64,000 bases of DNA, taken from the NCBI GenBank assembly GCA_005239635.1, contig SBBQ01000041.1, positions 1 through 64,000 of the forward strand. Reading direction: 5' to 3'. The notes beneath the pieces are model-generated. The model was not told the DNA's origin. It ran no database searches and saw only the letters and a list, made by a program, of their open reading frames with translations. Below are positions 1 to 64,000 of the stretch, piece by piece (the stretch's first letter is position 1; every line of letters begins with the position of its first letter). This stretch comes from Uliginosibacterium gangwonense. Lineage in GTDB: Bacteria; Pseudomonadota; Gammaproteobacteria; Burkholderiales; Rhodocyclaceae. The translations under genes and the position numbers were made by a program.

Positions 1-1173
1 ACGCGCGACTGCCAATGCGTCATCAAAACGCGATTCCAGAATCATTTTGGCAAACGCGCGCGAGCCCGTCACATTGGTGCGCTCACCCACATTTACGAAC
101 AGTGAATCGCTGCCGACGTTGAAGGGTTCGAGGCCCGACAGGCGCAGCTTCTTTTCAATGTTGGGCAATGCACGTGGCGCGACATTGGCAACGGCTTCCG
201 CCACGGCGCGAATGTGTGCGGGCGAGGTGCCGCAACAGCCGCCCACAATATTCAGAATGCCCGCTTTGGCCCAATGTACTAACTCGCCGGCCAGTTGCTC
301 GGGCGTTTCGTCATAGCCGGTGGGCGAGAGCGGATTGGGCAAACCAGCGTTGGGGTGGGCGGAAACAAAGCAATCGCACACGCGCGACAGCTCTTCAACG
401 TACTGGCGCAATTCTTTTGCGCCGAGCGCACAGTTGAGGCCGAAGCTAATCGGCTGTGCGTGTGACAACGAATTCCAAAAGGCTTCTGCAGTTTGGCCAG
501 ACAAGGTACGGCCCGAGGCATCGGTAATCGTGCCCGAAATCATCACGGGCCAACGGCGACCTAAATCGTCGAACAACTTCTCAACAGCAAACACGGCGGC
601 TTTGGCGTTGAGCGTATCGAACACGGTTTCGATCAACAAAATATCCGCGCCGCCATCTACCAGGCCGCGTGCGGAATCGTAGTAGTCATCGACCAATGCA
701 TCAAAACTGATGTTGCGAAAGCCGGGGTCGTTCACGTCCGGGCTAATCGACAGGGTGCGCGAAGTGGGGCCCAACACGCCAGCACAGAAGCGCGGCTTGG
801 CAGGGTTGGCGGCGGTGAATTCATCACACAAATCGCGCACTAACTTTGCGCCTGCGACATTGAGTTCATACGCAATGTCGGCCAGGTTGTATTCCGCCTG
901 TGATACGCGCGTGGCGTTAAACGTGTTGGTTTCAATAATGTCCGCGCCGGCTTCCAAATACTCGCGGTGAATGCCGCCAATCACATCGGGCCGCGTGAGC
1001 AGTAACAGATCGTTATTGCCCTTGAGGTCTTTATCGTGATTGGCAAAACGCGAACCGCGATAGTCGGCCTCGCCCAGCTTGTGCTGTTGCACCATCGTGC
1101 CCATCGCGCCATCCAAAATGAGGATGCGTTGGGCGAGTAAGTCACGGAGCTGAGCGGTGCGGTCGGGTTGCAT
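1..1173 (-). CDS. metH: Methionine synthase (cobalamin-dependent), N-terminal part, cut by window edge
   Basis: Transfers the methyl group of 5-methyltetrahydrofolate to homocysteine by way of cobalamin, the last step of methionine synthesis, in the cytoplasm. The 391 visible codons begin [17 protein letters not shown] and cover the homocysteine-binding domain (ILDGAMGTM near residue 20). The zinc-ligand cysteines are in GLNCALG and in GGCCGTSP (about residue 311). After this the reading continues as [21 protein letters not shown], the start of the pterin-binding domain, so the two domains are fused here. In some Burkholderiales they are separate genes (family knowledge). The frame is open to base 1 without a stop. 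A long leader containing a terminator lies upstream. Confidence 0.93.
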
Positions 1174-1229
1174 GATGATCCTGAAACAAGCGTTGCCAAT
1201 AAGCAGCAACGGCAACAATGGGTAAATCC

Positions 1230-1259
1230 AAAAAAGTGCGCAACAAAAAAGTGCGCAAC
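1230..1259. repeat. Exact tandem duplication of a 15-bp unit upstream of metH
   Basis: The unit AAAAAAGTGCGCAAC occurs twice head to tail (1230-1244 and 1245-1259) between the metH start and the upstream terminator. On the metH strand it reads GTTGCGCACTTTTTT twice, so it adds a second T-rich stretch downstream of the hairpin. No function is apparent; it may be a slippage duplication. Confidence 0.75.
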
Positions 1260-1270
1260 AAATCGGCACA

Positions 1271-1310
1271 ACAAAAACAAAAAACCCGTTCGGCCAAGGC
1301 GGAACGGGTT
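1271..1310 (-). terminator. Intrinsic terminator 5' of metH
   Basis: AACCCGTTC (1283-1291) pairs with GAACGGGTT (1302-1310), and GCC/GGC pair inside the loop. On the minus strand the hairpin is followed by a T-rich tract (1284 down to 1271). It lies about 110 bases before the metH start, so it either ends the transcript of the upstream small gene or leader RNA, or acts as an attenuator for metH. Confidence 0.7.
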
Positions 1311-1520
1311 GCTTCAACACGTCTCGCTTTAGCGGAATTTATTACGCGCCCGCAAGCTGAGTGGTTTTGATTTCCGCAGTGAAGATGCTGAATTGAGTTC
1401 AGCGCTTTTCACCGTGGCCTCAAATCGGCGCGATTAGGATGTAAGGATACGTCGCAAGTGCTTGAGTGTCAATGAGAAAACCCGAATTTGCCTAGCCGAA
1501 ATGAGGGTGCATAGAGCTTG
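1311..1520 (-). other. Structured non-coding leader or possible small RNA, unassigned
   Basis: There is no gene in 1174-1520. Besides the terminator, the stretch holds a two-part hairpin: GCTGAA (1387-1392) with TTCAGC (1398-1403), enclosed by GTGAA (1379-1383) with TTCAC (1408-1412). Structure plus a downstream terminator on the minus strand suggests a short stable RNA or a leader controlling metH. I could not match it to the SAH, SAM or cobalamin riboswitch consensus. Confidence 0.25.
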
Positions 1521-1739
1521 CTAGCAGCCGCACTTTTTACTGGCAGGCCGCACCGCCATGAGTTCGCGCACTTCCTCTAGCGGTAAGCCGCGTTCGAGCA
1601 TGCTGGCGGCCGCAAAATAAAAGTCGAGCGGCTGGCCTTCTTCAAACACCGTTTCTTGGTTGAGCGAATCCAGCAACGAGAAACGAAAGATGCCCTGCGC
1701 ATCGCGGGTAATGACTTGATATCGACGCGTGTTGGACAT
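1521..1739 (-). CDS. Small conserved-looking protein of unknown function ending in Cys-Gly-Cys
   Basis: Seventy-two residues starting MSNTRRYQVITRDAQGIF, with no signal peptide or membrane segment. The C-terminus is basic and ends SKKCGC, a possible metal-binding or redox-active tail. I do not recognise the family. It lies 24 bases downstream of the OmlA-like lipoprotein gene on the same strand and is probably co-transcribed with it. Its reading frame shows normal codon use for the window. The downstream terminator near 1290 would end this transcript. Confidence 0.6.
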   Translation of the reverse strand: MSNTRRYQVITRDAQGIFRFSLLDSLNQETVFEEGQPLDFYFAAASMLERGLPLEEVRELMAVRPASKKCGC

Positions 1740-1763
1740 CTTCAGCCTCGCTTTAGCAATTGA

Positions 1764-2249
1764 TTAGCCCTTGGTTTCGTCGCTCTTGCTGGTTTCGGCC
1801 ACGTTGCCATCTGGCCCAAAATGCACATTGAAATGCATCTCGTGGCGGGTTTCATCGACATACATCCAGTCCCACACTTCTTGCTGCTTAATGTGCAACT
1901 GCATGATGCGGCCGGGCTTACCCAAAATGCGACGGACTTGGTCGTGGTTCATGCCAGCCTGAATGCGCGCAAAATTTTCTTGCGTGATGACTTGCTGCAT
2001 CGACTGCATGATGTTGTCTTTGCCAATCGTCACCATGTAGTTACGCAAACCTTCGGGCGTGCGTGCAAATTCCCAAGTTACACTGCCATCGTCATTGCGC
2101 CATTCCATGGTAGGTGCACCGAGGCGGTCACGCACTTCTGCAGCGGTTGAAATGCCCGGCTTGAGTTCGCGTTCGGCGAGGTAGTCGTTGCAGCCGGTCA
2201 GGCCCAGGGCCGCTAGCAATCCACACAGTTTTAACAGCAGACGCTTCAT
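1764..2249 (-). CDS. SmpA/OmlA (BamE-like) family outer-membrane lipoprotein
   Basis: A 161-residue lipoprotein. The signal peptide MKRLLLKLCGLLAALGLTGC ends in a lipobox, with the modified cysteine at residue 20. The mature part has two copies of the pattern typical of the SmpA/OmlA domain: KPGISTAAEVRDRLGAP (about 30-46) and QAGMNHDQVRRILGKPG (about 97-113). BamE itself is a small lipoprotein of the outer-membrane protein assembly complex, but this protein may be a paralogue, so I give no symbol. It starts a short minus-strand unit with the 72-residue protein downstream. Confidence 0.8.
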   Translation of the reverse strand: MKRLLLKLCGLLAALGLTGCNDYLAERELKPGISTAAEVRDRLGAPTMEWRNDDGSVTWEFARTPEGLRNYMVTIGKDNIMQSMQQVITQENFARIQAGMNHDQVRRILGKPGRIMQLHIKQQEVWDWMYVDETRHEMHFNVHFGPDGNVAETSKSDETKG

Positions 2250-2347
2250 GATGCCTCCACAATTAAATGACGAGGGCGCTTACGCGCACAGATTATTTTT
2301 GCATGTCGTCACTATATCGCGAGCAGCGCCTATCGTGCAGCGGGTCG

Positions 2348-3655
2348 CTATTTTTCAATGTTGGAAGCGGCTGTGGGCGAGGTGTTGATCTCCGTGTTGA
2401 GCACCGCGTCCGGAATGCTGTGCCGATAACCGGCAAACAACAAGAGGCCAACGCTGCACAAACCCGCCATGCCGCAAGCCAGTGCTAAAGGGTGATGCCA
2501 GATGAGCGGCACGATGATGCCCGCAGCGACGGCATTGAGCGCGCCTTGAATCACGGCCTGACACGACGAGATGAGGCCGCGTTGCGTTGGTAGCAAATCA
2601 AGCACTAACAAGTTAATGGCGGGCATGGCCAGCGCCATGCCGAGGTTGTATACCGTCATGGGCAGCATGGCCCACGGCAGCGTGGGCGGCATCAAGGCAT
2701 TCATCAGCACATTGGCGCATGCTGCTACCAACATGGCGGCATAGCCGAGCGAGATGCAACGTTGCTGGCTCACCTTGCCGGCGAGCTTGCCCGACAGCCA
2801 AGAACCCGCCATGAGGCCTGCCACCAACGGCACAAACAGCCACGCAAAACCCTGTGCAGAAACGCCCAAGTGCTGCATGAGAAACACGGGCGCCGACAGC
2901 ACGTAAATAAAAAAGCCGAGGAAGTTAGCGGTTTGCATCAGCGACAAACGCAAGAACGGCGGCAGGGTAAACACATGCGCATAGCTACGCGCTAACCATG
3001 CGGGCTGTAATGATTGTCGTTGGGCAATGGGCAAGGATTCTGGCAGCCAGCGCCAACAAGCGAACCACATCATGCCGCCGAACAGCGCCAGAAAAATAAA
3101 GATGCTGCGCCAGCCGAGTGCGCCCAACAGTGCGCCGCCGATGATGGGTGCAATTGCCGGCGCAATCGAAAACACCATAGCGCTGTGCGCCATTAAACGT
3201 TGCGCAGGTGGGCCGTCGAGCAAGTCACGCACAATGGCGCGCCCCACCACCATGCCGGCGCCGGCGCTGAGCCCTTGCAAGCCACGCGCGAGCCATAAAT
3301 GGTGAATGTCTTGAGCGAGGGCGCCAAAGACAGACGCGACAGAAAAAATGGCGAGCGATACCAACACCACGGGGCGACGGCCAAGCGCGTCAGACAATGA
3401 GCCGTGCCACATCATCATGAAAGCAAAGGTGCCGAGATACACACTGAGTGTTTGTTGCACCTCTAATTGCGAGGCGTGCAACTGCTGTGCAATCTCACCA
3501 AAAGCCGGTAGGTAGGTGTCGATCGAGAACGGGCCGAGTGCGGCGAGCGATGCAAGAAGTACGGCTAGCCAGCGTAATTGCGATGCGTTGATGATGCACT
3601 CCGTGTGTTTTGTTTTATGTAATTGCGTGACGTCGTAACTGTACCGCTTCGGCAA
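2348..3655 (-). CDS. Bcr/CflA-type multidrug efflux transporter (MFS)
   Basis: A 12-helix major-facilitator protein of 435 residues. It has the first-helix signature GPFSIDTYLPAFGEIA of the Bcr/CflA drug:H+ antiporters and the loop 2-3 motif GSLSDALGRRPVVL. The frame can only begin at a TTG (3655), because no ATG or GTG lies upstream of the first helix. This makes the gene overlap the end of comM by 41 bases and suggests translational coupling. Inferred role: export of small drugs, sulfonamides or amino-acid derivatives from the cytoplasm; the substrate cannot be read from sequence. Confidence 0.85.
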   Translation of the reverse strand: MPKRYSYDVTQLHKTKHTECIINASQLRWLAVLLASLAALGPFSIDTYLPAFGEIAQQLHASQLEVQQTLSVYLGTFAFMMMWHGSLSDALGRRPVVLVSLAIFSVASVFGALAQDIHHLWLARGLQGLSAGAGMVVGRAIVRDLLDGPPAQRLMAHSAMVFSIAPAIAPIIGGALLGALGWRSIFIFLALFGGMMWFACWRWLPESLPIAQRQSLQPAWLARSYAHVFTLPPFLRLSLMQTANFLGFFIYVLSAPVFLMQHLGVSAQGFAWLFVPLVAGLMAGSWLSGKLAGKVSQQRCISLGYAAMLVAACANVLMNALMPPTLPWAMLPMTVYNLGMALAMPAINLLVLDLLPTQRGLISSCQAVIQGALNAVAAGIIVPLIWHHPLALACGMAGLCSVGLLLFAGYRHSIPDAVLNTEINTSPTAASNIEK

Positions 3656-5111
3656 TGTGCGCGCTGCTCACGTGCGCACTGTTTTGCAAATCGGCAATGG
3701 TGCGCGCTACGCGCAAAATGCGGTGATAGGCACGTGCCGAAAGTTGTAATCGCTGCATGGCTTGCGCGAGAAGTTGCTGGCCAGCCTCGTCGGGCGTGCA
3801 ATGTGCATCGACTTCTTTTGGGTCAAGTAGCGCATTGGGCTTTTGCTGGCGTTGCATTTGCACGGCTAGTGCAGCTTCTACGCGTTGGCGCACCGTCGCA
3901 GAAGTTTCGCCTGAAGTGGCGTGTTGTAAATCGCTCACGGGTAACGCCGCTACTTCAACTGTCATATCAATTCGGTCGAGCAACGGGCCAGAGAGTTTGC
4001 CGCGGTAGCGCGAAATTTGGTCTGGCGTGCAGCGGCATCGACCATCGGGGTGGCCGTAGTAGCCGCACGGGCATGGGTTCATGGCGGCCACCAACTGAAA
4101 ACGTGCGGGGTAATCAACACGTCGTGCAGCACGTGCGAGGCTGATATGTCCGGTCTCCAGCGGTTCGCGCAATGATTCAAGCACGCGACGATCAAACTCC
4201 GGGAGTTCATCTAAAAATAAAACGCCGTGATGCGCGAGTGAAATTTCGCCCGGCCTAGGGTCGGCGCCGCCACCCACCAGCGCTGCGGCAGATGCCGTGT
4301 GGTGCGGTGCGCGATAAGGTCGTTGTTGCCAATGTTCTGGCTTAAAGCGGCCTGCAATGGAATGCAAAGCAGCGACTTCAAGCGCGCGACCTTCATCCAG
4401 CGCCGGCATGAGACTTGGCAAACGTGCAGCCAGCATGGATTTGCCGGTGCCCGGTGGGCCCACCATGAGCAAGCTGTGCTGCCCCGCTGCGGCAATTTCA
4501 AGTGCGCGTTTGGGCGCGTGCTGGCCCTTCACCTCTTGCAAATCCGGTAAGGCAGCAGCGGTGTGTGTAATGGGCGTATGGGGTTGTTGCACCAGCGGCT
4601 CGCGCCCACTGAGGTGAGCGCACACAGCTAACAAGGAACGTGCTGGATAAATGGTGGCGCGTGAATCGAGTGCGGCTTCGGCCGCATTGTCGATTGGCAA
4701 AAGCAATGCGCGTTGCGCTTGTGTGGCGTGCACGGCCATGGCTAGGGCGCCACGAATGGGGCGTAACTCGCCAGACAACGATAGCTCGCCAACGCATTCA
4801 ACATCACGCAATGCGGCCAGATCAATTTGGCCGGAGGCGGCGAGAATGCCGAGTGCAATCGGCAAGTCGAAACGGCCGGACTCTTTGGGTAGATCGGCGG
4901 GGGCAAGATTGACCGTGATGCGTCGCGCAGGAAATTCAAACTGCGCATTTTGGATGGCGGCGCGAACACGATCGCGCGCTTCTTTCACTTCGGTATCGGG
5001 CAGGCCGACCAAGGTGAATGAAGGTAGGCCGTTGGCCAAATGCACTTCAACCGTGACGGCGGGGGCGTCCATGCCGGACAAGGCGCGGCTATGCAAAACA
5101 GCAAGGCTCAT
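3615..5111 (-). CDS. comM: ComM/YifB family AAA+ ATPase (Mg-chelatase-like helicase)
   Basis: The 498-residue protein starts at MSLAVLHSRALSGMDAP, the usual N-terminus of the family; the frame is open 65 codons further upstream but without similarity. An N-terminal Lon-protease-like S5 domain (about 1-175) precedes the AAA+ module with Walker A GPPGTGKS (218-225) and a cysteine-rich insert MNPCPCGYYG...RCRC near residue 350. In Haemophilus and Vibrio, ComM is a hexameric helicase that extends heteroduplex during natural transformation; YifB is the equivalent elsewhere. This is relevant here because the window is dense in an uptake-sequence-like octamer. The downstream exporter gene overlaps its end. 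Confidence 0.92.
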   Translation of the reverse strand: MSLAVLHSRALSGMDAPAVTVEVHLANGLPSFTLVGLPDTEVKEARDRVRAAIQNAQFEFPARRITVNLAPADLPKESGRFDLPIALGILAASGQIDLAALRDVECVGELSLSGELRPIRGALAMAVHATQAQRALLLPIDNAAEAALDSRATIYPARSLLAVCAHLSGREPLVQQPHTPITHTAAALPDLQEVKGQHAPKRALEIAAAGQHSLLMVGPPGTGKSMLAARLPSLMPALDEGRALEVAALHSIAGRFKPEHWQQRPYRAPHHTASAAALVGGGADPRPGEISLAHHGVLFLDELPEFDRRVLESLREPLETGHISLARAARRVDYPARFQLVAAMNPCPCGYYGHPDGRCRCTPDQISRYRGKLSGPLLDRIDMTVEVAALPVSDLQHATSGETSATVRQRVEAALAVQMQRQQKPNALLDPKEVDAHCTPDEAGQQLLAQAMQRLQLSARAYHRILRVARTIADLQNSAHVSSAHIAEAVQLRRHAIT

Positions 5112-5309
5112 GGTGGCAGATGCGCACTGAGAAGCGCTGAGTGTAAAACCGCAGTCTAACCCAATGGCATGCGCTTGCTGAGGTGTACGTTGCGTGTGTA
5201 TTGAGGTGTGACACGCACCCGTCGAGCGTGTTGGTGTGTAGCGCGCGGTGAGATGTGTTGCGCTATCCGACAGAAGTTGAGCAGCGGCGAGCATGGCGCA
5301 TGACAAGCA

Positions 5310-5945
5310 TTAAGGTTGCAGCGCCACTAAACGTACTTTGACTTGCACCTCGTTGGCGACAACCGAGGTGTCGAGCCACTCACCATTGCCAATGCCAAAG
5401 TCGATGCGCTTGAGTGGCAAGCTCGCATCCAATACGGCTTGCTTGCCTTGCGTGGTTACCACCAGCGGGGCGCTGATTTCACGGCTTTTTCCTTTGAGCG
5501 TGAGCGTGCCAGTTACCAAATATTTGCCATTGCCGTGTGTTGTGATTTTGCTCGATACAAACTTTGCACGCGGGTAATCGCGCACGTTAAACCACGTGGC
5601 CGACTTCACTTCGGCATTAGCCTCATCGCTGCCTGCATCGATTTGCGAAAGGTCGATATCGAGATTGGCAAATGATTTATCAAGCTGCGCAGGGTTGAAA
5701 TTTAGTTGCGCAGCAAAGCGCGGAAAGTGGCCTTGTACGGGCACGTTCATTTGGCGAAACACAAAGTCGGCGCGACTCTGCGCAGCCACAACTTGCGTGA
5801 AGGCGGCACTCGCAGCCGATGCGGTGGTTACAGTGGTCGCTGACACAGCTGCGGGTTTGCTTGCTGCATCAGCACTCACAGCAACAAAGCCGACGAGTGT
5901 GCTCACAAGGGTTACGCAAGTTACAAACATCTTTGGCGAAGCCAT
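5310..5945 (-). CDS. YceI family periplasmic protein (first of two)
   Basis: A 211-residue secreted protein with a signal peptide ending near SADA (about residue 27) and an Ala/Thr/Val-rich stretch before the domain. The YceI lipocalin-like fold is recognised from SRADFVFRQMNVPVQGHF, the central RDYPRAKFVSSKI and the C-terminal KRIDFGIGNGEW. YceI proteins bind isoprenoid or quinone-like lipids in a beta-barrel. It is transcribed in the same direction as, and downstream of, cytochrome b561 and a second YceI gene, an arrangement common in proteobacteria and often linked to quinone-dependent electron transfer (inference). Confidence 0.88.
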   Translation of the reverse strand: MASPKMFVTCVTLVSTLVGFVAVSADAASKPAAVSATTVTTASAASAAFTQVVAAQSRADFVFRQMNVPVQGHFPRFAAQLNFNPAQLDKSFANLDIDLSQIDAGSDEANAEVKSATWFNVRDYPRAKFVSSKITTHGNGKYLVTGTLTLKGKSREISAPLVVTTQGKQAVLDASLPLKRIDFGIGNGEWLDTSVVANEVQVKVRLVALQP

Positions 5946-6010
5946 GATGTACTCCGGTCAATTCTGATTTATACGCAGACCGCTCACGCTTAGTTGCGTT
6001 TGGGGTGCAT

Positions 6011-6559
6011 TTAGCGATTTCGCGGTTGGCAACACGCCGGCAGCATGCGTTGCAAAATGCCGTCGCCTTTAACGCGGTGCATCACTGCGGCACCGATGTG
6101 CGTGACAATCAATAGGATGAAGGCGTCGTTGAGTAGTTCGTGTGCTTCTTTAAATAGGTCGCCCAATTCTTTGTCTTTGCCAATCAAGTCTGGCAATTGC
6201 CAAATGCCCAGCCACACCACGGGGTAACCCTTGGCGGAACTCATTAGCCAACCGCTTAAGGGTACTGCGAGCAGCAGCGCATACAGGGCGAAGTGCGCTA
6301 AATGGGCAGCCTTGCTTTGCCAATTCGGCATGCCAGCGGGCAGCGGTGGCGGCGTATGAGTGGCCCGCCATAACAAGCGCGGTAGCATCAACATTAGTAC
6401 CGTAATGCCCAGCCACTTGTGCCACGAAATAAGCTGCAGCTTGTTAGGCGACAACGGAAGGTCAGCCATGTACCAACCCAGCGGCCAGGCTGCCAATACC
6501 AAGATGGCAATGGCCCAATGCAAGCCAATCGCGGGCGAGCTGTAACGTGTGTTGGTCAT
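6011..6559 (-). CDS. Cytochrome b561 family membrane protein
   Basis: A four-helix di-heme b-type cytochrome of 182 residues that moves electrons between quinol and periplasmic or cytoplasmic partners in the inner membrane. Candidate heme ligands are H14 (GLHWAIA), H47 (SWHKWLG), H86/H89 (AAHLAHF), H140 (EAHELLND) and H154 (VTHIGAAVMHR). The tail is short and basic. It sits between two YceI genes on the same strand with small gaps (65 and 50 bases), so the three are probably one operon. Confidence 0.9.
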   Translation of the reverse strand: MTNTRYSSPAIGLHWAIAILVLAAWPLGWYMADLPLSPNKLQLISWHKWLGITVLMLMLPRLLWRATHTPPPLPAGMPNWQSKAAHLAHFALYALLLAVPLSGWLMSSAKGYPVVWLGIWQLPDLIGKDKELGDLFKEAHELLNDAFILLIVTHIGAAVMHRVKGDGILQRMLPACCQPRNR

Positions 6560-6609
6560 GACTGACTCCTTGCGTGCGAACTTACAAGCGAAACGCAGCG
6601 TGAAAATTA

Positions 6610-7182
6610 TTATTGCAAGTACGCTTCAACCGGAATGGTGATCTTTACTTCATCACCCACGGCCGGCACATAGGTGCTCATGCCAAATTCAGAACGCTTG
6701 ATGGTGGTGCTGACACTTGCGCCACACGCTGCTTTTTTGTTGAGCGGGTTGGTGCCGCAATGAAAGCCATCAACCGTCAACGTAACCGGACGTGTCACGC
6801 CTAACAGTGTCAGGTTGCCATCAGCGCTAACCAGTTGCTCGCCATTGAACTTCAGCTTGTCAGCCTTGAAGGTCATGGTCGGGAATTTCTCGACGTTGAA
6901 AAAATCAGCGCCACGCAGATGTTCTTCCAACTTCGGCAGGCCGGTGTCAATTGACGCGGTTTCAATCGTCACGTTGATGCTGCCTGCACCCTTCGCGCGG
7001 TCAATCACAATGGTGCCGGCGGTTTTATCGAAGCGACCTTGCTGCACAGAAAAACCGAGGTGGCTGATCTGAAAGTTAGGAAAAGTGTGGGTCGGGTCAA
7101 TTTGGTAGGTTTCGGGCGCTGCGTGTGCCGAAACGCTCAATACAGCAAGTGACAGAGCTGACAGGGCAACGATCTTTTTCAT
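6610..7182 (-). CDS. YceI family periplasmic protein (second of two)
   Basis: A 190-residue protein with a clean signal peptide, MKKIVALSALSLAVLSVSAHA, and then the family start PETYQIDPTHTFPNFQISHLGFS. Further motifs are VTIETASIDTGLPKLEEHL and the C-terminal FGMSTYVPAVGDEVKI. It is closer to canonical YceI than its neighbour and has a CGTNP...AACG cysteine pair near residues 143-154. It is probably the first gene of the YceI - cytochrome b561 - YceI operon, divergent from the LysR gene. An ATTGGCAA copy lies at 7201 just before the start region. Confidence 0.92.
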   Translation of the reverse strand: MKKIVALSALSLAVLSVSAHAAPETYQIDPTHTFPNFQISHLGFSVQQGRFDKTAGTIVIDRAKGAGSINVTIETASIDTGLPKLEEHLRGADFFNVEKFPTMTFKADKLKFNGEQLVSADGNLTLLGVTRPVTLTVDGFHCGTNPLNKKAACGASVSTTIKRSEFGMSTYVPAVGDEVKITIPVEAYLQ

Positions 7183-7361
7183 GGCGAATCCTTTCAGTAG
7201 ATTGGCAAAATATGGTTAGTCAAAGTCTGATACATGCAACGCAGTGGGCAATCTCATGCGCGGGCTTGGTTTCGACACAGTTGCCGCGTAAAAGATGCAT
7301 ACGATTCATGAGTTCATGGCTGCAGCATATCTGTGCGTTAAGGCATGTACAATGCAGATAA

Positions 7362-8315
7362 ATGCATTTTGAGGATGCAAATATGCACAACATGTCGCCT
7401 CGCCCGAATTTGAAATCCGTTACCGGTTGGGATGACCTGATTTACGTACTAGCAGTGCAGGAGTGCGGTTCGCTCGCCGCTGCCGCGCGTGCCCTCGTGG
7501 TGAATCACTCAACGGTTTTACGGCGGCTCGACACACTAGAGCAACGCTTGGGTGTGCGTTTGTTCGAGCGTTTGGCGAGTGGTTATGTGCCGACCGCGGC
7601 GGGTGACGAAATGGCCGAAACAGCACGCCGCATGCGTGAGCAAGTGGATGCGATGGAGCGGCGTGTATTAGGGCAAGACTTACGTTTATCTGGCGTGGTA
7701 CGCGCCACCACGGCTGAATCGTTAGCGCAGCACCTGATCGTGCCGCATATGCCTGAGTTTCAGGCGCGTCATCCGGGCATTACGGTCGAGATGGTCATTT
7801 CCAACAGTATGCTGGATTTGTCGCGTCGTGAAACCGATGTGGCGGTGCGGCCCGCTGCGGAGCCGCCGGAAGATTTGATTGGCCGTCGTATTTCGCAAAT
7901 TGCGTGGGCGGTTTATGCGGCACCCGAGTACATCGCCCGCAATCCATCGCCGGATCTCAGCGAACATGCGTGGTTATTGCCCGACGGTAGCTTGGCCGAA
8001 ATTAGCGCGGCGCGTTGGTTGCGCCAACGCGTGCCAGAAGCGCGTGTAGCACTGCGCTCTGATTCCATCACCACATTATCTGCCGCCGCCGAATATGGTT
8101 TGGGCGTTGTGTTGTTGCCGTGCCACATCGGGGATTTGCAACGCGGCCTGCGCCGTATCGGTGCGCCGGTCGAGGGTGTGCGAAATGAGTTGTGGATGCT
8201 TACGCATGAAGATTTGCGTCGTACTGCGCGCGTCAAAGTGTTCATGGATTTCTTCCACGACGTGCTGACGCGTTATCGCCCCTTGCTCGAAGGGAATCAG
8301 CCGCAGTTGGATTAG
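7362..8315 (+). CDS. LysR family transcriptional regulator
   Basis: A 317-residue DNA-binding regulator. The helix-turn-helix is LAAAARALVVNHSTVLRRLDTLEQRLGVRLFER (about 38-70), followed by a LysR substrate-binding domain. It is divergent from the YceI-cytochrome b561 operon with about 180 bases between, and by the usual LysR logic probably controls it (inference). Alternative in-frame starts are the ATGs at residues 8 and 11; TACAAT near 7349, just before the gene, could be a -10 element. The inducer is unknown. Confidence 0.88.
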   Translation: MHFEDANMHNMSPRPNLKSVTGWDDLIYVLAVQECGSLAAAARALVVNHSTVLRRLDTLEQRLGVRLFERLASGYVPTAAGDEMAETARRMREQVDAMERRVLGQDLRLSGVVRATTAESLAQHLIVPHMPEFQARHPGITVEMVISNSMLDLSRRETDVAVRPAAEPPEDLIGRRISQIAWAVYAAPEYIARNPSPDLSEHAWLLPDGSLAEISAARWLRQRVPEARVALRSDSITTLSAAAEYGLGVVLLPCHIGDLQRGLRRIGAPVEGVRNELWMLTHEDLRRTARVKVFMDFFHDVLTRYRPLLEGNQPQLD

Positions 8316-8541
8316 TCGCGGTTGATTGAACACGCAAAAGTATTACAGCAGGGGGTTGTACAGCAGCGCGTGCAGGTCAGCAGGCTGCCGAGCGAGCTAC
8401 CGAATAGCTTGTTGAGCTAGGCAAAACAGTTGCGCAGGCGAGTACGCATGGCCTGCTCAGCATACACATCTGGCGAGACCAGAAGCCAAGACCCTGCATG
8501 GTTTGGGGTCTGCAAGCCCGCTGGTACAGGCCTACCTCGAT

Positions 8542-8778
8542 TTAACCTTTGTTTTTTTCCAATTCGGCGACGCGGGCTTCAAGCTCGCTGAGTTTGGCGC
8601 GCGTGCGTGCCAGCACTTCGGCTTGCACATCAAATTCTTCGCGCGTCACCAAGTCCATTCGGCTAAACATGCTCGTCATCATGGCGCGTGCGTTCTTTTC
8701 AATATCTTTCGCCGGGCTATTGGCAATCATTTCTGAAAACTTGCCGGCAATCTCGTCAAACATTTTTGGGTTCAGCAT
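8542..8778 (-). CDS. ubiK: Ubiquinone biosynthesis accessory factor UbiK
   Basis: A 78-residue BMFP-type protein starting MLNPKMFDEIAGKFSEMI, preceded by a good ribosome site (AGGAGAAACACC). The N-terminal half is an amphipathic membrane-contacting region. The C-terminal half is a coiled coil (LARTRAKLSELEARVAELEKNKG) that trimerises in relatives. UbiK supports the UbiJ-UbiK lipid-binding complex needed for efficient aerobic ubiquinone synthesis. The frame is open to a GTG 15 codons upstream, but the ATG with its ribosome site is preferred. Nothing recognisable fills the 226 bases between lysR and this gene. Confidence 0.9.
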   Translation of the reverse strand: MLNPKMFDEIAGKFSEMIANSPAKDIEKNARAMMTSMFSRMDLVTREEFDVQAEVLARTRAKLSELEARVAELEKNKG

Positions 8779-8852
8779 GGTGTTTCTCCTGATATGCGGG
8801 GAGTCTAGCACGTCATACCGCACGGGCTGACCCGTTTAACTCAGTCATAAGT

Positions 8853-8869
8853 TGCACATATTTGGTGCG
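8853..8869. promoter_or_regulatory. NtrC-like binding site 1
   Basis: TGCACATATTTGGTGCG contains GCAC-N7-GTGC, the core of the NtrC consensus TGCAC-N7-GTGCA. It lies about 150 bases upstream of the sigma-54 promoter of the porin-glnK-amtB unit, a normal distance for an NtrC enhancer. Confidence 0.7.
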
Positions 8870-8883
8870 CATCTGTTAGTCGT

Positions 8884-8900
8884 TGCAACGCGATGGTGCG
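8884..8900. promoter_or_regulatory. NtrC-like binding site 2
   Basis: TGCAACGCGATGGTGCG is a one-mismatch copy of the same dyad (GCAA-N7-GTGC), centred 31 bases from site 1, or three helical turns. Paired sites on one DNA face fit cooperative NtrC binding. Confidence 0.6.
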
Positions 8901-9015
8901 CCTAGCTTTTGGGTTAACCATGAGGGTTCAGAAAAATGGGGGCAAAAACGATGCAAAACCGCCAGAAATCAGTGGTACCGTGCGTTTTGCAGCCTATTTC
9001 AATGCGGTTACAGAT

Positions 9016-9031
9016 TGGCATGGATCCTGCA
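9016..9031 (+). promoter_or_regulatory. Sigma-54 (-24/-12) promoter for the TorF porin, glnK and amtB
   Basis: TGGCATGGATCCTGCA has GG (9017-9018) and GC (9029-9030) separated by exactly ten bases, as in the sigma-54 consensus TGGCAC-N5-TTGCA. The predicted start is near 9043, leaving a short leader before the porin ATG at 9089. Together with the two NtrC-like dyads upstream this indicates activation under nitrogen limitation. Confidence 0.75.
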
Positions 9032-9088
9032 AGAGAGGCTGCGTGGTTTGTTTTAATAATTTAGTTTCAACAACTCAGGAGTATCAAA

Positions 9089-9904
9089 ATGCGTAAAACC
9101 CTGCTTGCAACCGCCATCGCTGGCGTGATTTCAACCTTCGCATTGCCAATGGCGGCACAAGCCGAAGAAGCAGCCAGCCCGCACACCTTCACCGGCAACT
9201 TCACCCTTGCGTCCGAATACCTGTACCGTGGTATCGCCCAAACGCGTGGCAAGCCGGCCATTCAAGGTGGTTTTGATTACTCCCATTCAAGCGGTTTCTA
9301 TATCGGTACCTGGGCGTCCAATATTACGTGGATTAGCGATGCAAACACTGGTGCTAGCGCTGGTATCGAAATTGACGTGTACGGCGGTTACAAAGGCGCT
9401 ATCAACAGCGACTGGGGCTACGACGTTGGTGTGCTGACCTATAACTACCCGGGCACTGGCAAGCCGAGCGGTGCCGCCAAGCCTGATACAACAGAGGTGT
9501 ATGCAGCGCTGAGCTATAAATGGCTGACCCTGAAGTACTCTCACTCAACCACTTCTTTGTTTGGTTTTGTTAAGACCCCGGGTACGGGCACGGAAAAAAC
9601 AAAGGGTAGTGGTTATCTCGAGCTGAACGCTACTTATGATTTGGGTAACGGCTGGGGTGTAACAGGCCATGCAGGCCATCAAAAGGTTAAAGGTTACAGC
9701 GATGCTTCTTACAGCGATTACAAGGTTGGTGTAACCAAGGATGTCGGCTTCGGTGTAGTGGGTTTGGCAGTGTCAGGAACCAACGCAAAGGATAGTTGTG
9801 GCGGTGTAGTGGGTACGACAGCTGACTCAACCAACCCCTACTGCTTGGTGATGAATACCTCCCCGGCAATACCTACGCTGGTGGCAAAACCCGCGCAGTG
9901 CTGA
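9089..9904 (+). CDS. TorF family putative porin, C-terminus apparently frameshifted
   Basis: An outer-membrane beta-barrel of the TIGR02001 type, found next to glnK-amtB in many betaproteobacteria and presumed to admit ammonium or other nitrogen compounds. The signal peptide MRKTLLATAIAGVISTFALPMAAQA is followed by the family start FTGNFTLASEYLYRGIAQTRGKPAIQGGFDY. The frame as read ends at 9904 in NTSPAIPTLVAKPAQC, which is not a barrel end. One base earlier in phase, the sequence reads GDEYLPGNTYAGG then KTRAVLTFGKTF and stops at 9924, a perfect barrel-closing strand with terminal Phe. The shift falls between 9824 and 9847, probably in the C run at 9835-9838. The intact gene would be 9089-9924. 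Confidence 0.85.
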   Translation: MRKTLLATAIAGVISTFALPMAAQAEEAASPHTFTGNFTLASEYLYRGIAQTRGKPAIQGGFDYSHSSGFYIGTWASNITWISDANTGASAGIEIDVYGGYKGAINSDWGYDVGVLTYNYPGTGKPSGAAKPDTTEVYAALSYKWLTLKYSHSTTSLFGFVKTPGTGTEKTKGSGYLELNATYDLGNGWGVTGHAGHQKVKGYSDASYSDYKVGVTKDVGFGVVGLAVSGTNAKDSCGGVVGTTADSTNPYCLVMNTSPAIPTLVAKPAQC

Positions 9905-9935
9905 CGTTTGGCAAAACGTTCTAAGAGTCTCGTGA

Positions 9936-9957
9936 GGGCGGGTGTAAACACCCGCCC
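9936..9957. other. Strong hairpin between the porin gene and glnK
   Basis: GGGCGGGTGT (9936-9945) and ACACCCGCCC (9948-9957) form a ten-base perfect inverted repeat with almost no loop. No T-run follows, so it is not a standard terminator. It is more likely an mRNA stabiliser or processing element that sets the ratio of porin to GlnK-AmtB, or a partial attenuator. Confidence 0.6.
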
Positions 9958-9964
9958 AGTATGA

Positions 9965-10321
<357 letters not shown>

Positions 10322-10333
10322 GGAGCACACGAC

Positions 10334-11875
10334 ATGAAAAAAACAATTGCACTGATCGCCTCCGTGTTGGCGCTCAGCTTGAGCGGCGCAAGCTTTGCTC
10401 AAGAAAAACCGGCTGATGCAGCCCCGGCGGCAGCGACGGTTGCTGCGCCGGCTGTTGAAGCACCTGCCACCGCCGAAGCCCCCGTTGTTGCAGCACCGGC
10501 TGAAGCTGCGCCTGCAGCACCCGCCGAAGCAGCCCCTGCTGCTGCGCCTACGCCAAACAAGGGGGATACCGCATGGATGATCGTGGCAACTGCCTTCGTG
10601 ATTCTGATGACGATTCCGGGCTTGGCACTGTTCTACGGCGGCTTGGTTCGTTCAAAGAACATGCTGTCTGTGCTGATGCAGGTTTTCACCATCTTCGCGC
10701 TCATCGTCGTGTTGTGGACCATCTACGGTTACAGCTTGGCCTTTACCGCGGGCAATGAGTTCATTGGTGGTCTGGATCGTTTGTTTCTCAAGGGCGTCTT
10801 CAACCCGGCGGATGGTGCTTTTGCCAATGCAGCAACCTTCTCTAAGGGCGTGGTGATTCCTGAGTTCATCTACTTCGCCTTCCAAGCAACCTTTGCTGCG
10901 ATTACCGTAGGCCTGATCGTAGGTGCCTTCGCTGAGCGTGTGAAGTTCTCTGCTGTGCTGCTGTTCGCAGTGCTGTGGTTCACCTTCAGCTACCTGCCGA
11001 TCGCACACATGGTGTGGTTCTGGGCCGGCCCGGATGCTTACACCGACGCTAAAGCGGCTGAAGTGGCTAATGCAACCGCAGGTTGGTTGTTCCAGAAGGG
11101 CGCGCTCGACTTCGCAGGCGGTACCGTGGTTCACATCAACGCCGGTGTTGCTGGCTTGGTGGGTGCCTATGTAATGGGCAAGCGTGTTGGGTACGGTAAA
11201 GAAGCCATGGCACCCCACTCACTGGTGATGACCATGATCGGTGCCTCGCTGCTGTGGGTGGGCTGGTTCGGTTTCAACGCAGGTTCTGCGCTCGAAGCTG
11301 GCGGCACTGCAACCCTCGCATTTGCCAATACTTTGATCGCAACGGCTGCTGCTACGATGTCTTGGCTGCTGGCTGAGTGGATGTTCAAGGGCAAGCCCTC
11401 TATGTTGGGTGGCGCATCTGGTGCAGTTGCAGGTCTGGTTGCCATTACCCCGGCGTGTGGTTTCGTCGGCCCGATGGGTGGTTTGGTAATCGGTCTGCTG
11501 GCTGGTGTTGTGTGTCTGTGGGGCGTTAATGGCCTCAAGAAGATGCTCGGCGCAGACGACGCGCTGGACGTGTTCGGTGTGCATGGCGTGGGCGGTATTT
11601 TGGGCGCGCTGCTAACCGGCGTGTTTGCCTCCCCGTCACTGGGTGGTACCGGCGTGTATGACTACGTTGCGAACAAAGTTGCAGACGGTTACGACATTGG
11701 TACACAAGTCATGACGCAAGCAACTGCAGTTGGCACCACCATTCTGTGGTCAGGCATCGTCGCCTTCATCGCCTACAAGCTGGTTGATATCTTCATCGGC
11801 TTGCGTGTGGCAGAAGACGAAGAACGCGAAGGTCTGGACATCGCTTCTCACGGCGAGTCTGCCTACCACCACTAA
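10334..11875 (+). CDS. amtB: Ammonium transporter AmtB with long Ala/Pro-rich N-terminal linker
   Basis: A 513-residue ammonium channel of the inner membrane. A signal peptide (1-22, ending ASFA) is followed by a low-complexity segment rich in Ala, Pro and Glu (about 23-75), then eleven helices starting at DTAWMIVATAFVILMTIPGLALFYGG. Pore signatures include HMVWFW, VHINAGVAGLVGAYVMG and the DALDVFGVHGVGG loop. The C-terminal tail ends GESAYHH. It lies 12 bases after glnK, the standard pairing. An intrinsic terminator follows. Confidence 0.96.
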   Translation: MKKTIALIASVLALSLSGASFAQEKPADAAPAAATVAAPAVEAPATAEAPVVAAPAEAAPAAPAEAAPAAAPTPNKGDTAWMIVATAFVILMTIPGLALFYGGLVRSKNMLSVLMQVFTIFALIVVLWTIYGYSLAFTAGNEFIGGLDRLFLKGVFNPADGAFANAATFSKGVVIPEFIYFAFQATFAAITVGLIVGAFAERVKFSAVLLFAVLWFTFSYLPIAHMVWFWAGPDAYTDAKAAEVANATAGWLFQKGALDFAGGTVVHINAGVAGLVGAYVMGKRVGYGKEAMAPHSLVMTMIGASLLWVGWFGFNAGSALEAGGTATLAFANTLIATAAATMSWLLAEWMFKGKPSMLGGASGAVAGLVAITPACGFVGPMGGLVIGLLAGVVCLWGVNGLKKMLGADDALDVFGVHGVGGILGALLTGVFASPSLGGTGVYDYVANKVADGYDIGTQVMTQATAVGTTILWSGIVAFIAYKLVDIFIGLRVAEDEEREGLDIASHGESAYHH

Positions 11876-11913
11876 GCAGAAGTTGTATCACTCCGAGTAG
11901 TTGAAATCTTTGC

Positions 11914-11940
11914 AGGGCGCCTTAGGGCGCCCTCTTTTTT
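11914..11940 (+). terminator. Intrinsic terminator of the glnK-amtB operon
   Basis: AGGGCGCC (11914-11921), loop TTAG, GGCGCCCT (11926-11933), then CTTTTTT. It lies 38 bases after the amtB stop. Confidence 0.9.
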
Positions 11941-12142
11941 GCCCAAGGGATCTTCGCATCTGGTGGGAGGTTGAGTTGATGTTTGCTGGTGCTAATGGTC
12001 GCTATTAATTTGCCCGTTAAGGCATCGCGCCCCTAACTTGCAGCTCAATTTTGCGGTAAAGATTTTGGCTGTAATGCCGCTTAATTGCTCATAGCCCTTG
12101 TTAGTAAAGCACCCAGCACCCAGCACCCAGGAAGGAATGCCA

Positions 12143-12361
12143 ATGAATTCAGATCATCATCGCGAACAAGCCGTTGCGGCCGATGCCAAACCCGAGATGC
12201 GTCGTACCATTGGCCATTTCATGTTGACCATGGGCATTGCCGGCACGCTGAGTGGCATGCCTGCAGGTTTTGTACTGTGTTGTGCTGCCGCAGCAGGTTT
12301 AAGCTACGGCCAGAGTTTTGCCAATGCGCGTGGCCAGCGCCGCAATAAAGGCCAACGCTAA
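12143..12361 (+). CDS. Small putative membrane protein of unknown function
   Basis: Seventy-two residues starting MNSDHHREQAVAADAKPEM. I chose the ATG at 12143 because GGAAGGA sits at the right distance; the ATG at 12137 would be too close. A hydrophobic Gly/Ala/Cys-rich stretch FMLTMGIAGTLSGMPAGFV and LCCAAAAGL (about 24-52) suggests one or two short membrane helices, followed by a basic tail. I do not recognise the family. The preceding DNA contains a small CAGCACC repeat (12112-12129). Confidence 0.45.
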   Translation: MNSDHHREQAVAADAKPEMRRTIGHFMLTMGIAGTLSGMPAGFVLCCAAAAGLSYGQSFANARGQRRNKGQR

Positions 12362-12533
12362 GTTATTCCGTGCTGCCCTAGTGGCCCATTGCTTAGTTGC
12401 CAATTACTGAATCGCTTGAGCGTCATTGGTTGGCAAACTGCTCGGCCGTTTGCGCAATACATGGCCCGCGCTTGTGCACTGGGCGCGAAATCGAGTCAAG
12501 AAAAATAGTGAAGCCTTGGCGGAACACCGCGGC

Positions 12534-13421
12534 TTAACGAAACACCACAGTCTTGTTGCCGTGGCGTAGCACCCGATCTTCAATGTGGTAGCGCACACCG
12601 CGCGCCAACACCGCCTTCTCAATATCCTTGCCGTATCGCACCATGTCGTCCACCGAATCTGAGTGGTCGATACGAATCACGTCTTGTTCAATGATGGGGC
12701 CTTCATCCAGCGCTTCTGTTACATAGTGGCAGGTTGCGCCAATGAGTTTGACGCCGCGCAACCAAGCCTGATGGTAAGGCCGTGCGCCCACAAAACTGGG
12801 CAAGAACGAGTGGTGAATGTTGATAATACGGCCCGGAAAGGACGCGCATAAATCGGGCGAGAGAATTTGCATGTAGCGCGCCAGCACCATCAAATCGCCA
12901 CGTGCTGATTCGAACAACGACTTCATGTGTGCAAACGCGGCTACCTTGTTGTCGGGCGTGACCGGCACATGATGAAACGGAATGCCGTGCCACTCAACAA
13001 AGCCGCGAAAATCTTCGTGGTTTGAAATCACGCACGGAATATCAACCTGCAACTCGCCGCATTTCCAACGCGCCAGCAAGTCGTACAAACAATGCTCTTG
13101 TTTGGAAACCAGTACCACCATGCGCTTTTTAACGGCGGAGTCGGCAATGGTCCAATCCATTTCAAATTCGCGCGCAATCACGCTGAACGCTTCGCACAAA
13201 CGGTCCAAACCAAACGGCAGCGAATCCGCTTTAATTTCCACCCGCATAAAGTAGCGGCCCAATGCTGGGCTGTTTGCATCGTCTTGCTCTGGCGGTTCGG
13301 CATGAAACGCCGTCTCCAGAATCCAGCCTTTGTGTTCGGCAATAAAGCCCGATACACGGGCCACAATCCCCACGCGGTCAGGGCACGAAGCAGTTAAGGT
13401 GTAGCGACGATCTGGATGCAT
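12534..13421 (-). CDS. purU: Formyltetrahydrofolate deformylase
   Basis: Hydrolyses 10-formyl-tetrahydrofolate to formate and tetrahydrofolate, balancing one-carbon pools. The 295-residue protein starts MHPDRRYTLTASCPDRVGIVARVSGF, an N-terminal ACT domain (about 1-85). The formyltransferase-type catalytic domain follows, with NHEDF, the catalytic region INIHHSFLPSFVGARPYHQA and GATCHYVTEALDEGPIIEQ. The frame is open 35 codons upstream, but that part is compositionally odd and outside the family, so the ATG at 13421 is preferred. Between this gene and the small membrane protein gene lie 172 bases with no visible feature except an ATTGGCAA copy at 12397. Confidence 0.94.
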   Translation of the reverse strand: MHPDRRYTLTASCPDRVGIVARVSGFIAEHKGWILETAFHAEPPEQDDANSPALGRYFMRVEIKADSLPFGLDRLCEAFSVIAREFEMDWTIADSAVKKRMVVLVSKQEHCLYDLLARWKCGELQVDIPCVISNHEDFRGFVEWHGIPFHHVPVTPDNKVAAFAHMKSLFESARGDLMVLARYMQILSPDLCASFPGRIINIHHSFLPSFVGARPYHQAWLRGVKLIGATCHYVTEALDEGPIIEQDVIRIDHSDSVDDMVRYGKDIEKAVLARGVRYHIEDRVLRHGNKTVVFR

Positions 13422-13608
13422 GGCAAAAATTTTCGCAGGTGAGAACGAGGTGAAAGCAAAGTGAAGGCGAGATGCAAACGCGAGATGCAAACATCGTGGC
13501 GTGGGTGTAACCGCGGCCTTTGCCAATCACCTTGGTATTGTAGGGCTTTTAAGGAGCGAGACGAAGACTGTCATGTATAGCCAGCTCGTTCCGCTGGTTA
13601 TCACCACA

Positions 13609-15572
13609 TTATTCAGCCAATTGCGCGGCAATATTCTCAAGCGCTTCTTGCAGTTGTAACCAACGTAGCTCAGCCTCATCAATTGAGTTGGCTAATTCAG
13701 CTTGACGTTTGTTAAGCGCAACCAAGGTGTCTGCATTCGCAGGGTTGCCCGCTTGATACAGCGTAGGGTCGGCCAAGCGCGTTTCAAGCAAAGTGCGCTC
13801 GCTTTGCCAATTGCTGAGATTGCGTTCCAGCTTTTCTAACTCTTTTTGCAGCGGCCGCCGTTGCGACAACAACGTTTGTCGCTCTGCCTGCGCCAGTGCG
13901 CGTGCTTCGCGGCGTTGTTCGCGTGCGCCACCATCTTGCGGTTGATTGGCAATGCGCTGTTGCGCGAGCCAATCGCGGTAATCATCTAAGTCGCCTTCAA
14001 ACGGCTGCACGCGGCCATCCGCCACGAGATACAACTCATCCACCGTGGCGCGCAGCAAATGGCGATCGTGCGACACTAACACTACGGCACCTTCGTATTC
14101 ATTTAGCGCCAACGTCAGCGCTTCGCGCATTTCCAAATCAAGGTGGTTGGTCGGCTCATCGAGCAGCAACACATCGGGCTTACGCCACACAATTAAAGCT
14201 AGGGCGAGGCGTGCTTTTTCGCCGCCAGAAAAAGGCCCGCAAGGCGCCATCACCTGCTCACCCCGAAAATCAAATCCGCCCAAAAATCGCGCAGGTCTTG
14301 CTCACGCACCTCCGGCGCAATTTTCTGCAAGTGCCACAGCGGGCTATATTCTTCACGCAACTGCTCTAACTGATGCTGCGCAAAATAGCCTAAACACAGT
14401 CCGCGCCCTTCGCGTCGCACACCATGCAGCGGTGGCATTTCGCCCGATAGCAACTTCATTAAGGTCGATTTGCCCGCGCCGTTGCGACCCAAAACACCCA
14501 CGCGAGAACCGGGTCGCAAAGTGATTTGAACTTGGTCGAGTACCACGCGCACTGTCACGCCCTGTACTTCATCTGCTTCATCATCAGACGTTGAGTCGCT
14601 CGCTCGGTAACCCGCCTGCACTTTTTCAAGTTGCAATGCGGGGTCGGGCGCGTGCTCCGGCGCAGCAAAGCGAAAGCTAAAAGGAGATTCAGCCTGCACC
14701 GCCGCCACGCGCTCCATGCGGTCGAGCGCCTTCAAGCGGCTCTGCGCTTGGCGTGCCTTGGTAGCCTTGGCGCGAAAGCGCTCAACGAATGACTGCAAGT
14801 GTGCAATCTCACGCTGCTGGCGTTGAAACGTGGCCTGTTGTTGTGCCAGGCGCTCGGCGCGCTGGCGTTCAAAATCCGAATAGCCGCCGCTATACACGCG
14901 CAACTGTTGCTGTTCGATATTGGCAACGTAGCCCACCACCGCATCTAAAAATTCGCGGTCGTGCGAAATCACCAACAAGGTGCCGGGGTAGGTGCGCAGC
15001 CAGCCTTCAAGCCACAGCACCGCATCTAAGTCGAGGTGGTTGGTCGGCTCATCGAGCAACAATAAATCGGCACGCGATACCAACGCGCGCGCCAAGTTGA
15101 GTCGAACGCGCCAACCACCCGAAAACTCCGCCACCGCACGTTGCAAGTCGGCCTGGCTAAAACCTAGGCCCGCCAAAATGGCGCTTGCGCGCGCCCGCGC
15201 GGCGTAGCCGTCAATGTGCTGCAAACGTTCGTGCGCCAAGGCAATGCGTGTGCCATCGTGCGTTGCTTCGGCCTCACGCAAGTCCGCTTCTACGTCGCAC
15301 AGTTCGGTATCACCTTGCAGCACAAACTCCAGTGCGGGCGTGGGCAATGCGGGCGTTTCTTGCATCACGTGGCCCATGCGCCACGCTGCGGGCATGTCGA
15401 GGTCGCCCGACTCAACCGACAAATCGCCGCGCAACAAAGCAAACAAAGTGGATTTGCCGCTGCCATTGGCGCCGGTTAAACCAATTTTTTGCCCGGCATG
15501 AATTTGCCAATCAATATGGTCAATTAGCGTGCGGCCCACACGTGCCAGACGAGCATTGCGAAACGAAATCAC
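13609..15572 (-). pseudogene. ABC-F ATPase of the YheS type, interrupted by a -1 frameshift
   Basis: ABC-F proteins bind the ribosome E site and modulate translation. The first frame (15572 down to 14250, 440 codons) contains the start MISFRNARLARVGRTLIDHI, the first ATPase ([24 protein letters not shown]), the linker and the second Walker A (GRNGAGKST). It then runs out as RDFWADLIFGVSR and stops. The second frame (from about 14283 to 13609) continues as LGGFDFRGEQVMAPCGPFSGGEKARLAL with [11 protein letters not shown] and a C-terminal coiled coil. Joining them needs one extra T in the run at 14282-14286 (five instead of six), giving about 650 residues, normal for YheS. It is either a real mutation or a homopolymer sequencing error. 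Whole-family identification is firm. Confidence 0.85.
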
Positions 15573-15700
15573 GCTATCACCTTCAAATCATTACCCTTCA
15601 TACCAACATCCCACATTCAAAACCGCAGGCCGTGTCGAGAACCTCCCCGACAGACACAAAAGCGGCGAGAATACCGCATTGCTGTCTTACAGGTCATGCC

Positions 15701-16510
15701 ATGACGCGAATTGCCCCCACCTTATTGCGCTGTGTATTGAGTTTGGTGCTGATATTGCCTGCATTTGCCGCACGGGCCGACTCAGCCTTGCCTGCCCCCA
15801 GTGAGCGTACGCCGGTGGCCGGCACACAAGCTTTGCCAACAGAATTTTCTGCCGCAGAAAAAGCGCAATTACAGGCCCAAAGCAGCGCACTTAAACAACA
15901 GGCCAGCAAGCGCAAAAATGCTGCAGACCAAGAGTGGGCGCAAGCGCAAAAAGACTGCTGGAAAAAATTTCAAGTAAATAGCTGCTTAGACCAAAGACGC
16001 AAGCAACACAAAAGCGAAATGTTGGAAGTGCGTTCGCTTGAGCACCAAGCCAGTGATGTAGACCGCATTATTAAAGTGCGCGAACGCGAAGTGCGTCGTG
16101 CGCAGATTAAAGTGCGTTCAGTTCAGCACGCCCAGCAAGCGGAGGCAGACAAACAAGCCGCGCAACAGAATGAAGCGGAGATTCAACACCGCGAGCAAGC
16201 AAAAAAGGCCGATCAACAACGCCGCAGTAAAGACGCGCAGCGTCAACACCAGCACGACACCCAACATCAGGCCGCACAGGCCAGCGAACAAAAGCAAAAA
16301 GATGCGGCCGCTGCTGAGCGTGCGCAACAGTGGCGCGAACGTGTGGCGGCGGCAGACCGCAAGCGCATCGAGCGTGACCGTCGACACGCAGAAGACGCCA
16401 AACGCCAAGGCCCCAGTAAAGCGGAAAGTGGCGTGCAACAAGCGGGTGAAGCTGCGCGTCGAATTGGGCAGGATATTAAGGCGACGCGAAGCAGTCCGGC
16501 GAGACAGTAA
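15701..16510 (+). CDS. Secreted coiled-coil protein of unknown function
   Basis: A 269-residue protein starting MTRIAPTLLRCVLSLVLILPAFAARADS, a signal peptide. The rest is almost entirely charged, Gln/Ala/Lys/Arg-rich coiled coil from about residue 45, with two conserved-looking cysteines in KDCWKKFQVNSCLDQRRK (about 87-100). The cysteine pair followed by a long helix resembles small periplasmic proteins seen in Burkholderiales, but I cannot name a family. The reading frame is open far upstream, but that part is antisense to the ABC-F gene, so the start is the ATG at 15701. It is divergent from the ABC-F gene across 128 bases. Confidence 0.7.
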   Translation: MTRIAPTLLRCVLSLVLILPAFAARADSALPAPSERTPVAGTQALPTEFSAAEKAQLQAQSSALKQQASKRKNAADQEWAQAQKDCWKKFQVNSCLDQRRKQHKSEMLEVRSLEHQASDVDRIIKVREREVRRAQIKVRSVQHAQQAEADKQAAQQNEAEIQHREQAKKADQQRRSKDAQRQHQHDTQHQAAQASEQKQKDAAAAERAQQWRERVAAADRKRIERDRRHAEDAKRQGPSKAESGVQQAGEAARRIGQDIKATRSSPARQ

Positions 16511-16543
16511 TAGAATCGTGTGATGAGCGTTTGAGGAGGGGTT

Positions 16544-17125
16544 ATGGCGATAACAGAATCACCAAAGCTTGAATACTGGAACTACTTCCTTTCGCTTGAG
16601 CAAGACCTTGCTCGGCTGTCTCGATTCGTAGAACTTTCTGAAGCAAATTTTTCTACATAAATTGAGCAAGTCAGACTACTTTTAGCTTCATGTTCAGAAA
16701 TTGACGTCCTTGCTAAGGCCTTGTGTAAAAAGATTAACTCACGCAGCCGGGCTGATAGCATTAATAAATATGCAAGTGAGATTCTTCAGGCACATCCGAG
16801 ATTAAAGGAATCCGAAGTAATAATTCGACGTCACGGCCTTAGGCTTAGTCCATGGATAGATTGGTCGGTCGACGAAAGCCCACAGTGGTGGCGTGCATAC
16901 AATAAAGTGAAGCACCAGAGATCGGACCACTTTCGTGAAGCATCATTGAAAAATACTCTGAATGCATTAGCTGCACTTTTTGTCTTATTGCCTTTTTATT
17001 ATCAAGATGAAGCATCAAAGGCTGAACTCGAGCCTCGATCACTCCTTTTTGAGATTGGACAGCCCTTTAAACGGGATAGGCTTTTTTGGGGGGGACGGGT
17101 GGTCTACAAACTTGAGACCGAGTGA
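16544..17125 (+). pseudogene. AT-rich HEPN-like gene with an in-frame stop codon
   Basis: After a ribosome site (GAGGAGGGG) an ATG at 16544 opens a frame MAITESPKLEYWNYFLSLEQ that meets TAA at 16658-16660 and continues in the same frame for 155 more codons to 17125. The continuation contains SPQWWRAYNKVKHQRSDHF and LKNTLNALAALFVLLPFYY. The N-x-V-K-H-x-R pattern within an all-helical protein is reminiscent of HEPN-type proteins linked to defence or toxin systems (weak inference). Base composition is clearly lower in G+C than on either side and codon use is atypical, suggesting recent acquisition. Without the stop it would be 193 residues. The downstream dsbB is convergent, 11 bases away. Confidence 0.55.
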
Positions 17126-17136
17126 ATAACTAAGGT

Positions 17137-17718
17137 TTAGATGTCGTCTGCATTTCCAGAGCTTTTCGCCAACCACAAACACTTCACCCCCAAAATGCTG
17201 AGCCAGATCAGCGCCCACAGCGGGATGGAAAGGCCGAGTACGGGCGGTAAGGGAAAGCCGCAGATGCCGCCGGCGAAAAAGACTTCCGGCAATATTCTGG
17301 CGGGGGGCAAGTTGTTGACGAAGGTTTCAATCACATCCGCGCCACAACTGGCGTTGGGGTGTGCCAACACCCACAAATGAAACGCGGCGATGCCCGCGCC
17401 CGCCAAACTCAATACACCACCTAGCGCAGTGAACGCACGCCCCAGTGGACGCGGTCCGAGCAGTGCAGCGAGCAGCAGGCACAACGCCATTAAAATAAAT
17501 CCATAACGTTGCAAAACGCACAGCGGGCAGGGGTCGAGATATTCAACGTGCTGAAGATAGAGCGCGTAGCCAACCATGCCCAGCGCGGTGAGTGCGAGCA
17601 ATACCGCAAACACGCGAAACTGTGTGGGCGTGGGGTGAAACACCCATTGGCAAAGCAGTTGGCGCAGGCGGTGAGTGCCGCTGTGGGTGCTACTGTGATT
17701 GTGCGGTGTGGAGTTCAT
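17137..17718 (-). CDS. dsbB: Disulfide bond formation protein B
   Basis: A 193-residue inner-membrane protein that reoxidises DsbA and passes electrons to quinone. Four helices are visible. The first periplasmic cysteine pair is DPCPLCVLQRYGF and the second is in PNASCGAD and GGICGFPLP. The segment ALYLQHVEYLDPCPLC matches the family. The first 30 residues (MNSTPHNHSSTHSGTHR...) form an unusual hydrophilic His/Ser/Thr-rich cytoplasmic extension. No dsbA is adjacent. Confidence 0.92.
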   Translation of the reverse strand: MNSTPHNHSSTHSGTHRLRQLLCQWVFHPTPTQFRVFAVLLALTALGMVGYALYLQHVEYLDPCPLCVLQRYGFILMALCLLLAALLGPRPLGRAFTALGGVLSLAGAGIAAFHLWVLAHPNASCGADVIETFVNNLPPARILPEVFFAGGICGFPLPPVLGLSIPLWALIWLSILGVKCLWLAKSSGNADDI

Positions 17719-17843
17719 GTGCAGATTATGCCGCGTCGGCGTGACGATTGTGTGTGCCGACCTTAGGTTGTTTGGGCGAGAGACGAGGATGCGTGTACAA
17801 AACCTTGCGCTGCTTCACGCAAAGGCAATGCAGCATACGCAGG

Positions 17844-17907
17844 CGCTGAGTACTTCAGACTCTAAGCTCTTCAGACACTAAGTGCCTCAGACGCTGAGCA
17901 CCTTAAG
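17844..17907. repeat. Four imperfect 16-bp tandem repeats downstream of phaC
   Basis: Four consecutive 16-base units (17844-17859, 17860-17875, 17876-17891, 17892-17907) follow the pattern CNCTRAGYNCYTCAGA; the last is divergent at its end. Each unit is itself a near-palindrome (CTGAGTACTTCAG). They lie in the 255-base gap between phaC and dsbB, otherwise empty, and could form an irregular hairpin array at the 3' end of the phaC transcript. Confidence 0.7.
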
Positions 17908-17973
17908 CGCCGCCAATCCAGCGTGCGCACACGCAATGTAATGCACATACCTGTACCGCACACGCTGTGTACG

Positions 17974-19785
17974 TTAAGCGCGCTCGCGCACGTAGCTGCC
18001 GGGCGCATCGTCTAACACTTCAAGCGGACCTTGGTCGGGCTGGCGTGCGGCTACCTTGCCGCCGCCGTGGTGTGACAGCCACTTTTGCCAATCGTTCCAC
18101 CACGAGCCAGCTTGCTGAGCCGCCCCTTGCAGCCAGTCTTCTGCGCGTTCGGGTAAGGCACCGTCACGCGTCCAATAGCCGTATTTCTCAGCAGCGGGTG
18201 GGTTAATTACGCCGGCAATATGGCCTGAGCCGCCGAGCACGAAGCGTACTTCGCCCTGCGGCAAGCGTGCGCCCATGTACGTGCTTTTCCAAGGTGCAAT
18301 GTGGTCTTCTTGCGCGGAGATGAAATAGCACGGGGTGTTGATATTGCGTAGATCAATCGGCGTTTTGCCAATCCGTATGCCGCCGGGTTCGCGCAATTTG
18401 TTGTCGAGATACATATTGCGCAAATAAAAGCTGTGCATGCGATGCGGCATGCGCGTGGAATCGGAATTCCAGTACAGCAAATCGAACGGAAAGGGGTCTT
18501 TGCCGAGCAAGTAGTTGTTCACCACAAACGACCAAATCAAATCATTTGCGCGCAGCATATTGAAGGTGGACGCCATTTCGCTGCCTTCAAGAAAGCCGCG
18601 CTTGGCCATGCGGTTTTCCATGGCGCTGACGGCTTGCTCGTCGATGAACACGCCTAATTCGCCCGGCTCGGTAAAGTCCAGCATGGTAGTAAAGAATGAG
18701 GCGGATGCGACGGTGTCTGGCCCCAGTGTGCCGGCTTTGCCCGTTGCCAAATACGCTAACGTGGTGGCGAGCAGCGTGCCACCCAAACAATAGCCGGCGG
18801 CGTTGAGTTGGCTTGCACCTGTTTGTTTGAGCACGGCCTCCATGGCGGCCAGCAGGCCCTTTTGCACGTAGTCATCAAAACCTAATTCAGCCTGTTTGGC
18901 ATCCGGGTTAACCCAAGAAATAACAAACACGCTGTGGCCTTGGTCGACCGCCCATTTAATGAGGCTGTTTTTTTCGCGCAGGTCGAGAATGTAGTACTTG
19001 TTAATCCACGGCGGCACGATGAGTAAGGGATTGGCAAAGGACTTGCGCGTGCTGGGCGTGAATTGCAGCAGTTGAAACAGCGGCGTTTCAAACACCACCT
19101 TGCCCGGCGTGGTGGCCACATTGCGCCCCAGTTCAAAGGCCGAGGCATCGGTCATGCGTATGCGCAGCTGGCCGTCGCCTTCTTCAATGTCTCGCAACAA
19201 ATTGTTAAGGCCGTTGAGTAGGTTTTGCCCTTGGCTGCGCACCGTTTCGTGAATCACCGTGGGGTTGGTGAGTACGAAATTGCTGGGGCTCATGGCGTCG
19301 ATGTATTGCCGCGTAAAGAAGCTCACTTTGCGCTGCGTGGATTCATCCAGCCCTTGTACATTGCTGGCAACGTCGTGAATGTGGCGAGCCGTGATGAGAT
19401 AACTTTGTTTGATGAAGTCGAACAAGAATATGTCTTGCCAAGGCTCATCTTTAAAGCGTTTGTCGTCGCGCGTAGGAGAGGCCACAGGGCCAGCGTCCAT
19501 GCCCATCATGCGCAACATGGAGTTTTGCCAAAGGAAAAAATAATCCCACACCATCGACACCTGCGCTTGCGCCAGTCGGAAGGGGTTGGACATGAGATGC
19601 GACATCATGTCCATAAAAGCACTGGCGATGCCGAGCTCATCTTGCGGTGGGTTGGCGCCGCGCTTGAGTTGGCGCTGCACGTGTTCGCCCAACAAGCCCG
19701 AGGCGCGCTGTGCGACTTCGGCGTAGGTATTGGCAATGTGTTGCAGGTCCACTCCACCTGCAACGGGTTGCTGATCGTTGCTCAT
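17974..19785 (-). CDS. phaC: Class I poly(3-hydroxyalkanoate) synthase
   Basis: Polymerises hydroxyacyl-CoA into PHA granules. It has 603 residues, normal for class I. An N-terminal PhaC domain ([33 protein letters not shown]) precedes an alpha/beta hydrolase domain. The lipase-like box is GYCLGG with catalytic Cys333. The acid is probably in SAQEDHIAPW (about 490) and the general-base His in GGSGHIAGVINPP (about 518). The gene starts MSNDQQPVAGGVDLQHIAN. phaA and phaB are not adjacent; the thiolase at 21879 is not an active candidate because it lacks catalytic cysteines. Confidence 0.96.
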   Translation of the reverse strand: MSNDQQPVAGGVDLQHIANTYAEVAQRASGLLGEHVQRQLKRGANPPQDELGIASAFMDMMSHLMSNPFRLAQAQVSMVWDYFFLWQNSMLRMMGMDAGPVASPTRDDKRFKDEPWQDIFLFDFIKQSYLITARHIHDVASNVQGLDESTQRKVSFFTRQYIDAMSPSNFVLTNPTVIHETVRSQGQNLLNGLNNLLRDIEEGDGQLRIRMTDASAFELGRNVATTPGKVVFETPLFQLLQFTPSTRKSFANPLLIVPPWINKYYILDLREKNSLIKWAVDQGHSVFVISWVNPDAKQAELGFDDYVQKGLLAAMEAVLKQTGASQLNAAGYCLGGTLLATTLAYLATGKAGTLGPDTVASASFFTTMLDFTEPGELGVFIDEQAVSAMENRMAKRGFLEGSEMASTFNMLRANDLIWSFVVNNYLLGKDPFPFDLLYWNSDSTRMPHRMHSFYLRNMYLDNKLREPGGIRIGKTPIDLRNINTPCYFISAQEDHIAPWKSTYMGARLPQGEVRFVLGGSGHIAGVINPPAAEKYGYWTRDGALPERAEDWLQGAAQQAGSWWNDWQKWLSHHGGGKVAARQPDQGPLEVLDDAPGSYVRERA

Positions 19786-19865
19786 TTGTCTCGCTCCAGG
19801 GCGTCTGTTGCGCCTTGATGGTTGATGCGACTACAAGGTTGAGGCAATGCTTCAGGCGGTGATGC

Positions 19866-20942
19866 TTATCGTGCGGTTGCAACGGTTGTTGTTGTTGTGC
19901 TTGAGGCGTGTGCGGCAATAAAACGAATCGTTTGATGTGTTGTTGTAGTGGGTTGGCGCACGACGCGCCCAGTCTGCGCTAGATGATTGAGATGTGCAAT
20001 CGCCTCGCCCATGGCAAACATCACTTGGTGCGTATCAAGGCTGCGCGGAAATAGTGTGCTCAATAATTCGCCCGCATTGCGTGGTTCTGTGCACGCAGCG
20101 ACTAAGGCATCGCAGCGCTCGGCATGGTGCGCTTTAAGTTGTGCAATGCGTGCGTGTAGGCCTCTAAACGGACGACCGTGTGAAGGTAGCACCAAGGTGT
20201 CGGGCGGCAGATTGGCAAATTTGTCGAGCGAATCTAAGTACAGCGTGACGGCATCCGATTCAGGGTTGATGGTGGTGGCCGCAATGTTGGTGGAAATGCG
20301 CGGCAGCAGCATATCGCCCGAAATTAAAACGCCGAGTTCAGCGCAATACAATGCCATATGTTCGGGCGAGTGGCCGTAACCCGCAATAGTGCGCCATGTG
20401 CGGCCCTGAATGTGTAGCGTTTGCTGATCCAACAAGCGGTGAAAATGCGCCGGGAGTGAAGGCACGCCTTTGCGATATTGATTGCCGCGCGCTAACAGGG
20501 CTTGGCAATGCACAGCATCTAAACCGTGCTGGCGAAACACCTCTACCATGGCCTGGCCGTTGTACGTAGGAATCGCCTCATGCCATGCGCAGGCGGTGAG
20601 GTATTCGCTGAGCGACATGCTGACCGGTACGCCCGTTTGCTCGATTAACCACTGTGCCAGACCAAGGTGGTCGGGGTGACAGTGGGTGACGATGATGTGG
20701 GTGAGCGCCGGATATTGCGCTAGCAGATTTTGCCAATGGTTGCGCACATCGGGCAGGTCAATGCCGGTGTCGACCAGCGTCCACTGTTGGTTGTGGTGAT
20801 CGCTAATGCGCCACAGGTTGATGTGGTCGAGCGCAAACGGCAGCGGCATGCGCAGCCAGTCAATGCCGGGGGCAACGCGCAAACATTCCTCGGCTTGCGG
20901 AATGGCATCGAATGGGTAAGTTAGCGGCGGGTGTTCAGACAT
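19866..20942 (-). CDS. Metallo-beta-lactamase fold hydrolase
   Basis: A 358-residue hydrolase with the metal motif THCHPDH (H87, H89, D91, H92), further ligands in GYGHSPEH and ISGDMLLP, and LPSHGRPF. The C-terminal region (about 265-330, RNAGELLSTLFPRSLDTHQVMFAMGEAIAHL) looks like the winged-helix extension of the RNase Z/LACTB2-type group. A Thr-rich tail (TTTTHQ, STTTTTVATAR) is unusual. It lies 80 bases upstream of phaC on the same strand, so the two may be co-transcribed. The substrate is unknown; a thioesterase-like or glyoxalase-II-like role is possible. Confidence 0.85.
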   Translation of the reverse strand: MSEHPPLTYPFDAIPQAEECLRVAPGIDWLRMPLPFALDHINLWRISDHHNQQWTLVDTGIDLPDVRNHWQNLLAQYPALTHIIVTHCHPDHLGLAQWLIEQTGVPVSMSLSEYLTACAWHEAIPTYNGQAMVEVFRQHGLDAVHCQALLARGNQYRKGVPSLPAHFHRLLDQQTLHIQGRTWRTIAGYGHSPEHMALYCAELGVLISGDMLLPRISTNIAATTINPESDAVTLYLDSLDKFANLPPDTLVLPSHGRPFRGLHARIAQLKAHHAERCDALVAACTEPRNAGELLSTLFPRSLDTHQVMFAMGEAIAHLNHLAQTGRVVRQPTTTTHQTIRFIAAHASSTTTTTVATAR

Positions 20943-21219
20943 TGCTTTTAACGGCTTTACGCGTGATTCAGTCAGTGCTCAGATCGCATGATAGAGAGAA
21001 AGCGCAAGGGCGTGAACTTGTCAGGAAGGATGAGGTTACATTGCCCTGCTCAGATGATCTGTCCGCCGCATCAATGCGCAATGTCCCGTTAATCTTTGTG
21101 GGTATGCACCAAGCGGGTGTGGCGCATCGGGCGAGCAAATCAAGTATCCTTGCACCCGTACCCGGTAATCTGATCCTTTGCGGCAGATTGCTTCAATCAG
21201 ACAAGCGTTCAGTTTGCAC

Positions 21220-21882
21220 ATGAAGAAGCCACTTTCCCATCTGTTAGAAAACAATCGGCAATGGGCTGACGCCGTAAAAGCGCGCGACCCTGAATTTTTT
21301 TCCAAGCTCGCGAGGCAACAAGCGCCCGAATATTTGTGGATTGGTTGTTCCGATTCACGCGTGCCGGCGAATGAAATTATCAACCTCGCCCCGGGTGAAG
21401 TATTTGTTCATCGCAACGTTGCCAATCTTGTTGTGCATTCGGATTTGAATGCGCTCTCGGTCATTCAATTTGCGGTCGATGTGCTGCGCATTAAGCACAT
21501 TATGGTGGTGGGCCACTATGGTTGCTCGGGCGTGAAGGCCGCGCTTGAGCGCCGTCGCATTGGCTTGGCCGATAACTGGCTGCGCCACGTGCAAGACGTG
21601 CATGAAAAACATCGTGCGCATATTGATTCGATTGCCGATGCTTCGGAACGTGCTGATCGTATGTGCGAACTTAATGTGCTCGAACAAGTGATGAATGTGT
21701 GTGATAGCTCTGCCGTGCAAGAGGCGTGGGCGCGCGAGCAAGAGCTTTCAGTCCATGGCTGGGTGTATGGCTTGAAAGATGGTTTGGTGCACGACATGGG
21801 CCTGACGGTAAGCGGATCTGATGATTTACGTGGTGAATACGAGCGCGTGCTCGCCGCATTGAGCAAGGGTGGCCAAGCATGA
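21220..21882 (+). CDS. can: Beta-class carbonic anhydrase
   Basis: Interconverts CO2 and bicarbonate in the cytoplasm. The 220-residue protein starts MKKPLSHLLENNRQWADAV. The zinc ligands and catalytic dyad are C43, D45 and R47 (IGCSDSRVPANEI) with H99 and C102 (GHYGCSGV), matching the family. The frame opens 14 codons earlier, but the ATG at 21220 gives the family N-terminus. It overlaps the thiolase gene by four bases, so the two are translationally coupled. Confidence 0.95.
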   Translation: MKKPLSHLLENNRQWADAVKARDPEFFSKLARQQAPEYLWIGCSDSRVPANEIINLAPGEVFVHRNVANLVVHSDLNALSVIQFAVDVLRIKHIMVVGHYGCSGVKAALERRRIGLADNWLRHVQDVHEKHRAHIDSIADASERADRMCELNVLEQVMNVCDSSAVQEAWAREQELSVHGWVYGLKDGLVHDMGLTVSGSDDLRGEYERVLAALSKGGQA

Positions 21883-23090
21883 GCGCGACGATGAATGAAG
21901 ATCCGGTGGTGATTGTTGCCGCAGCACGTACTCCCGTGGGTGGGTTGATGGGCGAATTGGCAGCATGGTCTGCACCCAAACTCGGCAGTGTGGCGATTCG
22001 CGCTGTGCTCGAGCGCAGCGGCATCGACCCAGAAAAAGTAGAGCAGGTGCTGATGGGCAACGTGCTGCAAGCCGGCCAAGGCCAAGGCGTCGCGCGTCAA
22101 GCTGCTGTGGGCGCGGGTTTGCCCAATACGGTGAGCGCAACCGCCATTTCAAAGGTCGATGGTTCCGGTATGCAGGCCATCATGCTGGCGTATGACCAAC
22201 TCCTCGCGGGTAGTTGTGCCGTGGCGATTGCCGGCGGCATGGAGTCGATGAGCCAAGCGCCCTACCTCGTGCCGCAAGCGCGTGGTGGATATCGACTCGG
22301 CAATGGCCAATTGCTGGACCCGGTGCTGGTAGATGGCACCTTGGATGCGTCCTACAAAGATGAGCACGGCCAGCCTTTGCCAATGGTGGTGATGGCGGAG
22401 CAATGTGTACGCAATTACAAACTCAGTCGTAAAGACCAAGATGCCTTTGCAACGGCATCAAACACACGTCTGCAAGCCGCCACCGAGAGCGGTGTGTTGG
22501 CGTGGGAATTGGCAAAGGTAAAAGGCGAAGGGCGCGACCGCACCAAAGTGGAGACGGATGAATTGCCGCGCAAGGTGGTGATGGCACGAATTCCCTTGCT
22601 CAACCCAGCTGTGGGTGCTGAAGGCACCATCACCTCGGCCACCACCGGCGCACATGCCGATGGTGCGGCCGCCGTGTTAATGATGCGTCGCTCTCAAGCT
22701 GAAACGCTGGGCCTGAAACCCATCGCAACTGTGTTGGGGCATGCTAATCATGGTCAGCGTTCAGAGTTTTTTACCACCGCGCCGGTCGGCGCAATTTTCA
22801 AGCTGATTGGCAAATTGGACTGGCAGCCGGATCAAGTTGATCTGTGGGAAATTAATGAAGCCTTTGCTGCAATTCCGCTGGCCGTGATGGATGAGCTCGA
22901 TATACCGCACGACAAAGTGAATGTGCACGGTGGGGCTTGTGCCATGGGGCATCCACTGGGTGCCAGTGGTGCGCGTGTAGTGGTGTCATTGCTCGGTGCG
23001 CTGCGCGCACAAGGCAAGAAGCGCGGCATTGCCACCGTGAGTATTGGCGGCGGCGAGGCAACAGCGATTGCCTTGGAGTTGGCGGACTAA
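21879..23090 (+). CDS. Thiolase-fold protein lacking both catalytic cysteines
   Basis: A 403-residue protein with the complete acetyl-CoA acetyltransferase fold: MSATMNEDPVVIVAAARTPVGG, GGMESMSQAPYL, WEINEAFAAIPLAV and GGACAMGHPLGASGAR (His358). The nucleophile position, normally Cys in KVCGSG, is Asp94 (SKVDGSGMQA, codon GAT at 22158). The second catalytic Cys, normally CIGGG, is Ser388 (TVSIGGGEA, codon AGT at 23040). Both changes are clean in the DNA with no frame disturbance. Such a protein cannot run the usual ping-pong thiolase reaction; it may bind acyl-CoA, act with another partner or do different chemistry. It is coupled to the carbonic anhydrase upstream. Confidence 0.88.
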   Translation: MSATMNEDPVVIVAAARTPVGGLMGELAAWSAPKLGSVAIRAVLERSGIDPEKVEQVLMGNVLQAGQGQGVARQAAVGAGLPNTVSATAISKVDGSGMQAIMLAYDQLLAGSCAVAIAGGMESMSQAPYLVPQARGGYRLGNGQLLDPVLVDGTLDASYKDEHGQPLPMVVMAEQCVRNYKLSRKDQDAFATASNTRLQAATESGVLAWELAKVKGEGRDRTKVETDELPRKVVMARIPLLNPAVGAEGTITSATTGAHADGAAAVLMMRRSQAETLGLKPIATVLGHANHGQRSEFFTTAPVGAIFKLIGKLDWQPDQVDLWEINEAFAAIPLAVMDELDIPHDKVNVHGGACAMGHPLGASGARVVVSLLGALRAQGKKRGIATVSIGGGEATAIALELAD

Positions 23091-23193
23091 GCGCTCATGC
23101 GCGAGGAGATGCTGTCGCTGGAACGCTGCCGCATTTTCAATACAAACTACACGCCATCAAACTGAAACACAGCTTGCGTAAGACGCTCACAAC

Positions 23194-23796
23194 ATGAAGC
23201 AACCGATCGACTTCTATTTCGATTTCTCCTCGCCCTATGGCTACATGGGCGCAATGCAAATTGATGCCTTGGCCGCAAAGTATGAGCGACAAGTGTTGTG
23301 GCATCCCATGTTGCTGGGCGTGGCGTTTAAAGCGACCGGCGCTGCGCCGCTGCCACTGATCCCCATCAAAGGCGAATACTCCGTGCGTGACATGGCGCGC
23401 TCGGCCCGGTTTATGGGGATTCCGTACAAGCACCCCTCCAATTTTCCATTGGCCACGCAGCATGCTGCACGTGCCTTTTTGTGGATGAACGACCGCGATA
23501 CACAACAGGCACGCCGTTTCGCCTTGGCGATTTATCACGCTTACTTTGTTGAAGACCGTAATATTTCAGAGTTGGATCTAGTGCTTGAGATTGCTCAGCA
23601 GAATGGTGCGGATCGTAATGCGCTCAGTACCGTGCTCGGTGATGCTGCGATTAAAGAGCGACTCAAAGCCGAGGTGGAATTAGCCATGGCGCGCGGCGTA
23701 TTTGGCGCCCCCTTTTTCTTTGTTGATGGCGAACCGTTTTGGGGTTGTGACCGTCTGCCGCAAATGGAACGCTGGCTTGCCCAAGGGCCGTTCTAA
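23194..23796 (+). CDS. 2-hydroxychromene-2-carboxylate isomerase / DsbA-like thioredoxin fold protein
   Basis: A 200-residue kappa-class glutathione-transferase-like protein starting MKQPIDFYFDFSSPYGYMGA. It has the family serine in FDFSSPY (about residues 10-14) where DsbA has CXXC, and the C-terminal GVFGAPFFFVDGEPFWGCDRL. Members isomerise hydroxychromene carboxylate in naphthalene breakdown, but most genomic copies have unknown glutathione-dependent substrates. It lies 103 bases after the thiolase-like gene and before a LOG-family gene, probably in one operon. gshA-gshB are 6 kb away. Confidence 0.88.
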   Translation: MKQPIDFYFDFSSPYGYMGAMQIDALAAKYERQVLWHPMLLGVAFKATGAAPLPLIPIKGEYSVRDMARSARFMGIPYKHPSNFPLATQHAARAFLWMNDRDTQQARRFALAIYHAYFVEDRNISELDLVLEIAQQNGADRNALSTVLGDAAIKERLKAEVELAMARGVFGAPFFFVDGEPFWGCDRLPQMERWLAQGPF

Positions 23797-23825
23797 TTAC
23801 GCGCTCACCATCAACGACACTGCAC

Positions 23826-24419
23826 ATGAGCTTTAAGCGCATCGCAATTTTTTGTGGCTCGATGACCGGCAACGAGCCGGTGTTTGCCAATCAAGCGCGT
23901 GCTTTGGTGGCGCAATTGGCAAAACATAATATCGGCGTGGTGTATGGCGGCGGCCGCATTGGCCTTATGGGTGTGGTGGCGGATGCAGCGCTGGATGCGG
24001 GCCTTGAGGTGGTGGGCGTGATTCCGCACGCCTTAATGCAAAAAGAATTGGGCCATGGGGGTTGTACGCAATTGCACGTGGTCGACACCATGCATCAGCG
24101 CAAAGCCTTGATGAGTGAATTGGCCGACGGCTTTATTGCCTTGCCCGGCGGCTTTGGCACCGCAGATGAGATGTTTGAAATTCTCACGTGGGCGCAACTC
24201 GGCATGCATCAAAAGCCCTGCGCCTTGCTCAATGTACAAGGCTATTTTGATGGCCTATTACGCTGGCTAGACGAAGCTGTGGCGCGGGACTTTCTGCGCC
24301 CACTGCATCGCGAACTATTGTTGTGTCATGACGACCCCATTCATTTGCTCGCCGTAATGCAGCGAGCGGCTGCTCACATCCCGCATGCTCCAGCCACCTC
24401 TGCGCCTGATATCCGTTAG
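23826..24419 (+). CDS. LOG family protein (TIGR00730; cytokinin phosphoribohydrolase-like)
   Basis: A 197-residue Rossmann-fold protein with the two family motifs: YGGGRIGLMG (about 39-48) and ALPGGFGTADEMFE (about 105-118), the PGGxGTxxE signature. LOG proteins release free base from nucleotide 5'-monophosphates; bacterial members are nucleotide 5'-monophosphate nucleosidases. It begins MSFKRIAIFCGSMTGNEPVF and is 29 bases downstream of the isomerase gene. Confidence 0.9.
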   Translation: MSFKRIAIFCGSMTGNEPVFANQARALVAQLAKHNIGVVYGGGRIGLMGVVADAALDAGLEVVGVIPHALMQKELGHGGCTQLHVVDTMHQRKALMSELADGFIALPGGFGTADEMFEILTWAQLGMHQKPCALLNVQGYFDGLLRWLDEAVARDFLRPLHRELLLCHDDPIHLLAVMQRAAAHIPHAPATSAPDIR

Positions 24420-24655
24420 TTCAATCGCAGTGTGCGGGCCATGGATAACATGGGCTACATGCAAAAGACATTTACCAGCCCTTTTGGTGGCAGACATCCT
24501 GCATGGTTCAGGCTAGAGTACGCACATGGCAGAAGGCATGAGCAAGTCTTAATGCTTTGTTTGAGCATTTGCCATACATGGAGCCACTAAACTTTGATGA
24601 CTCGGGTTTGGCGTGCCAGTGCATGTCATGCTGACAGAGTGAATAGGAGCAAATT

Positions 24656-24976
24656 ATGAAAAAGGCCGGATTGCTGTTTGTACTGATGTTGTCGTTGGGC
24701 TTGGCAGCGTGCTCAAAGCAGGAAGAGAACAAGGCGCAAGATTCACTCAACAAAGCGGCTGATGCTGCTAAAGAGTCTGTAAACAAGGCAGGCGAAGCCG
24801 CTGGCGCAACTGTTGATGCCGCCAAGGAAGCCGCTAAAGACGCAGCAACTGCAACCAAAGATGCCGCAAACAGCGCCGCGACTGAGGTGAAAGATGCGAC
24901 CAAAGATGCTGTGAATGCAACCGCAGACAAGACCAAAGAAATGGCTGACAAAGCCAAGGAATCGGTCAATAAATAA
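24656..24976 (+). CDS. Small lipoprotein with LEA/apolipoprotein-like 11-residue repeats
   Basis: A 106-residue protein. The lipoprotein signal MKKAGLLFVLMLSLGLAAC has its modified cysteine at residue 19. The mature part is a single amphipathic helix of repeated units such as AKESVNKAGEAAG, AKEAAKDAATA, TKDAANSAATEV and TKDAVNATADK, ending in KAKESVNK. Similar repeats occur in LEA desiccation proteins and in small envelope lipoproteins that tie membrane to peptidoglycan. AAAGAGTCTGT-type codons recur at both ends, suggesting internal duplication. It is a monocistronic gene with a 236-base upstream region without visible features. Confidence 0.75.
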   Translation: MKKAGLLFVLMLSLGLAACSKQEENKAQDSLNKAADAAKESVNKAGEAAGATVDAAKEAAKDAATATKDAANSAATEVKDATKDAVNATADKTKEMADKAKESVNK

Positions 24977-25159
24977 GTCTGGGTATCGCCTTTGGTAGCA
25001 CTGGGCAGCCACGAGTTGTCACTTGGTTGTCAATTAGCTGCCAAAGGCGCGCACCTGCGCATTGCATTCGTTGCGGCATGAATACAGATTGGGCTCTCCG
25101 CGCAGGGTGCGCATTTAAGAGCTTGCTGGCGTGTTGTTTTCGCCTGAATCGGTAGCGGT

Positions 25160-25738
25160 TTACTGAACTCGTTCTTCATCACGCAAACGAATGGTGCCGG
25201 CGAGTTCAGGGTGCTTACCTTTTCGCATGGCGTAGTGATCTCGCATCACATCCATATCGTGCTGCACATTTCCCGTTAAATTGAGCCAGGTCACCACGCC
25301 GATTTCACGGTGTGCGTAGTCAATAAACGCAAGCCCCACCGGCACTTGCAGGCTTTGCGCCAAATGGTAGAAGCCAGACTTCCAATAGAGTGTATGTGAG
25401 CGCGTACCTTCGGGCGTCATCGCGAGATAAAACTCGCGATGCGCAGCAAACGTGCGCTGCATTTCACCCACCATGCCGTGCGCTTGACGGCGGTCAACAG
25501 GCGTGCCACCCAGCCAACGCATGAGCGGACCGAGCGGCCATTTGAATAAAGTGTGTTTGCCAATAAAACGCACAGGCAAACCGCATTCTGCACGCGCTAA
25601 AACACCGAGAATGAAATCCCAATTAGAGGTGTGCGGATAAACGACGAGCACCGCTTTGGGAGTGGGTGGCGGTTGATAAAGTAAGCGCCACCCAAACAAA
25701 CCGAGTAGGCTGTGTGCAATGTGTGCACGCAGCTTCAT
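25160..25738 (-). CDS. Lysophospholipid acyltransferase family protein
   Basis: A 192-residue PlsC-like acyltransferase. The catalytic motif is HTSNWDF (HX4D, about residues 36-42), and the acceptor-phosphate motif is TPEGTRSHT (about 108-116). There is no clear membrane anchor besides a short hydrophobic N-terminus (MKLRAHIAHSLLGLFGWRLLY). The group transfers acyl chains to lysophosphatidate or to ornithine or other lipids; specificity cannot be read. It lies 18 bases downstream of the ABC-F gene on the same strand. Confidence 0.82.
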   Translation of the reverse strand: MKLRAHIAHSLLGLFGWRLLYQPPPTPKAVLVVYPHTSNWDFILGVLARAECGLPVRFIGKHTLFKWPLGPLMRWLGGTPVDRRQAHGMVGEMQRTFAAHREFYLAMTPEGTRSHTLYWKSGFYHLAQSLQVPVGLAFIDYAHREIGVVTWLNLTGNVQHDMDVMRDHYAMRKGKHPELAGTIRLRDEERVQ

Positions 25739-25756
25739 GCTGCCACTCGGCTGGGT

Positions 25757-27394
25757 TTATTGCACGCCCTGGCTGGCCAAGTATTCTTCATACGTGCCAC
25801 GGTAGTCGATGATTTGACCATCACGAATTTCCCAAATGCGGGTGGCCAGCGACGACACAAACTCACGGTCGTGCGAAACAAACACTAAGGTGCCGGCGTA
25901 TTTTTCGAGCGCCTCGTTAAGTGACTCGATCGACTCCATGTCCAAGTGGTTGGTCGGCTCGTCCATGAGCAACACATTCGGCTTTTGCAGCATGAGTTTG
26001 CCAAACAACATACGGCCTTGCTCACCCCCCGAAATCACCTTTACGGATTTTTTCACTTCATCGCCGGAGAACAGCAAGCGGCCGAGCGTGCCGCGTACCA
26101 GTTGTTCCGGCGGTTCGTCCAATGTTTCGCCGCGCGCGCCACTATTAACCCAACCCACCATCCAATCGGTGAGTGATTCGCCATTGGCAAAATCTTCTGC
26201 ATGGTCTTGCGCGAAGTAGCCGGGCTGAGCTTTCTCGGCCCATTTGATCAAACCCTTGCTAGCTGTAATGCCACCATTGGACGTGCCCACTAAACAGCGC
26301 AACAAGGTGGTTTTGCCCACACCGTTTTCACCAATAATGGCAATACGGTCGCCTGCATCAACAGCAGCGGTGAATGGCGTAAACAGCGGGGCTGCTTCGG
26401 GCCACGCAAAGCTCACGCCTTCTAATTCAACCGCCTGGCGATGTAGTTTCTCGCGTTCGATGGTGTCGAAGCGAATGAATGGGTATTGACGGCTGGATGG
26501 CTTCACGTCTTCCACGCGCAGCTTGTCGATTTGCTTTTTGCGGCTGGTGGCCTGACGTGCCTTGGCCTTGTGTGCCGAGAATCGACGCACAAATTCTTCC
26601 AACTGCGCGATGCGCTCTTTCGAACGCGCATTCTGTGCCGCGATACGTGCACGCGCTGCCGTGCTGGCTTCCATGTAGTCATCGTAGGTGCCTGGATACA
26701 CGGTGATGGTGCCGTAATCCAAGTCCGCCATGTGCGTGCACACCGCATTCAAAAAGTGACGGTCGTGGCTGATGATGATCATGGTGCTTTCACGATTGTT
26801 CAGCACGTCTTCCAGCCAACGAATGGTGTTGATATCAAGGTTGTTTGTGGGTTCGTCCAACAACAAAATATCGGGATTGGCAAACAAAGCCTGCGCCAAC
26901 AAAACCCGCAGCTTCCAGCCGGGGGCCACTTCGCGCATCGGGCCGTCGTGTTTGTCTGTTGGAATGCCCACGCCCAGCAGCAACTCACCTGCACGAGATT
27001 CGGCGGTATAACCGTCATATTCAGCGAACTTGGCTTCAAGCTCGGCCGCACGCATGTAGTCGTCTTCGGTCGCATTGGGGTTGGCGTAAATGGCGTCGCG
27101 CTCTTGCATGCATTGCCACATTTCGGCGTGGCCCATCATGACCACGTCGAGCACGCGGATATCTTCGTAGCCAAACTGATCTTGCTTCAAAAAGGCCATG
27201 CGCTCGCCACTGTCGAGCGAAATATTGCCGGCGCTCGATTCGAGCTGGCCCGCCAAAATTTTCATGAAGGTTGATTTGCCCGCGCCATTAGCGCCGATCA
27301 GACCATAACGATAGCCATCGCCAAATTTGACGGAGACGTTGTCGAACAGGGGCTTGGCCCCGAATTGCATAGTGATGTTGCTGGCGACGAGCAC
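25757..27394 (-). CDS. ABC-F ATPase of the YbiT type
   Basis: A 545-residue ribosome-associated ATPase with two ABC domains. The family start [19 protein letters not shown] suggests a GTG start at 27394; the frame can also open at a TTG at 27409. Walker A motifs are GANGAGKST and GENGVGKTT, and the second domain has [17 protein letters not shown]. The P-site tRNA-interaction linker lies between them (about 240-320, with [13 protein letters not shown]). Members modulate translation or resolve stalls. It is intact, unlike the YheS-type copy at 13609-15572, so the genome has at least two ABC-F genes here. Confidence 0.92.
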
Positions 27395-27484
27395 GATTAG
27401 ACCTGCCAAAACCGATTGAAAAATGCAATTTTACCGGCTGGCCGCCTTCAGGCATACCTATATTCATCAAATGGCTTTGCAATA

Positions 27485-27516
27485 AAAAAGGCCGGCAATA
27501 CAAAGCCGACCTTTTT
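27485..27516. terminator. Bidirectional intrinsic terminator
   Basis: AAAAAGGCCGGC (27485-27496) pairs with GCCGACCTTTTT (27505-27516) with one G-T mismatch, and has A/T-runs on both sides. It ends the GlsB-like gene on the minus strand and separates it from the ABC-F gene. Confidence 0.85.
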
Positions 27517-27577
27517 ACAGCCCCACCCAAGGTTTTTTACCGAAGATAAATCACCAAGATTTACTCAAATCGGGGCG

Positions 27578-27823
27578 CTACGTTCGCTTCACTAAACGCA
27601 ACAGCGCAATCAGTACAACCGCCCCCACGGTCGCAACGATAATGCTGCCGAGCGTGCCCCCACCTGCTGATACACCAAGACTACTGAACAGATACCCGCC
27701 AATGACTGCACCAAGAATACCCAACACAATGTCACCAATAATGCCGTAACCACCACTGCTCATCAGCGTTCCAGCAAGCCAACCTGCTACCAAACCAATA
27801 ATTAAGAACCAAATGATGTCCAT
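27578..27823 (-). CDS. GlsB/YeaQ/YmgE family stress-associated membrane protein
   Basis: An 81-residue protein with three membrane segments rich in Gly: MDIIWFLIIGLVAGWLAGTLM, IIGDIVLGILGAVIGGYLFS and IIVATVGAVVLIALLRLVKR. The ATG at 27823 is chosen because GGGGGA precedes it. The family (formerly transglycosylase-associated) is often stress-induced; its molecular role is unclear. It is a single gene with its own terminator downstream. Confidence 0.9.
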   Translation of the reverse strand: MDIIWFLIIGLVAGWLAGTLMSSGGYGIIGDIVLGILGAVIGGYLFSSLGVSAGGGTLGSIIVATVGAVVLIALLRLVKRT

Positions 27824-28044
27824 GACGTCCCCCACTATTCGGATAACACGGTTTTAGTGCGGAGCCACTTGTGTGCATTTTCCCAACGCACATTCCTTAC
27901 TGCACATAGGGCTTTAGCTCAGTGCCACAAATAGGGTCGCACTCTCATCATAGAACTCAATGTGTGAAAGTCTATTCGGTACACCGTGATTAAACACATC
28001 ACAGAGGGTAAAACTGTGATGCACAAAACGGTTAACATAGCGGT

Positions 28045-29196
28045 ATGAATCGCGATGTTTCTCAACTTGGCCAAGTGTTCACGCCGCCTGCCATCGTGGC
28101 GCGTATGCTCGCCTTGCGCCAACGCCATGGCTCGGTATTGGAGCCTTGTGCCGGCAATGGGGCCTTTGCCAATCAAATTCCAAATTGCGTTGCGGTCGAG
28201 GTCGACGCGCGACACGCGCCTGAAAATGCGCAGCGCATGGACTTTTTTGCGTTTGAACCAACGCATACGTTTGACACCATTATTGGCAACCCGCCTTATG
28301 TGCGGTTTCGTGATGTGTCGGCCGCTACACGTGCGCGCTTAGACATGCGTTTGTTTGATGCACGCTCGAACTTGTGTCTGTTTTTTATCGAGCGTTGCGT
28401 GCAATTATTGCAGCCTGGTGGCGAACTCATTTTTATTACACCGCGCGAGATTTTTAAGGCGACCGCTGCGGCACGGCTTAATACCTGGCTTCACGAGCAA
28501 GGTACCTTCACCCACGTGATTGAATTGGGTGACCAACGCGTGTTTGATGGCGCGGTGCCGAACTGCGTAATTTGGCGCTTCGAAAAAGGTAATCACAGTC
28601 ATCGACTGCACGATGGTCGTGTGCAAACTTTAAGCGGGGGTCAGCTTATGTTCACCCGCAGTGCCTACCGTGTGCCTTTGTCGAGCGTGTTCACCGTTAA
28701 GGTGGGCGCGGTAAGCGGGGCGGATGGTGTGTTTGCCAATACCGAACAAGGGAATACGGACTTTGTGTGTTCGCGCACGGCACAAACGGGCGAGCTACGC
28801 CGCATGATCTTTGATGTGCAGCACCCCGTGCTGGAACCGCATCGCGAGCAGCTTATCGCGCGGCGCGTGCGGCGTTTTGATGAGCACAATTGGTGGCAAT
28901 GGGGACGTCGCCATTTTGTGAGTGAAGCGCCTCGTGTGTATGTAAATGCCAAGACACGCAACCCTAAGCCGTTCTTTGTGCACGACTGTATTCACTACGA
29001 TGGCGCGGTGCTGGCGCTGTTTCCGCGCCATGGCGGCAAAGACGTGGCTAAATTGGCAAAGCTACTGAATGCAGTAGACTGGGAAGAGCTCGGCTTTGTG
29101 TGTGATGGCCGTTATTTGTTTGCCCAGCGCAGTTTAGAACAGGCGCTTTTGCCAGATGAGTTTGCGGCTTTTGCGGTCAGCGCCGAAGTTGAATAA
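28045..29196 (+). CDS. Orphan N6-adenine DNA methyltransferase (Eco57I/TaqI-like)
   Basis: A 383-residue gamma-type amino-methyltransferase. The N-terminus SQLGQVFTPPAIVARMLAL and the SAM motif VLEPCAGNGAF (about 31-41) precede the catalytic motif NPPYVRFRDV (NPPY at 82-85), as in adenine-N6 methylases. The C-terminal half (about 200-383) is a probable target-recognition region resembling TaqI-type enzymes. No endonuclease or specificity gene is next to it, so it is an orphan. Codon use resembles its neighbours. It lies upstream of gshA, separated by 147 bases. The recognition site is unknown. Confidence 0.82.
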   Translation: MNRDVSQLGQVFTPPAIVARMLALRQRHGSVLEPCAGNGAFANQIPNCVAVEVDARHAPENAQRMDFFAFEPTHTFDTIIGNPPYVRFRDVSAATRARLDMRLFDARSNLCLFFIERCVQLLQPGGELIFITPREIFKATAAARLNTWLHEQGTFTHVIELGDQRVFDGAVPNCVIWRFEKGNHSHRLHDGRVQTLSGGQLMFTRSAYRVPLSSVFTVKVGAVSGADGVFANTEQGNTDFVCSRTAQTGELRRMIFDVQHPVLEPHREQLIARRVRRFDEHNWWQWGRRHFVSEAPRVYVNAKTRNPKPFFVHDCIHYDGAVLALFPRHGGKDVAKLAKLLNAVDWEELGFVCDGRYLFAQRSLEQALLPDEFAAFAVSAEVE

Positions 29197-29343
29197 GCGG
29201 CCTGCTGTTGCCGATGAGTACACATCGTGCGACGTCAGCGAAACCCGCCCTGTGCGACTCGAGGCTGCGCGTCAATCCAAGGTAAAACGCAATGTGATTG
29301 AGCAGTGTTGCTGCATTAATCCTAATTACGATAGACGGAATGT

Positions 29344-30666
29344 ATGGTTCCCAATCTTAAAACCGCATTAACAGGCCCCTTGCTCGAAATTGAGAAACGC
29401 TTTATCGAGCAAGAGACCACAATTGAACGTTGGTTCCGTAGCAAGTGGAGCGAACACACGCCGCCGTTCTATGCATCGGTCGATTTGCGTAACGCCGGCT
29501 TCAAGCTGGCACCGGTGGACACTAATTTATTTCCCGGCGGCTTTAATAATTTATCTGCTGCGTTTATGCCCTTGTGCGTGCAAGCGGCAATGAGTGCCAT
29601 CGAGAAAATTTGCCCCGATGCGCGCAATCTGTTGCTCATTCCTGAGAACCACACGCGCAACCAGTTTTATTTGCAGAACGTTGCCCGCTTGGTCACCATT
29701 TTGCGTCGCACGGGTTTGAATGTACGCATTGGTAGTTTGTTGCCCGATGTTACTGCGCCGACGCGAATCGACCTTGAAAACGGCAGCTCCATTACGCTCG
29801 AACCTTTGGTGCGCCAAGGCCGCCGTTTGGGTTTAGACGGGTTTGATCCGTGTGCTGTTTTGTTGAACAACGACCTTTCAGCAGGCGTGCCACCCATTCT
29901 TGAAAACCTGCACGAACAAGTGGTGTTGCCACCGCTTCTGGCCGGTTGGCACAACCGTCGCAAGTCATCGCATTTCTCGGCTTATCGTGAAGTGGCGCAA
30001 GAATTTGCACAGGAACTTGGATTGGACCCTTGGCTGATCGATCCCGCATTTGCCACCTGCAGCCAAGTCGATTTTCATGAGCGCACGGGTGAAGAATGTC
30101 TCGTTGCACAGGTCGATAGCGTGCTGTCGCGTATCCGCACCAAATATCAAGAATACGGCGTGAGCGAACGCCCGTTTGTGATCGTCAAAGCAGATGCAGG
30201 CACATACGGCATGGGCATTATGACGGTGCATGACGCTTCTGAAGTGATTGGCCTGAATCGTCGTCAGCGCAACAAAATGGCGGTTGGCAAAGAAGGCATG
30301 CAAGTCACCGACGTGATTATTCAAGAAGGGGTGCACACCGTTGAAACGGTTGATGATGGCGCTGCCGAGCCGGTGGTGTATATGATCGACCGTTATGTAG
30401 TGGGTGGCTTCTATCGCATTAATACCTCGCGCGAGCGCGACGAAAATCTCAATGCGCCCGGCATGACCTTCAAGCAACTGGCCTTCTCAGACCCGTGTTG
30501 TATGCCGGATTGCGCGCAAGGGCCAGACTCTGCACCGAATCGTTTCTTTGCCTATGGCGTCGTGGCGCGTTTGGCTTTGCTAGCGGCTTCGCTCGAAATT
30601 GAGCGCATGGTGCCTAGCGACATTGAACCTGAAAGCATTGCGCTTGAAGCTGCGCTGCGCGGCTAA
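29344..30666 (+). CDS. gshA: Glutamate-cysteine ligase, proteobacterial TIGR02049 type
   Basis: Makes gamma-glutamylcysteine from glutamate and cysteine, the first step of glutathione synthesis, using ATP. The 440-residue protein begins MVPNLKTALTGPLLEIEKRF and shows the blocks SVDLRNAGFKLAPVDTNLFP, IPENHTRN, RRKSSHF, VIVKADAGTYGMGIM and IQEGVHT. This is the non-GCS2 type found in beta- and some gammaproteobacteria. gshB follows after 14 bases. Starts at 29344. Confidence 0.95.
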   Translation: MVPNLKTALTGPLLEIEKRFIEQETTIERWFRSKWSEHTPPFYASVDLRNAGFKLAPVDTNLFPGGFNNLSAAFMPLCVQAAMSAIEKICPDARNLLLIPENHTRNQFYLQNVARLVTILRRTGLNVRIGSLLPDVTAPTRIDLENGSSITLEPLVRQGRRLGLDGFDPCAVLLNNDLSAGVPPILENLHEQVVLPPLLAGWHNRRKSSHFSAYREVAQEFAQELGLDPWLIDPAFATCSQVDFHERTGEECLVAQVDSVLSRIRTKYQEYGVSERPFVIVKADAGTYGMGIMTVHDASEVIGLNRRQRNKMAVGKEGMQVTDVIIQEGVHTVETVDDGAAEPVVYMIDRYVVGGFYRINTSRERDENLNAPGMTFKQLAFSDPCCMPDCAQGPDSAPNRFFAYGVVARLALLAASLEIERMVPSDIEPESIALEAALRG

Positions 30667-30680
30667 ATCGGTCACTTATC

Positions 30681-31670
30681 ATGAAGCTCGCCTTCCTCAT
30701 CGATCCCCTGGTTAGCCTCAAAGCCTACAAAGATTCTAGCGTCGCCATGATGCGTGCGGCGCAAGCGCGTGGACATGAGGTGTGGGTGTTTGAGCGCAAG
30801 CATCTCAGTTGGCAAAGTGAGGGTGTCGGTACGGCGCGCCGATCAGGCGTGCATGCATTGGCAACGCAAATTGAGGTGGGTGCAGACGATCACGAGTGGT
30901 TCTCGCTGCGTACGAGCAAGTTGTGTGACTTGTGCGAATTCGAAGTGGTGTTCATGCGGCAAGACCCGCCGTTTGATGCGGAATATCTCAGCGCAACTTG
31001 GTTGCTGGAACGTGCAGAGCAAGCGGGTGTGCGCGTGGTTAACGCGCCACGTGCGGTGCGCGACCATTCCGAAAAAATCTCGATTACTGAATTCCCCGCG
31101 TTGATACCGGCCACCTTGGTGAGCCGGGATGCAACGCAGCTACAAGCGTTTATCGACACGCATTACGACACTGTGCTCAAGCCGCTTGATGGCATGGGTG
31201 GAAGCCGAATTTTTCGTGTGCGAGCTGATGATCCAAACCGCAATGTCATCATCGAAACGCTTACGCGTGATGGTGCCGAAACGATTATGGCGCAAGGCTA
31301 CTTGCCGGCGATTAGCGAAGGCGACAAACGCATTCTCATCATCAACGGTGAGCCTATGCCCTACAGCTTGGCGCGTATTCCGAAGCCGGGCGAATCTCGC
31401 GGCAATCTTGCCGTAGGTGGGCGTGGCGTGGTGCAAGCGCTCAGTGCATCAGATTGGCAAATTGCCAATCAACTCGGCCCGCTGCTTGCTGCGCGCGGAT
31501 TGTTGATTGTGGGCATTGATGTGATCGGCAATCGACTCACCGAAATCAATGTCACCAGTCCCACCTGCTTTGTTGAGATTAGCCGCGAAAGCGGCGTTGA
31601 TATTGCCGGCAAAGTGCTCGACGCTGTAGAGCGGGACGTTATAAAGCAGGGTGCCGTTGAGCGTGGCTGA
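30681..31670 (+). CDS. gshB: Glutathione synthetase
   Basis: Adds glycine to gamma-glutamylcysteine with ATP; ATP-grasp fold, 329 residues. It begins MKLAFLIDPLVSLKAYKDSSVAMM. Signatures are MRQDPPFDAEYL, TVLKPLDGMGGSRIF (ATP-grasp loop), QGYLPAISEGDKRI and INVTSPTCFVEI. The palindrome ATTGGCAAATTGCCAAT (31453-31469) lies inside the gene, encoding DWQIANQ. The following apbE gene overlaps its end by 20 bases. Confidence 0.97.
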   Translation: MKLAFLIDPLVSLKAYKDSSVAMMRAAQARGHEVWVFERKHLSWQSEGVGTARRSGVHALATQIEVGADDHEWFSLRTSKLCDLCEFEVVFMRQDPPFDAEYLSATWLLERAEQAGVRVVNAPRAVRDHSEKISITEFPALIPATLVSRDATQLQAFIDTHYDTVLKPLDGMGGSRIFRVRADDPNRNVIIETLTRDGAETIMAQGYLPAISEGDKRILIINGEPMPYSLARIPKPGESRGNLAVGGRGVVQALSASDWQIANQLGPLLAARGLLIVGIDVIGNRLTEINVTSPTCFVEISRESGVDIAGKVLDAVERDVIKQGAVERG

Positions 31671-32910
31671 GTTGTTGCGCGTTACAACGCTACGTTGTTC
31701 CCCCTTGCGATACTCGACACATCTGCTGCGATGGGCGTTGTTGTTATGCAGCTTTTTTTGCAGCCTGTGCCTAGTCGCGTGTAATCAACCCGTGGTGCAT
31801 CAGCAAGAAGCTTTTGTATTCGGCACACGTGTCGAAGTCGTGGTGTATGGTGAAAGCGATGCGCGTGCGCGTGCCGCCACCAGCGCTGTGCTGCAAGAAT
31901 TTGATCGCTTACATCACCGCCTGCATGCTTGGCAGCCTAGCGAACTCACCCAGCTCAATGCCGCTTTGGAAAAAGGCGAAACGGCACTCGTATCAGCCGA
32001 GCTCGGCCAATTGCTATTGGGCGCACAAGCCGTGGCTCAAGCAGGCCGCGAGCGTACAGAGGTGGGTGCTGCGGAAGAATTATTCGATCCGGCAATCGGT
32101 GGCCTTATTGCGGCATGGGGTTTTCATGCGGACGAATTTAAGCCCGTGTTGCCTGAGCCAGATCGATTGGCAAAGTGGCTAGCGGCGCATCCGCGTATGC
32201 GCGATTTGCACATTGAACCCGTGGGCGAGCAATACCGTGTGCGCAGCGACAAGCCTGAAGTGCAAATTGATCTGGGTGGCTACGCCAAAGGCTACGCACT
32301 AGATCGAGCCCGTGCGTTATTGAAGGCGCAGGGCGTTACTAATGCGCTTATCAATATCGGTGGCAATGTATTGGCACTGGGCAGTAAAGGCGGGCAGCCG
32401 TGGCGTGTCGGCATTCAACATCCACGCTCAGGCCAGCCATTGGCAGCGCTCGATTTGCGGGACGGTGAAGCGATTGGCACTTCCGGCGACTACCAGCGTT
32501 TTTTTGAAATAGATGGTCGCCGCTATTGTCATTTGCTCGACCCACGCACGGGTCAGCCGGCTACTACGGCACAATCGGTGACGGTGTTGATTTCCCCGCA
32601 CACGACGGGAGACGGCAATGTTGTGACGATCCCGACTCCAATTGGCAAACAGGATCGCATGACTGAACAAAGCGCAGCGCATAATGCAACGCAAAGCGCC
32701 ACCCAAATCGGTGTCGGCACGCTTTCTGATGCCGCCAGCAAGCCTTTGTTTCTGGCGGCCGCACCAAATCTACAAGCCGTAGCCGGCGCGCTCGGGGTCG
32801 ATCAGCTGGTGCGAGTTGATGCGCAAGGTCAGGTGTTTGTTACGCGTGCTATGCAGCAACGAGTGCATTGGAGCGACCCTGCGCAGCGAGTGGATGTTCT
32901 GGCCTGGTAG
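31651..32910 (+). CDS. apbE: FAD:protein FMN transferase, lipoprotein, with an inserted linker
   Basis: Attaches FMN to threonine of target proteins such as NqrB/C or RnfG, outside the inner membrane. The 419-residue protein starts at a GTG inside gshB; the lipobox is SLCLVAC (about residue 48), so it is probably membrane-anchored. Family motifs are FDPAIGGLIAAWGF, IDLGGYAKGYALDRA, NALINIGGNVLALG, AIGTSGDYQRFFEIDGRRYCHLLDPRTGQP and LSDAASKPLFL. Between SVTVLI and LSDAAS there is an insertion of about 40 residues rich in Thr, Gln and Asn, not expected in the core and carrying an ATTGGCAA copy at 32641. Confidence 0.92.
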   Translation: MPLSVAELLRVTTLRCSPLRYSTHLLRWALLLCSFFCSLCLVACNQPVVHQQEAFVFGTRVEVVVYGESDARARAATSAVLQEFDRLHHRLHAWQPSELTQLNAALEKGETALVSAELGQLLLGAQAVAQAGRERTEVGAAEELFDPAIGGLIAAWGFHADEFKPVLPEPDRLAKWLAAHPRMRDLHIEPVGEQYRVRSDKPEVQIDLGGYAKGYALDRARALLKAQGVTNALINIGGNVLALGSKGGQPWRVGIQHPRSGQPLAALDLRDGEAIGTSGDYQRFFEIDGRRYCHLLDPRTGQPATTAQSVTVLISPHTTGDGNVVTIPTPIGKQDRMTEQSAAHNATQSATQIGVGTLSDAASKPLFLAAAPNLQAVAGALGVDQLVRVDAQGQVFVTRAMQQRVHWSDPAQRVDVLAW

Positions 32911-32974
32911 GGTACCAAGCGTGAGCTAGCGGCTGGCGCGTGCCTCACGGGGCCGTGCCATGTACAATGGCCGC

Positions 32975-33361
32975 ATGATCGGAATTTTCCTCATCACGCA
33001 TGGCAGTTACGGCGAGTCGCTGATTCAGTGTGCCTGCCATGTGCTGAACAAGCGCCCGTTGCAGTTGGCTCAGCTTGGCGTTACGCCGGCAGATGACCCG
33101 CTGGATTTGCTGCCCACCGCGCGCAAATGGGTCGACTTGGTCAACGATGGCGAAGGTGTGCTGATCATGACCGACATTTATGGTGCAACACCGTCAAATT
33201 TGGCAATGAAGCTCATCGAACACGGCCGCATTGAACTGGTGGCCGGAGTCAATTTGCCTATGCTAGTGCGCACCCTAACGTATCGCGACAAGGAAAATCT
33301 GCCCGGCCTCATCACCAAGGCGCTGGCAGGGGGTCGCGATGGTGTGATGTCGATCAAATAA
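32975..33361 (+). CDS. PTS EIIA component, mannose/fructose family
   Basis: A 128-residue phosphocarrier, starting MIGIFLITHGSYGES with the phospho-accepting His9 and the family motif ITDIYGATPSNLAMKL (about 69-84). It has no accompanying EIIB or EIIC, so together with HPr and enzyme I it forms the truncated, probably regulatory PTS common in Burkholderiales, thought to sense carbon or nitrogen status and to influence PHA accumulation (inference from relatives). The frame opens at a GTG or ATG 5 codons upstream; the ATG at 32975 matches the family. Confidence 0.9.
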   Translation: MIGIFLITHGSYGESLIQCACHVLNKRPLQLAQLGVTPADDPLDLLPTARKWVDLVNDGEGVLIMTDIYGATPSNLAMKLIEHGRIELVAGVNLPMLVRTLTYRDKENLPGLITKALAGGRDGVMSIK

Positions 33362-33417
33362 TAACGGCGGCACTTCATAGAAGATGCCGTTTTTCCACTC
33401 TGATTCGAGGCAGTCGC

Positions 33418-33687
33418 ATGGCGAAGGCAGAAGTCGAAATCGTTAACAAGCTGGGCCTGCATGCGCGTGCATCCGCCAAGCTCACACAAACCGCAAGCCA
33501 ATACACCTCTGAAGTTTGGCTAGAACGCAATGGCAAGCGCGTTAACGCCAAGAGCATCATGGGCGTCATGATGTTGGCCGCGGGCAAAGGCTCGATGGTG
33601 GTCATCGAAACGATCGGTGCAGACGAAACGGACGCGTTGGCGGCGCTCGTCGCTTTAGTGGCAGACCGCTTCGGAGAATCCGAGTGA
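33418..33687 (+). CDS. ptsH: Phosphocarrier protein HPr
   Basis: An 89-residue protein starting MAKAEVEIVNKLGLHARASAKL. The phosphorylated residue is His15 (LGLHARA), and the regulatory serine is Ser46 (KSIMGVMML). It accepts phosphate from enzyme I and passes it to EIIA. It overlaps ptsI by four bases. Confidence 0.96.
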   Translation: MAKAEVEIVNKLGLHARASAKLTQTASQYTSEVWLERNGKRVNAKSIMGVMMLAAGKGSMVVIETIGADETDALAALVALVADRFGESE

Positions 33688-35420
33688 GTTTTTCGCTCCA
33701 TGGCCTAGCGGTTTCACCCGGCATTGCCATTGGCCGTGCGCAATTGTTATCGCACGCCACGCTCGAGGTTGCCCACTACGTTGTACCGCCTAAGCATATT
33801 GATGCTGAAGTTACGCGTTTTGATGCAGCGCTCAAATCGGTGCGTGATGAGTTGCGCGCATTGCGTGAAGATAGCTCAGCAGAAGGCGCACCCAGCGAGC
33901 TGACCGCGTTTATTGATGTGCACGCGATGATTCTTGACGATCCGATGATCGCGCAAGAGCCGCGCCGGTTGATTCGCGAACGTGGGGCTAATGCCGAGTG
34001 GGCGTTGGTGCAGCAAATGGAGTTGTTGGTCGAACAGTTCGACCAGATTGAAGACGCCTATCTGCGCGAACGCAAAGCCGATGTCACGCAAGTAGTCGAG
34101 CGTGTGGTGAAAGTGTTAACCGGCCAGCGGGTTAAATCGCGTAAATCGCAAGACGATGAAGCGCAGATTTTAATTGCGCATGATCTCTCGCCGGCTGACA
34201 CCATTCAATTCAGAAACCAACACGTCGGTGCCTTTATTACCGATGTGGGCGGCGGCACTTCGCATACTGCGATTGTTGCACGCTCGCTCGCGATTCCTGC
34301 GATTGTGGGTTTGCATCACGCCCGACAAATTTTGTGTGACGACGATATCGTTATCGTTGATGGCACGCGCGGTGTGGTGATCGTTGATCCCGACGAGCGC
34401 GTGCTCGAAGAATATCGTCTGCGTAAGAGCGAGCTCGAACTTGAGCGCAGCAAGCTCAAGCGCCTCAAAACTGCTCGTACCGCCTCGCTCGACCGCGAAG
34501 AAGTGTGGCTGTATGCCAATATTGAACTGACCGACGACGTGCAGCAAGCACGCGATATGGGTGCCGATGGCATTGGCCTTTTCCGTACCGAATTTTTGTT
34601 TATGAATCGCGACGAGCTGCCGACAGAAGATGAGCAGTTCGAAGCGTATCGGTCAGTCGTGCAAGCCATGAAAGGCAAGCCGGTTACCATTCGTACGCTC
34701 GATGTAGGCGCAGATAAAACCTTGCGTGGCGGCAGTCATCGCCAAGACCCCAACCCAGCGCTGGGCTTGCGTGCGATTCGCTACTGTTTGTCCGAGCCGC
34801 AGATGTTCCTCACCCAATTGCGCGCTTTACTGCGTGCATCGCACTACGGTGAAGTGCAAATTCTCATTCCGATGGTGGCGCATCTACACGAGATTGAGCA
34901 GACCCTGTTGCTGCTTGCGCGAGCGCGAGAACAGTTGCGAGAGCGTAAACAAAAATTCCGCGAGCGCGTGGCTGTTGGCAGCATGGTTGAAGTGCCTGCC
35001 GCGGCGCTAGCGCTAGGACAGTTCCTGAAGCACCTCGATTTTTTGTCGATCGGCACCAACGACTTGATTCAGTACACCTTGGCGATTGATCGTGCTGACG
35101 AAGCTGTGGCGTATTTGTACGACCCCCTGCATCCGGCCGTGCTGCGTTTAATTGCGCAGACCATTCAAGCGGGTAAGCGCGCGGGTGTGCCGGTTTCGCT
35201 ATGTGGCGAAATGGCGGGCGAAACCACTTACACGCGTTTGTTATTGGGTATGGGGCTGCGGCATTTGTCTATGCATCCGGCGCAACTGCTCGAAATTAAA
35301 CAAGAAGTGCTGCGTTGTGATATTGAAATGGCCTCACAAAAAGTGCAGCGCATGCTCAAAATGGATGAACCCGAAAAGCTGCGTGACATGTTGGCGCGGC
35401 TCAACGGCGTTTCCATTTAG
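33684..35420 (+). CDS. ptsI: PTS enzyme I (phosphoenolpyruvate-protein phosphotransferase)
   Basis: Uses phosphoenolpyruvate to phosphorylate HPr. It has 578 residues. Active-site His194 is in GGGTSHTAIVARSLAIPAIVG, and the PEP-binding barrel has DGIGLFRTEFLFM, NPALGLRAIRYCL, DFLSIGTNDLIQYTLAIDR and SLCGEMAG. Length and motifs are complete. It is the last gene of EIIA-ptsH-ptsI. A hairpin lies 43 bases downstream. Confidence 0.97.
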   Translation: MSFSLHGLAVSPGIAIGRAQLLSHATLEVAHYVVPPKHIDAEVTRFDAALKSVRDELRALREDSSAEGAPSELTAFIDVHAMILDDPMIAQEPRRLIRERGANAEWALVQQMELLVEQFDQIEDAYLRERKADVTQVVERVVKVLTGQRVKSRKSQDDEAQILIAHDLSPADTIQFRNQHVGAFITDVGGGTSHTAIVARSLAIPAIVGLHHARQILCDDDIVIVDGTRGVVIVDPDERVLEEYRLRKSELELERSKLKRLKTARTASLDREEVWLYANIELTDDVQQARDMGADGIGLFRTEFLFMNRDELPTEDEQFEAYRSVVQAMKGKPVTIRTLDVGADKTLRGGSHRQDPNPALGLRAIRYCLSEPQMFLTQLRALLRASHYGEVQILIPMVAHLHEIEQTLLLLARAREQLRERKQKFRERVAVGSMVEVPAAALALGQFLKHLDFLSIGTNDLIQYTLAIDRADEAVAYLYDPLHPAVLRLIAQTIQAGKRAGVPVSLCGEMAGETTYTRLLLGMGLRHLSMHPAQLLEIKQEVLRCDIEMASQKVQRMLKMDEPEKLRDMLARLNGVSI

Positions 35421-35463
35421 AGGCGGGTGCTTACGCGCTTTTGCCAATCCCTTTGACAATCTT

Positions 35464-35488
35464 GGCAGGTAAAGCTAACTTTACTGCC
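35464..35488. terminator. Possible terminator hairpin after ptsI
   Basis: GGCAGGTAAAG (35464-35474) and CTTTACTGCC (35479-35488) pair with one bulged G and a four-base loop. There is no good T-run, so termination would be weak or Rho-assisted. The remaining 146 bases to metX hold no recognisable riboswitch. Confidence 0.4.
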
Positions 35489-35634
35489 TTGAAGTAACGC
35501 GTAACGCGCCGATTTGCTCTCTGCTTGCGGGCGCGCGATAAATACCGCTAAATCGAGGTCAGCCGGGTCTGGTCCTTGTAACGCAGGAGCGTGGCCCTGA
35601 TCTCACACTGTGCGAGACAGGGCGGGACATATTC

Positions 35635-36789
35635 ATGACAGACACCACACAAGCCTCATTTTCAGTCGCGCCTCAAGGTGTAGGCGTTGTTTCGCCACAG
35701 TGCGCGCGTTTTACCGAGCTTTTGCACTTGCGTAGCGGCGGCGTAATCGCCGACTACGAACTCGTTTATGAAACCTATGGTACGCTCAACGCCGATGCTT
35801 CCAATGCGGTGTTGGTTTGCCATGCGCTATCGGGTTCGCACCATGTGGCCGGCACCTATGCAGATCAACCTAATAACGTGGGTTGGTGGGATAACCTCGT
35901 GGGCCCGGGCCGTCCGCTCGACACCAATCGATTCTTCGTGGTCGGCGTAAACAACCTAGGCGGCTGCCATGGCTCCACCGGCCCTTCGTCAATTAACCCC
36001 GCCACCGGCAAGCCCTGGGGCCCGGATTTTCCGATGGTGGCGGTGGTCGACTGGGTGCATGCTCAAGCCCGCTTGGCCGACATGCTAGGCATTCATCAAT
36101 GGGCAGCGGTTGTTGGTGGCTCGCTGGGTGGGATGCAAGCTCTGCGTTGGAGCATGACTTACCCGGATCGTGTGCGAAATTGTTTTGTGATCGCCGCTGC
36201 GCCTAAATTAACCGCGCAGAACATTGCGTTCAACGATGTCGCGCGACAAGCGATTTTGACCGACCCCGATTTCCACGGCGGCAATTACTACGAGCACGGC
36301 GTGGTACCGCGTCGTGGTTTGCGATTGGCGCGCATGTTGGGTCATCTTACGTATTTGTCAGATGACCAGATGGCCGAAAAATTCGGGCGCGATTTGCGGG
36401 GTGATTCACTCAAGTACAGCTTTGATGTGGAATTCCAAATTGAGTCTTACCTGCATTATCAAGGCGACAAATTTGCCAATTACTTTGATGCCAACACCTA
36501 CTTGCTGATGACGCGCGCTTTGGATTATTTCGATCCAGCACGCGAAGCCGAAGGTGATTTGTCTGCAGCGTTAGCTGTGGCAAAAGCGAATTTCACGATC
36601 ATTTCATTTTCAACTGACTGGCGCTTCTCGCCAGCGCGCTCGCGCGAAATTGTGTACGCCTTGCTGCGCAGCGGCCGCAATGTGAGCTATGCCGAAATTG
36701 ATTATGGCGCAGGGCACGACTCGTTTTTGCTGGATGATCCGCACTATCACGCCGTGATGAGCACCGCGCTAGAAGGAGTAACGGTATGA
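35635..36789 (+). CDS. metX: Homoserine O-acyltransferase
   Basis: Activates homoserine for methionine synthesis, using acetyl- or succinyl-CoA. The 384-residue alpha/beta hydrolase has the nucleophile Ser163 ([14 protein letters not shown]), family motifs [28 protein letters not shown] and the C-terminal His in [12 protein letters not shown]. Many betaproteobacterial MetX enzymes use succinyl-CoA (family knowledge), but this cannot be decided by eye. It is linked with metW, overlapping by four bases. Confidence 0.94.
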
Positions 36790-37421
36790 GCGCCGACGTG
36801 AACAATCACAGCCCGAATGATTCCAATCCGCTAGGCCGTCACGACCTCGAAGTGATTGCGAGTTGGATTCGCCCGGGCGAGCGCATACTGGATTTGGGTT
36901 GCGGTGATGGTGCGCTTCTCAAATACCTGCGTGAAGAGAAGGGCGTGCTTGGTTACGGCGTTGAGGTTAACCCAGCCAAAGTGCTGGCCGCTATTGCCAA
37001 TGGCGTGAATGTGATTCAAATCGATTTAGAGCAAGGCCTCGTCGGTTTCGATGACGCACAATTTAACCACGTGGTGATGTCACTCTCGCTGCAAGCCGTG
37101 CAAAACACCGAAAGATTATTGCGCGAAATGCTGCGCGTGGGCCGCGAAGCAGTGGTGAGTTTTCCTAACTTTGGTTATCGCAAACACCGCGAAGCCATTG
37201 CTGTCGGCCGCATGCCAGTTTCAGAGACGCTGCCCTACCAGTGGTACAACACGCCGAATGTGCGTTTCTTTACCATTGCCGATTTTGACGCGCTGTGTGC
37301 AGAACGCGGTATCGAAATTCGTGATCGTCGTGCGTTTGATGAGCAAGGTCGTCCAGTGACCGATGACCTCAATCTCAATGGCAGCATTGCGGTGTATCGC
37401 CTGGCACGTCAGTCTGCATGA
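36786..37421 (+). CDS. metW: Methionine biosynthesis protein MetW
   Basis: A 211-residue class I SAM-methyltransferase-fold protein with [17 protein letters not shown] and [11 protein letters not shown]. MetW occurs with MetX in proteobacteria and is needed for full homoserine acylation there, probably by complexing with MetX. It overlaps both neighbours by four bases (metX and the AmpG-like gene), so the three genes are translationally coupled. Confidence 0.94.
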
Positions 37422-38779
37422 CTTCTGCACGATCGTTCTTTGCAGTCGATTGGCAAGCGCTGCTCACGCGGCGCATGTTGATCTGTGTGTGCACCGGCTT
37501 TGCATCAGGCTTACCGCTGTATTTGCTGCTCAATCTTCTACCCGCATGGCTTAAAACCGAGGGCATCAATCTCAAGGCCATCGGCCTGTTTGCGCTCATA
37601 CAGTTTCCCTACACGTGGAAATTTTTATGGGCGCCACTGTTAGACCGCTACACCCTGCCGCTGGGTCGCAGACGCGGCTGGATGTTACTCACACAAATCG
37701 GTCTGCTATGCGCCATCGTGATGTTGGGCCAGTTTGCGCCAAGCCAACTCATCACGCCCACAGATTGGGATAGCACACTGGCCTTCGCGACCCATCCCGT
37801 CACTTTGGCGGCGGTGTTGGTGGCAGTTTTGTCAGCCACGCAGGACATTGCACTCGATGCCTTTCGGCGCGAAGTGCTGACCGATGCAGAGTTAGGCTTG
37901 GGTAACTCGGTGCACGTGAATGCCTATCGCATTGCGGGCTTGGTGCCGGGTTCGTTATCGCTGATTTTGGCCGACACCTTGCCCTGGTCGCAGGTGTTTG
38001 CCATTACCGCCTTATTTATGTTGCCCGGCATTGCCATGACGTTGCTTACGTGTGAGCCACAAGGTGGTGCGCGCGCGCCGCGCACACTGCGTGAAGCCGT
38101 GGTTGAACCTTGGCGCGAATTTATGCAGCGCCAAGGGTGGCGCGCTGCCCTGCTTATTTTGAGTTTTATCTTTTTCTACAAACTGGGTGACTCGTTGTGT
38201 ACCGCGCTGGCCACCCCGTTTTATCTGGATTTGGGGTACACCAAAAGCCAAATCGGACTCATCGCAAAAAATGCGGGCCTTTGGCCGGCGGTGATTGGCG
38301 GTCTGCTCGGCGGCCTGTGGATGGTGCGCCTCGGCATTAACCGCGCTTTGTGGATCTTTGGCGTGGTGCAATTGGCTTCCATTTTTGGCTTTGCCTGGCT
38401 GGCCAGTCAGGCATCAACGGTTGCTGTTGGTGATGGGAGTGCTATTACAGCGGCAACGGCGGCAACCCCGAGCTTGTCTGCGCTGGCCTTTGTGATTGGT
38501 TTTGAAGCATTGGGTGTGGGATTAGGTACAGCCGCATTTGTGGCGTTTATTGCACGCGCCACGCATCCTGCTTATACCGCAACCCAGTTCGCACTATTCA
38601 CCAGTCTTGCTGCTGTGCCGCGTACCTTTATGAACGCCAGCGCAGGTTGGCTGGTTGATCGTTTGGGTTGGTTTGATTTCTTTATGCTGTGCGCCGTGCT
38701 AGCAGTGCCTGGCATGCTGCTGCTATTTAAGGTGGCACCTTGGCAGCGCGAAGCTGACGATCAAAACGCGGTATCGTAA
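37418..38779 (+). CDS. ampG: AmpG-like MFS transporter (muropeptide permease family)
   Basis: A 453-residue, 12-helix or more major-facilitator protein. It has the AmpG signatures GFASGLPLYLLLNLLPAWLKTEGI, FPYTWKFLWAPLLDRY (with GRRRGWML) and QDIALDAFRREVL. AmpG imports anhydromuropeptides for cell-wall recycling; the frequent linkage to metXW in Burkholderiales is genomic habit rather than function. It ends 19 bases inside the convergent xth gene. Confidence 0.88.
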   Translation: MTSARSFFAVDWQALLTRRMLICVCTGFASGLPLYLLLNLLPAWLKTEGINLKAIGLFALIQFPYTWKFLWAPLLDRYTLPLGRRRGWMLLTQIGLLCAIVMLGQFAPSQLITPTDWDSTLAFATHPVTLAAVLVAVLSATQDIALDAFRREVLTDAELGLGNSVHVNAYRIAGLVPGSLSLILADTLPWSQVFAITALFMLPGIAMTLLTCEPQGGARAPRTLREAVVEPWREFMQRQGWRAALLILSFIFFYKLGDSLCTALATPFYLDLGYTKSQIGLIAKNAGLWPAVIGGLLGGLWMVRLGINRALWIFGVVQLASIFGFAWLASQASTVAVGDGSAITAATAATPSLSALAFVIGFEALGVGLGTAAFVAFIARATHPAYTATQFALFTSLAAVPRTFMNASAGWLVDRLGWFDFFMLCAVLAVPGMLLLFKVAPWQREADDQNAVS

Positions 38780-39549
38780 TCAACAATCAGCGGTGCATGA
38801 TCAGAAAAGCGCTGTGTCTTATAAATGCTGGTGCTGCTAGCGCGAGCGGCCATGCCGGGTGATGCGATTTGATAGTCGATTCGCCAACCCACATTGTTAG
38901 CGTAAGCTTGACCGCGGTTGGACCACCAGGTGTAAGCCTCGCCCGTGGTTTCGGGGTGGAGTTTGCGATACACATCGACCCAGCCTAATTCATCAAACAC
39001 CTGCGTCAGCCAAGCTCGTTCTTCGGGCAAGAAGCCTGAATTTTTCAGGTTGCCCTTCCAGTTTTTAAGGTCGATTTCTTTGTGCGCGATATTCCAATCG
39101 CCGCACAGCACCACTTCACGGCCGCTTTGGCGTAATTCGCGCAGCATCGAGTAAAACGCTTCGAGAAAGCGAAACTTGGCTTGTTGCCGTTCGTCTGAGC
39201 TAGAGCCCGAGGGTAGGTATAGGCTCAACACGCTGAGCGGGGTAGGTTGGTCAAAATCAAAACGCAGGACGCGGCCTTCGGCATCGAATTCGGCGTGGTT
39301 CATGCCCACTACAACGCGGTCAGGTTGGCGGCGCGAGAAAATGGCGACGCCGGAATATCCTTTTTTCTCGGCGCAGTGAAATTGGGCGAAATATCCGTCT
39401 GGCTGACGTAAGCTGTCGTTTAAATCAGCTTCTTGCGCTTTAATTTCTTGCAGACACAGAATGTCGGCCTGCTGTTCTTGCATCCAGGGGATGAAGCCTT
39501 TGTTGGCGGCGGAACGGAGTCCGTTAAGATTGAGGCTGATAATGCGCAT
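38761..39549 (-). CDS. xth: Exodeoxyribonuclease III
   Basis: AP endonuclease and 3'-5' exonuclease of base-excision repair, 262 residues. It starts MRIISLNLNGLRSAANKG. Metal and catalytic residues are in DILCLQEIKAQ (Glu), GDWNIAHKEIDLKN (Asp, Asn), WRIDYQIAS (Asp) and SDHAPLIVDY (Asp-His). It is convergent with ampG and divergent from pyrE, typical of this order group. Confidence 0.95.
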   Translation of the reverse strand: MRIISLNLNGLRSAANKGFIPWMQEQQADILCLQEIKAQEADLNDSLRQPDGYFAQFHCAEKKGYSGVAIFSRRQPDRVVVGMNHAEFDAEGRVLRFDFDQPTPLSVLSLYLPSGSSSDERQQAKFRFLEAFYSMLRELRQSGREVVLCGDWNIAHKEIDLKNWKGNLKNSGFLPEERAWLTQVFDELGWVDVYRKLHPETTGEAYTWWSNRGQAYANNVGWRIDYQIASPGMAARASSTSIYKTQRFSDHAPLIVDYDTAF

Positions 39550-39714
39550 TGGAGAATTCCGTGAGTGCGTCGATAATAGTAGGCTGGAATACTAGCCGGC
39601 TAGACGCAGAATTGGGTCGTTGGTTGAGTTGTTTGTGTTGATGCTTGCTTGGTCGCCGCTAACAGTATTTAGCGCGGTGTGCTGAGCCGGCCATTGTTTT
39701 GTTTGAATGGGATT

Positions 39715-40353
39715 ATGGATTCTAGCCGCGATTTTTTGCGTTTTGCCACTGACTTGGGCGTGTTGCGTTTTGGCGAGTTTGTCACCAAAGCGGGTCGGAC
39801 TTCGCCTTATTTCTTCAATGCCGGGTTGTTTCATGACGGTGATGCGCTATGTCGTCTGTGCGGTTTTTATGCGCAGGCTATTAAGGCATCCGGTGTACAG
39901 TTCGACATGATATTTGGCCCCGCATACAAAGGCATTTCTTTGGCGGCCGGTACCGCTATTATGTTGTCTCAGCAAGGCCGCAATGTACCCTTTGCATTTA
40001 ATCGCAAAGAAGCGAAAGATCATGGCGAGGGGGGCAATTTGATTGGCGCGCCGATCAAAGGTCGTGTGCTGATAATTGATGATGTGATTTCAGCCGGCAC
40101 TTCCGTGCGTGAGTCCGTTGATTTGATTCGTGCTGCTGGCGCAACCCCTGCTGCTGTGGCTATTGCGCTTGATCGACAAGAGCGCGGCACAGGTGAGTTG
40201 TCAGCCGTACAAGAAGTTGAGCGTTCTTATGATATGCCGGTGATTAGCATCGCCAAACTCACAGACCTGATCGAGATGCTGAAAGCCGACCAAGCTTTTG
40301 CCAATCACCTTCCCAAGGTGCAGGCATACCGGGAGCAATATGGCGTGGTTTAA
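39715..40353 (+). CDS. pyrE: Orotate phosphoribosyltransferase
   Basis: Joins orotate to PRPP, giving OMP in pyrimidine synthesis. The 212-residue protein begins [22 protein letters not shown]. Motifs are [44 protein letters not shown] (catalytic flexible loop) and the PRPP motif [14 protein letters not shown]. The ATG at 39715 gives the family N-terminus. The next gene starts inside its 3' end. Confidence 0.96.
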
Positions 40354-40969
40354 TCTTCGCTGGGGCGTGGTGTTGGCTGGCGCATTAAGCGCCGGCTGGG
40401 TTTCGGCCGCGCCGCGCAGCACCTATTGCTGTTCGGATGGACGTGGACATCAGGTATGTGGCGATGTGCTGCCAGAAGCGTGCTATGGCCGCGCCTATCG
40501 CGAAATGGACAACCAAGGCGTGGTGCGTCGGCAAATTGATGCACCATTGACGGCAGAACAGCTTCGCAAAAAACGCGAAGATGACCGTTTGCGTGTTGAA
40601 GAAGAGCGCCGCTTAAAAGATCAAAAACGTAAAGACATGGCTTTGCTCAATACCTACAGTAGTGAGCAAGACATCGTTTTACAGCGCGACCAGCGCATTC
40701 GCGAATTGCAAGAAGCTAATAAGGTCGCGCAACAGAAGTTGGATGAAGATTTGGTCCAGCGTACCAAATTGGCTAACGAGGCAGAGTTCTATCAAAAGAA
40801 AGAGAAGCCCGTTGAATTGCGCAATGCGATGGCCTCAAATGACGCTGAAATCGAATCGCTACAAGCTTCTATTGATCGCCGTAAAAAGCAGATTGAAGAA
40901 GCGCGCGCGCGCTTTGATGCAGATCTACAACGCTACCGCGAGTTAACACGCGGCTATGCGCGTCCCTAA
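40340..40969 (+). CDS. Secreted DUF4124-like protein with C-terminal coiled coil
   Basis: A 209-residue exported protein starting [24 protein letters not shown], a signal peptide. A short cysteine-containing beta domain [34 protein letters not shown] (about 27-60) resembles DUF4124. It is followed by a long charged coiled coil (about 70-200, [25 protein letters not shown] onwards). The start lies 14 bases inside pyrE, so it is coupled to pyrE. Function unknown; an envelope role is likely. Confidence 0.7.
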
Positions 40970-41061
40970 GTCGCTCAGTGACATATCAGATGAGGGTTGC
41001 GTCGTGCGTCGACAGCATGTTGGCCGCCAACGCACTACATGCTGAGAAAGTCTGGCGAGAC

Positions 41062-42576
41062 CTAGCTGCTGAGCTTTGCGCGCAGTAAATCATTCACCTG
41101 TTGCGGGTTTGCCTTACCCTTCGAGGCTTTCATAATCTGCCCGACCAGCGCATTGAAGGCTTTGTCTTTGCCGCTGCGAAACTCTTCTACTGACTTGGCG
41201 TTGTTTGCCAATACTTCGTCGATGATGGCCTCAAGTGCGCCGCTGTCATTCATTTGGCGCAGATCGCTGGCGCTAATCATGTCATCAATAATTTGTTGTA
41301 CCGATGCCGTTGTGAGTTGCTTAGCGAAAGACTCTAGTTCTAAGCGGCGTTTGTCGCAGAGCGCTTGGAAGAGTTTCTTTGCACCAGCGTTAGAGATAGT
41401 TCCGTCTTTAATGCGAGAGATCACCATTGCCAACTCTTCAGGAGAAGGCACTTCAGGATCGTTGATGTTGATCTGACGCTTATTGAGTAATGCAGCGATT
41501 TCTCCATTGATCCAGTTTGCTGCAGCCTTATATTCACCCTTCGACAAATTGCCAGCATCAATAAAATAACGCGCGGTATCGAGTGACGCAGTTAGCGTGA
41601 CGGCATCGTATTCAGACAAGCCCCAATCAGATTGAAAGCGTTGCTGCATGGCAGCTGGAAGCTCCGGCATATCCGCCTTCACTTTGCCAATCCAGTCGGC
41701 ATCAATTACCAGTGGCAACAAATCGGGGTCGGGGAAGTAGCGGTAATCGTGCGCGTCTTCTTTGCTACGCATCATGCGCGTTTCGCCGCTATCCGGGTCA
41801 AACAAAACGGTGGCTTGCACAATGGCGTGACCGTCTTCGATCTGCTCGATTTGCCAATCGATTTCGTATTCGATGGCTTGTTGCAAGAAGCGGAACGAGT
41901 TGAGGTTCTTAATCTCCCGGCGCGTGCCAAGCTTTGATTCGCCTTTGCGACGCACGCTCACGTTAGCGTCGCAGCGGAACGAACCTTCTTGCATATTGCC
42001 GTCGCAAATATCAATCCACGTAACGAGCGCATGCAAGGCTTTGGCATAGGCTACGGCTTCTTCTGCCGAACGCATATCTGGCTCCGACACAATTTCCAGC
42101 AACGGTGTGCCAGCGCGATTCAAGTCGATACCGCTGCGACCGTGGCTCAGCGCCAAGCTGTTATCGAGTTCGTGGATTGACTTGCCCGCATCTTCTTCAA
42201 GGTGCGCACGGGTTAAGCGAACATTTTTGCTGCCGGCCGAAGTCACAATCGTCAGGCCACCACCACTCACCACTGGCAGTTCAAATTGGCTGATCTGGTA
42301 GCCCTTGGGCAGATCTGGATAGAAATAATTTTTGCGCGCAAAAACAGAGCGTGGTGCGACTTCAGCGCCCACCGCCAAGCCAAAGCGAATGGCGTGTGCA
42401 ACGGCTTCTTTGTTCAGTACCGGCAGCACGCCGGGCAGTGCTACATCAACCGCGCAGGCTTGCGTGTTTGGCTCTGCGCCGAAGGCGGTGCTAGCACCCG
42501 AAAAAATTTTGGAGGCTGTCTTGAGTTGTGCGTGGGTCTCAATACCGATAACCACTTCCCAGTCTGCTCTGCTCAT
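41062..42576 (-). CDS. gatB: Asp-tRNA(Asn)/Glu-tRNA(Gln) amidotransferase subunit B
   Basis: Part of the GatCAB complex that converts misacylated Glu-tRNA(Gln) and Asp-tRNA(Asn) to the correct amides. It has 504 residues. It starts [20 protein letters not shown] and shows [24 protein letters not shown]-type [43 protein letters not shown] and a C-terminal YqeY/tail domain ([27 protein letters not shown]). A lipoprotein gene separates it from gatA. Confidence 0.96.
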
Positions 42577-42623
42577 ACTCGTTCCGAAATAAAAAGTTGC
42601 GGTGCGTCTAATGTTTTATGGTG

Positions 42624-43109
42624 TCAGTCACAGTGATTGCGTGGTCGATCAATCAAGATCGGCCACACGTAATCAAAAGCGCTGCGCGGCGCACACATGG
42701 CTGCGCAATTGCTAAATGCCACGGTGGCGACATTGCCTTGTTCCCACACCCTCACCGTGCAGCCATTGCTGGCGAGCAGTTCTGGCGTGGGCATCACTTG
42801 TGTTTGTTTAAAGTTGCTATCACTAAACCGGCATTGGCCGCGTCCAGGAATATTAATTTCTGCTTCGAGCTTGCGTACTTCACCTTGCAGCACATCCACT
42901 TGCGCCTTGCCGTTGTATCCGGTGTCGTTTTTGAACTTGCAATCTGTTTTTACGTTCAACGGACGCGTCGGAATGGGCGCGCGTTTGGCAATGCGTGTTG
43001 GGCTTTGCGTGCTGGTGTCGGTAGTGGTGCCGGTGTTTTGCGGCAGGCTGTTACAGCCTGCCAAGCCGACGAGCGCCACACTGACCGCAACGCGCCACAC
43101 GCTACGCAT
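42624..43109 (-). CDS. Putative lipoprotein of unknown function inserted in the gat operon
   Basis: A 161-residue protein with a lipoprotein signal MRSVWRVAVSVALVGLAGC (modified Cys19). A Thr/Ser-rich spacer (20-45) precedes a compact domain with several cysteines: TDCKFKND, GQCRFSDS, NGCTVRVW, SNCAAMC and the C-terminal NHCD. I do not recognise the family. It starts 2 bases after the gatA stop and ends 47 bases before gatB, so it is in the operon but unlikely to take part in amidation. Confidence 0.7.
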   Translation of the reverse strand: MRSVWRVAVSVALVGLAGCNSLPQNTGTTTDTSTQSPTRIAKRAPIPTRPLNVKTDCKFKNDTGYNGKAQVDVLQGEVRKLEAEINIPGRGQCRFSDSNFKQTQVMPTPELLASNGCTVRVWEQGNVATVAFSNCAAMCAPRSAFDYVWPILIDRPRNHCD

Positions 43110-43111
43110 TT

Positions 43112-44572
43112 TTAGCCCGCAAACGCCTCAGGCTGGCGGGTGTGCCAGTCTGTTGCCAATTGATATTGATGACCACATTGCAGCAGGCGCGCTTCGGCAA
43201 ACCACGGGCCGATGAGTTGCAAACCTACTGGCAAGCCGCTCGGTGAAAAGCCACACGGCACTGACATGCCCGGCAAGCCGGCCAAGTTGGTGGAGATGGT
43301 GTAAATGTCGGACAAATACATTTGCACGGGGTCGGCCGATTTCTCGCCCAGGGCAAACGCCACGCTGGGCGAGGTGGGGCCGGCGATGACGTCGCACTGC
43401 TCAAAGGCATTGGCAAAATCACGTGCAATGAGGCGACGAATTTTTTGCGCCTTGAGGTAGTAGGCATCGTAGTAACCGTGCGACAGCACATAGGTGCCCA
43501 TCAGAATTCGGCGCTTCACTTCTGCGCCAAAACCTTGTGCGCGGCTCTTGCAGTACAGGTCATTCAAATCACTGTACTCCGGTGCGCGATAGCCATAACG
43601 CACACCATCAAAGCGGCTCAGGTTGCTAGAAGCTTCGGCTGGTGCAATGACGTAATACGCAGGGACCGACAGGCCAGAATTGGGCAGACTCACCTCAACC
43701 GTGGTGGCGCCCAGTTCGCGCAACTGCGCGAGTGCGGTGTCTACACAAGCACGCACGTCGGCATCCATGCCTTCCGCAAAAAACTCTTTGGGCAAGCCGA
43801 CGCGCAGGCCTTTGAGCGGTTGTTGCAGTTGCGCGCAGTAGTCTTCTGCGGGGCGTTGTAGTGAGGTGGAATCGCGTTCGTCAAAGCCGGCCATGGCATT
43901 GAGCATCATCGCGCAATCTTCCGCCGACTTGGCCATCGGGCCGCCTTGGTCGAGCGATGAGGCATAGGCGATCATGCCGTAGCGTGACACCACGCCATAG
44001 GTTGGTTTGATGCCGGTGAGGCCGCACAGTGCGGCAGGTTGGCGAATGGATCCACCCGTGTCGGTGCCGGTCGCGGCGGGCGTCAAGCGTGCGGCCACCG
44101 CTGCAGCGGAGCCACCGGACGAACCACCGGGAACGCATTGTGTGTTCCATGGGTTGCGCACCGCGCCGAAGTGCGAAGTTTCGTTGGATGAGCCCATCGC
44201 GAATTCATCCATGTTGCAGCGGCCCAGCGTCACCATGCCGGCTTGCTTGAGGCGGGTGACGATATGAGCATCATACGGGGCAACAAAGTCGGCCAACATT
44301 TTGGAGCCACAGGTGCTGGCCCAACCTTCGGCACAAAAAATGTCTTTATGGGCAAGCGGAATGCCGGTCAGTGGGCCGGCTTCGCCTGCAGCAATGCGCG
44401 CGTCTGCTGCGCGGGCCTCGGCCAGGGTGCGCTCAGGTTGCGTGCTCACAATCGCATTGAGCGAGGGGTTGTGTTGCGTAATGCGATCAAGAAACAGCTG
44501 GGTCAATTCCACGCTGGAAATTTGCTTGGCGGCCAAGGCGGAGGCGAGCTGTGTCAGGCTAGCGTTAATCAT
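43112..44572 (-). CDS. gatA: Asp-tRNA(Asn)/Glu-tRNA(Gln) amidotransferase subunit A
   Basis: The amidase that frees ammonia from glutamine for GatB. It has 486 residues from [13 protein letters not shown]; the frame opens 13 codons upstream without similarity. The catalytic triad of the amidase signature family is Lys76 (LAHKDIF), cis-Ser151 and Ser175 ([23 protein letters not shown]). Asp and substrate residues in [10 protein letters not shown] are present. It lies downstream of gatC with 97 bases between. Confidence 0.96.
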
Positions 44573-44669
44573 GGTGTTCAGTGTGCTGTATTCATTTATG
44601 GGGCAAAACAACGGCGGCAGCCGAGCAATTTGCCAATCTAGCGAGTGATTCCTGGTTCGCGGCTATGCT

Positions 44670-44957
44670 TTACTCAATCACGCGGGGCACCAAATACAAG
44701 CCGCCTTCGGCTTCTGGCGCCACGCTTTGAAATGCTTCGCGCTGGTTGGTTTCGGTCACGCGGTCTTCGCGTAGGCGCTGTGCAACGTCCACCGCGTGTG
44801 ACATGGGTTCGACACCGTCCGTGTTCACAGCCTGCATCTGCTCAATCAGGCCGAAAATGTTATTGAGCTGGCCCAAGGTTTGGGCAGCTTCAGCGTCGGT
44901 CAGTTCCAATCGGGCCAAACGGGCGATTTTGGCAACATCATCCAGTGACAGTGACAT
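44670..44957 (-). CDS. gatC: Asp-tRNA(Asn)/Glu-tRNA(Gln) amidotransferase subunit C
   Basis: A 95-residue belt subunit that stabilises GatA-GatB, starting [19 protein letters not shown], with [11 protein letters not shown] and LREDRVTE and a C-terminal LVPRVIE. The frame is open 21 codons upstream, but the ATG at 44957, with a nearby AAGAG, fits the family length. It is the first gene of the gat operon, divergent from mreB across 283 bases. Confidence 0.94.
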
Positions 44958-45180
44958 CGTAAACTCTTGAGGAAAATGAGCGCTTTGGCGGGCTGGTGCG
45001 GCACCGGTGTCGGCAGCCATCAGTGGTAGGTGCAGACGGGGTGGCCGGGCAGAGCCGGGCTCGTTACAAATTGATACGGTATAGCGCCGGTCAAAGTCAC
45101 CTCAACCCGGCGCTGCCATGCCAGTTAGGGTATCATAAAGGGGCTTAATGACCTCACGGCGACTCCACTGTGACGCATAA

Positions 45181-46284
<1,104 letters not shown>

Positions 46285-46314
46285 TGCGTGTGTGCGTCCA
46301 GCTACGGTGTTGCG

Positions 46315-46357
46315 GCACCTAGAGTTGGCGCACCTCGAGTTAACGCCACTAAAGTTG
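46315..46357. repeat. Three imperfect direct repeats between mreB and mreC
   Basis: GCACCTAGAGTTG (46315), GCACCTCGAGTTA (46330) and GCCACTAAAGTTG (46345) repeat with a 15-base period in the 148-base gap. Copy identity is moderate, so chance or decayed duplication are both possible. Confidence 0.4.
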
Positions 46358-46432
46358 GTGTTCGTTTCACATACAGATGGCGCAGCAAGCCTGCGTCGTA
46401 CTGGTCGGTTGATTCTCTGCGATTGATTGTCT

Positions 46433-47353
46433 ATGTCCTTGGCCGGTCACGAACCTCCACCGTTTTTCCGGCGAGGGCCTGCTCCGCTCGTTAAGCTGTT
46501 CGTGTTGGTCAGTTTGTCGTTGACCATGCTGGTGGTCGACCATCGTTTTCGTACCCTATCGTTTGTTCGACAAGTTGTTGGGGTGGCCATCGCGCCGCTG
46601 CAATTAGCGATTGCTGAGCCCTTGGTGTGGCTTGATCGCAGCTACGCTAACTTTGGCGCGCTAACGGACGCGCAACAACAAAATGTTGCATTGCGCGCAC
46701 AACTCAAAGAAGTGCAATCACGTCAGTTGCGTTTGCAGTCGTTAGAAACAGAAAACGATCGACTGCGCACGCTGATGCAACTTAAAACGCGATTGGCAAC
46801 GCAGGGTAAGGTGGCCGAAATTTTGTATGCCGCACGTGATGTTTTTGATCGTCGCGTGGTGATTGATAAAGGTGCTGCACAGGGCATTGATGAAGGCCAG
46901 CCGGTGGTTGATGAGCGTGGCCTCATTGGGCAAGTCACGCGAGTACTGCCACTGTTTAGCGAAGTGCGTTTAATTACAGACAAAGATCAGGCCGTGCCGG
47001 TGCAAGTTGAGCGTTCCGGTTTGCATGCGGTGTTGTTTGGTGCGGGCGCAAGTGAGTTGGAAATTCGTTTTCTGGCCGCGAATACCGATGTGCAACCGGG
47101 CGATGTTGTGAGCACATCTGGTTTGGATGGCGTGTTTCTGCCGGGCTTGCCGGTGGCGCGCGTTAAACGTGTTGAGCGCGAAAGCGCAGATGGTTTTGCG
47201 CGCATTGTGTGTGACCCCATCGCGGGTGTTGAAAACCATGGGCAAGTATTGGTGCTCGACAAACGTGCGCCGGCTCCAACTTTGAGCAGCGATAGCGCAA
47301 CGTCGTCCAGTGATAAGAAGTCAGACGACAAAAAATCGGCGGGGGGCAGATAA
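46433..47353 (+). CDS. mreC: Rod shape-determining protein MreC
   Basis: A bitopic inner-membrane protein that links MreB to PBP2 in the elongasome. It has 306 residues from MSLAGHEPPPFFRRGPAPLVK, with a basic cytoplasmic start, one membrane helix (LFVLVSLSLTMLVVDHR), a periplasmic coiled coil (about 70-110) and beta-barrel domains with VVIDKGAAQGIDEGQPVVDERGLIGQV. It has a Ser/Asp/Lys-rich tail. The ATG at 46433 is preferred over the TTG two codons before. Confidence 0.93.
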   Translation: MSLAGHEPPPFFRRGPAPLVKLFVLVSLSLTMLVVDHRFRTLSFVRQVVGVAIAPLQLAIAEPLVWLDRSYANFGALTDAQQQNVALRAQLKEVQSRQLRLQSLETENDRLRTLMQLKTRLATQGKVAEILYAARDVFDRRVVIDKGAAQGIDEGQPVVDERGLIGQVTRVLPLFSEVRLITDKDQAVPVQVERSGLHAVLFGAGASELEIRFLAANTDVQPGDVVSTSGLDGVFLPGLPVARVKRVERESADGFARIVCDPIAGVENHGQVLVLDKRAPAPTLSSDSATSSSDKKSDDKKSAGGR

Positions 47354-47354
47354 G

Positions 47355-47876
47355 ATGCAACCAACCAATCGCTCCAGCCGCATTCTTCAGCCTGTTCGAT
47401 ACGGCTTTATTCTCTTTTCGCTGTTGGGTGCTTTTGCACTCAACCAACTGCCTGTTGGTCGCTTTTACTTTATGCCAGATTGGGTGGCGTTGGTGCTGCT
47501 GTTTTGGTGTGTGCGTGAGCCGCGTCGCGTCGGCATGTTCTCTGCCTTTCTGCTCGGCGTGCTCATGGACGTTGCCTTCGGCAATTTGTTTGGACAGCAT
47601 CCCTTAGCCTACGTGGTGATGGCGTATTTGGGCGCAGCGTTGTCACGTCGTATTTTGTGGTTTCCGCTGTCGCAGCAAGCGCTACATGTATTCCCCTTGT
47701 TGTTGGGCTGCCAAGTGTGGATGGTGTTAATCCGACTTGTTGCGGGTGATGAGTTTCCCGGTGTGACCTATTTTGCTTCGAGTGTTGTTGCCGCATTGTT
47801 GTGGACACCGCTCACCTTCTTGCTGCTGCTGCCGCAGTTTCGTCCGGTCGACAAGGATGAGAATCGGCCAATTTAA
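47355..47876 (+). CDS. mreD: Rod shape-determining protein MreD
   Basis: A 173-residue polytopic membrane protein of the elongasome, with five or six helices, starting MQPTNRSSRILQPVRYGFILF. Family features are LPVGRFYFMPDWVALVLLFWC, GMFSAFLLGVLMDVAFGNLFGQHPL and the C-terminal helix. It begins 1 base after the mreC stop, so it is tightly coupled. Confidence 0.9.
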   Translation: MQPTNRSSRILQPVRYGFILFSLLGAFALNQLPVGRFYFMPDWVALVLLFWCVREPRRVGMFSAFLLGVLMDVAFGNLFGQHPLAYVVMAYLGAALSRRILWFPLSQQALHVFPLLLGCQVWMVLIRLVAGDEFPGVTYFASSVVAALLWTPLTFLLLLPQFRPVDKDENRPI

Positions 47877-47893
47877 GGGCTGCACAGACTGAT

Positions 47894-49783
47894 ATGCGCC
47901 CGGCCGAATTTAAAAATCCCGAACAAGAACTCACCCGATTTCGTCGCCGATTATTGGTGGCTTTGAGTTTTGTGTTGGTTTGCTTCTCGCTGTTGTTGGC
48001 GCGGCTTGTTTGGTTGCAGGTCATTCAGCACGACTATTTTCAAACGCGTGCCGAGAACAACCGCATTTCGCTGGTTCCGGTTGTGCCCAATCGCGGACTC
48101 ATTGTCGACCGAAATGGTATGGTGCTTGCCCGCAATTATTCGGCTTACACGCTGGAAATTACCCCGTCGCGCATTAAACATTTGGATGAAGTGATTTCAC
48201 AACTGGCGCAAATCATCGACATTCAACCGAAAGATCGTAAGCGGTTTCACAAGCTGCTCGACGAGAGCAAGAACTTTGAATCACTGCCGATTCGCACGCG
48301 CTTGAGTGATGCGGAAGTTGCGCGCTTTGTGGCGCAGCGTTATCGCTTCCCGGGTGTCGATATTCGCGCGCGCCTGTTCCGGCAATATCCTGAGGGTGAC
48401 TTGGCGTCGCATGTGCTCGGTTATATGGGGCGTATCAACGACCGTGATCTCGACAGTATTGTGGATGCGGAACAAGAAGAAAATTATCAAGGTACCGAGC
48501 ACATTGGCAAATCGGGGTTGGAGCAAAAGTACGAATTTGAACTGCACGGTAAAACAGGCTACGACCAAGTTGAAGTCGACTCGAGTGGTCGAGCCGTGCG
48601 CTCGCTCGCGCGCACGGGTGCCGTTCCGGGCAACAATTTATCGCTGACGCTGGACAGCAAGTTGCAGCGTATTGTCGAACAAGCATTTGGTGATCGTCGC
48701 GGCGCGTTGGTCGCGTTAGATCCAACCACAGGTGGTGTGCTGGCTTTGGTGAGCAAGCCCACCTTTGACCCCAATTTGTTTGTGGACGGTATTGACGCGA
48801 CGAATTGGGACGCATTGAATAATTCAGCAGATCACCCTTTACTAAACCGAGCCATTTATTCGGTGTACCCCCCAGGCTCTACCTTTAAACCCTTTATGGC
48901 GCTAGGTGCGCTCACAACAGGGCGTCGTACAGCAGCGCAATCAATTGCTGATCTAGGCTTTTTTGATTTTGGTGGGCATCGTTTTCGCGATGATAAAAAA
49001 GGTGGTCACGGCATGGTCGATATGCATGCCTCCATCGTTGTGTCGTGCGATACCTATTACTACCGATTGGCAAATGACTGGGGTATTGAAGGTATAGCTG
49101 AGTTTATGGGCCAGTTTGGGTTTGGGGCGCTGACGGATATTGATCTTGAAGGCGAGTCACGGGGTATCTTGCCATCGCCAGCTTGGAAGAAAAAACGGTT
49201 CAAACGACCCGAGCAACAAAAATGGTATGCCGGCGAAACCATTTCGGTCGGCATCGGTCAGGGCTACAACAGTTACACCATTATGCAGTTGGCCAACGCT
49301 ACGGCCATATTGGCAAATAATGGAGTGGTCTATCGACCACACCTTGTGCAATCCATCGCCAACTCAAAAGGCGTGATACGTAATGTGGAAAACAAGCCAA
49401 TACGACACATTAAGTTACGCGAGTCGGATTTGGCTGTCATCCGACGCGCAATGGTCGATGTGACCGTAAATGGTACGGCCGCACTCGCATTTAAAGGCGC
49501 TGAATATGAAACGGCTGGAAAAACCGGCACAGCACAATTGTTCTCGCTAAAGGGGGCGGAATATAAGGAGGCAAATGTGCATGAACGCCTTCGCGATCAC
49601 GCATTATTTGTGGCATTTGCCCCGGCTGATAAACCGCGTATCGCACTCGCCGTATTGGTTGAGAACGGTGGTTTCGGCTCGCAAAGTGCGGCACCGATTG
49701 CGCGTCAGGTGCTCGACTACTACCTGCTTGGCAAAATGCCACAAGGTGCTGCTGCGGAGGTGCAAGATGTGGCAGACAACTAA
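47894..49783 (+). CDS. mrdA: Penicillin-binding protein 2 (transpeptidase of elongation)
   Basis: Cross-links lateral-wall peptidoglycan. It has 629 residues. One N-terminal membrane helix (LLVALSFVLVCFSLLLARLVW), a pedestal with RGLIVDRNGMVLARN and a transpeptidase domain with the catalytic Ser329-x-x-Lys332 (YPPGSTFKPFMALG), SCDTYYY (the SxD variant near 385) and the KTG motif in AGKTGTAQLF. It is followed by rodA, which overlaps it by 17 bases. Confidence 0.96.
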   Translation: MRPAEFKNPEQELTRFRRRLLVALSFVLVCFSLLLARLVWLQVIQHDYFQTRAENNRISLVPVVPNRGLIVDRNGMVLARNYSAYTLEITPSRIKHLDEVISQLAQIIDIQPKDRKRFHKLLDESKNFESLPIRTRLSDAEVARFVAQRYRFPGVDIRARLFRQYPEGDLASHVLGYMGRINDRDLDSIVDAEQEENYQGTEHIGKSGLEQKYEFELHGKTGYDQVEVDSSGRAVRSLARTGAVPGNNLSLTLDSKLQRIVEQAFGDRRGALVALDPTTGGVLALVSKPTFDPNLFVDGIDATNWDALNNSADHPLLNRAIYSVYPPGSTFKPFMALGALTTGRRTAAQSIADLGFFDFGGHRFRDDKKGGHGMVDMHASIVVSCDTYYYRLANDWGIEGIAEFMGQFGFGALTDIDLEGESRGILPSPAWKKKRFKRPEQQKWYAGETISVGIGQGYNSYTIMQLANATAILANNGVVYRPHLVQSIANSKGVIRNVENKPIRHIKLRESDLAVIRRAMVDVTVNGTAALAFKGAEYETAGKTGTAQLFSLKGAEYKEANVHERLRDHALFVAFAPADKPRIALAVLVENGGFGSQSAAPIARQVLDYYLLGKMPQGAAAEVQDVADN

Positions 49784-50909
49784 GTTTCATGCTCGCCGTA
49801 TTGTCGACTCTCTCGATATGCCGTTGCTCATTATTGCGGCGCTTTTGATGACATACGCTACGGTTGTGCTCATCAGTGCAACAAATGATATGCCGCGCAG
49901 ATTAAACGCTCACTTCGTCAACCTGTTGGTAGCTTCAACGGTGATGATTGTGGTGGCGCAGATTTCGCCACAACGCTTTATGAGTTTTGCTGTGCCCGCT
50001 TATTTGTTAGGCGTCATGCTGCTCATCGGGGTGGCAGTGGCGGGGGATGTTTCTAAGGGGGCGAGGCGCTGGTTGAACCTAGGTATTGTGCGCATTCAGC
50101 CTTCGGAAATGATGAAAATTGCTGTGCCGCTGATGCTGGCTTGGTATTTTCATAAACACGAAACATTGGTTCGTGTGCGCGATTTTTTTGTGGCCGTGGT
50201 TATCCTAGGCATACCTGTTGGCTTGATTGCCAAACAACCTGATTTGGGCACCGCGATTTTGGTTCTGGCGGCGGGTATGTATGTAATTTACTTGGCTGGG
50301 TTGTCGTGGAAACTCATCGTTCCCGTGGTCTTGGCCGCTTGTATTGGAATTGGCGCACTCGCAACAAACGGACATCAATGGTGTGAAGATGGCGTGAAAT
50401 GGCCAGGCTTTAAAGAATATCAAAAGCATCGAGTTTGTATGCTGCTTGACCCTTCGACTGATCCCCGAGGTAAAGGTTTTCATACGATTCAGGCTTCTAT
50501 TGCAGTGGGCTCTGGTGGCGTGATGGGTAAGGGTTGGATGAATGGCACGCAGACCCATTTAGAGTTTTTGCCGGAACGCCATACGGATTTTATTTATGCG
50601 GTGTTGGCAGAAGAGTTTGGTTTGCTCGGCGGCGTGGTGCTCTTGCTTTTGTATTTTGCGCTGATCGTGCGCGGCATGATGATTGCCATGAGTGCAGCCA
50701 ACTTCTTCTCGCGACTCATGGCGGGGGCCATCACGCTCATCTTCTTTACCTACGCGTTGGTAAACATTGGCATGGTGAGTGGCATCTTGCCGGTGGTGGG
50801 CGTGCCCTTACCCTTCTTTAGCTATGGCGGGACAGCCTTGGTGACCTTGTGTACCGCGCTCGGCATGCTCATGAGCATTAACAGTCATCGCACGCTGGTG
50901 CAGAAATGA
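49767..50909 (+). CDS. rodA: Peptidoglycan glycosyltransferase RodA (SEDS family)
   Basis: Polymerises lipid II together with PBP2 during elongation. The 380-residue protein starts MWQTTKFHARRIVDSLD with a GGAGG ribosome site inside mrdA. About ten helices are visible. SEDS signatures are QPSEMMKIAVPLMLAWY, KQPDLGTAILV, HTDFIYAVLAEEFGLLGG (catalytic region) and PFFSYGGTALVT. The frame runs open far upstream, antisense to nothing but in another phase of mrdA. Confidence 0.95.
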   Translation: MWQTTKFHARRIVDSLDMPLLIIAALLMTYATVVLISATNDMPRRLNAHFVNLLVASTVMIVVAQISPQRFMSFAVPAYLLGVMLLIGVAVAGDVSKGARRWLNLGIVRIQPSEMMKIAVPLMLAWYFHKHETLVRVRDFFVAVVILGIPVGLIAKQPDLGTAILVLAAGMYVIYLAGLSWKLIVPVVLAACIGIGALATNGHQWCEDGVKWPGFKEYQKHRVCMLLDPSTDPRGKGFHTIQASIAVGSGGVMGKGWMNGTQTHLEFLPERHTDFIYAVLAEEFGLLGGVVLLLLYFALIVRGMMIAMSAANFFSRLMAGAITLIFFTYALVNIGMVSGILPVVGVPLPFFSYGGTALVTLCTALGMLMSINSHRTLVQK

Positions 50910-51967
50910 CGTCTCGCACAACGCTCAAATTGGGTGTGAGTTTGGCATGCCTGGCGGCCTTACTCGCAGGCTGCGCTGGTTCGGGTCATCGTGGTGCGGT
51001 TGAGCGTCGCAGTAGTGATGCAAACGCGCCTGCGAGCAATAACGGCAGTTCATCGCGCAAGGGCGGTGGCTATTATCAAGACGATGGCCCGGGGTTGAAT
51101 CAACCTTCACCAGAAGACTTGGCGAAAATTCCTGATGCACAACCGCGTGAAGAAGGTTTGCGTGCGCCAGCAAATAAACCTTACACGGTGTTCGGTCGCA
51201 GTTACACACCACAAACAGGCTTGGTGCCTTTTAAGCAAAAAGGCTTGGCCAGTTGGTATGGCCGCAAATTTCATGGAAGGAAAACATCTAGTGGTGAGCG
51301 TTATGACATGTACGGCATGACTGCCGCACATCCGACTTTGCCCATTCCCAGTTATGCGCGCGTCACCAATTTGGAGAATGGTCGTTCGGTTGTCGTGCGT
51401 GTAAATGATCGTGGCCCGTTTCACTCTGACCGCATTATGGATCTCTCATTCACTGCGGCTTATAAACTCGGCTATACCGGTGTTGGCACGGCAATGGTTG
51501 AAGTGGAGAGCGTGTTGCCGGGCCAGATGAAAGGACAGTCGGTGCCGCTCGCGCAGCCCACAGCTTCTGCGCCCGCTGCAGACGACATTGTGGGGCGGCC
51601 ACTCGAGCCCGCAACGCAAAATGTGGCGAAGTCGGATAGTGCGGGCTTTGACCCACTGAAGGGTTTGAGCAACGAACCTAGTTTGAAAGTGGCCGCAGAG
51701 ACGCCGCCAGTAGATCGAATGCAACCAAAGGCAGACGGCAAGGTCTATTTGCAGCTAGGCGCTTTTGGCGAGCGCGGCAATGCCGAAGCGTTGCAAGAGC
51801 GTATTCATAAAGAATTGCCGTGGTTAGAAGACCCTGTACGAATTGTGTTGAAGGGTAGTCTGCATCGCCTGCAACTCGGCCCGTATGACAGCGTCTCAGC
51901 GGCGCAACGTATTGCAGATCGCATTCGCAGTGGCAGCAAGTTGGTGCCAGTGCAAGTGAATCAGTAG
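50906..51967 (+). CDS. rlpA: Septal ring lipoprotein RlpA (lytic transglycosylase)
   Basis: Cleaves denuded glycan strands at the septum. The 353-residue lipoprotein has its lipobox at LLAGCAGS (about residue 23). A double-psi beta-barrel domain (GLASWYGRKFHGRKTSSGERYDMYGMTAAHPTLP, VVRVNDRGPFHSDRIMDLS) carries the catalytic Asp. A C-terminal SPOR domain follows (about 278-353, VYLQLGAFGERGNAEAL). It overlaps rodA by four bases. Confidence 0.94.
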   Translation: MTSRTTLKLGVSLACLAALLAGCAGSGHRGAVERRSSDANAPASNNGSSSRKGGGYYQDDGPGLNQPSPEDLAKIPDAQPREEGLRAPANKPYTVFGRSYTPQTGLVPFKQKGLASWYGRKFHGRKTSSGERYDMYGMTAAHPTLPIPSYARVTNLENGRSVVVRVNDRGPFHSDRIMDLSFTAAYKLGYTGVGTAMVEVESVLPGQMKGQSVPLAQPTASAPAADDIVGRPLEPATQNVAKSDSAGFDPLKGLSNEPSLKVAAETPPVDRMQPKADGKVYLQLGAFGERGNAEALQERIHKELPWLEDPVRIVLKGSLHRLQLGPYDSVSAAQRIADRIRSGSKLVPVQVNQ

Positions 51968-52000
51968 TGTTTAATGTTTTGTTGAAGACGGAAGGTTGTG

Positions 52001-53179
52001 ATGTTTCAAGTTGTGGTTGAGTGGTGCCAGCGGGTTCGTGTTGTGCGTGCGAGCGTTGCTTTGTTGTTGTGGAGTGTAATGGGCTTATGCGCGGTGGCGC
52101 AGGCTCAATCTGCTGTGTTGCCGGCTCCGGCGCTGGCTGCCCGCTCGTGGATTTTGTATGACCAAGCATCGGGTCAGGTTCTGGCAGAGCACGAAGCAGA
52201 CACGCGCGTTGAGCCCGCATCACTGACTAAAATGATGACGGCTTACGTCACCTTCTCCGCGATTCGTGACGGCCGCATCAAACTCGATCATCAGGTTACG
52301 GTGTCTGAGCGCAGTTGGAAAATGGGTGGTTCGCGCATGTTTATTCAACCCGGTTTGCCGGTCACGGTTGAGCAACTCATTCGCGGCATGATTATTCAAT
52401 CGGGTAACGATGCCTGCGTGGCTTTGGCGGAAGTTGTAGCGGGTAGCGAAGAGCAATTTGTGCAAGTGATGAATCGCGAAGCGCAACGCCTCGGCTTGAA
52501 GGGCACGCATTTTGCCAATTCCTCAGGCCTCACTGCGCCGGATCATTACTCCACCGCGCGTGACATGGTGCGTTTGGCCGCAGCCATCATGCGTGACTTT
52601 CCGCAGTTCTATCCAATTTATAGCGAACGCGAATATCGCTACAACAATGTGACGCAAGAAAACCGTAATCGTCTATTGTGGGTTGACCCAACCGTTGATG
52701 GTATGAAGACGGGCCACACCGATGCAGCGGGATACTGTTTAGTTGCTTCCGCCAAGCGCGCCAACCGTCGGCTGATTTCAGCTGTAATGGGTGCGGCGTC
52801 GATGGATGCGCGTGTGCAAGAATCGCTCAAGCTGCTGAATTACGGTTATCTTGCATACGATGCAGTGCGCCTCTACGAAGCTAACAAGCCGATGCAAACC
52901 ATTCGCGTGTACAAAGGTGCGGGCAATGAAGTGAAGGTGGGTTTTGTAAATGGTTTAGTGCTGTCATTGCCCAAGGGTGCAGCAGGCAAAGTGCAGGCGC
53001 AATTGGTGAGTCGTCCGCCTCTGCTCGCCCCAATTGTGGCAGGACAAGTGGTGGCCACTTTGAAGCTCACCATTGATGGCAAACCACTGGCAGATTATCC
53101 GGTGCAAGCTTTGGAGGCCGTGCAACCTGCAGGCTGGTTTGGCCGCACATGGGATACGCTGCGACTGTGGCTGGAGTAA
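52001..53179 (+). CDS. dacC: D-alanyl-D-alanine carboxypeptidase (DacA/DacC family)
   Basis: Trims D-Ala from pentapeptide side chains in the periplasm. It has 392 residues. Signal peptide up to about AQAQS (37). Catalytic motifs are Ser74-x-x-Lys77 (EPASLTKMM), SGNDACV (SGN) and KTGHTDAAGYC (KTG). A C-terminal beta domain and amphipathic end (WFGRTWDTLRLWLE) form the membrane anchor. The symbol follows family position only; dacA is equally possible. A GTG directly precedes the chosen ATG. Confidence 0.9.
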   Translation: MFQVVVEWCQRVRVVRASVALLLWSVMGLCAVAQAQSAVLPAPALAARSWILYDQASGQVLAEHEADTRVEPASLTKMMTAYVTFSAIRDGRIKLDHQVTVSERSWKMGGSRMFIQPGLPVTVEQLIRGMIIQSGNDACVALAEVVAGSEEQFVQVMNREAQRLGLKGTHFANSSGLTAPDHYSTARDMVRLAAAIMRDFPQFYPIYSEREYRYNNVTQENRNRLLWVDPTVDGMKTGHTDAAGYCLVASAKRANRRLISAVMGAASMDARVQESLKLLNYGYLAYDAVRLYEANKPMQTIRVYKGAGNEVKVGFVNGLVLSLPKGAAGKVQAQLVSRPPLLAPIVAGQVVATLKLTIDGKPLADYPVQALEAVQPAGWFGRTWDTLRLWLE

Positions 53180-53211
53180 GGTCTAGCAAGCTGTAATTGA
53201 GAGGTTGTGAC

Positions 53212-54072
53212 ATGAGCCTGTGTTACCTCAATGGAACCTTCATGCCCTTGGACGAGGCGCGTATCTCGCCCATGGATCGAGGTTTTCTATTTGGTGATGC
53301 AGCGTATGAAGTGGTGCCGGTGTATTCGCATCGGCCCTTTCGATTAAACGAACATTTGGCGCGCTTGTCCCACACGCTAGATCAGATTCGTTTAGACAAT
53401 CCGCATACCTCGCGCGAGTGGGAGGGCATTGTGCAAAGCTTGGTTGAGGCCTCGCACGATGAAGATGTGCAGGTGTATGTGCAAGTCAGTCGGGGCGCCG
53501 ATCGTGTGCGCGATCAGGCGTTTCCCAAGCACGTGAGCCCCACGGTATTTGCGTTTGCCGCACCGTTGGTACACCCCTCTCAAACGGTATTGGCAAAAGG
53601 GGTGTCAGCCCGCAGCAGCAACGATATTCGCTGGCTGCGTTGTGACTTGAAAGTCACCTCGCTACTCGCCAACTGTTTAATGCGGCAAGATGCGGTGGAA
53701 TCAGGCTGTGCCGAAACGATATTGTTTCGCGATGACGTGCTTACCGAAGGCGCGGCCTCCAATATTTTTGTGGTGAAAGCGGGTGCGTTGTATGCGCCGC
53801 CTAAAGATCACCTCATGTTGCCCGGCATCACCTACGATGTGATTATTGAATTGGCGCATCAGCATGGCGTGCCACTGCATATTGGCAAAATTACGCGCGC
53901 CCAAGTGCTGGCGGCAGATGAATTGTGGATGACCTCTTCGACGCGTGAAGTGCTGGCTATCACCACGCTCGATGGTCAGCCCGTGGGCGAAGGTGTGCCA
54001 GGGTCGCTGGGCAAACAAATGTTTGCTTGGTATCAAGCCTTCAAACAATCTGTGATGCGTGGCCGCAGCTGA
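53212..54072 (+). CDS. D-amino acid aminotransferase (class IV PLP enzyme)
   Basis: Makes D-glutamate or D-alanine by transamination. It has 286 residues, starting MSLCYLNGTFMPLDEARISPMDRGFLFGDA. The PLP-binding lysine is Lys147 (RCDLKVTSLLAN). The family motifs ETILFRDDVLTEGAASNIFVV and LPGITYDVIIELA are clear. It lies between the carboxypeptidase and ybeD-lipB-lipA genes, the usual betaproteobacterial order. Branched-chain activity cannot be excluded. Confidence 0.88.
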   Translation: MSLCYLNGTFMPLDEARISPMDRGFLFGDAAYEVVPVYSHRPFRLNEHLARLSHTLDQIRLDNPHTSREWEGIVQSLVEASHDEDVQVYVQVSRGADRVRDQAFPKHVSPTVFAFAAPLVHPSQTVLAKGVSARSSNDIRWLRCDLKVTSLLANCLMRQDAVESGCAETILFRDDVLTEGAASNIFVVKAGALYAPPKDHLMLPGITYDVIIELAHQHGVPLHIGKITRAQVLAADELWMTSSTREVLAITTLDGQPVGEGVPGSLGKQMFAWYQAFKQSVMRGRS

Positions 54073-54101
54073 GTGCTGCGCCAGCAGGATGAAAGACTGA
54101 A

Positions 54102-54392
54102 ATGGATTCGAACAAACCAACCAGCTCAGAGAATCGCGTTGAACTCCTCGAGTTTCCAACCGATTTTCCCATCAAAATTATGGGTGCGCGCACGGATGAT
54201 TTCGCGCAGCAAATGGTCGCCATCATTATTGAACACGCACCAGACTTTGAAATGGCTGCGCTTGAAATGCGCGCCTCTAGCAAAGGCAACTACCTCAGCG
54301 TCACTGCAAATATTCGCGCGACTTCGCGTGAGCAACTCGACAATATTTATCGTGCGCTCACCGGACATCCGCTGGTGAAAGTGGTGCTGTAA
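54102..54392 (+). CDS. YbeD / DUF493 family protein
   Basis: A 96-residue ferredoxin-like alpha/beta protein with the family pattern [16 protein letters not shown] and [28 protein letters not shown], ending HPLVKVVL. YbeD is often next to lipB. Its role, possibly allosteric regulation of lipoate metabolism, is not settled. lipB starts 4 bases after its stop. Confidence 0.9.
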
Positions 54393-54396
54393 CGCG

Positions 54397-55056
54397 ATGG
54401 CGAGTGGTGTTCCCGCTTGTGTGGTGCGTCGCCTAGGGCTGGTGCCCTATGCCGACACCTTGCAGGCCATGCAAGACTTTACGGCGACGCGCACTGCAGA
54501 TACGCCAGACGAGTTGTGGGTGTTGGAACATCCGCCGGTCTTTACACAAGGCTTGGCGGGAAAGCCCGAGCATGTTTTGCATGACCTTGGGATTCCAGTT
54601 GTAAATATTGATCGCGGCGGACAGGTGACTTATCACGGCCCCGGCCAGGTGGTGGTGTATCTGCTGCTAGATTTGAATCGGCGCAGCTACAAAGTGCGCG
54701 AGTTGGTTTGGCGCATGGAACAAGCGTTAATTGATGTGTTGGCCGCAGCAGGTGTGCCCGCGCAACGCAAAGCGGGTGCGCCCGGTGTGTATGTCGCCAA
54801 TCCGCATGCTCATGGCGCTGCAGCTGGTGAAGTGGAATTGGCAAAAATTGCAGCACTGGGTCTACGCGTGCGCCATGGCTGTACTTACCATGGCCTGAGT
54901 TTGAATGTGGATATGGACCTATCGCCCTTTGCGGCAATCAACCCGTGTGGCTATGCCGGGCTGGCCGTGACACAATGCCGTGATGTCGGCTGGGCGGTAA
55001 GCCCCGAATTGGCCGGAGAGGCTATTGTGTCTGCCTTGCAGCGCACATTGGCGTAA
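54397..55056 (+). CDS. lipB: Octanoyltransferase LipB
   Basis: Moves octanoate from acyl carrier protein to lipoyl domains, the first step of lipoate synthesis. It has 219 residues. Substrate motif [19 protein letters not shown] (about 72-90). Catalytic Lys150 ([12 protein letters not shown]) and Cys184 (INPCGYAG). Coupled to ybeD. The lipA gene follows after 88 bases, which contain an ATTGGCAA copy (55108). Confidence 0.95.
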
Positions 55057-55144
55057 ACGAGCCGCGTTGCGCAGAGCGAGCAACAAATAAACAGCGGCAA
55101 TATGCCGATTGGCAAATTGCAGCAGATTGAGCTTTGAGAATTTC

Positions 55145-56119
55145 ATGTCTGAACAATCACACGACGCACCGCAGGTGCCAAACGACCCCGCTATCAAGCA
55201 AAAGGGTGCAGCTAAAACGGCGCGGATTCCCATTAAAGTGGTGCCAGCTGAGCGCTTGCGCAAGCCGGAATGGGTTCGCGTGCGTGCTGGCCAAATGAAT
55301 GGCCGCTTTGGCGAAATTAAACGCATTCTGCGCGAGCAGCGTTTGCACACTGTGTGCGAAGAAGCGAGCTGCCCGAATATTGGCGAATGCTTTGGCAAAG
55401 GCACGGCCACCTTCATGATCATGGGCGATAAATGCACCCGACGTTGCCCATTTTGCGATGTAGGACATGGTCGCCCAGACCCGCTGGATGTTGCAGAGCC
55501 GACCAATTTGGCCAACACCATTGCCGCCTTGCGCCTCAATTATGTGGTGATTACCAGCGTAGACCGCGACGATTTGAAGGATGGCGGCGCAGAACACTTT
55601 GTGCAATGCATCAAATCAACCCGTGAAGCGTCGCCGAGCACGGTAATTGAGGTTTTAGTGCCTGATTTTAGAGGGCGTTTGGACGAAGCGCTGGAGGTTT
55701 TTGCTGCAGCGCCACCAGATGTGATGAACCATAATCTCGAAACTGTGCCCCGCCTCTATAAACAATGTCGTCCGGGTGCCGATTATGTTCACTCGCTCCG
55801 CTTATTAAAAGACTTTAAGGCGCGGCACCCTCAGGTGCCCACCAAATCGGGTTTGATGGTCGGCATGGGCGAGACGGACGAAGAAATTTTGCAAGTGATG
55901 CGTGATTTGCGTGCGCATGACGTAGAGATGCTGACCATTGGTCAATATCTGCAGCCTTCAGGCGGACATCTGCCTGTGTTGCGTTACGTTACGCCAGAAA
56001 CATTTGCTATGTTTGAACGCGAAGCATTGGCAATGGGTTTCTCGCATGCGGCCTGTGGCCCCATGGTGCGCTCTTCTTACCACGCAGACCAGCAAGCGCA
56101 CGCCGCAGGGGTGGTGTAG
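55145..56119 (+). CDS. lipA: Lipoyl synthase
   Basis: Radical-SAM enzyme that inserts two sulfurs into octanoyl groups. The 324-residue protein starts at [13 protein letters not shown]. The auxiliary cluster motif is C71-x4-C76-x5-C82 ([12 protein letters not shown]) and the radical-SAM cluster C97-x3-C101-x2-C104 (CTRRCPFC). The conserved RSSY near the C-terminus is present (VRSSYHAD). The frame opens 12 codons upstream, but the ATG at 55145 fits the family. Confidence 0.97.
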
Positions 56120-56185
56120 CGATCATTTCATGCTCGTCCGTACAGCACTCATCGAATGTTCGACGACTGCTCACAAAGGACACAC

Positions 56186-57451
56186 ATGAAAACGCATCGC
56201 AATGCGCAACATTATGGAAAATTGCTCGGTAATTCACTGCCCGCAAGCGTGTCTGAATTGCGCGCAGATGAACTACTGTCCCTCTGCTTTCCCTCGCGTC
56301 ATAGCCAGCTACTAGATTCACGCCGTGCCGGCATGATTTTGTCGCGCACGCGATTTGTCGCGCTTCTATTTGCCATTCTTACGCCAATTTGGGGTGTGCT
56401 TGACTGGTTATTTTTACCCGCAGACATCGCGCTGCCCATGGTGATTGGTCGTCTTGTAGCGACCTATGCCTTTGTGGTTTTGCTACGCAATTTTTGCGAG
56501 CCAGACATTCAAACGGCGCGGCGAGCATTGCAAATGTTGTTTGCCATTCCCACCGTATTCTATTTTTTCTCAACGATTTATCTTGGCAAACATAGCCTCA
56601 CCGGGTTTGCTGGAGCATTGTCGGCGACGCATGAGTTTTTGCCCTTCGTCATTTTGGCGGGGCTGCCCATGTTTCCGTTGGCGCTCATGGAGTCCATGAT
56701 GCTCGCCGTGCCCGTGTTGGGCGCGCATATTGCGGCGAGTTTGTTGTTCTACCCCGACATGGCGTTGAGCGCTGCCATTGGCACGCTCTGGTTATTGGGT
56801 TTGATGACCGCCGTATTGTCACTGGCGAGTGCAAGCCAATTGGCCTTCATCATCATGCTGGTGCGTCATGCCATGCGTGACCCGCTCACCGCGTGCTACA
56901 CCCGTCAGAGTGGCGAAGAGTTGCTCGACCTGCAGTTTATTGTGGCGAAGCGAACAGAGCGCCCGATGGCGATTGCCTTTATCGACATTGATCACTTTAA
57001 AAAGGTGAACGATAGCTATGGGCACGATGCGGGCGATAGAGTGCTGAGCGAAACCGCGCAACACTTTATGGATGGCTTACGTGCAAGCGATATGTGTGTG
57101 CGTTGGGGGGGTGAAGAATTTGTCGTGCTCATGCCGAACACCACCATTGAAGTAGCAAAGATTGCGCTTGAGCGTATTCGTGAAAGCGGCATGGGCATGC
57201 GCCCTGATGGCAGCCCGATTACAGCCAGCATTGGTGTGGCAGACTCGGTGGAAACGCCGACGCACAAATGGATGGATTTGGTTGAGCGCGCTGATCAACG
57301 CATGTATGTGGCCAAGCAGTCGGGCCGTGACCGCATTGTGATAGCAGGTGGCAACCATGACGCCGATGCAGATGAGGCTGCGGCTTGCAACAACGATGAT
57401 CAATCACCCGGCAATCAATACCTACGCTACATGGGCCTTAATTCACGCTAA
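56186..57451 (+). CDS. Membrane-bound diguanylate cyclase (GGDEF)
   Basis: Makes cyclic di-GMP. The 421-residue protein has an N-terminal membrane region of about six helices (about 56-230, a MASE-like sensor without a family I can name). It is followed by a GGDEF domain with DPLTACYTR, AIAFIDIDHFKKVND and the active site WGGEEF (308-312). An inhibitory site RASD (299-302) is at the canonical five-residue distance, so product inhibition is expected. The ATG at 56186 has AAAGGAC before it. It is monocistronic. The tail contains an acidic Asp/Ala stretch. Confidence 0.92.
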   Translation: MKTHRNAQHYGKLLGNSLPASVSELRADELLSLCFPSRHSQLLDSRRAGMILSRTRFVALLFAILTPIWGVLDWLFLPADIALPMVIGRLVATYAFVVLLRNFCEPDIQTARRALQMLFAIPTVFYFFSTIYLGKHSLTGFAGALSATHEFLPFVILAGLPMFPLALMESMMLAVPVLGAHIAASLLFYPDMALSAAIGTLWLLGLMTAVLSLASASQLAFIIMLVRHAMRDPLTACYTRQSGEELLDLQFIVAKRTERPMAIAFIDIDHFKKVNDSYGHDAGDRVLSETAQHFMDGLRASDMCVRWGGEEFVVLMPNTTIEVAKIALERIRESGMGMRPDGSPITASIGVADSVETPTHKWMDLVERADQRMYVAKQSGRDRIVIAGGNHDADADEAAACNNDDQSPGNQYLRYMGLNSR

Positions 57452-58031
57452 TGGATTCCACATACACTAACTCGCATGCACCGGCCCCGGTGTCGCTGCG
57501 GGAGAGTGATGAACGCCAATGCCAGCCGTCGGGTGCGGTGGCCTCAATCAAGTAGCCCTTAATCGAAACACGTTGGCCTACGCGTACGTGTTTGAGCGCG
57601 GCTGAGACTTCGCTATTCGCAGGCACCATGTGCATGTTAGACGCATGCGTTTCGATCTCCTCACGTGGAATCGGAAACGTATCAACATGCCAGAAGAAGA
57701 AACGCCCATTCTGACTAATATCGATCTTGTCGAGCACCGCACTATCTGACATCGGCCCCCAACCCAAAGCAAAATCAATTGGCGACAAATCAGATTCACG
57801 GTCGCTGCTATAACTTTCCGAGGAAAGCACACGCGCCGTAATTTTGAAATCGGCCAAGGGCTGCAAAGTGTAGGCGCCTAGTGCTATGGGGCGCGATGAA
57901 CTGGCCGAGGTTTGAACGGGCACGTCTGGCGCGACCTGCCCCGGCGCATGTTGCACTGTGCGCTGGCTACAAGCTTTCCAGCCAGCAATTGCCAACACGA
58001 TAAATGCTAGCCAAGTGACGATACGAGACAT
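57438..58031 (-). CDS. Membrane-anchored protein of unknown function
   Basis: A 197-residue protein with an N-terminal hydrophobic segment MSRIVTWLAFIVLAIAGWKAC, which could be a signal anchor or, less likely, a lipoprotein signal. The remaining domain contains YTLQPLADFKITARVLSSESY, LSPIDFALGWGPMSDSAVLDKIDISQNGRFFFW and VGQRVSIKGYLIEAT, an OB-like beta pattern I have seen in unnamed proteins but cannot assign. It overlaps the convergent diguanylate cyclase gene by 14 bases. Its start is 26 bases downstream of the TlpA-type gene, so they probably form one operon. Confidence 0.75.
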   Translation of the reverse strand: MSRIVTWLAFIVLAIAGWKACSQRTVQHAPGQVAPDVPVQTSASSSRPIALGAYTLQPLADFKITARVLSSESYSSDRESDLSPIDFALGWGPMSDSAVLDKIDISQNGRFFFWHVDTFPIPREEIETHASNMHMVPANSEVSAALKHVRVGQRVSIKGYLIEATAPDGWHWRSSLSRSDTGAGACELVYVESISVN

Positions 58032-58057
58032 GCTTGAATTGCTGCGTGTGGAGGTCT

Positions 58058-58558
58058 TTAACTCGATTGCGAGAGCAGTGAGTCGATCGTGCGACGCAGT
58101 TTGGCAAAATCGGGCTCACCTAAGTATTGCTGCACGATGCGGCCTTCTTTGTCGATCAAAAAGCTCGTTGGCGTGAGTCGCACACCGCCAAAACTCTCTG
58201 CTATTTTTCCTTGTGGGTCGAATGCAATGGTAAAGGGCAGCTGCTTCTGTTGTGCGAATGCTTGCACTTGTTCAGGTGGGTCGTAACTCATGGCGACCGC
58301 AATGGTCTCGTAGCCCTTATTGGCAAACTGCGTGTGTGTCGCTGCCATTTGTGGCATTTCCTTGACGCAGGAAGGGCACGTCGTAGCCCAAAAATTAACC
58401 AGCACGACTTTGCCGCGTAGTTGAGAGGTTTGCACGGTGCGGCCATCTAAAGTTTGGAAGACAACCTCAGGCGCTGGCTTACTATCCTGGACTAGCAATA
58501 CGTATAACGCAGCGGCAATCGCGAGAATGGGCAGCACAAGCAAGTATTTAGGCTTCAT
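58058..58558 (-). CDS. TlpA-type membrane-anchored thioredoxin
   Basis: A 166-residue periplasmic thiol-disulfide protein. An N-terminal membrane anchor (YLLVLPILAIAAALYVLLV) is followed by a thioredoxin fold with the active site FWATTCPSCVKEM (Cys61, Cys64), and RLTPTSFLIDKEGRIV with the cis-Pro. It is a redoxin of the TlpA/ResA/CcmG group that reduces cytochrome or other periplasmic disulfides. I chose the ATG at 58558 over a TTG three codons earlier. Confidence 0.92.
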   Translation of the reverse strand: MKPKYLLVLPILAIAAALYVLLVQDSKPAPEVVFQTLDGRTVQTSQLRGKVVLVNFWATTCPSCVKEMPQMAATHTQFANKGYETIAVAMSYDPPEQVQAFAQQKQLPFTIAFDPQGKIAESFGGVRLTPTSFLIDKEGRIVQQYLGEPDFAKLRRTIDSLLSQSS

Positions 58559-58760
58559 AATCTGCAACAGTGCTCAAACAAGTAGGACGAGTTCGGCACA
58601 AATAAAGTTCATATTCAGTAGAAAAACGACACGTGTACCCTCAGTGCTTTCGGCGGCTAAGTTAGGCGTGTTGTTTGATGAGATTTTTGTGGTTAGACAT
58701 CGTCCCCAGCTTTTGCTCACACCCTTCAACACTGCATCAAAAACCATTAAGGGAATTGTT

Positions 58761-59510
58761 ATGCGCGACGAACAAAGCTACGAAGCACAAGTATCTTCAC
58801 CGGCCGGTATGAGCCGCCGCGCTATTCTGCGTATTCTTCCCGCTGTTGTCATCCCTTCTTTGTTGCCGCGCTGGAGTTGGGCGCTATCTTTGGGTGACTT
58901 GTCTGATAAAGATACCGCAGGCGGTATTAAGCAGGCGCTTACACAAGGCGCGACCAAGGCCGTGGAGCTGCTAGGCAAGCAGGACGGTTTTTTAGGTAAC
59001 GATAAAGTCAAAATTCCCCTGCCAGACGCGCTTGAAAAGGCTAACAAGCTACTCAAAGCGATGGGCCGTGGAGCAGATGCGGATGCACTGGTTACAGCCA
59101 TGAACCGCGCCGCTGAAGCTGCTGTACCAGAAGCCAAAAAGCTGCTCGTGTCCGCAGTCAAAAACATGAGCGTGACCGATGCAAAAAACATTGTGGTGGG
59201 TGGCGAAACCTCGGTCACCGAATTTTTTCGGGGCAAAACACAAGATCAGCTCAGTAAGCAGTTTTTGCCCATCGTGCAAAAATACGTCAATAAGTTAGGC
59301 CTGACCCAACAGTACGACAAGCTCGCAGGGCAGGGTGTAAAGTTAGGGCTGGTAAAACAGCAAGATGCCAAGGTTGATGGCTACGTCACGCGTAAAGCTT
59401 TGGATGGCCTGTACTTCATGATTGGCGAAGAAGAAAAGAACATTCGACAAGACCCGGTTGGCGCAGCGGGTGATTTAGCGAAGAAAGTATTTGGCGCACT
59501 CGGTAAATAA
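58761..59510 (+). CDS. DUF4197 family exported protein with a Tat-like signal
   Basis: A 249-residue protein. The N-terminus contains MSRRAILRILPAVVIPSLLPRWSWA, in which SRRAILR resembles a twin-arginine motif, with cleavage near SWA. The DUF4197 domain follows (ALSLGDLSDKDTAGGIKQALTQGATKAVELL, KIPLPDALEKANKLLKAMG, YVTRKALDGLYFMIGEEEKNIRQDPVG). The start is the ATG at 58761. The frame is open further upstream, but that region overlaps the divergent TlpA gene. Function unknown. Confidence 0.85.
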   Translation: MRDEQSYEAQVSSPAGMSRRAILRILPAVVIPSLLPRWSWALSLGDLSDKDTAGGIKQALTQGATKAVELLGKQDGFLGNDKVKIPLPDALEKANKLLKAMGRGADADALVTAMNRAAEAAVPEAKKLLVSAVKNMSVTDAKNIVVGGETSVTEFFRGKTQDQLSKQFLPIVQKYVNKLGLTQQYDKLAGQGVKLGLVKQQDAKVDGYVTRKALDGLYFMIGEEEKNIRQDPVGAAGDLAKKVFGALGK

Positions 59511-59657
59511 GCGGCAACTGGTAAACTACCGACTGGGTTCGGCTATGGGGTTCGGTTATATGCCGCGCCGACCTGATTTGGGATGCCAGATCAGGTCGAG
59601 CGCGCTGTAGCGTGCTTGTCTGTTGTCTTTCTGCTGTATTACTGCTGTCGGTTTCGC

Positions 59658-61688
59658 ATGTCCTTGCAACTCAATCCCCCGCAACGCGAAGCCATTCGCT
59701 ATCTAGATGGTCCGCTGTTAGTGCTAGCCGGTGCCGGCTCTGGCAAAACGCGCGTCATTACGCAAAAAATCGCACATCTCGTTGAGCAGTGCGGTTACGA
59801 AGCCCGCCACATTGCCGCGATTACCTTTACCAATAAAGCCGCACGTGAAATGGCTGAGCGTGTGGGCCAATTACTGCCGGGCAAGGCGTCTAGCCAGCTC
59901 AATGTGTCGACCTTTCACTCATTGGGTGTGCGCATCTTGCGTGCCGAGTGTAAATTGCTCGGCCTTAAACCGCAGTTCTCGATTTTAGATTCCGCTGATG
60001 CGCAATCCATTTTGGCAGAGCTGTCTAAGCAATCAGACAAAACTACCTTGCGCCAACTCAGTTGGAAAATCTCGGCGTGGAAAAACGCCATGATTAGCCC
60101 TGAAGCTGCACCAAGCCACGTGCAAGACGAAATGGATCAGGTTGCAGCGCGTCTTTACGCTGATTACGAGCGCACGCTTCGCGCGTATCAGGCCGTCGAT
60201 TTCGACGACCTCATTGGCGTGCCGGTTAAGTTGTTTGACGAGCATCCCGAAGCACGTGAGCGTTGGCAATCACGTTTGCGCTACCTGTTGGTCGATGAAT
60301 ATCAAGACACCAATCGCAGCCAATATGCACTGCTCAAGCAGTTAGTGGGGCCGCGAGCAGCTTTCACCGCGGTGGGCGATGACGACCAGGCGATCTATGC
60401 TTGGCGCGGGGCAGACGTTGAGAATTTACGCAACTTACAGCGGGATTTTCCGCGCCTGCAAGTGATTAAGCTCGAACAAAATTACCGTTCTAGCGGACGC
60501 ATTTTGCAGGCCGCCAACACGCTCATTGCCAATAACGAAAAGCTATTTGAAAAAAAGCTGTGGTCGGAGTTTGGTTTGGGTGACCAAGTAGAAGTGCGTG
60601 GGTGCCGCGACCCAGAAGAAGAAGCGCTCACCGTGGCCATGAAAATTGCCGCGCATAAATTTGAGCACCGCACGTGCTTTGCAGACTACGCCGTGTTGTA
60701 TCGCGGCAATCATCAATCGCGCGCGATTGAAGCCGCGCTACGTGAGCAAAAAATTCCTTACATGGTCAGCGGTGGCCAATCATTTTTTGAGCGCGCAGAA
60801 ATTAAAGACGTGTTGTCGTATTTGCGGCTCATCTGTAACAACGATGACGACCCGTCGTTTATTCGCGCATCCACCACGCCCAAGCGCGGCATTGGCGCAG
60901 GTACGTTAGAAGCTTTGGGCGAGTATGCCGGCAAGCGCCAAGTGAGTTTGTATGCCGCATCGTTTGAACTGGGCTTTCAAGATCAAATTCAAGCGCGCCA
61001 ACTCACGCCGCTCACCACCTTTAGCGACTTTATTCAGCGCATGGAATGGCGCGCAGAACGTGAGCCTGCACGACAAGTGCTTGAGGATTTGTTAAACGCG
61101 ATTGGCTATGAGCGATATTTGTTCGATACCTTTGAACCGCGCGAAGCTGAGAGCAAATGGAACAACGTGCGGGAATTTGTAGATTGGCTATCGCGTAAGA
61201 GCGAAGGTGGCGAGCCGCAATATGGCGACGTGCAATTAGGCGATGGGCAAGACAAAAAGCTGCCGGAATTGGTGCAAACTATTGCGCTGATTACGATGCT
61301 TGAGAAGAACAAAGAAGAAGCAGATGCCGTGCAATTGGCAACGCTGCATGCGGCCAAAGGGCTTGAGTTTAAGCACGTGTTTTTAATTGGCTGTGAAGAA
61401 GGCTTGTTGCCGCATCGCGAATCGGTGGATGGCGGCAAGATCGAAGAAGAGCGACGCCTAATGTACGTGGGCGTAACGCGCGCGCAGCGCTCGCTCACCA
61501 TTACCCATTGCGAGCAACGCCCGTCTGGAAAAGAAAAGCGTAGCTGCGAGATCTCGCGCTTTATTGCGGAGTTGGGTAACGACTTAAAGCAGGCAGGTAA
61601 AGAAGCGCAGGTGCCCACAGCCGAAACGCGCAAAGCCAACAGCGCCAAACTTCAGGCATGGAAGGAACGCCTGGCCGCCAAGGGCTAG
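59658..61688 (+). CDS. rep: ATP-dependent DNA helicase Rep (UvrD/REP family)
   Basis: A 3'-5' superfamily 1A helicase that helps replication pass roadblocks. It has 676 residues from MSLQLNPPQREAIRYLDGP. Walker A is LAGAGSGKT (24-31). Other motifs are ITFTNKAAREM, LLVDEYQDTNRSQY, VGDDDQAIYAWRGA (Walker B region and Q-motif partner), EQNYRSS and TLHAAKGLEFKHVFLIG, and VTRAQRSL. The ATG at 59658 gives the family start, 25 codons inside a longer open frame. A bidirectional terminator follows. Confidence 0.95.
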   Translation: MSLQLNPPQREAIRYLDGPLLVLAGAGSGKTRVITQKIAHLVEQCGYEARHIAAITFTNKAAREMAERVGQLLPGKASSQLNVSTFHSLGVRILRAECKLLGLKPQFSILDSADAQSILAELSKQSDKTTLRQLSWKISAWKNAMISPEAAPSHVQDEMDQVAARLYADYERTLRAYQAVDFDDLIGVPVKLFDEHPEARERWQSRLRYLLVDEYQDTNRSQYALLKQLVGPRAAFTAVGDDDQAIYAWRGADVENLRNLQRDFPRLQVIKLEQNYRSSGRILQAANTLIANNEKLFEKKLWSEFGLGDQVEVRGCRDPEEEALTVAMKIAAHKFEHRTCFADYAVLYRGNHQSRAIEAALREQKIPYMVSGGQSFFERAEIKDVLSYLRLICNNDDDPSFIRASTTPKRGIGAGTLEALGEYAGKRQVSLYAASFELGFQDQIQARQLTPLTTFSDFIQRMEWRAEREPARQVLEDLLNAIGYERYLFDTFEPREAESKWNNVREFVDWLSRKSEGGEPQYGDVQLGDGQDKKLPELVQTIALITMLEKNKEEADAVQLATLHAAKGLEFKHVFLIGCEEGLLPHRESVDGGKIEEERRLMYVGVTRAQRSLTITHCEQRPSGKEKRSCEISRFIAELGNDLKQAGKEAQVPTAETRKANSAKLQAWKERLAAKG

Positions 61689-61784
61689 TTCAACGTGGCC
61701 TACGTAGTCTTTAGCAACGCCGCCGCCGTTCGATTTGTTGTTTGGCTAAGCTTATGCAAGGCCACCAAAATTAGAACAGCAAAC

Positions 61785-61820
61785 AAAAAACCGGCCCACT
61801 TTCGTGGGGCCGGCTTTTTT
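61785..61820. terminator. Bidirectional intrinsic terminator between rep and the cytochrome gene
   Basis: CCGGCCCAC (61791-61799) pairs with GTGGGGCCGG (61804-61813) with a single bulge. It is flanked by an A-run (61785-61790) and a T-run (61815-61820), so it can end both convergent transcripts. Confidence 0.9.
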
Positions 61821-61841
61821 TACTAGCGGCACTTGGCAGAA

Positions 61842-62591
61842 TTACTTGCCAGCAGCAACCATGTGTTCAACCGCAGCTTTGATTTCTGCGTCAGACAGGG
61901 CAGCGTTGCCACCCTTAGCTGGCATCGCGTTTTTGCCGCCCGTGGCAGATTTCAACAGCGAGTCCATGCCGGTTGCAATGCGCGGTGCCCAAGCAGCTTT
62001 TTCGCCAAACTTGGGTGCGCCTGCAGCGCCCGTACCATGGCAAGCTGCACAAGAGGCTTCGTATACCGCTTTGCCATCTACCGCAGCAGCTTGGCCTTCA
62101 GCAGCGGCCGGTGCGGCCGGTTCTTTGAAGCTGGCGCCAGACTTGTTCGCCATAAACACAATGGCGCGGGTCAGTTCCAGTTCGCTCAGGTCGGCTGCGC
62201 CACCCTTTGCCGGCATTGCATTTATGCCATTGGTGGCAGACTTCAGCAGCGCTTCTAAGCCAGTGGCAATGCGCGGACCCCAAGCGGCGTTGTCGCCAAC
62301 CTTAGGTGCGCCTGCAGCGCCGGTGTCGTGACAAGCAGCGCAAGCTGCTTGGAACACTTGCTCACCTGTGCGTGGGCCTGCATTAGCGGGCTTGGCAGTA
62401 GCTAGTTCAACTTTAGCAACAGGAGCAATCGCGGTCGCCGTGACTTCTTCATTGGGTAGCCCCTTTTGACCTGTCGTAACGTATTGAGAGGCCAGAACGG
62501 CTACGCCAATAAAGGCAACAAAAGACAGAATAACAACGGCGATGAGTTGCTTGGGTGTCTTGATGAAAGACTGATGTTCTTCGTGTGACAT
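61842..62591 (-). CDS. Membrane-anchored diheme cytochrome c (c5-like, tandem domains)
   Basis: A 249-residue electron carrier. An N-terminal anchor (LIAVVILSFVAFIGVAVLASQYV) leads into an Ala/Pro-rich linker and two cytochrome c5-like domains. Heme motifs are C84-A-A-C87-H88 and C181-A-A-C184-H185, and the axial methionines are M126 and M223, each in NAMPAKGG. The two domains are near-copies of each other (GAAGAPK and WGPRIATG against WAPRIATG), so an internal duplication is evident. The ATG at 62591 is chosen; the frame is open 41 codons upstream without similarity. The 279 bases before it show nothing recognisable. Confidence 0.94.
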   Translation of the reverse strand: MSHEEHQSFIKTPKQLIAVVILSFVAFIGVAVLASQYVTTGQKGLPNEEVTATAIAPVAKVELATAKPANAGPRTGEQVFQAACAACHDTGAAGAPKVGDNAAWGPRIATGLEALLKSATNGINAMPAKGGAADLSELELTRAIVFMANKSGASFKEPAAPAAAEGQAAAVDGKAVYEASCAACHGTGAAGAPKFGEKAAWAPRIATGMDSLLKSATGGKNAMPAKGGNAALSDAEIKAAVEHMVAAGK

Positions 62592-62870
62592 GCGAAACCC
62601 CTGCTGATTGGCGTAAAGGTGAACGTTAGGCGCACGCCGTTTTATGAACAGCCTGCGCGAGCAATTCGACAAACCCCGCATTATAGCGAGGTCGGCGCTT
62701 TGTGGGGTAACCACGCGGTTGGGCTGGTGCAGCGCCCCGCTTTTAGGGCCGATTAACCCTGTATGGCAAAGGGTGAGAGTAATGCGGCAGAATGGACGTG
62801 TTGGCCGTGGCAGGCTATTATCCGGGCCTGTTTAGGCGGCTTGAGTTGAAGCGCCTCAACTGTCCCGCAC

Positions 62871-62947
62871 GCGCCCGTAGCTCAGTTGGATAGAGTACTG
62901 CCCTCCGAAGGCAGGGGTCGGACGTTCGAATCGTCTCGGGCGCGCCA
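62871..62947 (+). tRNA. tRNA-Arg, anticodon CCG
   Basis: A 77-nt cloverleaf: acceptor GCGCCCG (62871-62877) pairs with CGGGCGC (62937-62943), discriminator G and an encoded CCA (62945-62947). D-arm GCTC-AGTTGGATA-GAGT. The anticodon stem CTGCC/GGCAG holds loop CTCCGAA with anticodon CCG (arginine CGG codons). T-loop TTCGAAT is canonical. Confidence 0.96.
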
Positions 62948-63015
62948 GTTTGCCAGTCTACAAACTGATCTATCTCTTATTGAATGTGCGCTGCTGCTTT
63001 CTTGTTGCCTATTGT

Positions 63016-63762
63016 TTAGGCTGGCCGAAAAAAGCTGCGCGCTTCTTCATTGAACTGCCGGCGACCTTCTGCATCGTCAATTTCACGCGCAAGCTCACTG
63101 ATCAATTGCTCCGGCGTATGGTTGTTACGCTGCGCTGTGTCCACCATGACTTGTGCAAACGGCCCAATTTGTCGGGCGAGGCAGGCGGTGAGGTGCTGCA
63201 AAAATGCGGCTTGGTCAAACTTAGGTGAAGTGGCTGCCACTTGCTGTGCTTGTTCGTGGCGGTAACTCAGTAGCTCGTCTTTGGCGCCGTGCAGTGGTGC
63301 AAAATTTAAATCATTACCCGGTTGATGTTGGGCAAACTGCGCAAAGTCAGGCGTGGCGGCTTGGGTTTGTCCGGGCAGCAAACGCGCTAGGCGTGTATGT
63401 GCAATGCGGATGGCGGAGCCCAAATAGCCGCTATTGCTCGGGAACACGATGCCATGGTGTGCGATGTGTCGCACGATTAATGCTGTGTGCGCTTGGTGAA
63501 TATCTGCCAGCAAATTTTGCAGACGGCGCAAGGTGGAGTGCGCTTGGTCTTCTTGCAGAATCACCAAGGTAAATGCAATTTTGGCTTGGCTGGCGGCCTG
63601 CCCTGAAGCAGCGCCGTGCAATTGGCATTGTGCACCAAAGGTGCCGGCGAGCAGTTTTGCCAATGCCTGCTGCGAACTGCGTAAGCCGGGCGTGCCAAAG
63701 CCTGCGCTGGCATCAAGCGCAATAACGGTGGCAGAGAGAGCTGCGCCGAGCGGATCAACCAC
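63016..63762 (-). CDS. Protein of unknown function downstream of a HAMP-domain gene
   Basis: A 248-residue frame starting at a GTG (63762) as VVDPLGAALSATVIALDASAG, ending RQFNEEARSFFRPA. The C-terminal third (about 165-245: FLQHLTACLARQIGPFAQVMVD and LISELAREIDDAEGRRQF) resembles the short helical domain found at the end of some bacterial Ser/Thr kinases. The N-terminal part contains no motif I can name. It lies 39 bases after the HAMP gene on the same strand and is probably in its operon. The start codon is uncertain. Confidence 0.55.
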   Translation of the reverse strand: MVDPLGAALSATVIALDASAGFGTPGLRSSQQALAKLLAGTFGAQCQLHGAASGQAASQAKIAFTLVILQEDQAHSTLRRLQNLLADIHQAHTALIVRHIAHHGIVFPSNSGYLGSAIRIAHTRLARLLPGQTQAATPDFAQFAQHQPGNDLNFAPLHGAKDELLSYRHEQAQQVAATSPKFDQAAFLQHLTACLARQIGPFAQVMVDTAQRNNHTPEQLISELAREIDDAEGRRQFNEEARSFFRPA

Positions 63763-63801
63763 GCGTAGAGTCCAAAAAAATGCCGATCAATTGACGCACG
63801 C

Positions 63802-64000
63802 TTAATTCGGCGTCGATTTGTTGATGAGTTGCTTTTGCAAGTGCACCACCTTCATCGCCTTTTCAATGCTGCGTCGCATGCGATTGAACGAGGTTTGCAG
63901 ATTGCGAATTTCTTTAGCGCCTTCTTCCTTAAATTCGGGCAAGTCCAAATTGCCCTGGCTGATCTCATCACTCACCGCTGCAATTTCGCGCAGCGGTTGA
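63802..64000 (-). CDS. HAMP-domain membrane protein, C-terminal end only
   Basis: Reading in from the right edge, 65 codons in the minus strand give QPLREIAAVSDEISQGNLDLPEF then KEEGAKEIRNLQTSFNRMRRSIEKAMKVV, the second half of a HAMP linker (the hydrophobic DExG-type turn and AS2 helix), and a stop after INKSTPN. HAMP domains join a membrane sensor to an output, but here the protein ends soon after the HAMP, as in DUF3365-HAMP proteins that signal to a separate kinase. The rest lies beyond the window. Confidence 0.7.
   Translation of the reverse strand, partial: QPLREIAAVSDEISQGNLDLPEFKEEGAKEIRNLQTSFNRMRRSIEKAMKVVHLQKQLINKSTPN

Follow-up and report, generated by a model that had tools for sequence, protein, structure and literature searches.

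The locus raises the question of whether a gene for a TorF-family porin, which precedes glnK and amtB in the genome of Uliginosibacterium gangwonense, is controlled by nitrogen supply together with the ammonium system. In the window, by which we mean the whole 64,000-nucleotide stretch analysed, the initial annotation had claimed a GCAC-N7-GTGC dyad at 8854-8868, a one-mismatch copy 31 bases on and a sigma-54 site with GG-N10-GC at 9016-9031, in this order before torF, glnK and amtB, and had predicted from them that the porin is nitrogen-regulated. We recovered the first dyad at exactly these coordinates, its copy at 8885-8899, and the sigma-54 site with its GG at 9017-9018 and its GC at 9029-9030, and profile searches bore out the order of the genes (Table 1). 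From the sequence comparisons set out here, we consider it very probable that 8854-9031 is the NtrC/sigma-54 control region of a torF-glnK-amtB transcription unit that is switched on under nitrogen shortage.

Table 1. Coordinates of the genes and predicted control elements around torF in the window
Feature	Position	Strand	Remarks
Divergent gene, ubiK/BMFP	8542..8787	-	BMFP above the Pfam cut-off; UbiK model below the NCBIfam cut-off
NtrC-like dyad 1	8854..8868	.	GCACATATTTGGTGC, exact; start 162 bp upstream of the -24 element
NtrC-like dyad 2	8885..8899	.	GCAACGCGATGGTGC, 1 mismatch, TGGTGC half intact; 31 bp after dyad 1
Sigma-54 -24/-12 promoter	9016..9031	+	TGGCATGGATCCTGCA, GG 9017-9018, GC 9029-9030
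Predicted transcription start	9041..9043	+	About 12 bases past the -12 GC, from sigma-54 promoter geometry
torF / Gcw_chp (TIGR02001), as read	9089..9904	+	Homologous C-terminal end in another frame, stop 9922-9924
G+C-rich inverted repeat, torF-glnK gap	9936..9957	+	Without T tail; whole gap z -4.5
glnK (P-II nitrogen regulator)	9983..10321	+	Profile search
amtB (ammonium transporter)	10334..11875	+	Profile search
Terminator-like hairpin after amtB	11914..11940	+	Ends in CTTTTTT; the transcription unit probably stops here

Consensus sequences were applied for sigma-54, NtrC and IHF sites. The -24/-12 element before torF is an exact one, and TGGCATGGATCCTGCA is the sole exact match to TGGCAYG-N5-TGCW in the 64 kb. 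Transcription at sigma-54 promoters starts about 12 bases beyond the -12 GC. Upstream, within enhancer range though at unusual distances, lie the exact dyad (162 bp) and the one-mismatch dyad (131 bp). The exact dyad, GCACATATTTGGTGC, occurs once in the window, and dyads with up to one mismatch are common there, at 47 against 71 expected, so that they show no enrichment and GCAACGCGATGGTGC taken alone is at chance level. Exact dyads are likewise not enriched in the whole genome, with 64 places against 84 for a reversed control pattern, and because neither count is enriched, dyad 2 is meaningful only through its position and conservation. Between the dyads and the promoter (8869-9016), no IHF-like site with fewer than three mismatches was identified. 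Sigma-70 promoter-like sites in 8780-12050 number three against 2.1 expected, and the lone plus-strand one lies inside glnK.

We investigated the distribution of this layout in relatives in two sets of genomes. Set 1 covered 61 genomes, including the window's own; TorF was found in 53 of them, at 66 places (69 rows, three of which are second pieces), comprising 46 loci with glnK close downstream, the window's own counted, and 20 unlinked loci. Within 400 bp upstream we accepted TGGCAYR-N5-TGCW with at most one mismatch, the GG and GC being kept, and dyads with at most one mismatch. Sigma-54 sites were identified at 44 of the 46 linked loci (36 exact), against 1.19 in dinucleotide shuffles, and dyads at 44 (37 exact), against 10.32 in the shuffles (0.57 exact). 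Set 2, the best 80 loci from a scan of named species genomes, includes Sulfuritalea, Zoogloea, Dechloromonas, Parazoarcus, Cupriavidus, Pandoraea, Herminiimonas and Noviherbaspirillum, and contains 69 glnK-linked loci, with a sigma-54 site at 68 (59 exact) and a dyad at 65 (49 exact). The shuffle control was run on the set 1 loci. The sets overlap in part, as identical promoter strings in L047/L119, L052/L143, L056/L152 and L064/L171, among others, indicate.

The initial annotation had proposed checking conservation upstream of torF orthologues, and the outcome was positive and specific to torF genes linked to glnK. Both elements were present at 43 of the 46 linked loci of set 1 (shuffles 0.37) but at only 4 of the 20 unlinked ones (shuffles 0.04), one of which has only 20 bases upstream; in set 2, the best 80 loci, which partly overlap set 1, the figures were 64/69 and 2/11. 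The linked exceptions in set 1 are L074, without a sigma-54 site, L086, without a dyad, and L100, at a contig end; in set 2 they are L113, without a sigma-54 site, and L118, L162, L175 and L180, without a dyad. Thus, glnK-linked torF genes share a conserved putative promoter, composed of a sigma-54 site and a dyad, in most relatives examined. That the matches arose by chance, as the abundance of one-mismatch dyads in the window might suggest, has next to no probability in our view, and for the orthologues as a set this origin is ruled out because conservation lies far above the shuffles and above the unlinked torF genes. In a tree built from 66 TorF rows, the glnK-linked genes cluster without forming one clade (11 changes; bootstrap not settled). 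Three unlinked torF genes that keep both sites (L068, L078 and L081) have an ammonium-transporter-like gene, recognised by eye, directly upstream; in L068, the single case so tested, the transporter is of a marine subtype by profile.

Dyad positions follow a pattern in which the window is a variant. At the 112 linked loci with a sigma-54 site, among the matches listed, a dyad stands at 107-112 bp in 73 and at 76-82 bp in 36, and the commonest spacings between paired dyads, again among listed matches, are 31 bp (25 pairs) and 13 bp (24 pairs). The window's dyads, at 162 and 131 bp, place it among the 34 of 112 listed loci that fit neither distance. Relative to a 10.5-bp repeat, they nevertheless fall at phases 4.5 (162) and 5.0 (131), compared with 4.7 overall and 5.6 off-peak, and exact dyads away from the two preferred distances also cluster on that repeat (R 0.47, n 52, matches listed); we attach no p value to this figure, since loci from related genomes do not count as independent observations. 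Most simply, the window copy would differ from the usual layout by about 53 bp, or five helical turns, of extra spacing, with the face of the enhancer kept. In three Pandoraea loci (L155, L159 and L160), the sigma-54 site is preceded by paired exact dyads at 272-291 bp, well past the usual distance.

The genome itself (2.45 Mb in 81 contigs) encodes both regulators, rpoN scoring 460.8 bits (cut-off 277.35) and ntrC 708.3 bits (cut-off 558.6). The exact sigma-54 pattern has 14 matches, against three for a reversed control, and 13 of them are distinct because contig C53 mirrors itself. An exact dyad lies at most 250 bp upstream at three of the 13 sites, those of glnA, torF and a nitrate-ABC-like uptake gene, for which chance would give about 0.08 (from 64 dyads per 2.45 Mb). 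One-mismatch dyads stand before a nirB-like gene, a nasT-like gene and a site (L001) that resembles coding sequence, and none was found within this distance at a flgB-like gene or at the remaining six of the 13 sites; the names of the nitrate-ABC-like, nirB-like, nasT-like and flgB-like genes were read by eye from the sequences. Before glnA, an exact sigma-54 site is accompanied by an exact dyad at 109 bp and one-mismatch dyads at 122 and 78 bp, and the dyads at 109 and 78 are 31 bp apart, matching the spacing before torF. Thus, as judged from these motifs, the putative glnA promoter of the same genome shares the layout of that of torF. Contig C53 (46,490 bp) appears to consist of one sequence and its inverted copy, because ntrC, the glnA promoter and other matches recur at mirrored positions, and is most likely an assembly artefact.

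A real sigma-54 promoter might still be driven by an enhancer-binding protein other than NtrC. The NtrC profile has nine distinct long matches in the genome (ten rows, one pair lying on the duplicated contig C53), with NtrC itself alone above the cut-off, and a second observation in favour of such an activator comes from small methylotroph genomes. Of the 60 genomes in a family search, we selected eight measuring 1.3-1.4 Mb. Each carries a RuMP-pathway gene over the cut-off, and in each the gene matched by the TorF query is directly followed by glnK and amt. In each of the seven scanned an exact sigma-54 site is present and the usual dyads are missing; the dyads found have one mismatch and lie 220-239 bp further upstream, an argument against the strict conservation of putative NtrC sites in those genomes. 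Against a different activator, the torF dyads look like the ones before glnA in this genome, dyads recur at preferred distances and with the 31-bp spacing in the listed relatives, the neighbours of torF are nitrogen genes, and the corresponding Herbaspirillum operon is described as NtrC-dependent (PMC3023670). We therefore regard another activator as very improbable, and NtrC as the probable regulator.

A second alternative concerns the divergent gene, in that the dyads might serve ubiK, alone or along with torF. Such a gene is widespread at this position, with a ubiK/BMFP-like match upstream in 103 of the 115 listed linked loci, and the dyads of the window are closer to ubiK (start 8787, 67 bp from dyad 1) than to torF. 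However, opposite-strand sigma-54 sites with at most one mismatch occur within 400 bp upstream in only 2 of 114 listed linked loci, and the dyads are concentrated at set distances from the torF promoter. We give a role of the dyads at ubiK a very small chance, and assign them to torF.

The P-II gene and the ammonium transporter gene lie side by side on one strand with torF, and the extent of the transcript depends on what separates them. Between torF and glnK, the window has a strong G+C-rich hairpin, and similar ones recur in relatives: an uninterrupted stem of at least seven pairs was identified in 26 of 40 folded gaps of set 1, against 6.9 from shuffles, and in 28 of 47 gaps of set 2 (best 80 loci), against 7.7. 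The whole-gap z was at or below -1.5 in 27/40 gaps of set 1 (26/40 with other shuffles) and 29/47 of set 2 (best 80 loci); gaps of under 30 bases (6 of 46 loci, and 20 of 69 in the best-80 set) and two that were not delimited were left out of the folding. This hairpin could largely uncouple glnK and amtB, leaving torF alone nitrogen-regulated from the 9016-9031 site, and L092, which has a hairpin and a T-rich stretch after torF, and an exact sigma-54 site of its own before glnK, would be consistent with such an arrangement. However, the window hairpin is without a T tail, and tails follow the hairpin in only 3 of 40 gaps of set 1 and 2 of 47 of set 2 (best 80 loci). From -60 to +250 bases of the torF end, a further sigma-54 site with at most one mismatch was found in L092 and in none of the other 113 of 114 listed linked loci; moreover, the corresponding genes of Herbaspirillum are presented as one operon, in which an amtB fusion responds to nitrogen (PMC3023670). 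Uncoupling by the hairpin is in our judgement improbable, and we favour a single transcription unit, in which the hairpin may instead be an element of mRNA processing or stability that lets torF be made in excess.

In L092, the gap between torF and glnK is about 228 bp, as though the operon had been split. The hairpin after amtB, at 11914-11933 with a T tail following, is one of three terminator-like sites in the region, against 4.7 expected, and thus not above chance in number. A convergent purU follows amtB in the window (12534-13526), as in 13 of the 69 linked loci of set 2 (best 80), over the stretches covered.

We propose that, under nitrogen shortage, phosphorylated NtrC would bind the dyads at 8854-8868 and 8885-8899, oligomerise, and loop to a sigma-54 RNA polymerase held at 9016-9031, and that transcription would begin near 9042. 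The transcript would run through torF, glnK and amtB to the terminator near 11914-11940. With the three genes on one transcript, a TorF-family protein, presumed to form an outer-membrane pore, would therefore be co-produced with the sensor and the transporter of ammonium. The prediction that the porin is regulated by nitrogen with the ammonium system is accordingly supported, through promoter conservation at the linked loci, the presence of rpoN and ntrC in the genome, and the precedent described for Herbaspirillum (PMC3023670).

We additionally considered the TorF protein. The window gene scores 201.3 bits against TIGR02001 (cut-off 47.15), placing it within the family, although its frame is broken near the 3' end (9840-9924) in the assembly, with an in-frame stop at 9902-9904 and the ending ...AKPAQC. 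As assembled, it lacks the phenylalanine-ended last strand expected of a working outer-membrane beta-barrel; linked TorF proteins as called end in F in 41 of 46 cases in set 1 (window included) and 63 of 69 in the best-80 set, often as ...KTF. The break is either a real frameshift or an assembly error, and the fault may be the assembly's, because the expected C-terminal end is present in another frame. An AlphaFold model built from 30 aligned sequences, with the query cut before the frame break, has 11 beta strands (mean pLDDT 85.7, pTM 0.79), which fits a predicted 12-strand barrel minus its last strand; Gcw_chp families are given 12 strands (PMC4827864). A fold search of this model, with the last strand absent, against the PDB gave weak matches to the porins OccD2, OmpG and KdgM (TM 0.40-0.52 by query length). 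Residues that might distinguish glnK-linked TorF proteins were sought by comparing 49 proteins (linked ones and four unlinked with the promoter, L100 dropped) with 15 unlinked ones (L094 dropped), and this idea was set aside: the core is largely common, with Y44, R47, Q59 and E136 in all, D63, D96 and E94 also in 73-87% of the unlinked proteins, and similar mean net charges (-4.5 for the linked group and -4.1 for the unlinked).

The window gene thus belongs to the TorF/Gcw_chp family (TIGR02001, PF09694), but its context here is nitrogen. The family is presumably named after Shewanella torF. The Shewanella gene is tabled as an outer-membrane porin of the TMAO-reductase system (PMC5955497), and TorF also occurs in a Methylophilus nanoparticle shell (PMC13303613). 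In most of the relatives examined, a well-kept nitrogen-starvation promoter would link this outer-membrane family to the genes that sense and carry ammonium, and this gives a direct, testable hint at the role of the TorF porin.

For the promoter, the enterobacterial glnA and glnK-amtB operons provide a known layout, in which two NtrC dyads, some three helical turns from each other, precede a -24/-12 element. The paired dyads of the window, like those before glnA in its own genome, resemble them. We know of no porin gene in the lead of the enterobacterial glnK-amtB operon. Other systems share parts of the arrangement. In Azoarcus, glnK-amtB is co-transcribed, with 7- and 9-fold induction (PMC8467165), and in Pseudomonas aeruginosa, amtB and glnK are NtrBC-dependent, with no TorF in the excerpt at hand (PMC7214821). 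In Paraburkholderia phymatum, by contrast, the reported RpoN site immediately precedes the P-II gene itself, in an excerpt that does not mention a first gene (PMC5979394), and this counts against our reading; NtrC-dependent porins are described in Burkholderia cenocepacia, in passages that draw no tie to glnK (PMC5491218); and Dechloromonas GlnK/Amt is presented, in the portion of text available, without a neighbour gene (PMC2907700).

A closer parallel in gene setting is found in the OM43 methylotroph NB0046, in which NB46_00251-00250-00249 comprise a hypothetical gene, a P-II gene and an ammonium transporter gene in a putative operon (PMC5120137). The transcript of the hypothetical gene rose about 1,900-fold under nitrogen depletion, the greatest change in that study, and the first gene gave 17,897 transcripts per 1,000 cells, P-II 3,093 and the transporter 4,952 (PMC5120137). 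We liken NB46_00251 to the window's torF by its published description and its position only. One might suppose that the GlnK-AmtB system of betaproteobacteria has TorF/NlmA as a regular third component, an outer-membrane channel that would admit ammonium, or some other nitrogen compound in short supply, during nitrogen starvation. Its excess over GlnK and AmtB would then come from protection or trimming of the message by the hairpin that follows torF. The transcript excess in OM43 (PMC5120137) and the recurrence of the hairpin fit this proposal. Parts of it are weakened by the absence of a strong hairpin after the TorF-query gene in four of the seven small methylotroph genomes, and by the conserved charged and aromatic residues, which are largely common with unlinked TorF. 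We hold it to be a tentative and rather doubtful possibility.

Finally, the closest known system is the nlmA(orf1)-glnK-amtB operon of Herbaspirillum seropedicae, which has the same gene order as the window's torF-glnK-amtB. It is NtrC-dependent, its three genes are described as an operon and apparently co-transcribed, and an amtB fusion was 21 times higher under nitrogen limitation (PMC3023670). The published Hsero_0083-glnK-amtB genes, at about 98 kb, are separated by gaps of 12 and 15 nt and measure 789, 339 and 1533 nt, respectively (PMC6646362). Our family search of 145 genomes, with TorF in 128, contained a genus (g87) of seven listed genomes, each read at one TorF place, in which the gap between the first gene and glnK is 12 nt, glnK is 339 nt long in all seven, and the first gene is 780-798 nt long. 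The amtB gene, recovered in two of the seven, follows after 15 nt and is 1536 nt long, and in one genome, G086, whose chromosome measures 5.47 Mb, the operon is located at about 96 kb. From these features we infer that the genus is Herbaspirillum. The first gene of G086, the one scanned from this genus, scores 161 bits for TIGR02001, and all seven genomes have an exact sigma-54 site with one exact dyad at 116 bp, in place of the window's dyads at 162 and 131 bp.

NlmA is thus likely, from its family score and gene setting, to be a member of the TorF family. The publication takes it as most probably periplasmic (PMC3023670), whereas the TorF family model is that of an outer-membrane protein, and this suggests that NlmA, despite that description, is an outer-membrane barrel. 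In the literature, among the matches listed and the portions of text they provide, the TorF family is nowhere named as heading a glnK-amtB operon. Nitrogen regulation of nlmA/torF-glnK-amtB is already known in kind from Herbaspirillum; what the present comparison adds is the breadth of its conservation, the likely identity of NlmA as a TorF-family protein, the spacing variant in the window, and the hairpin that follows torF.
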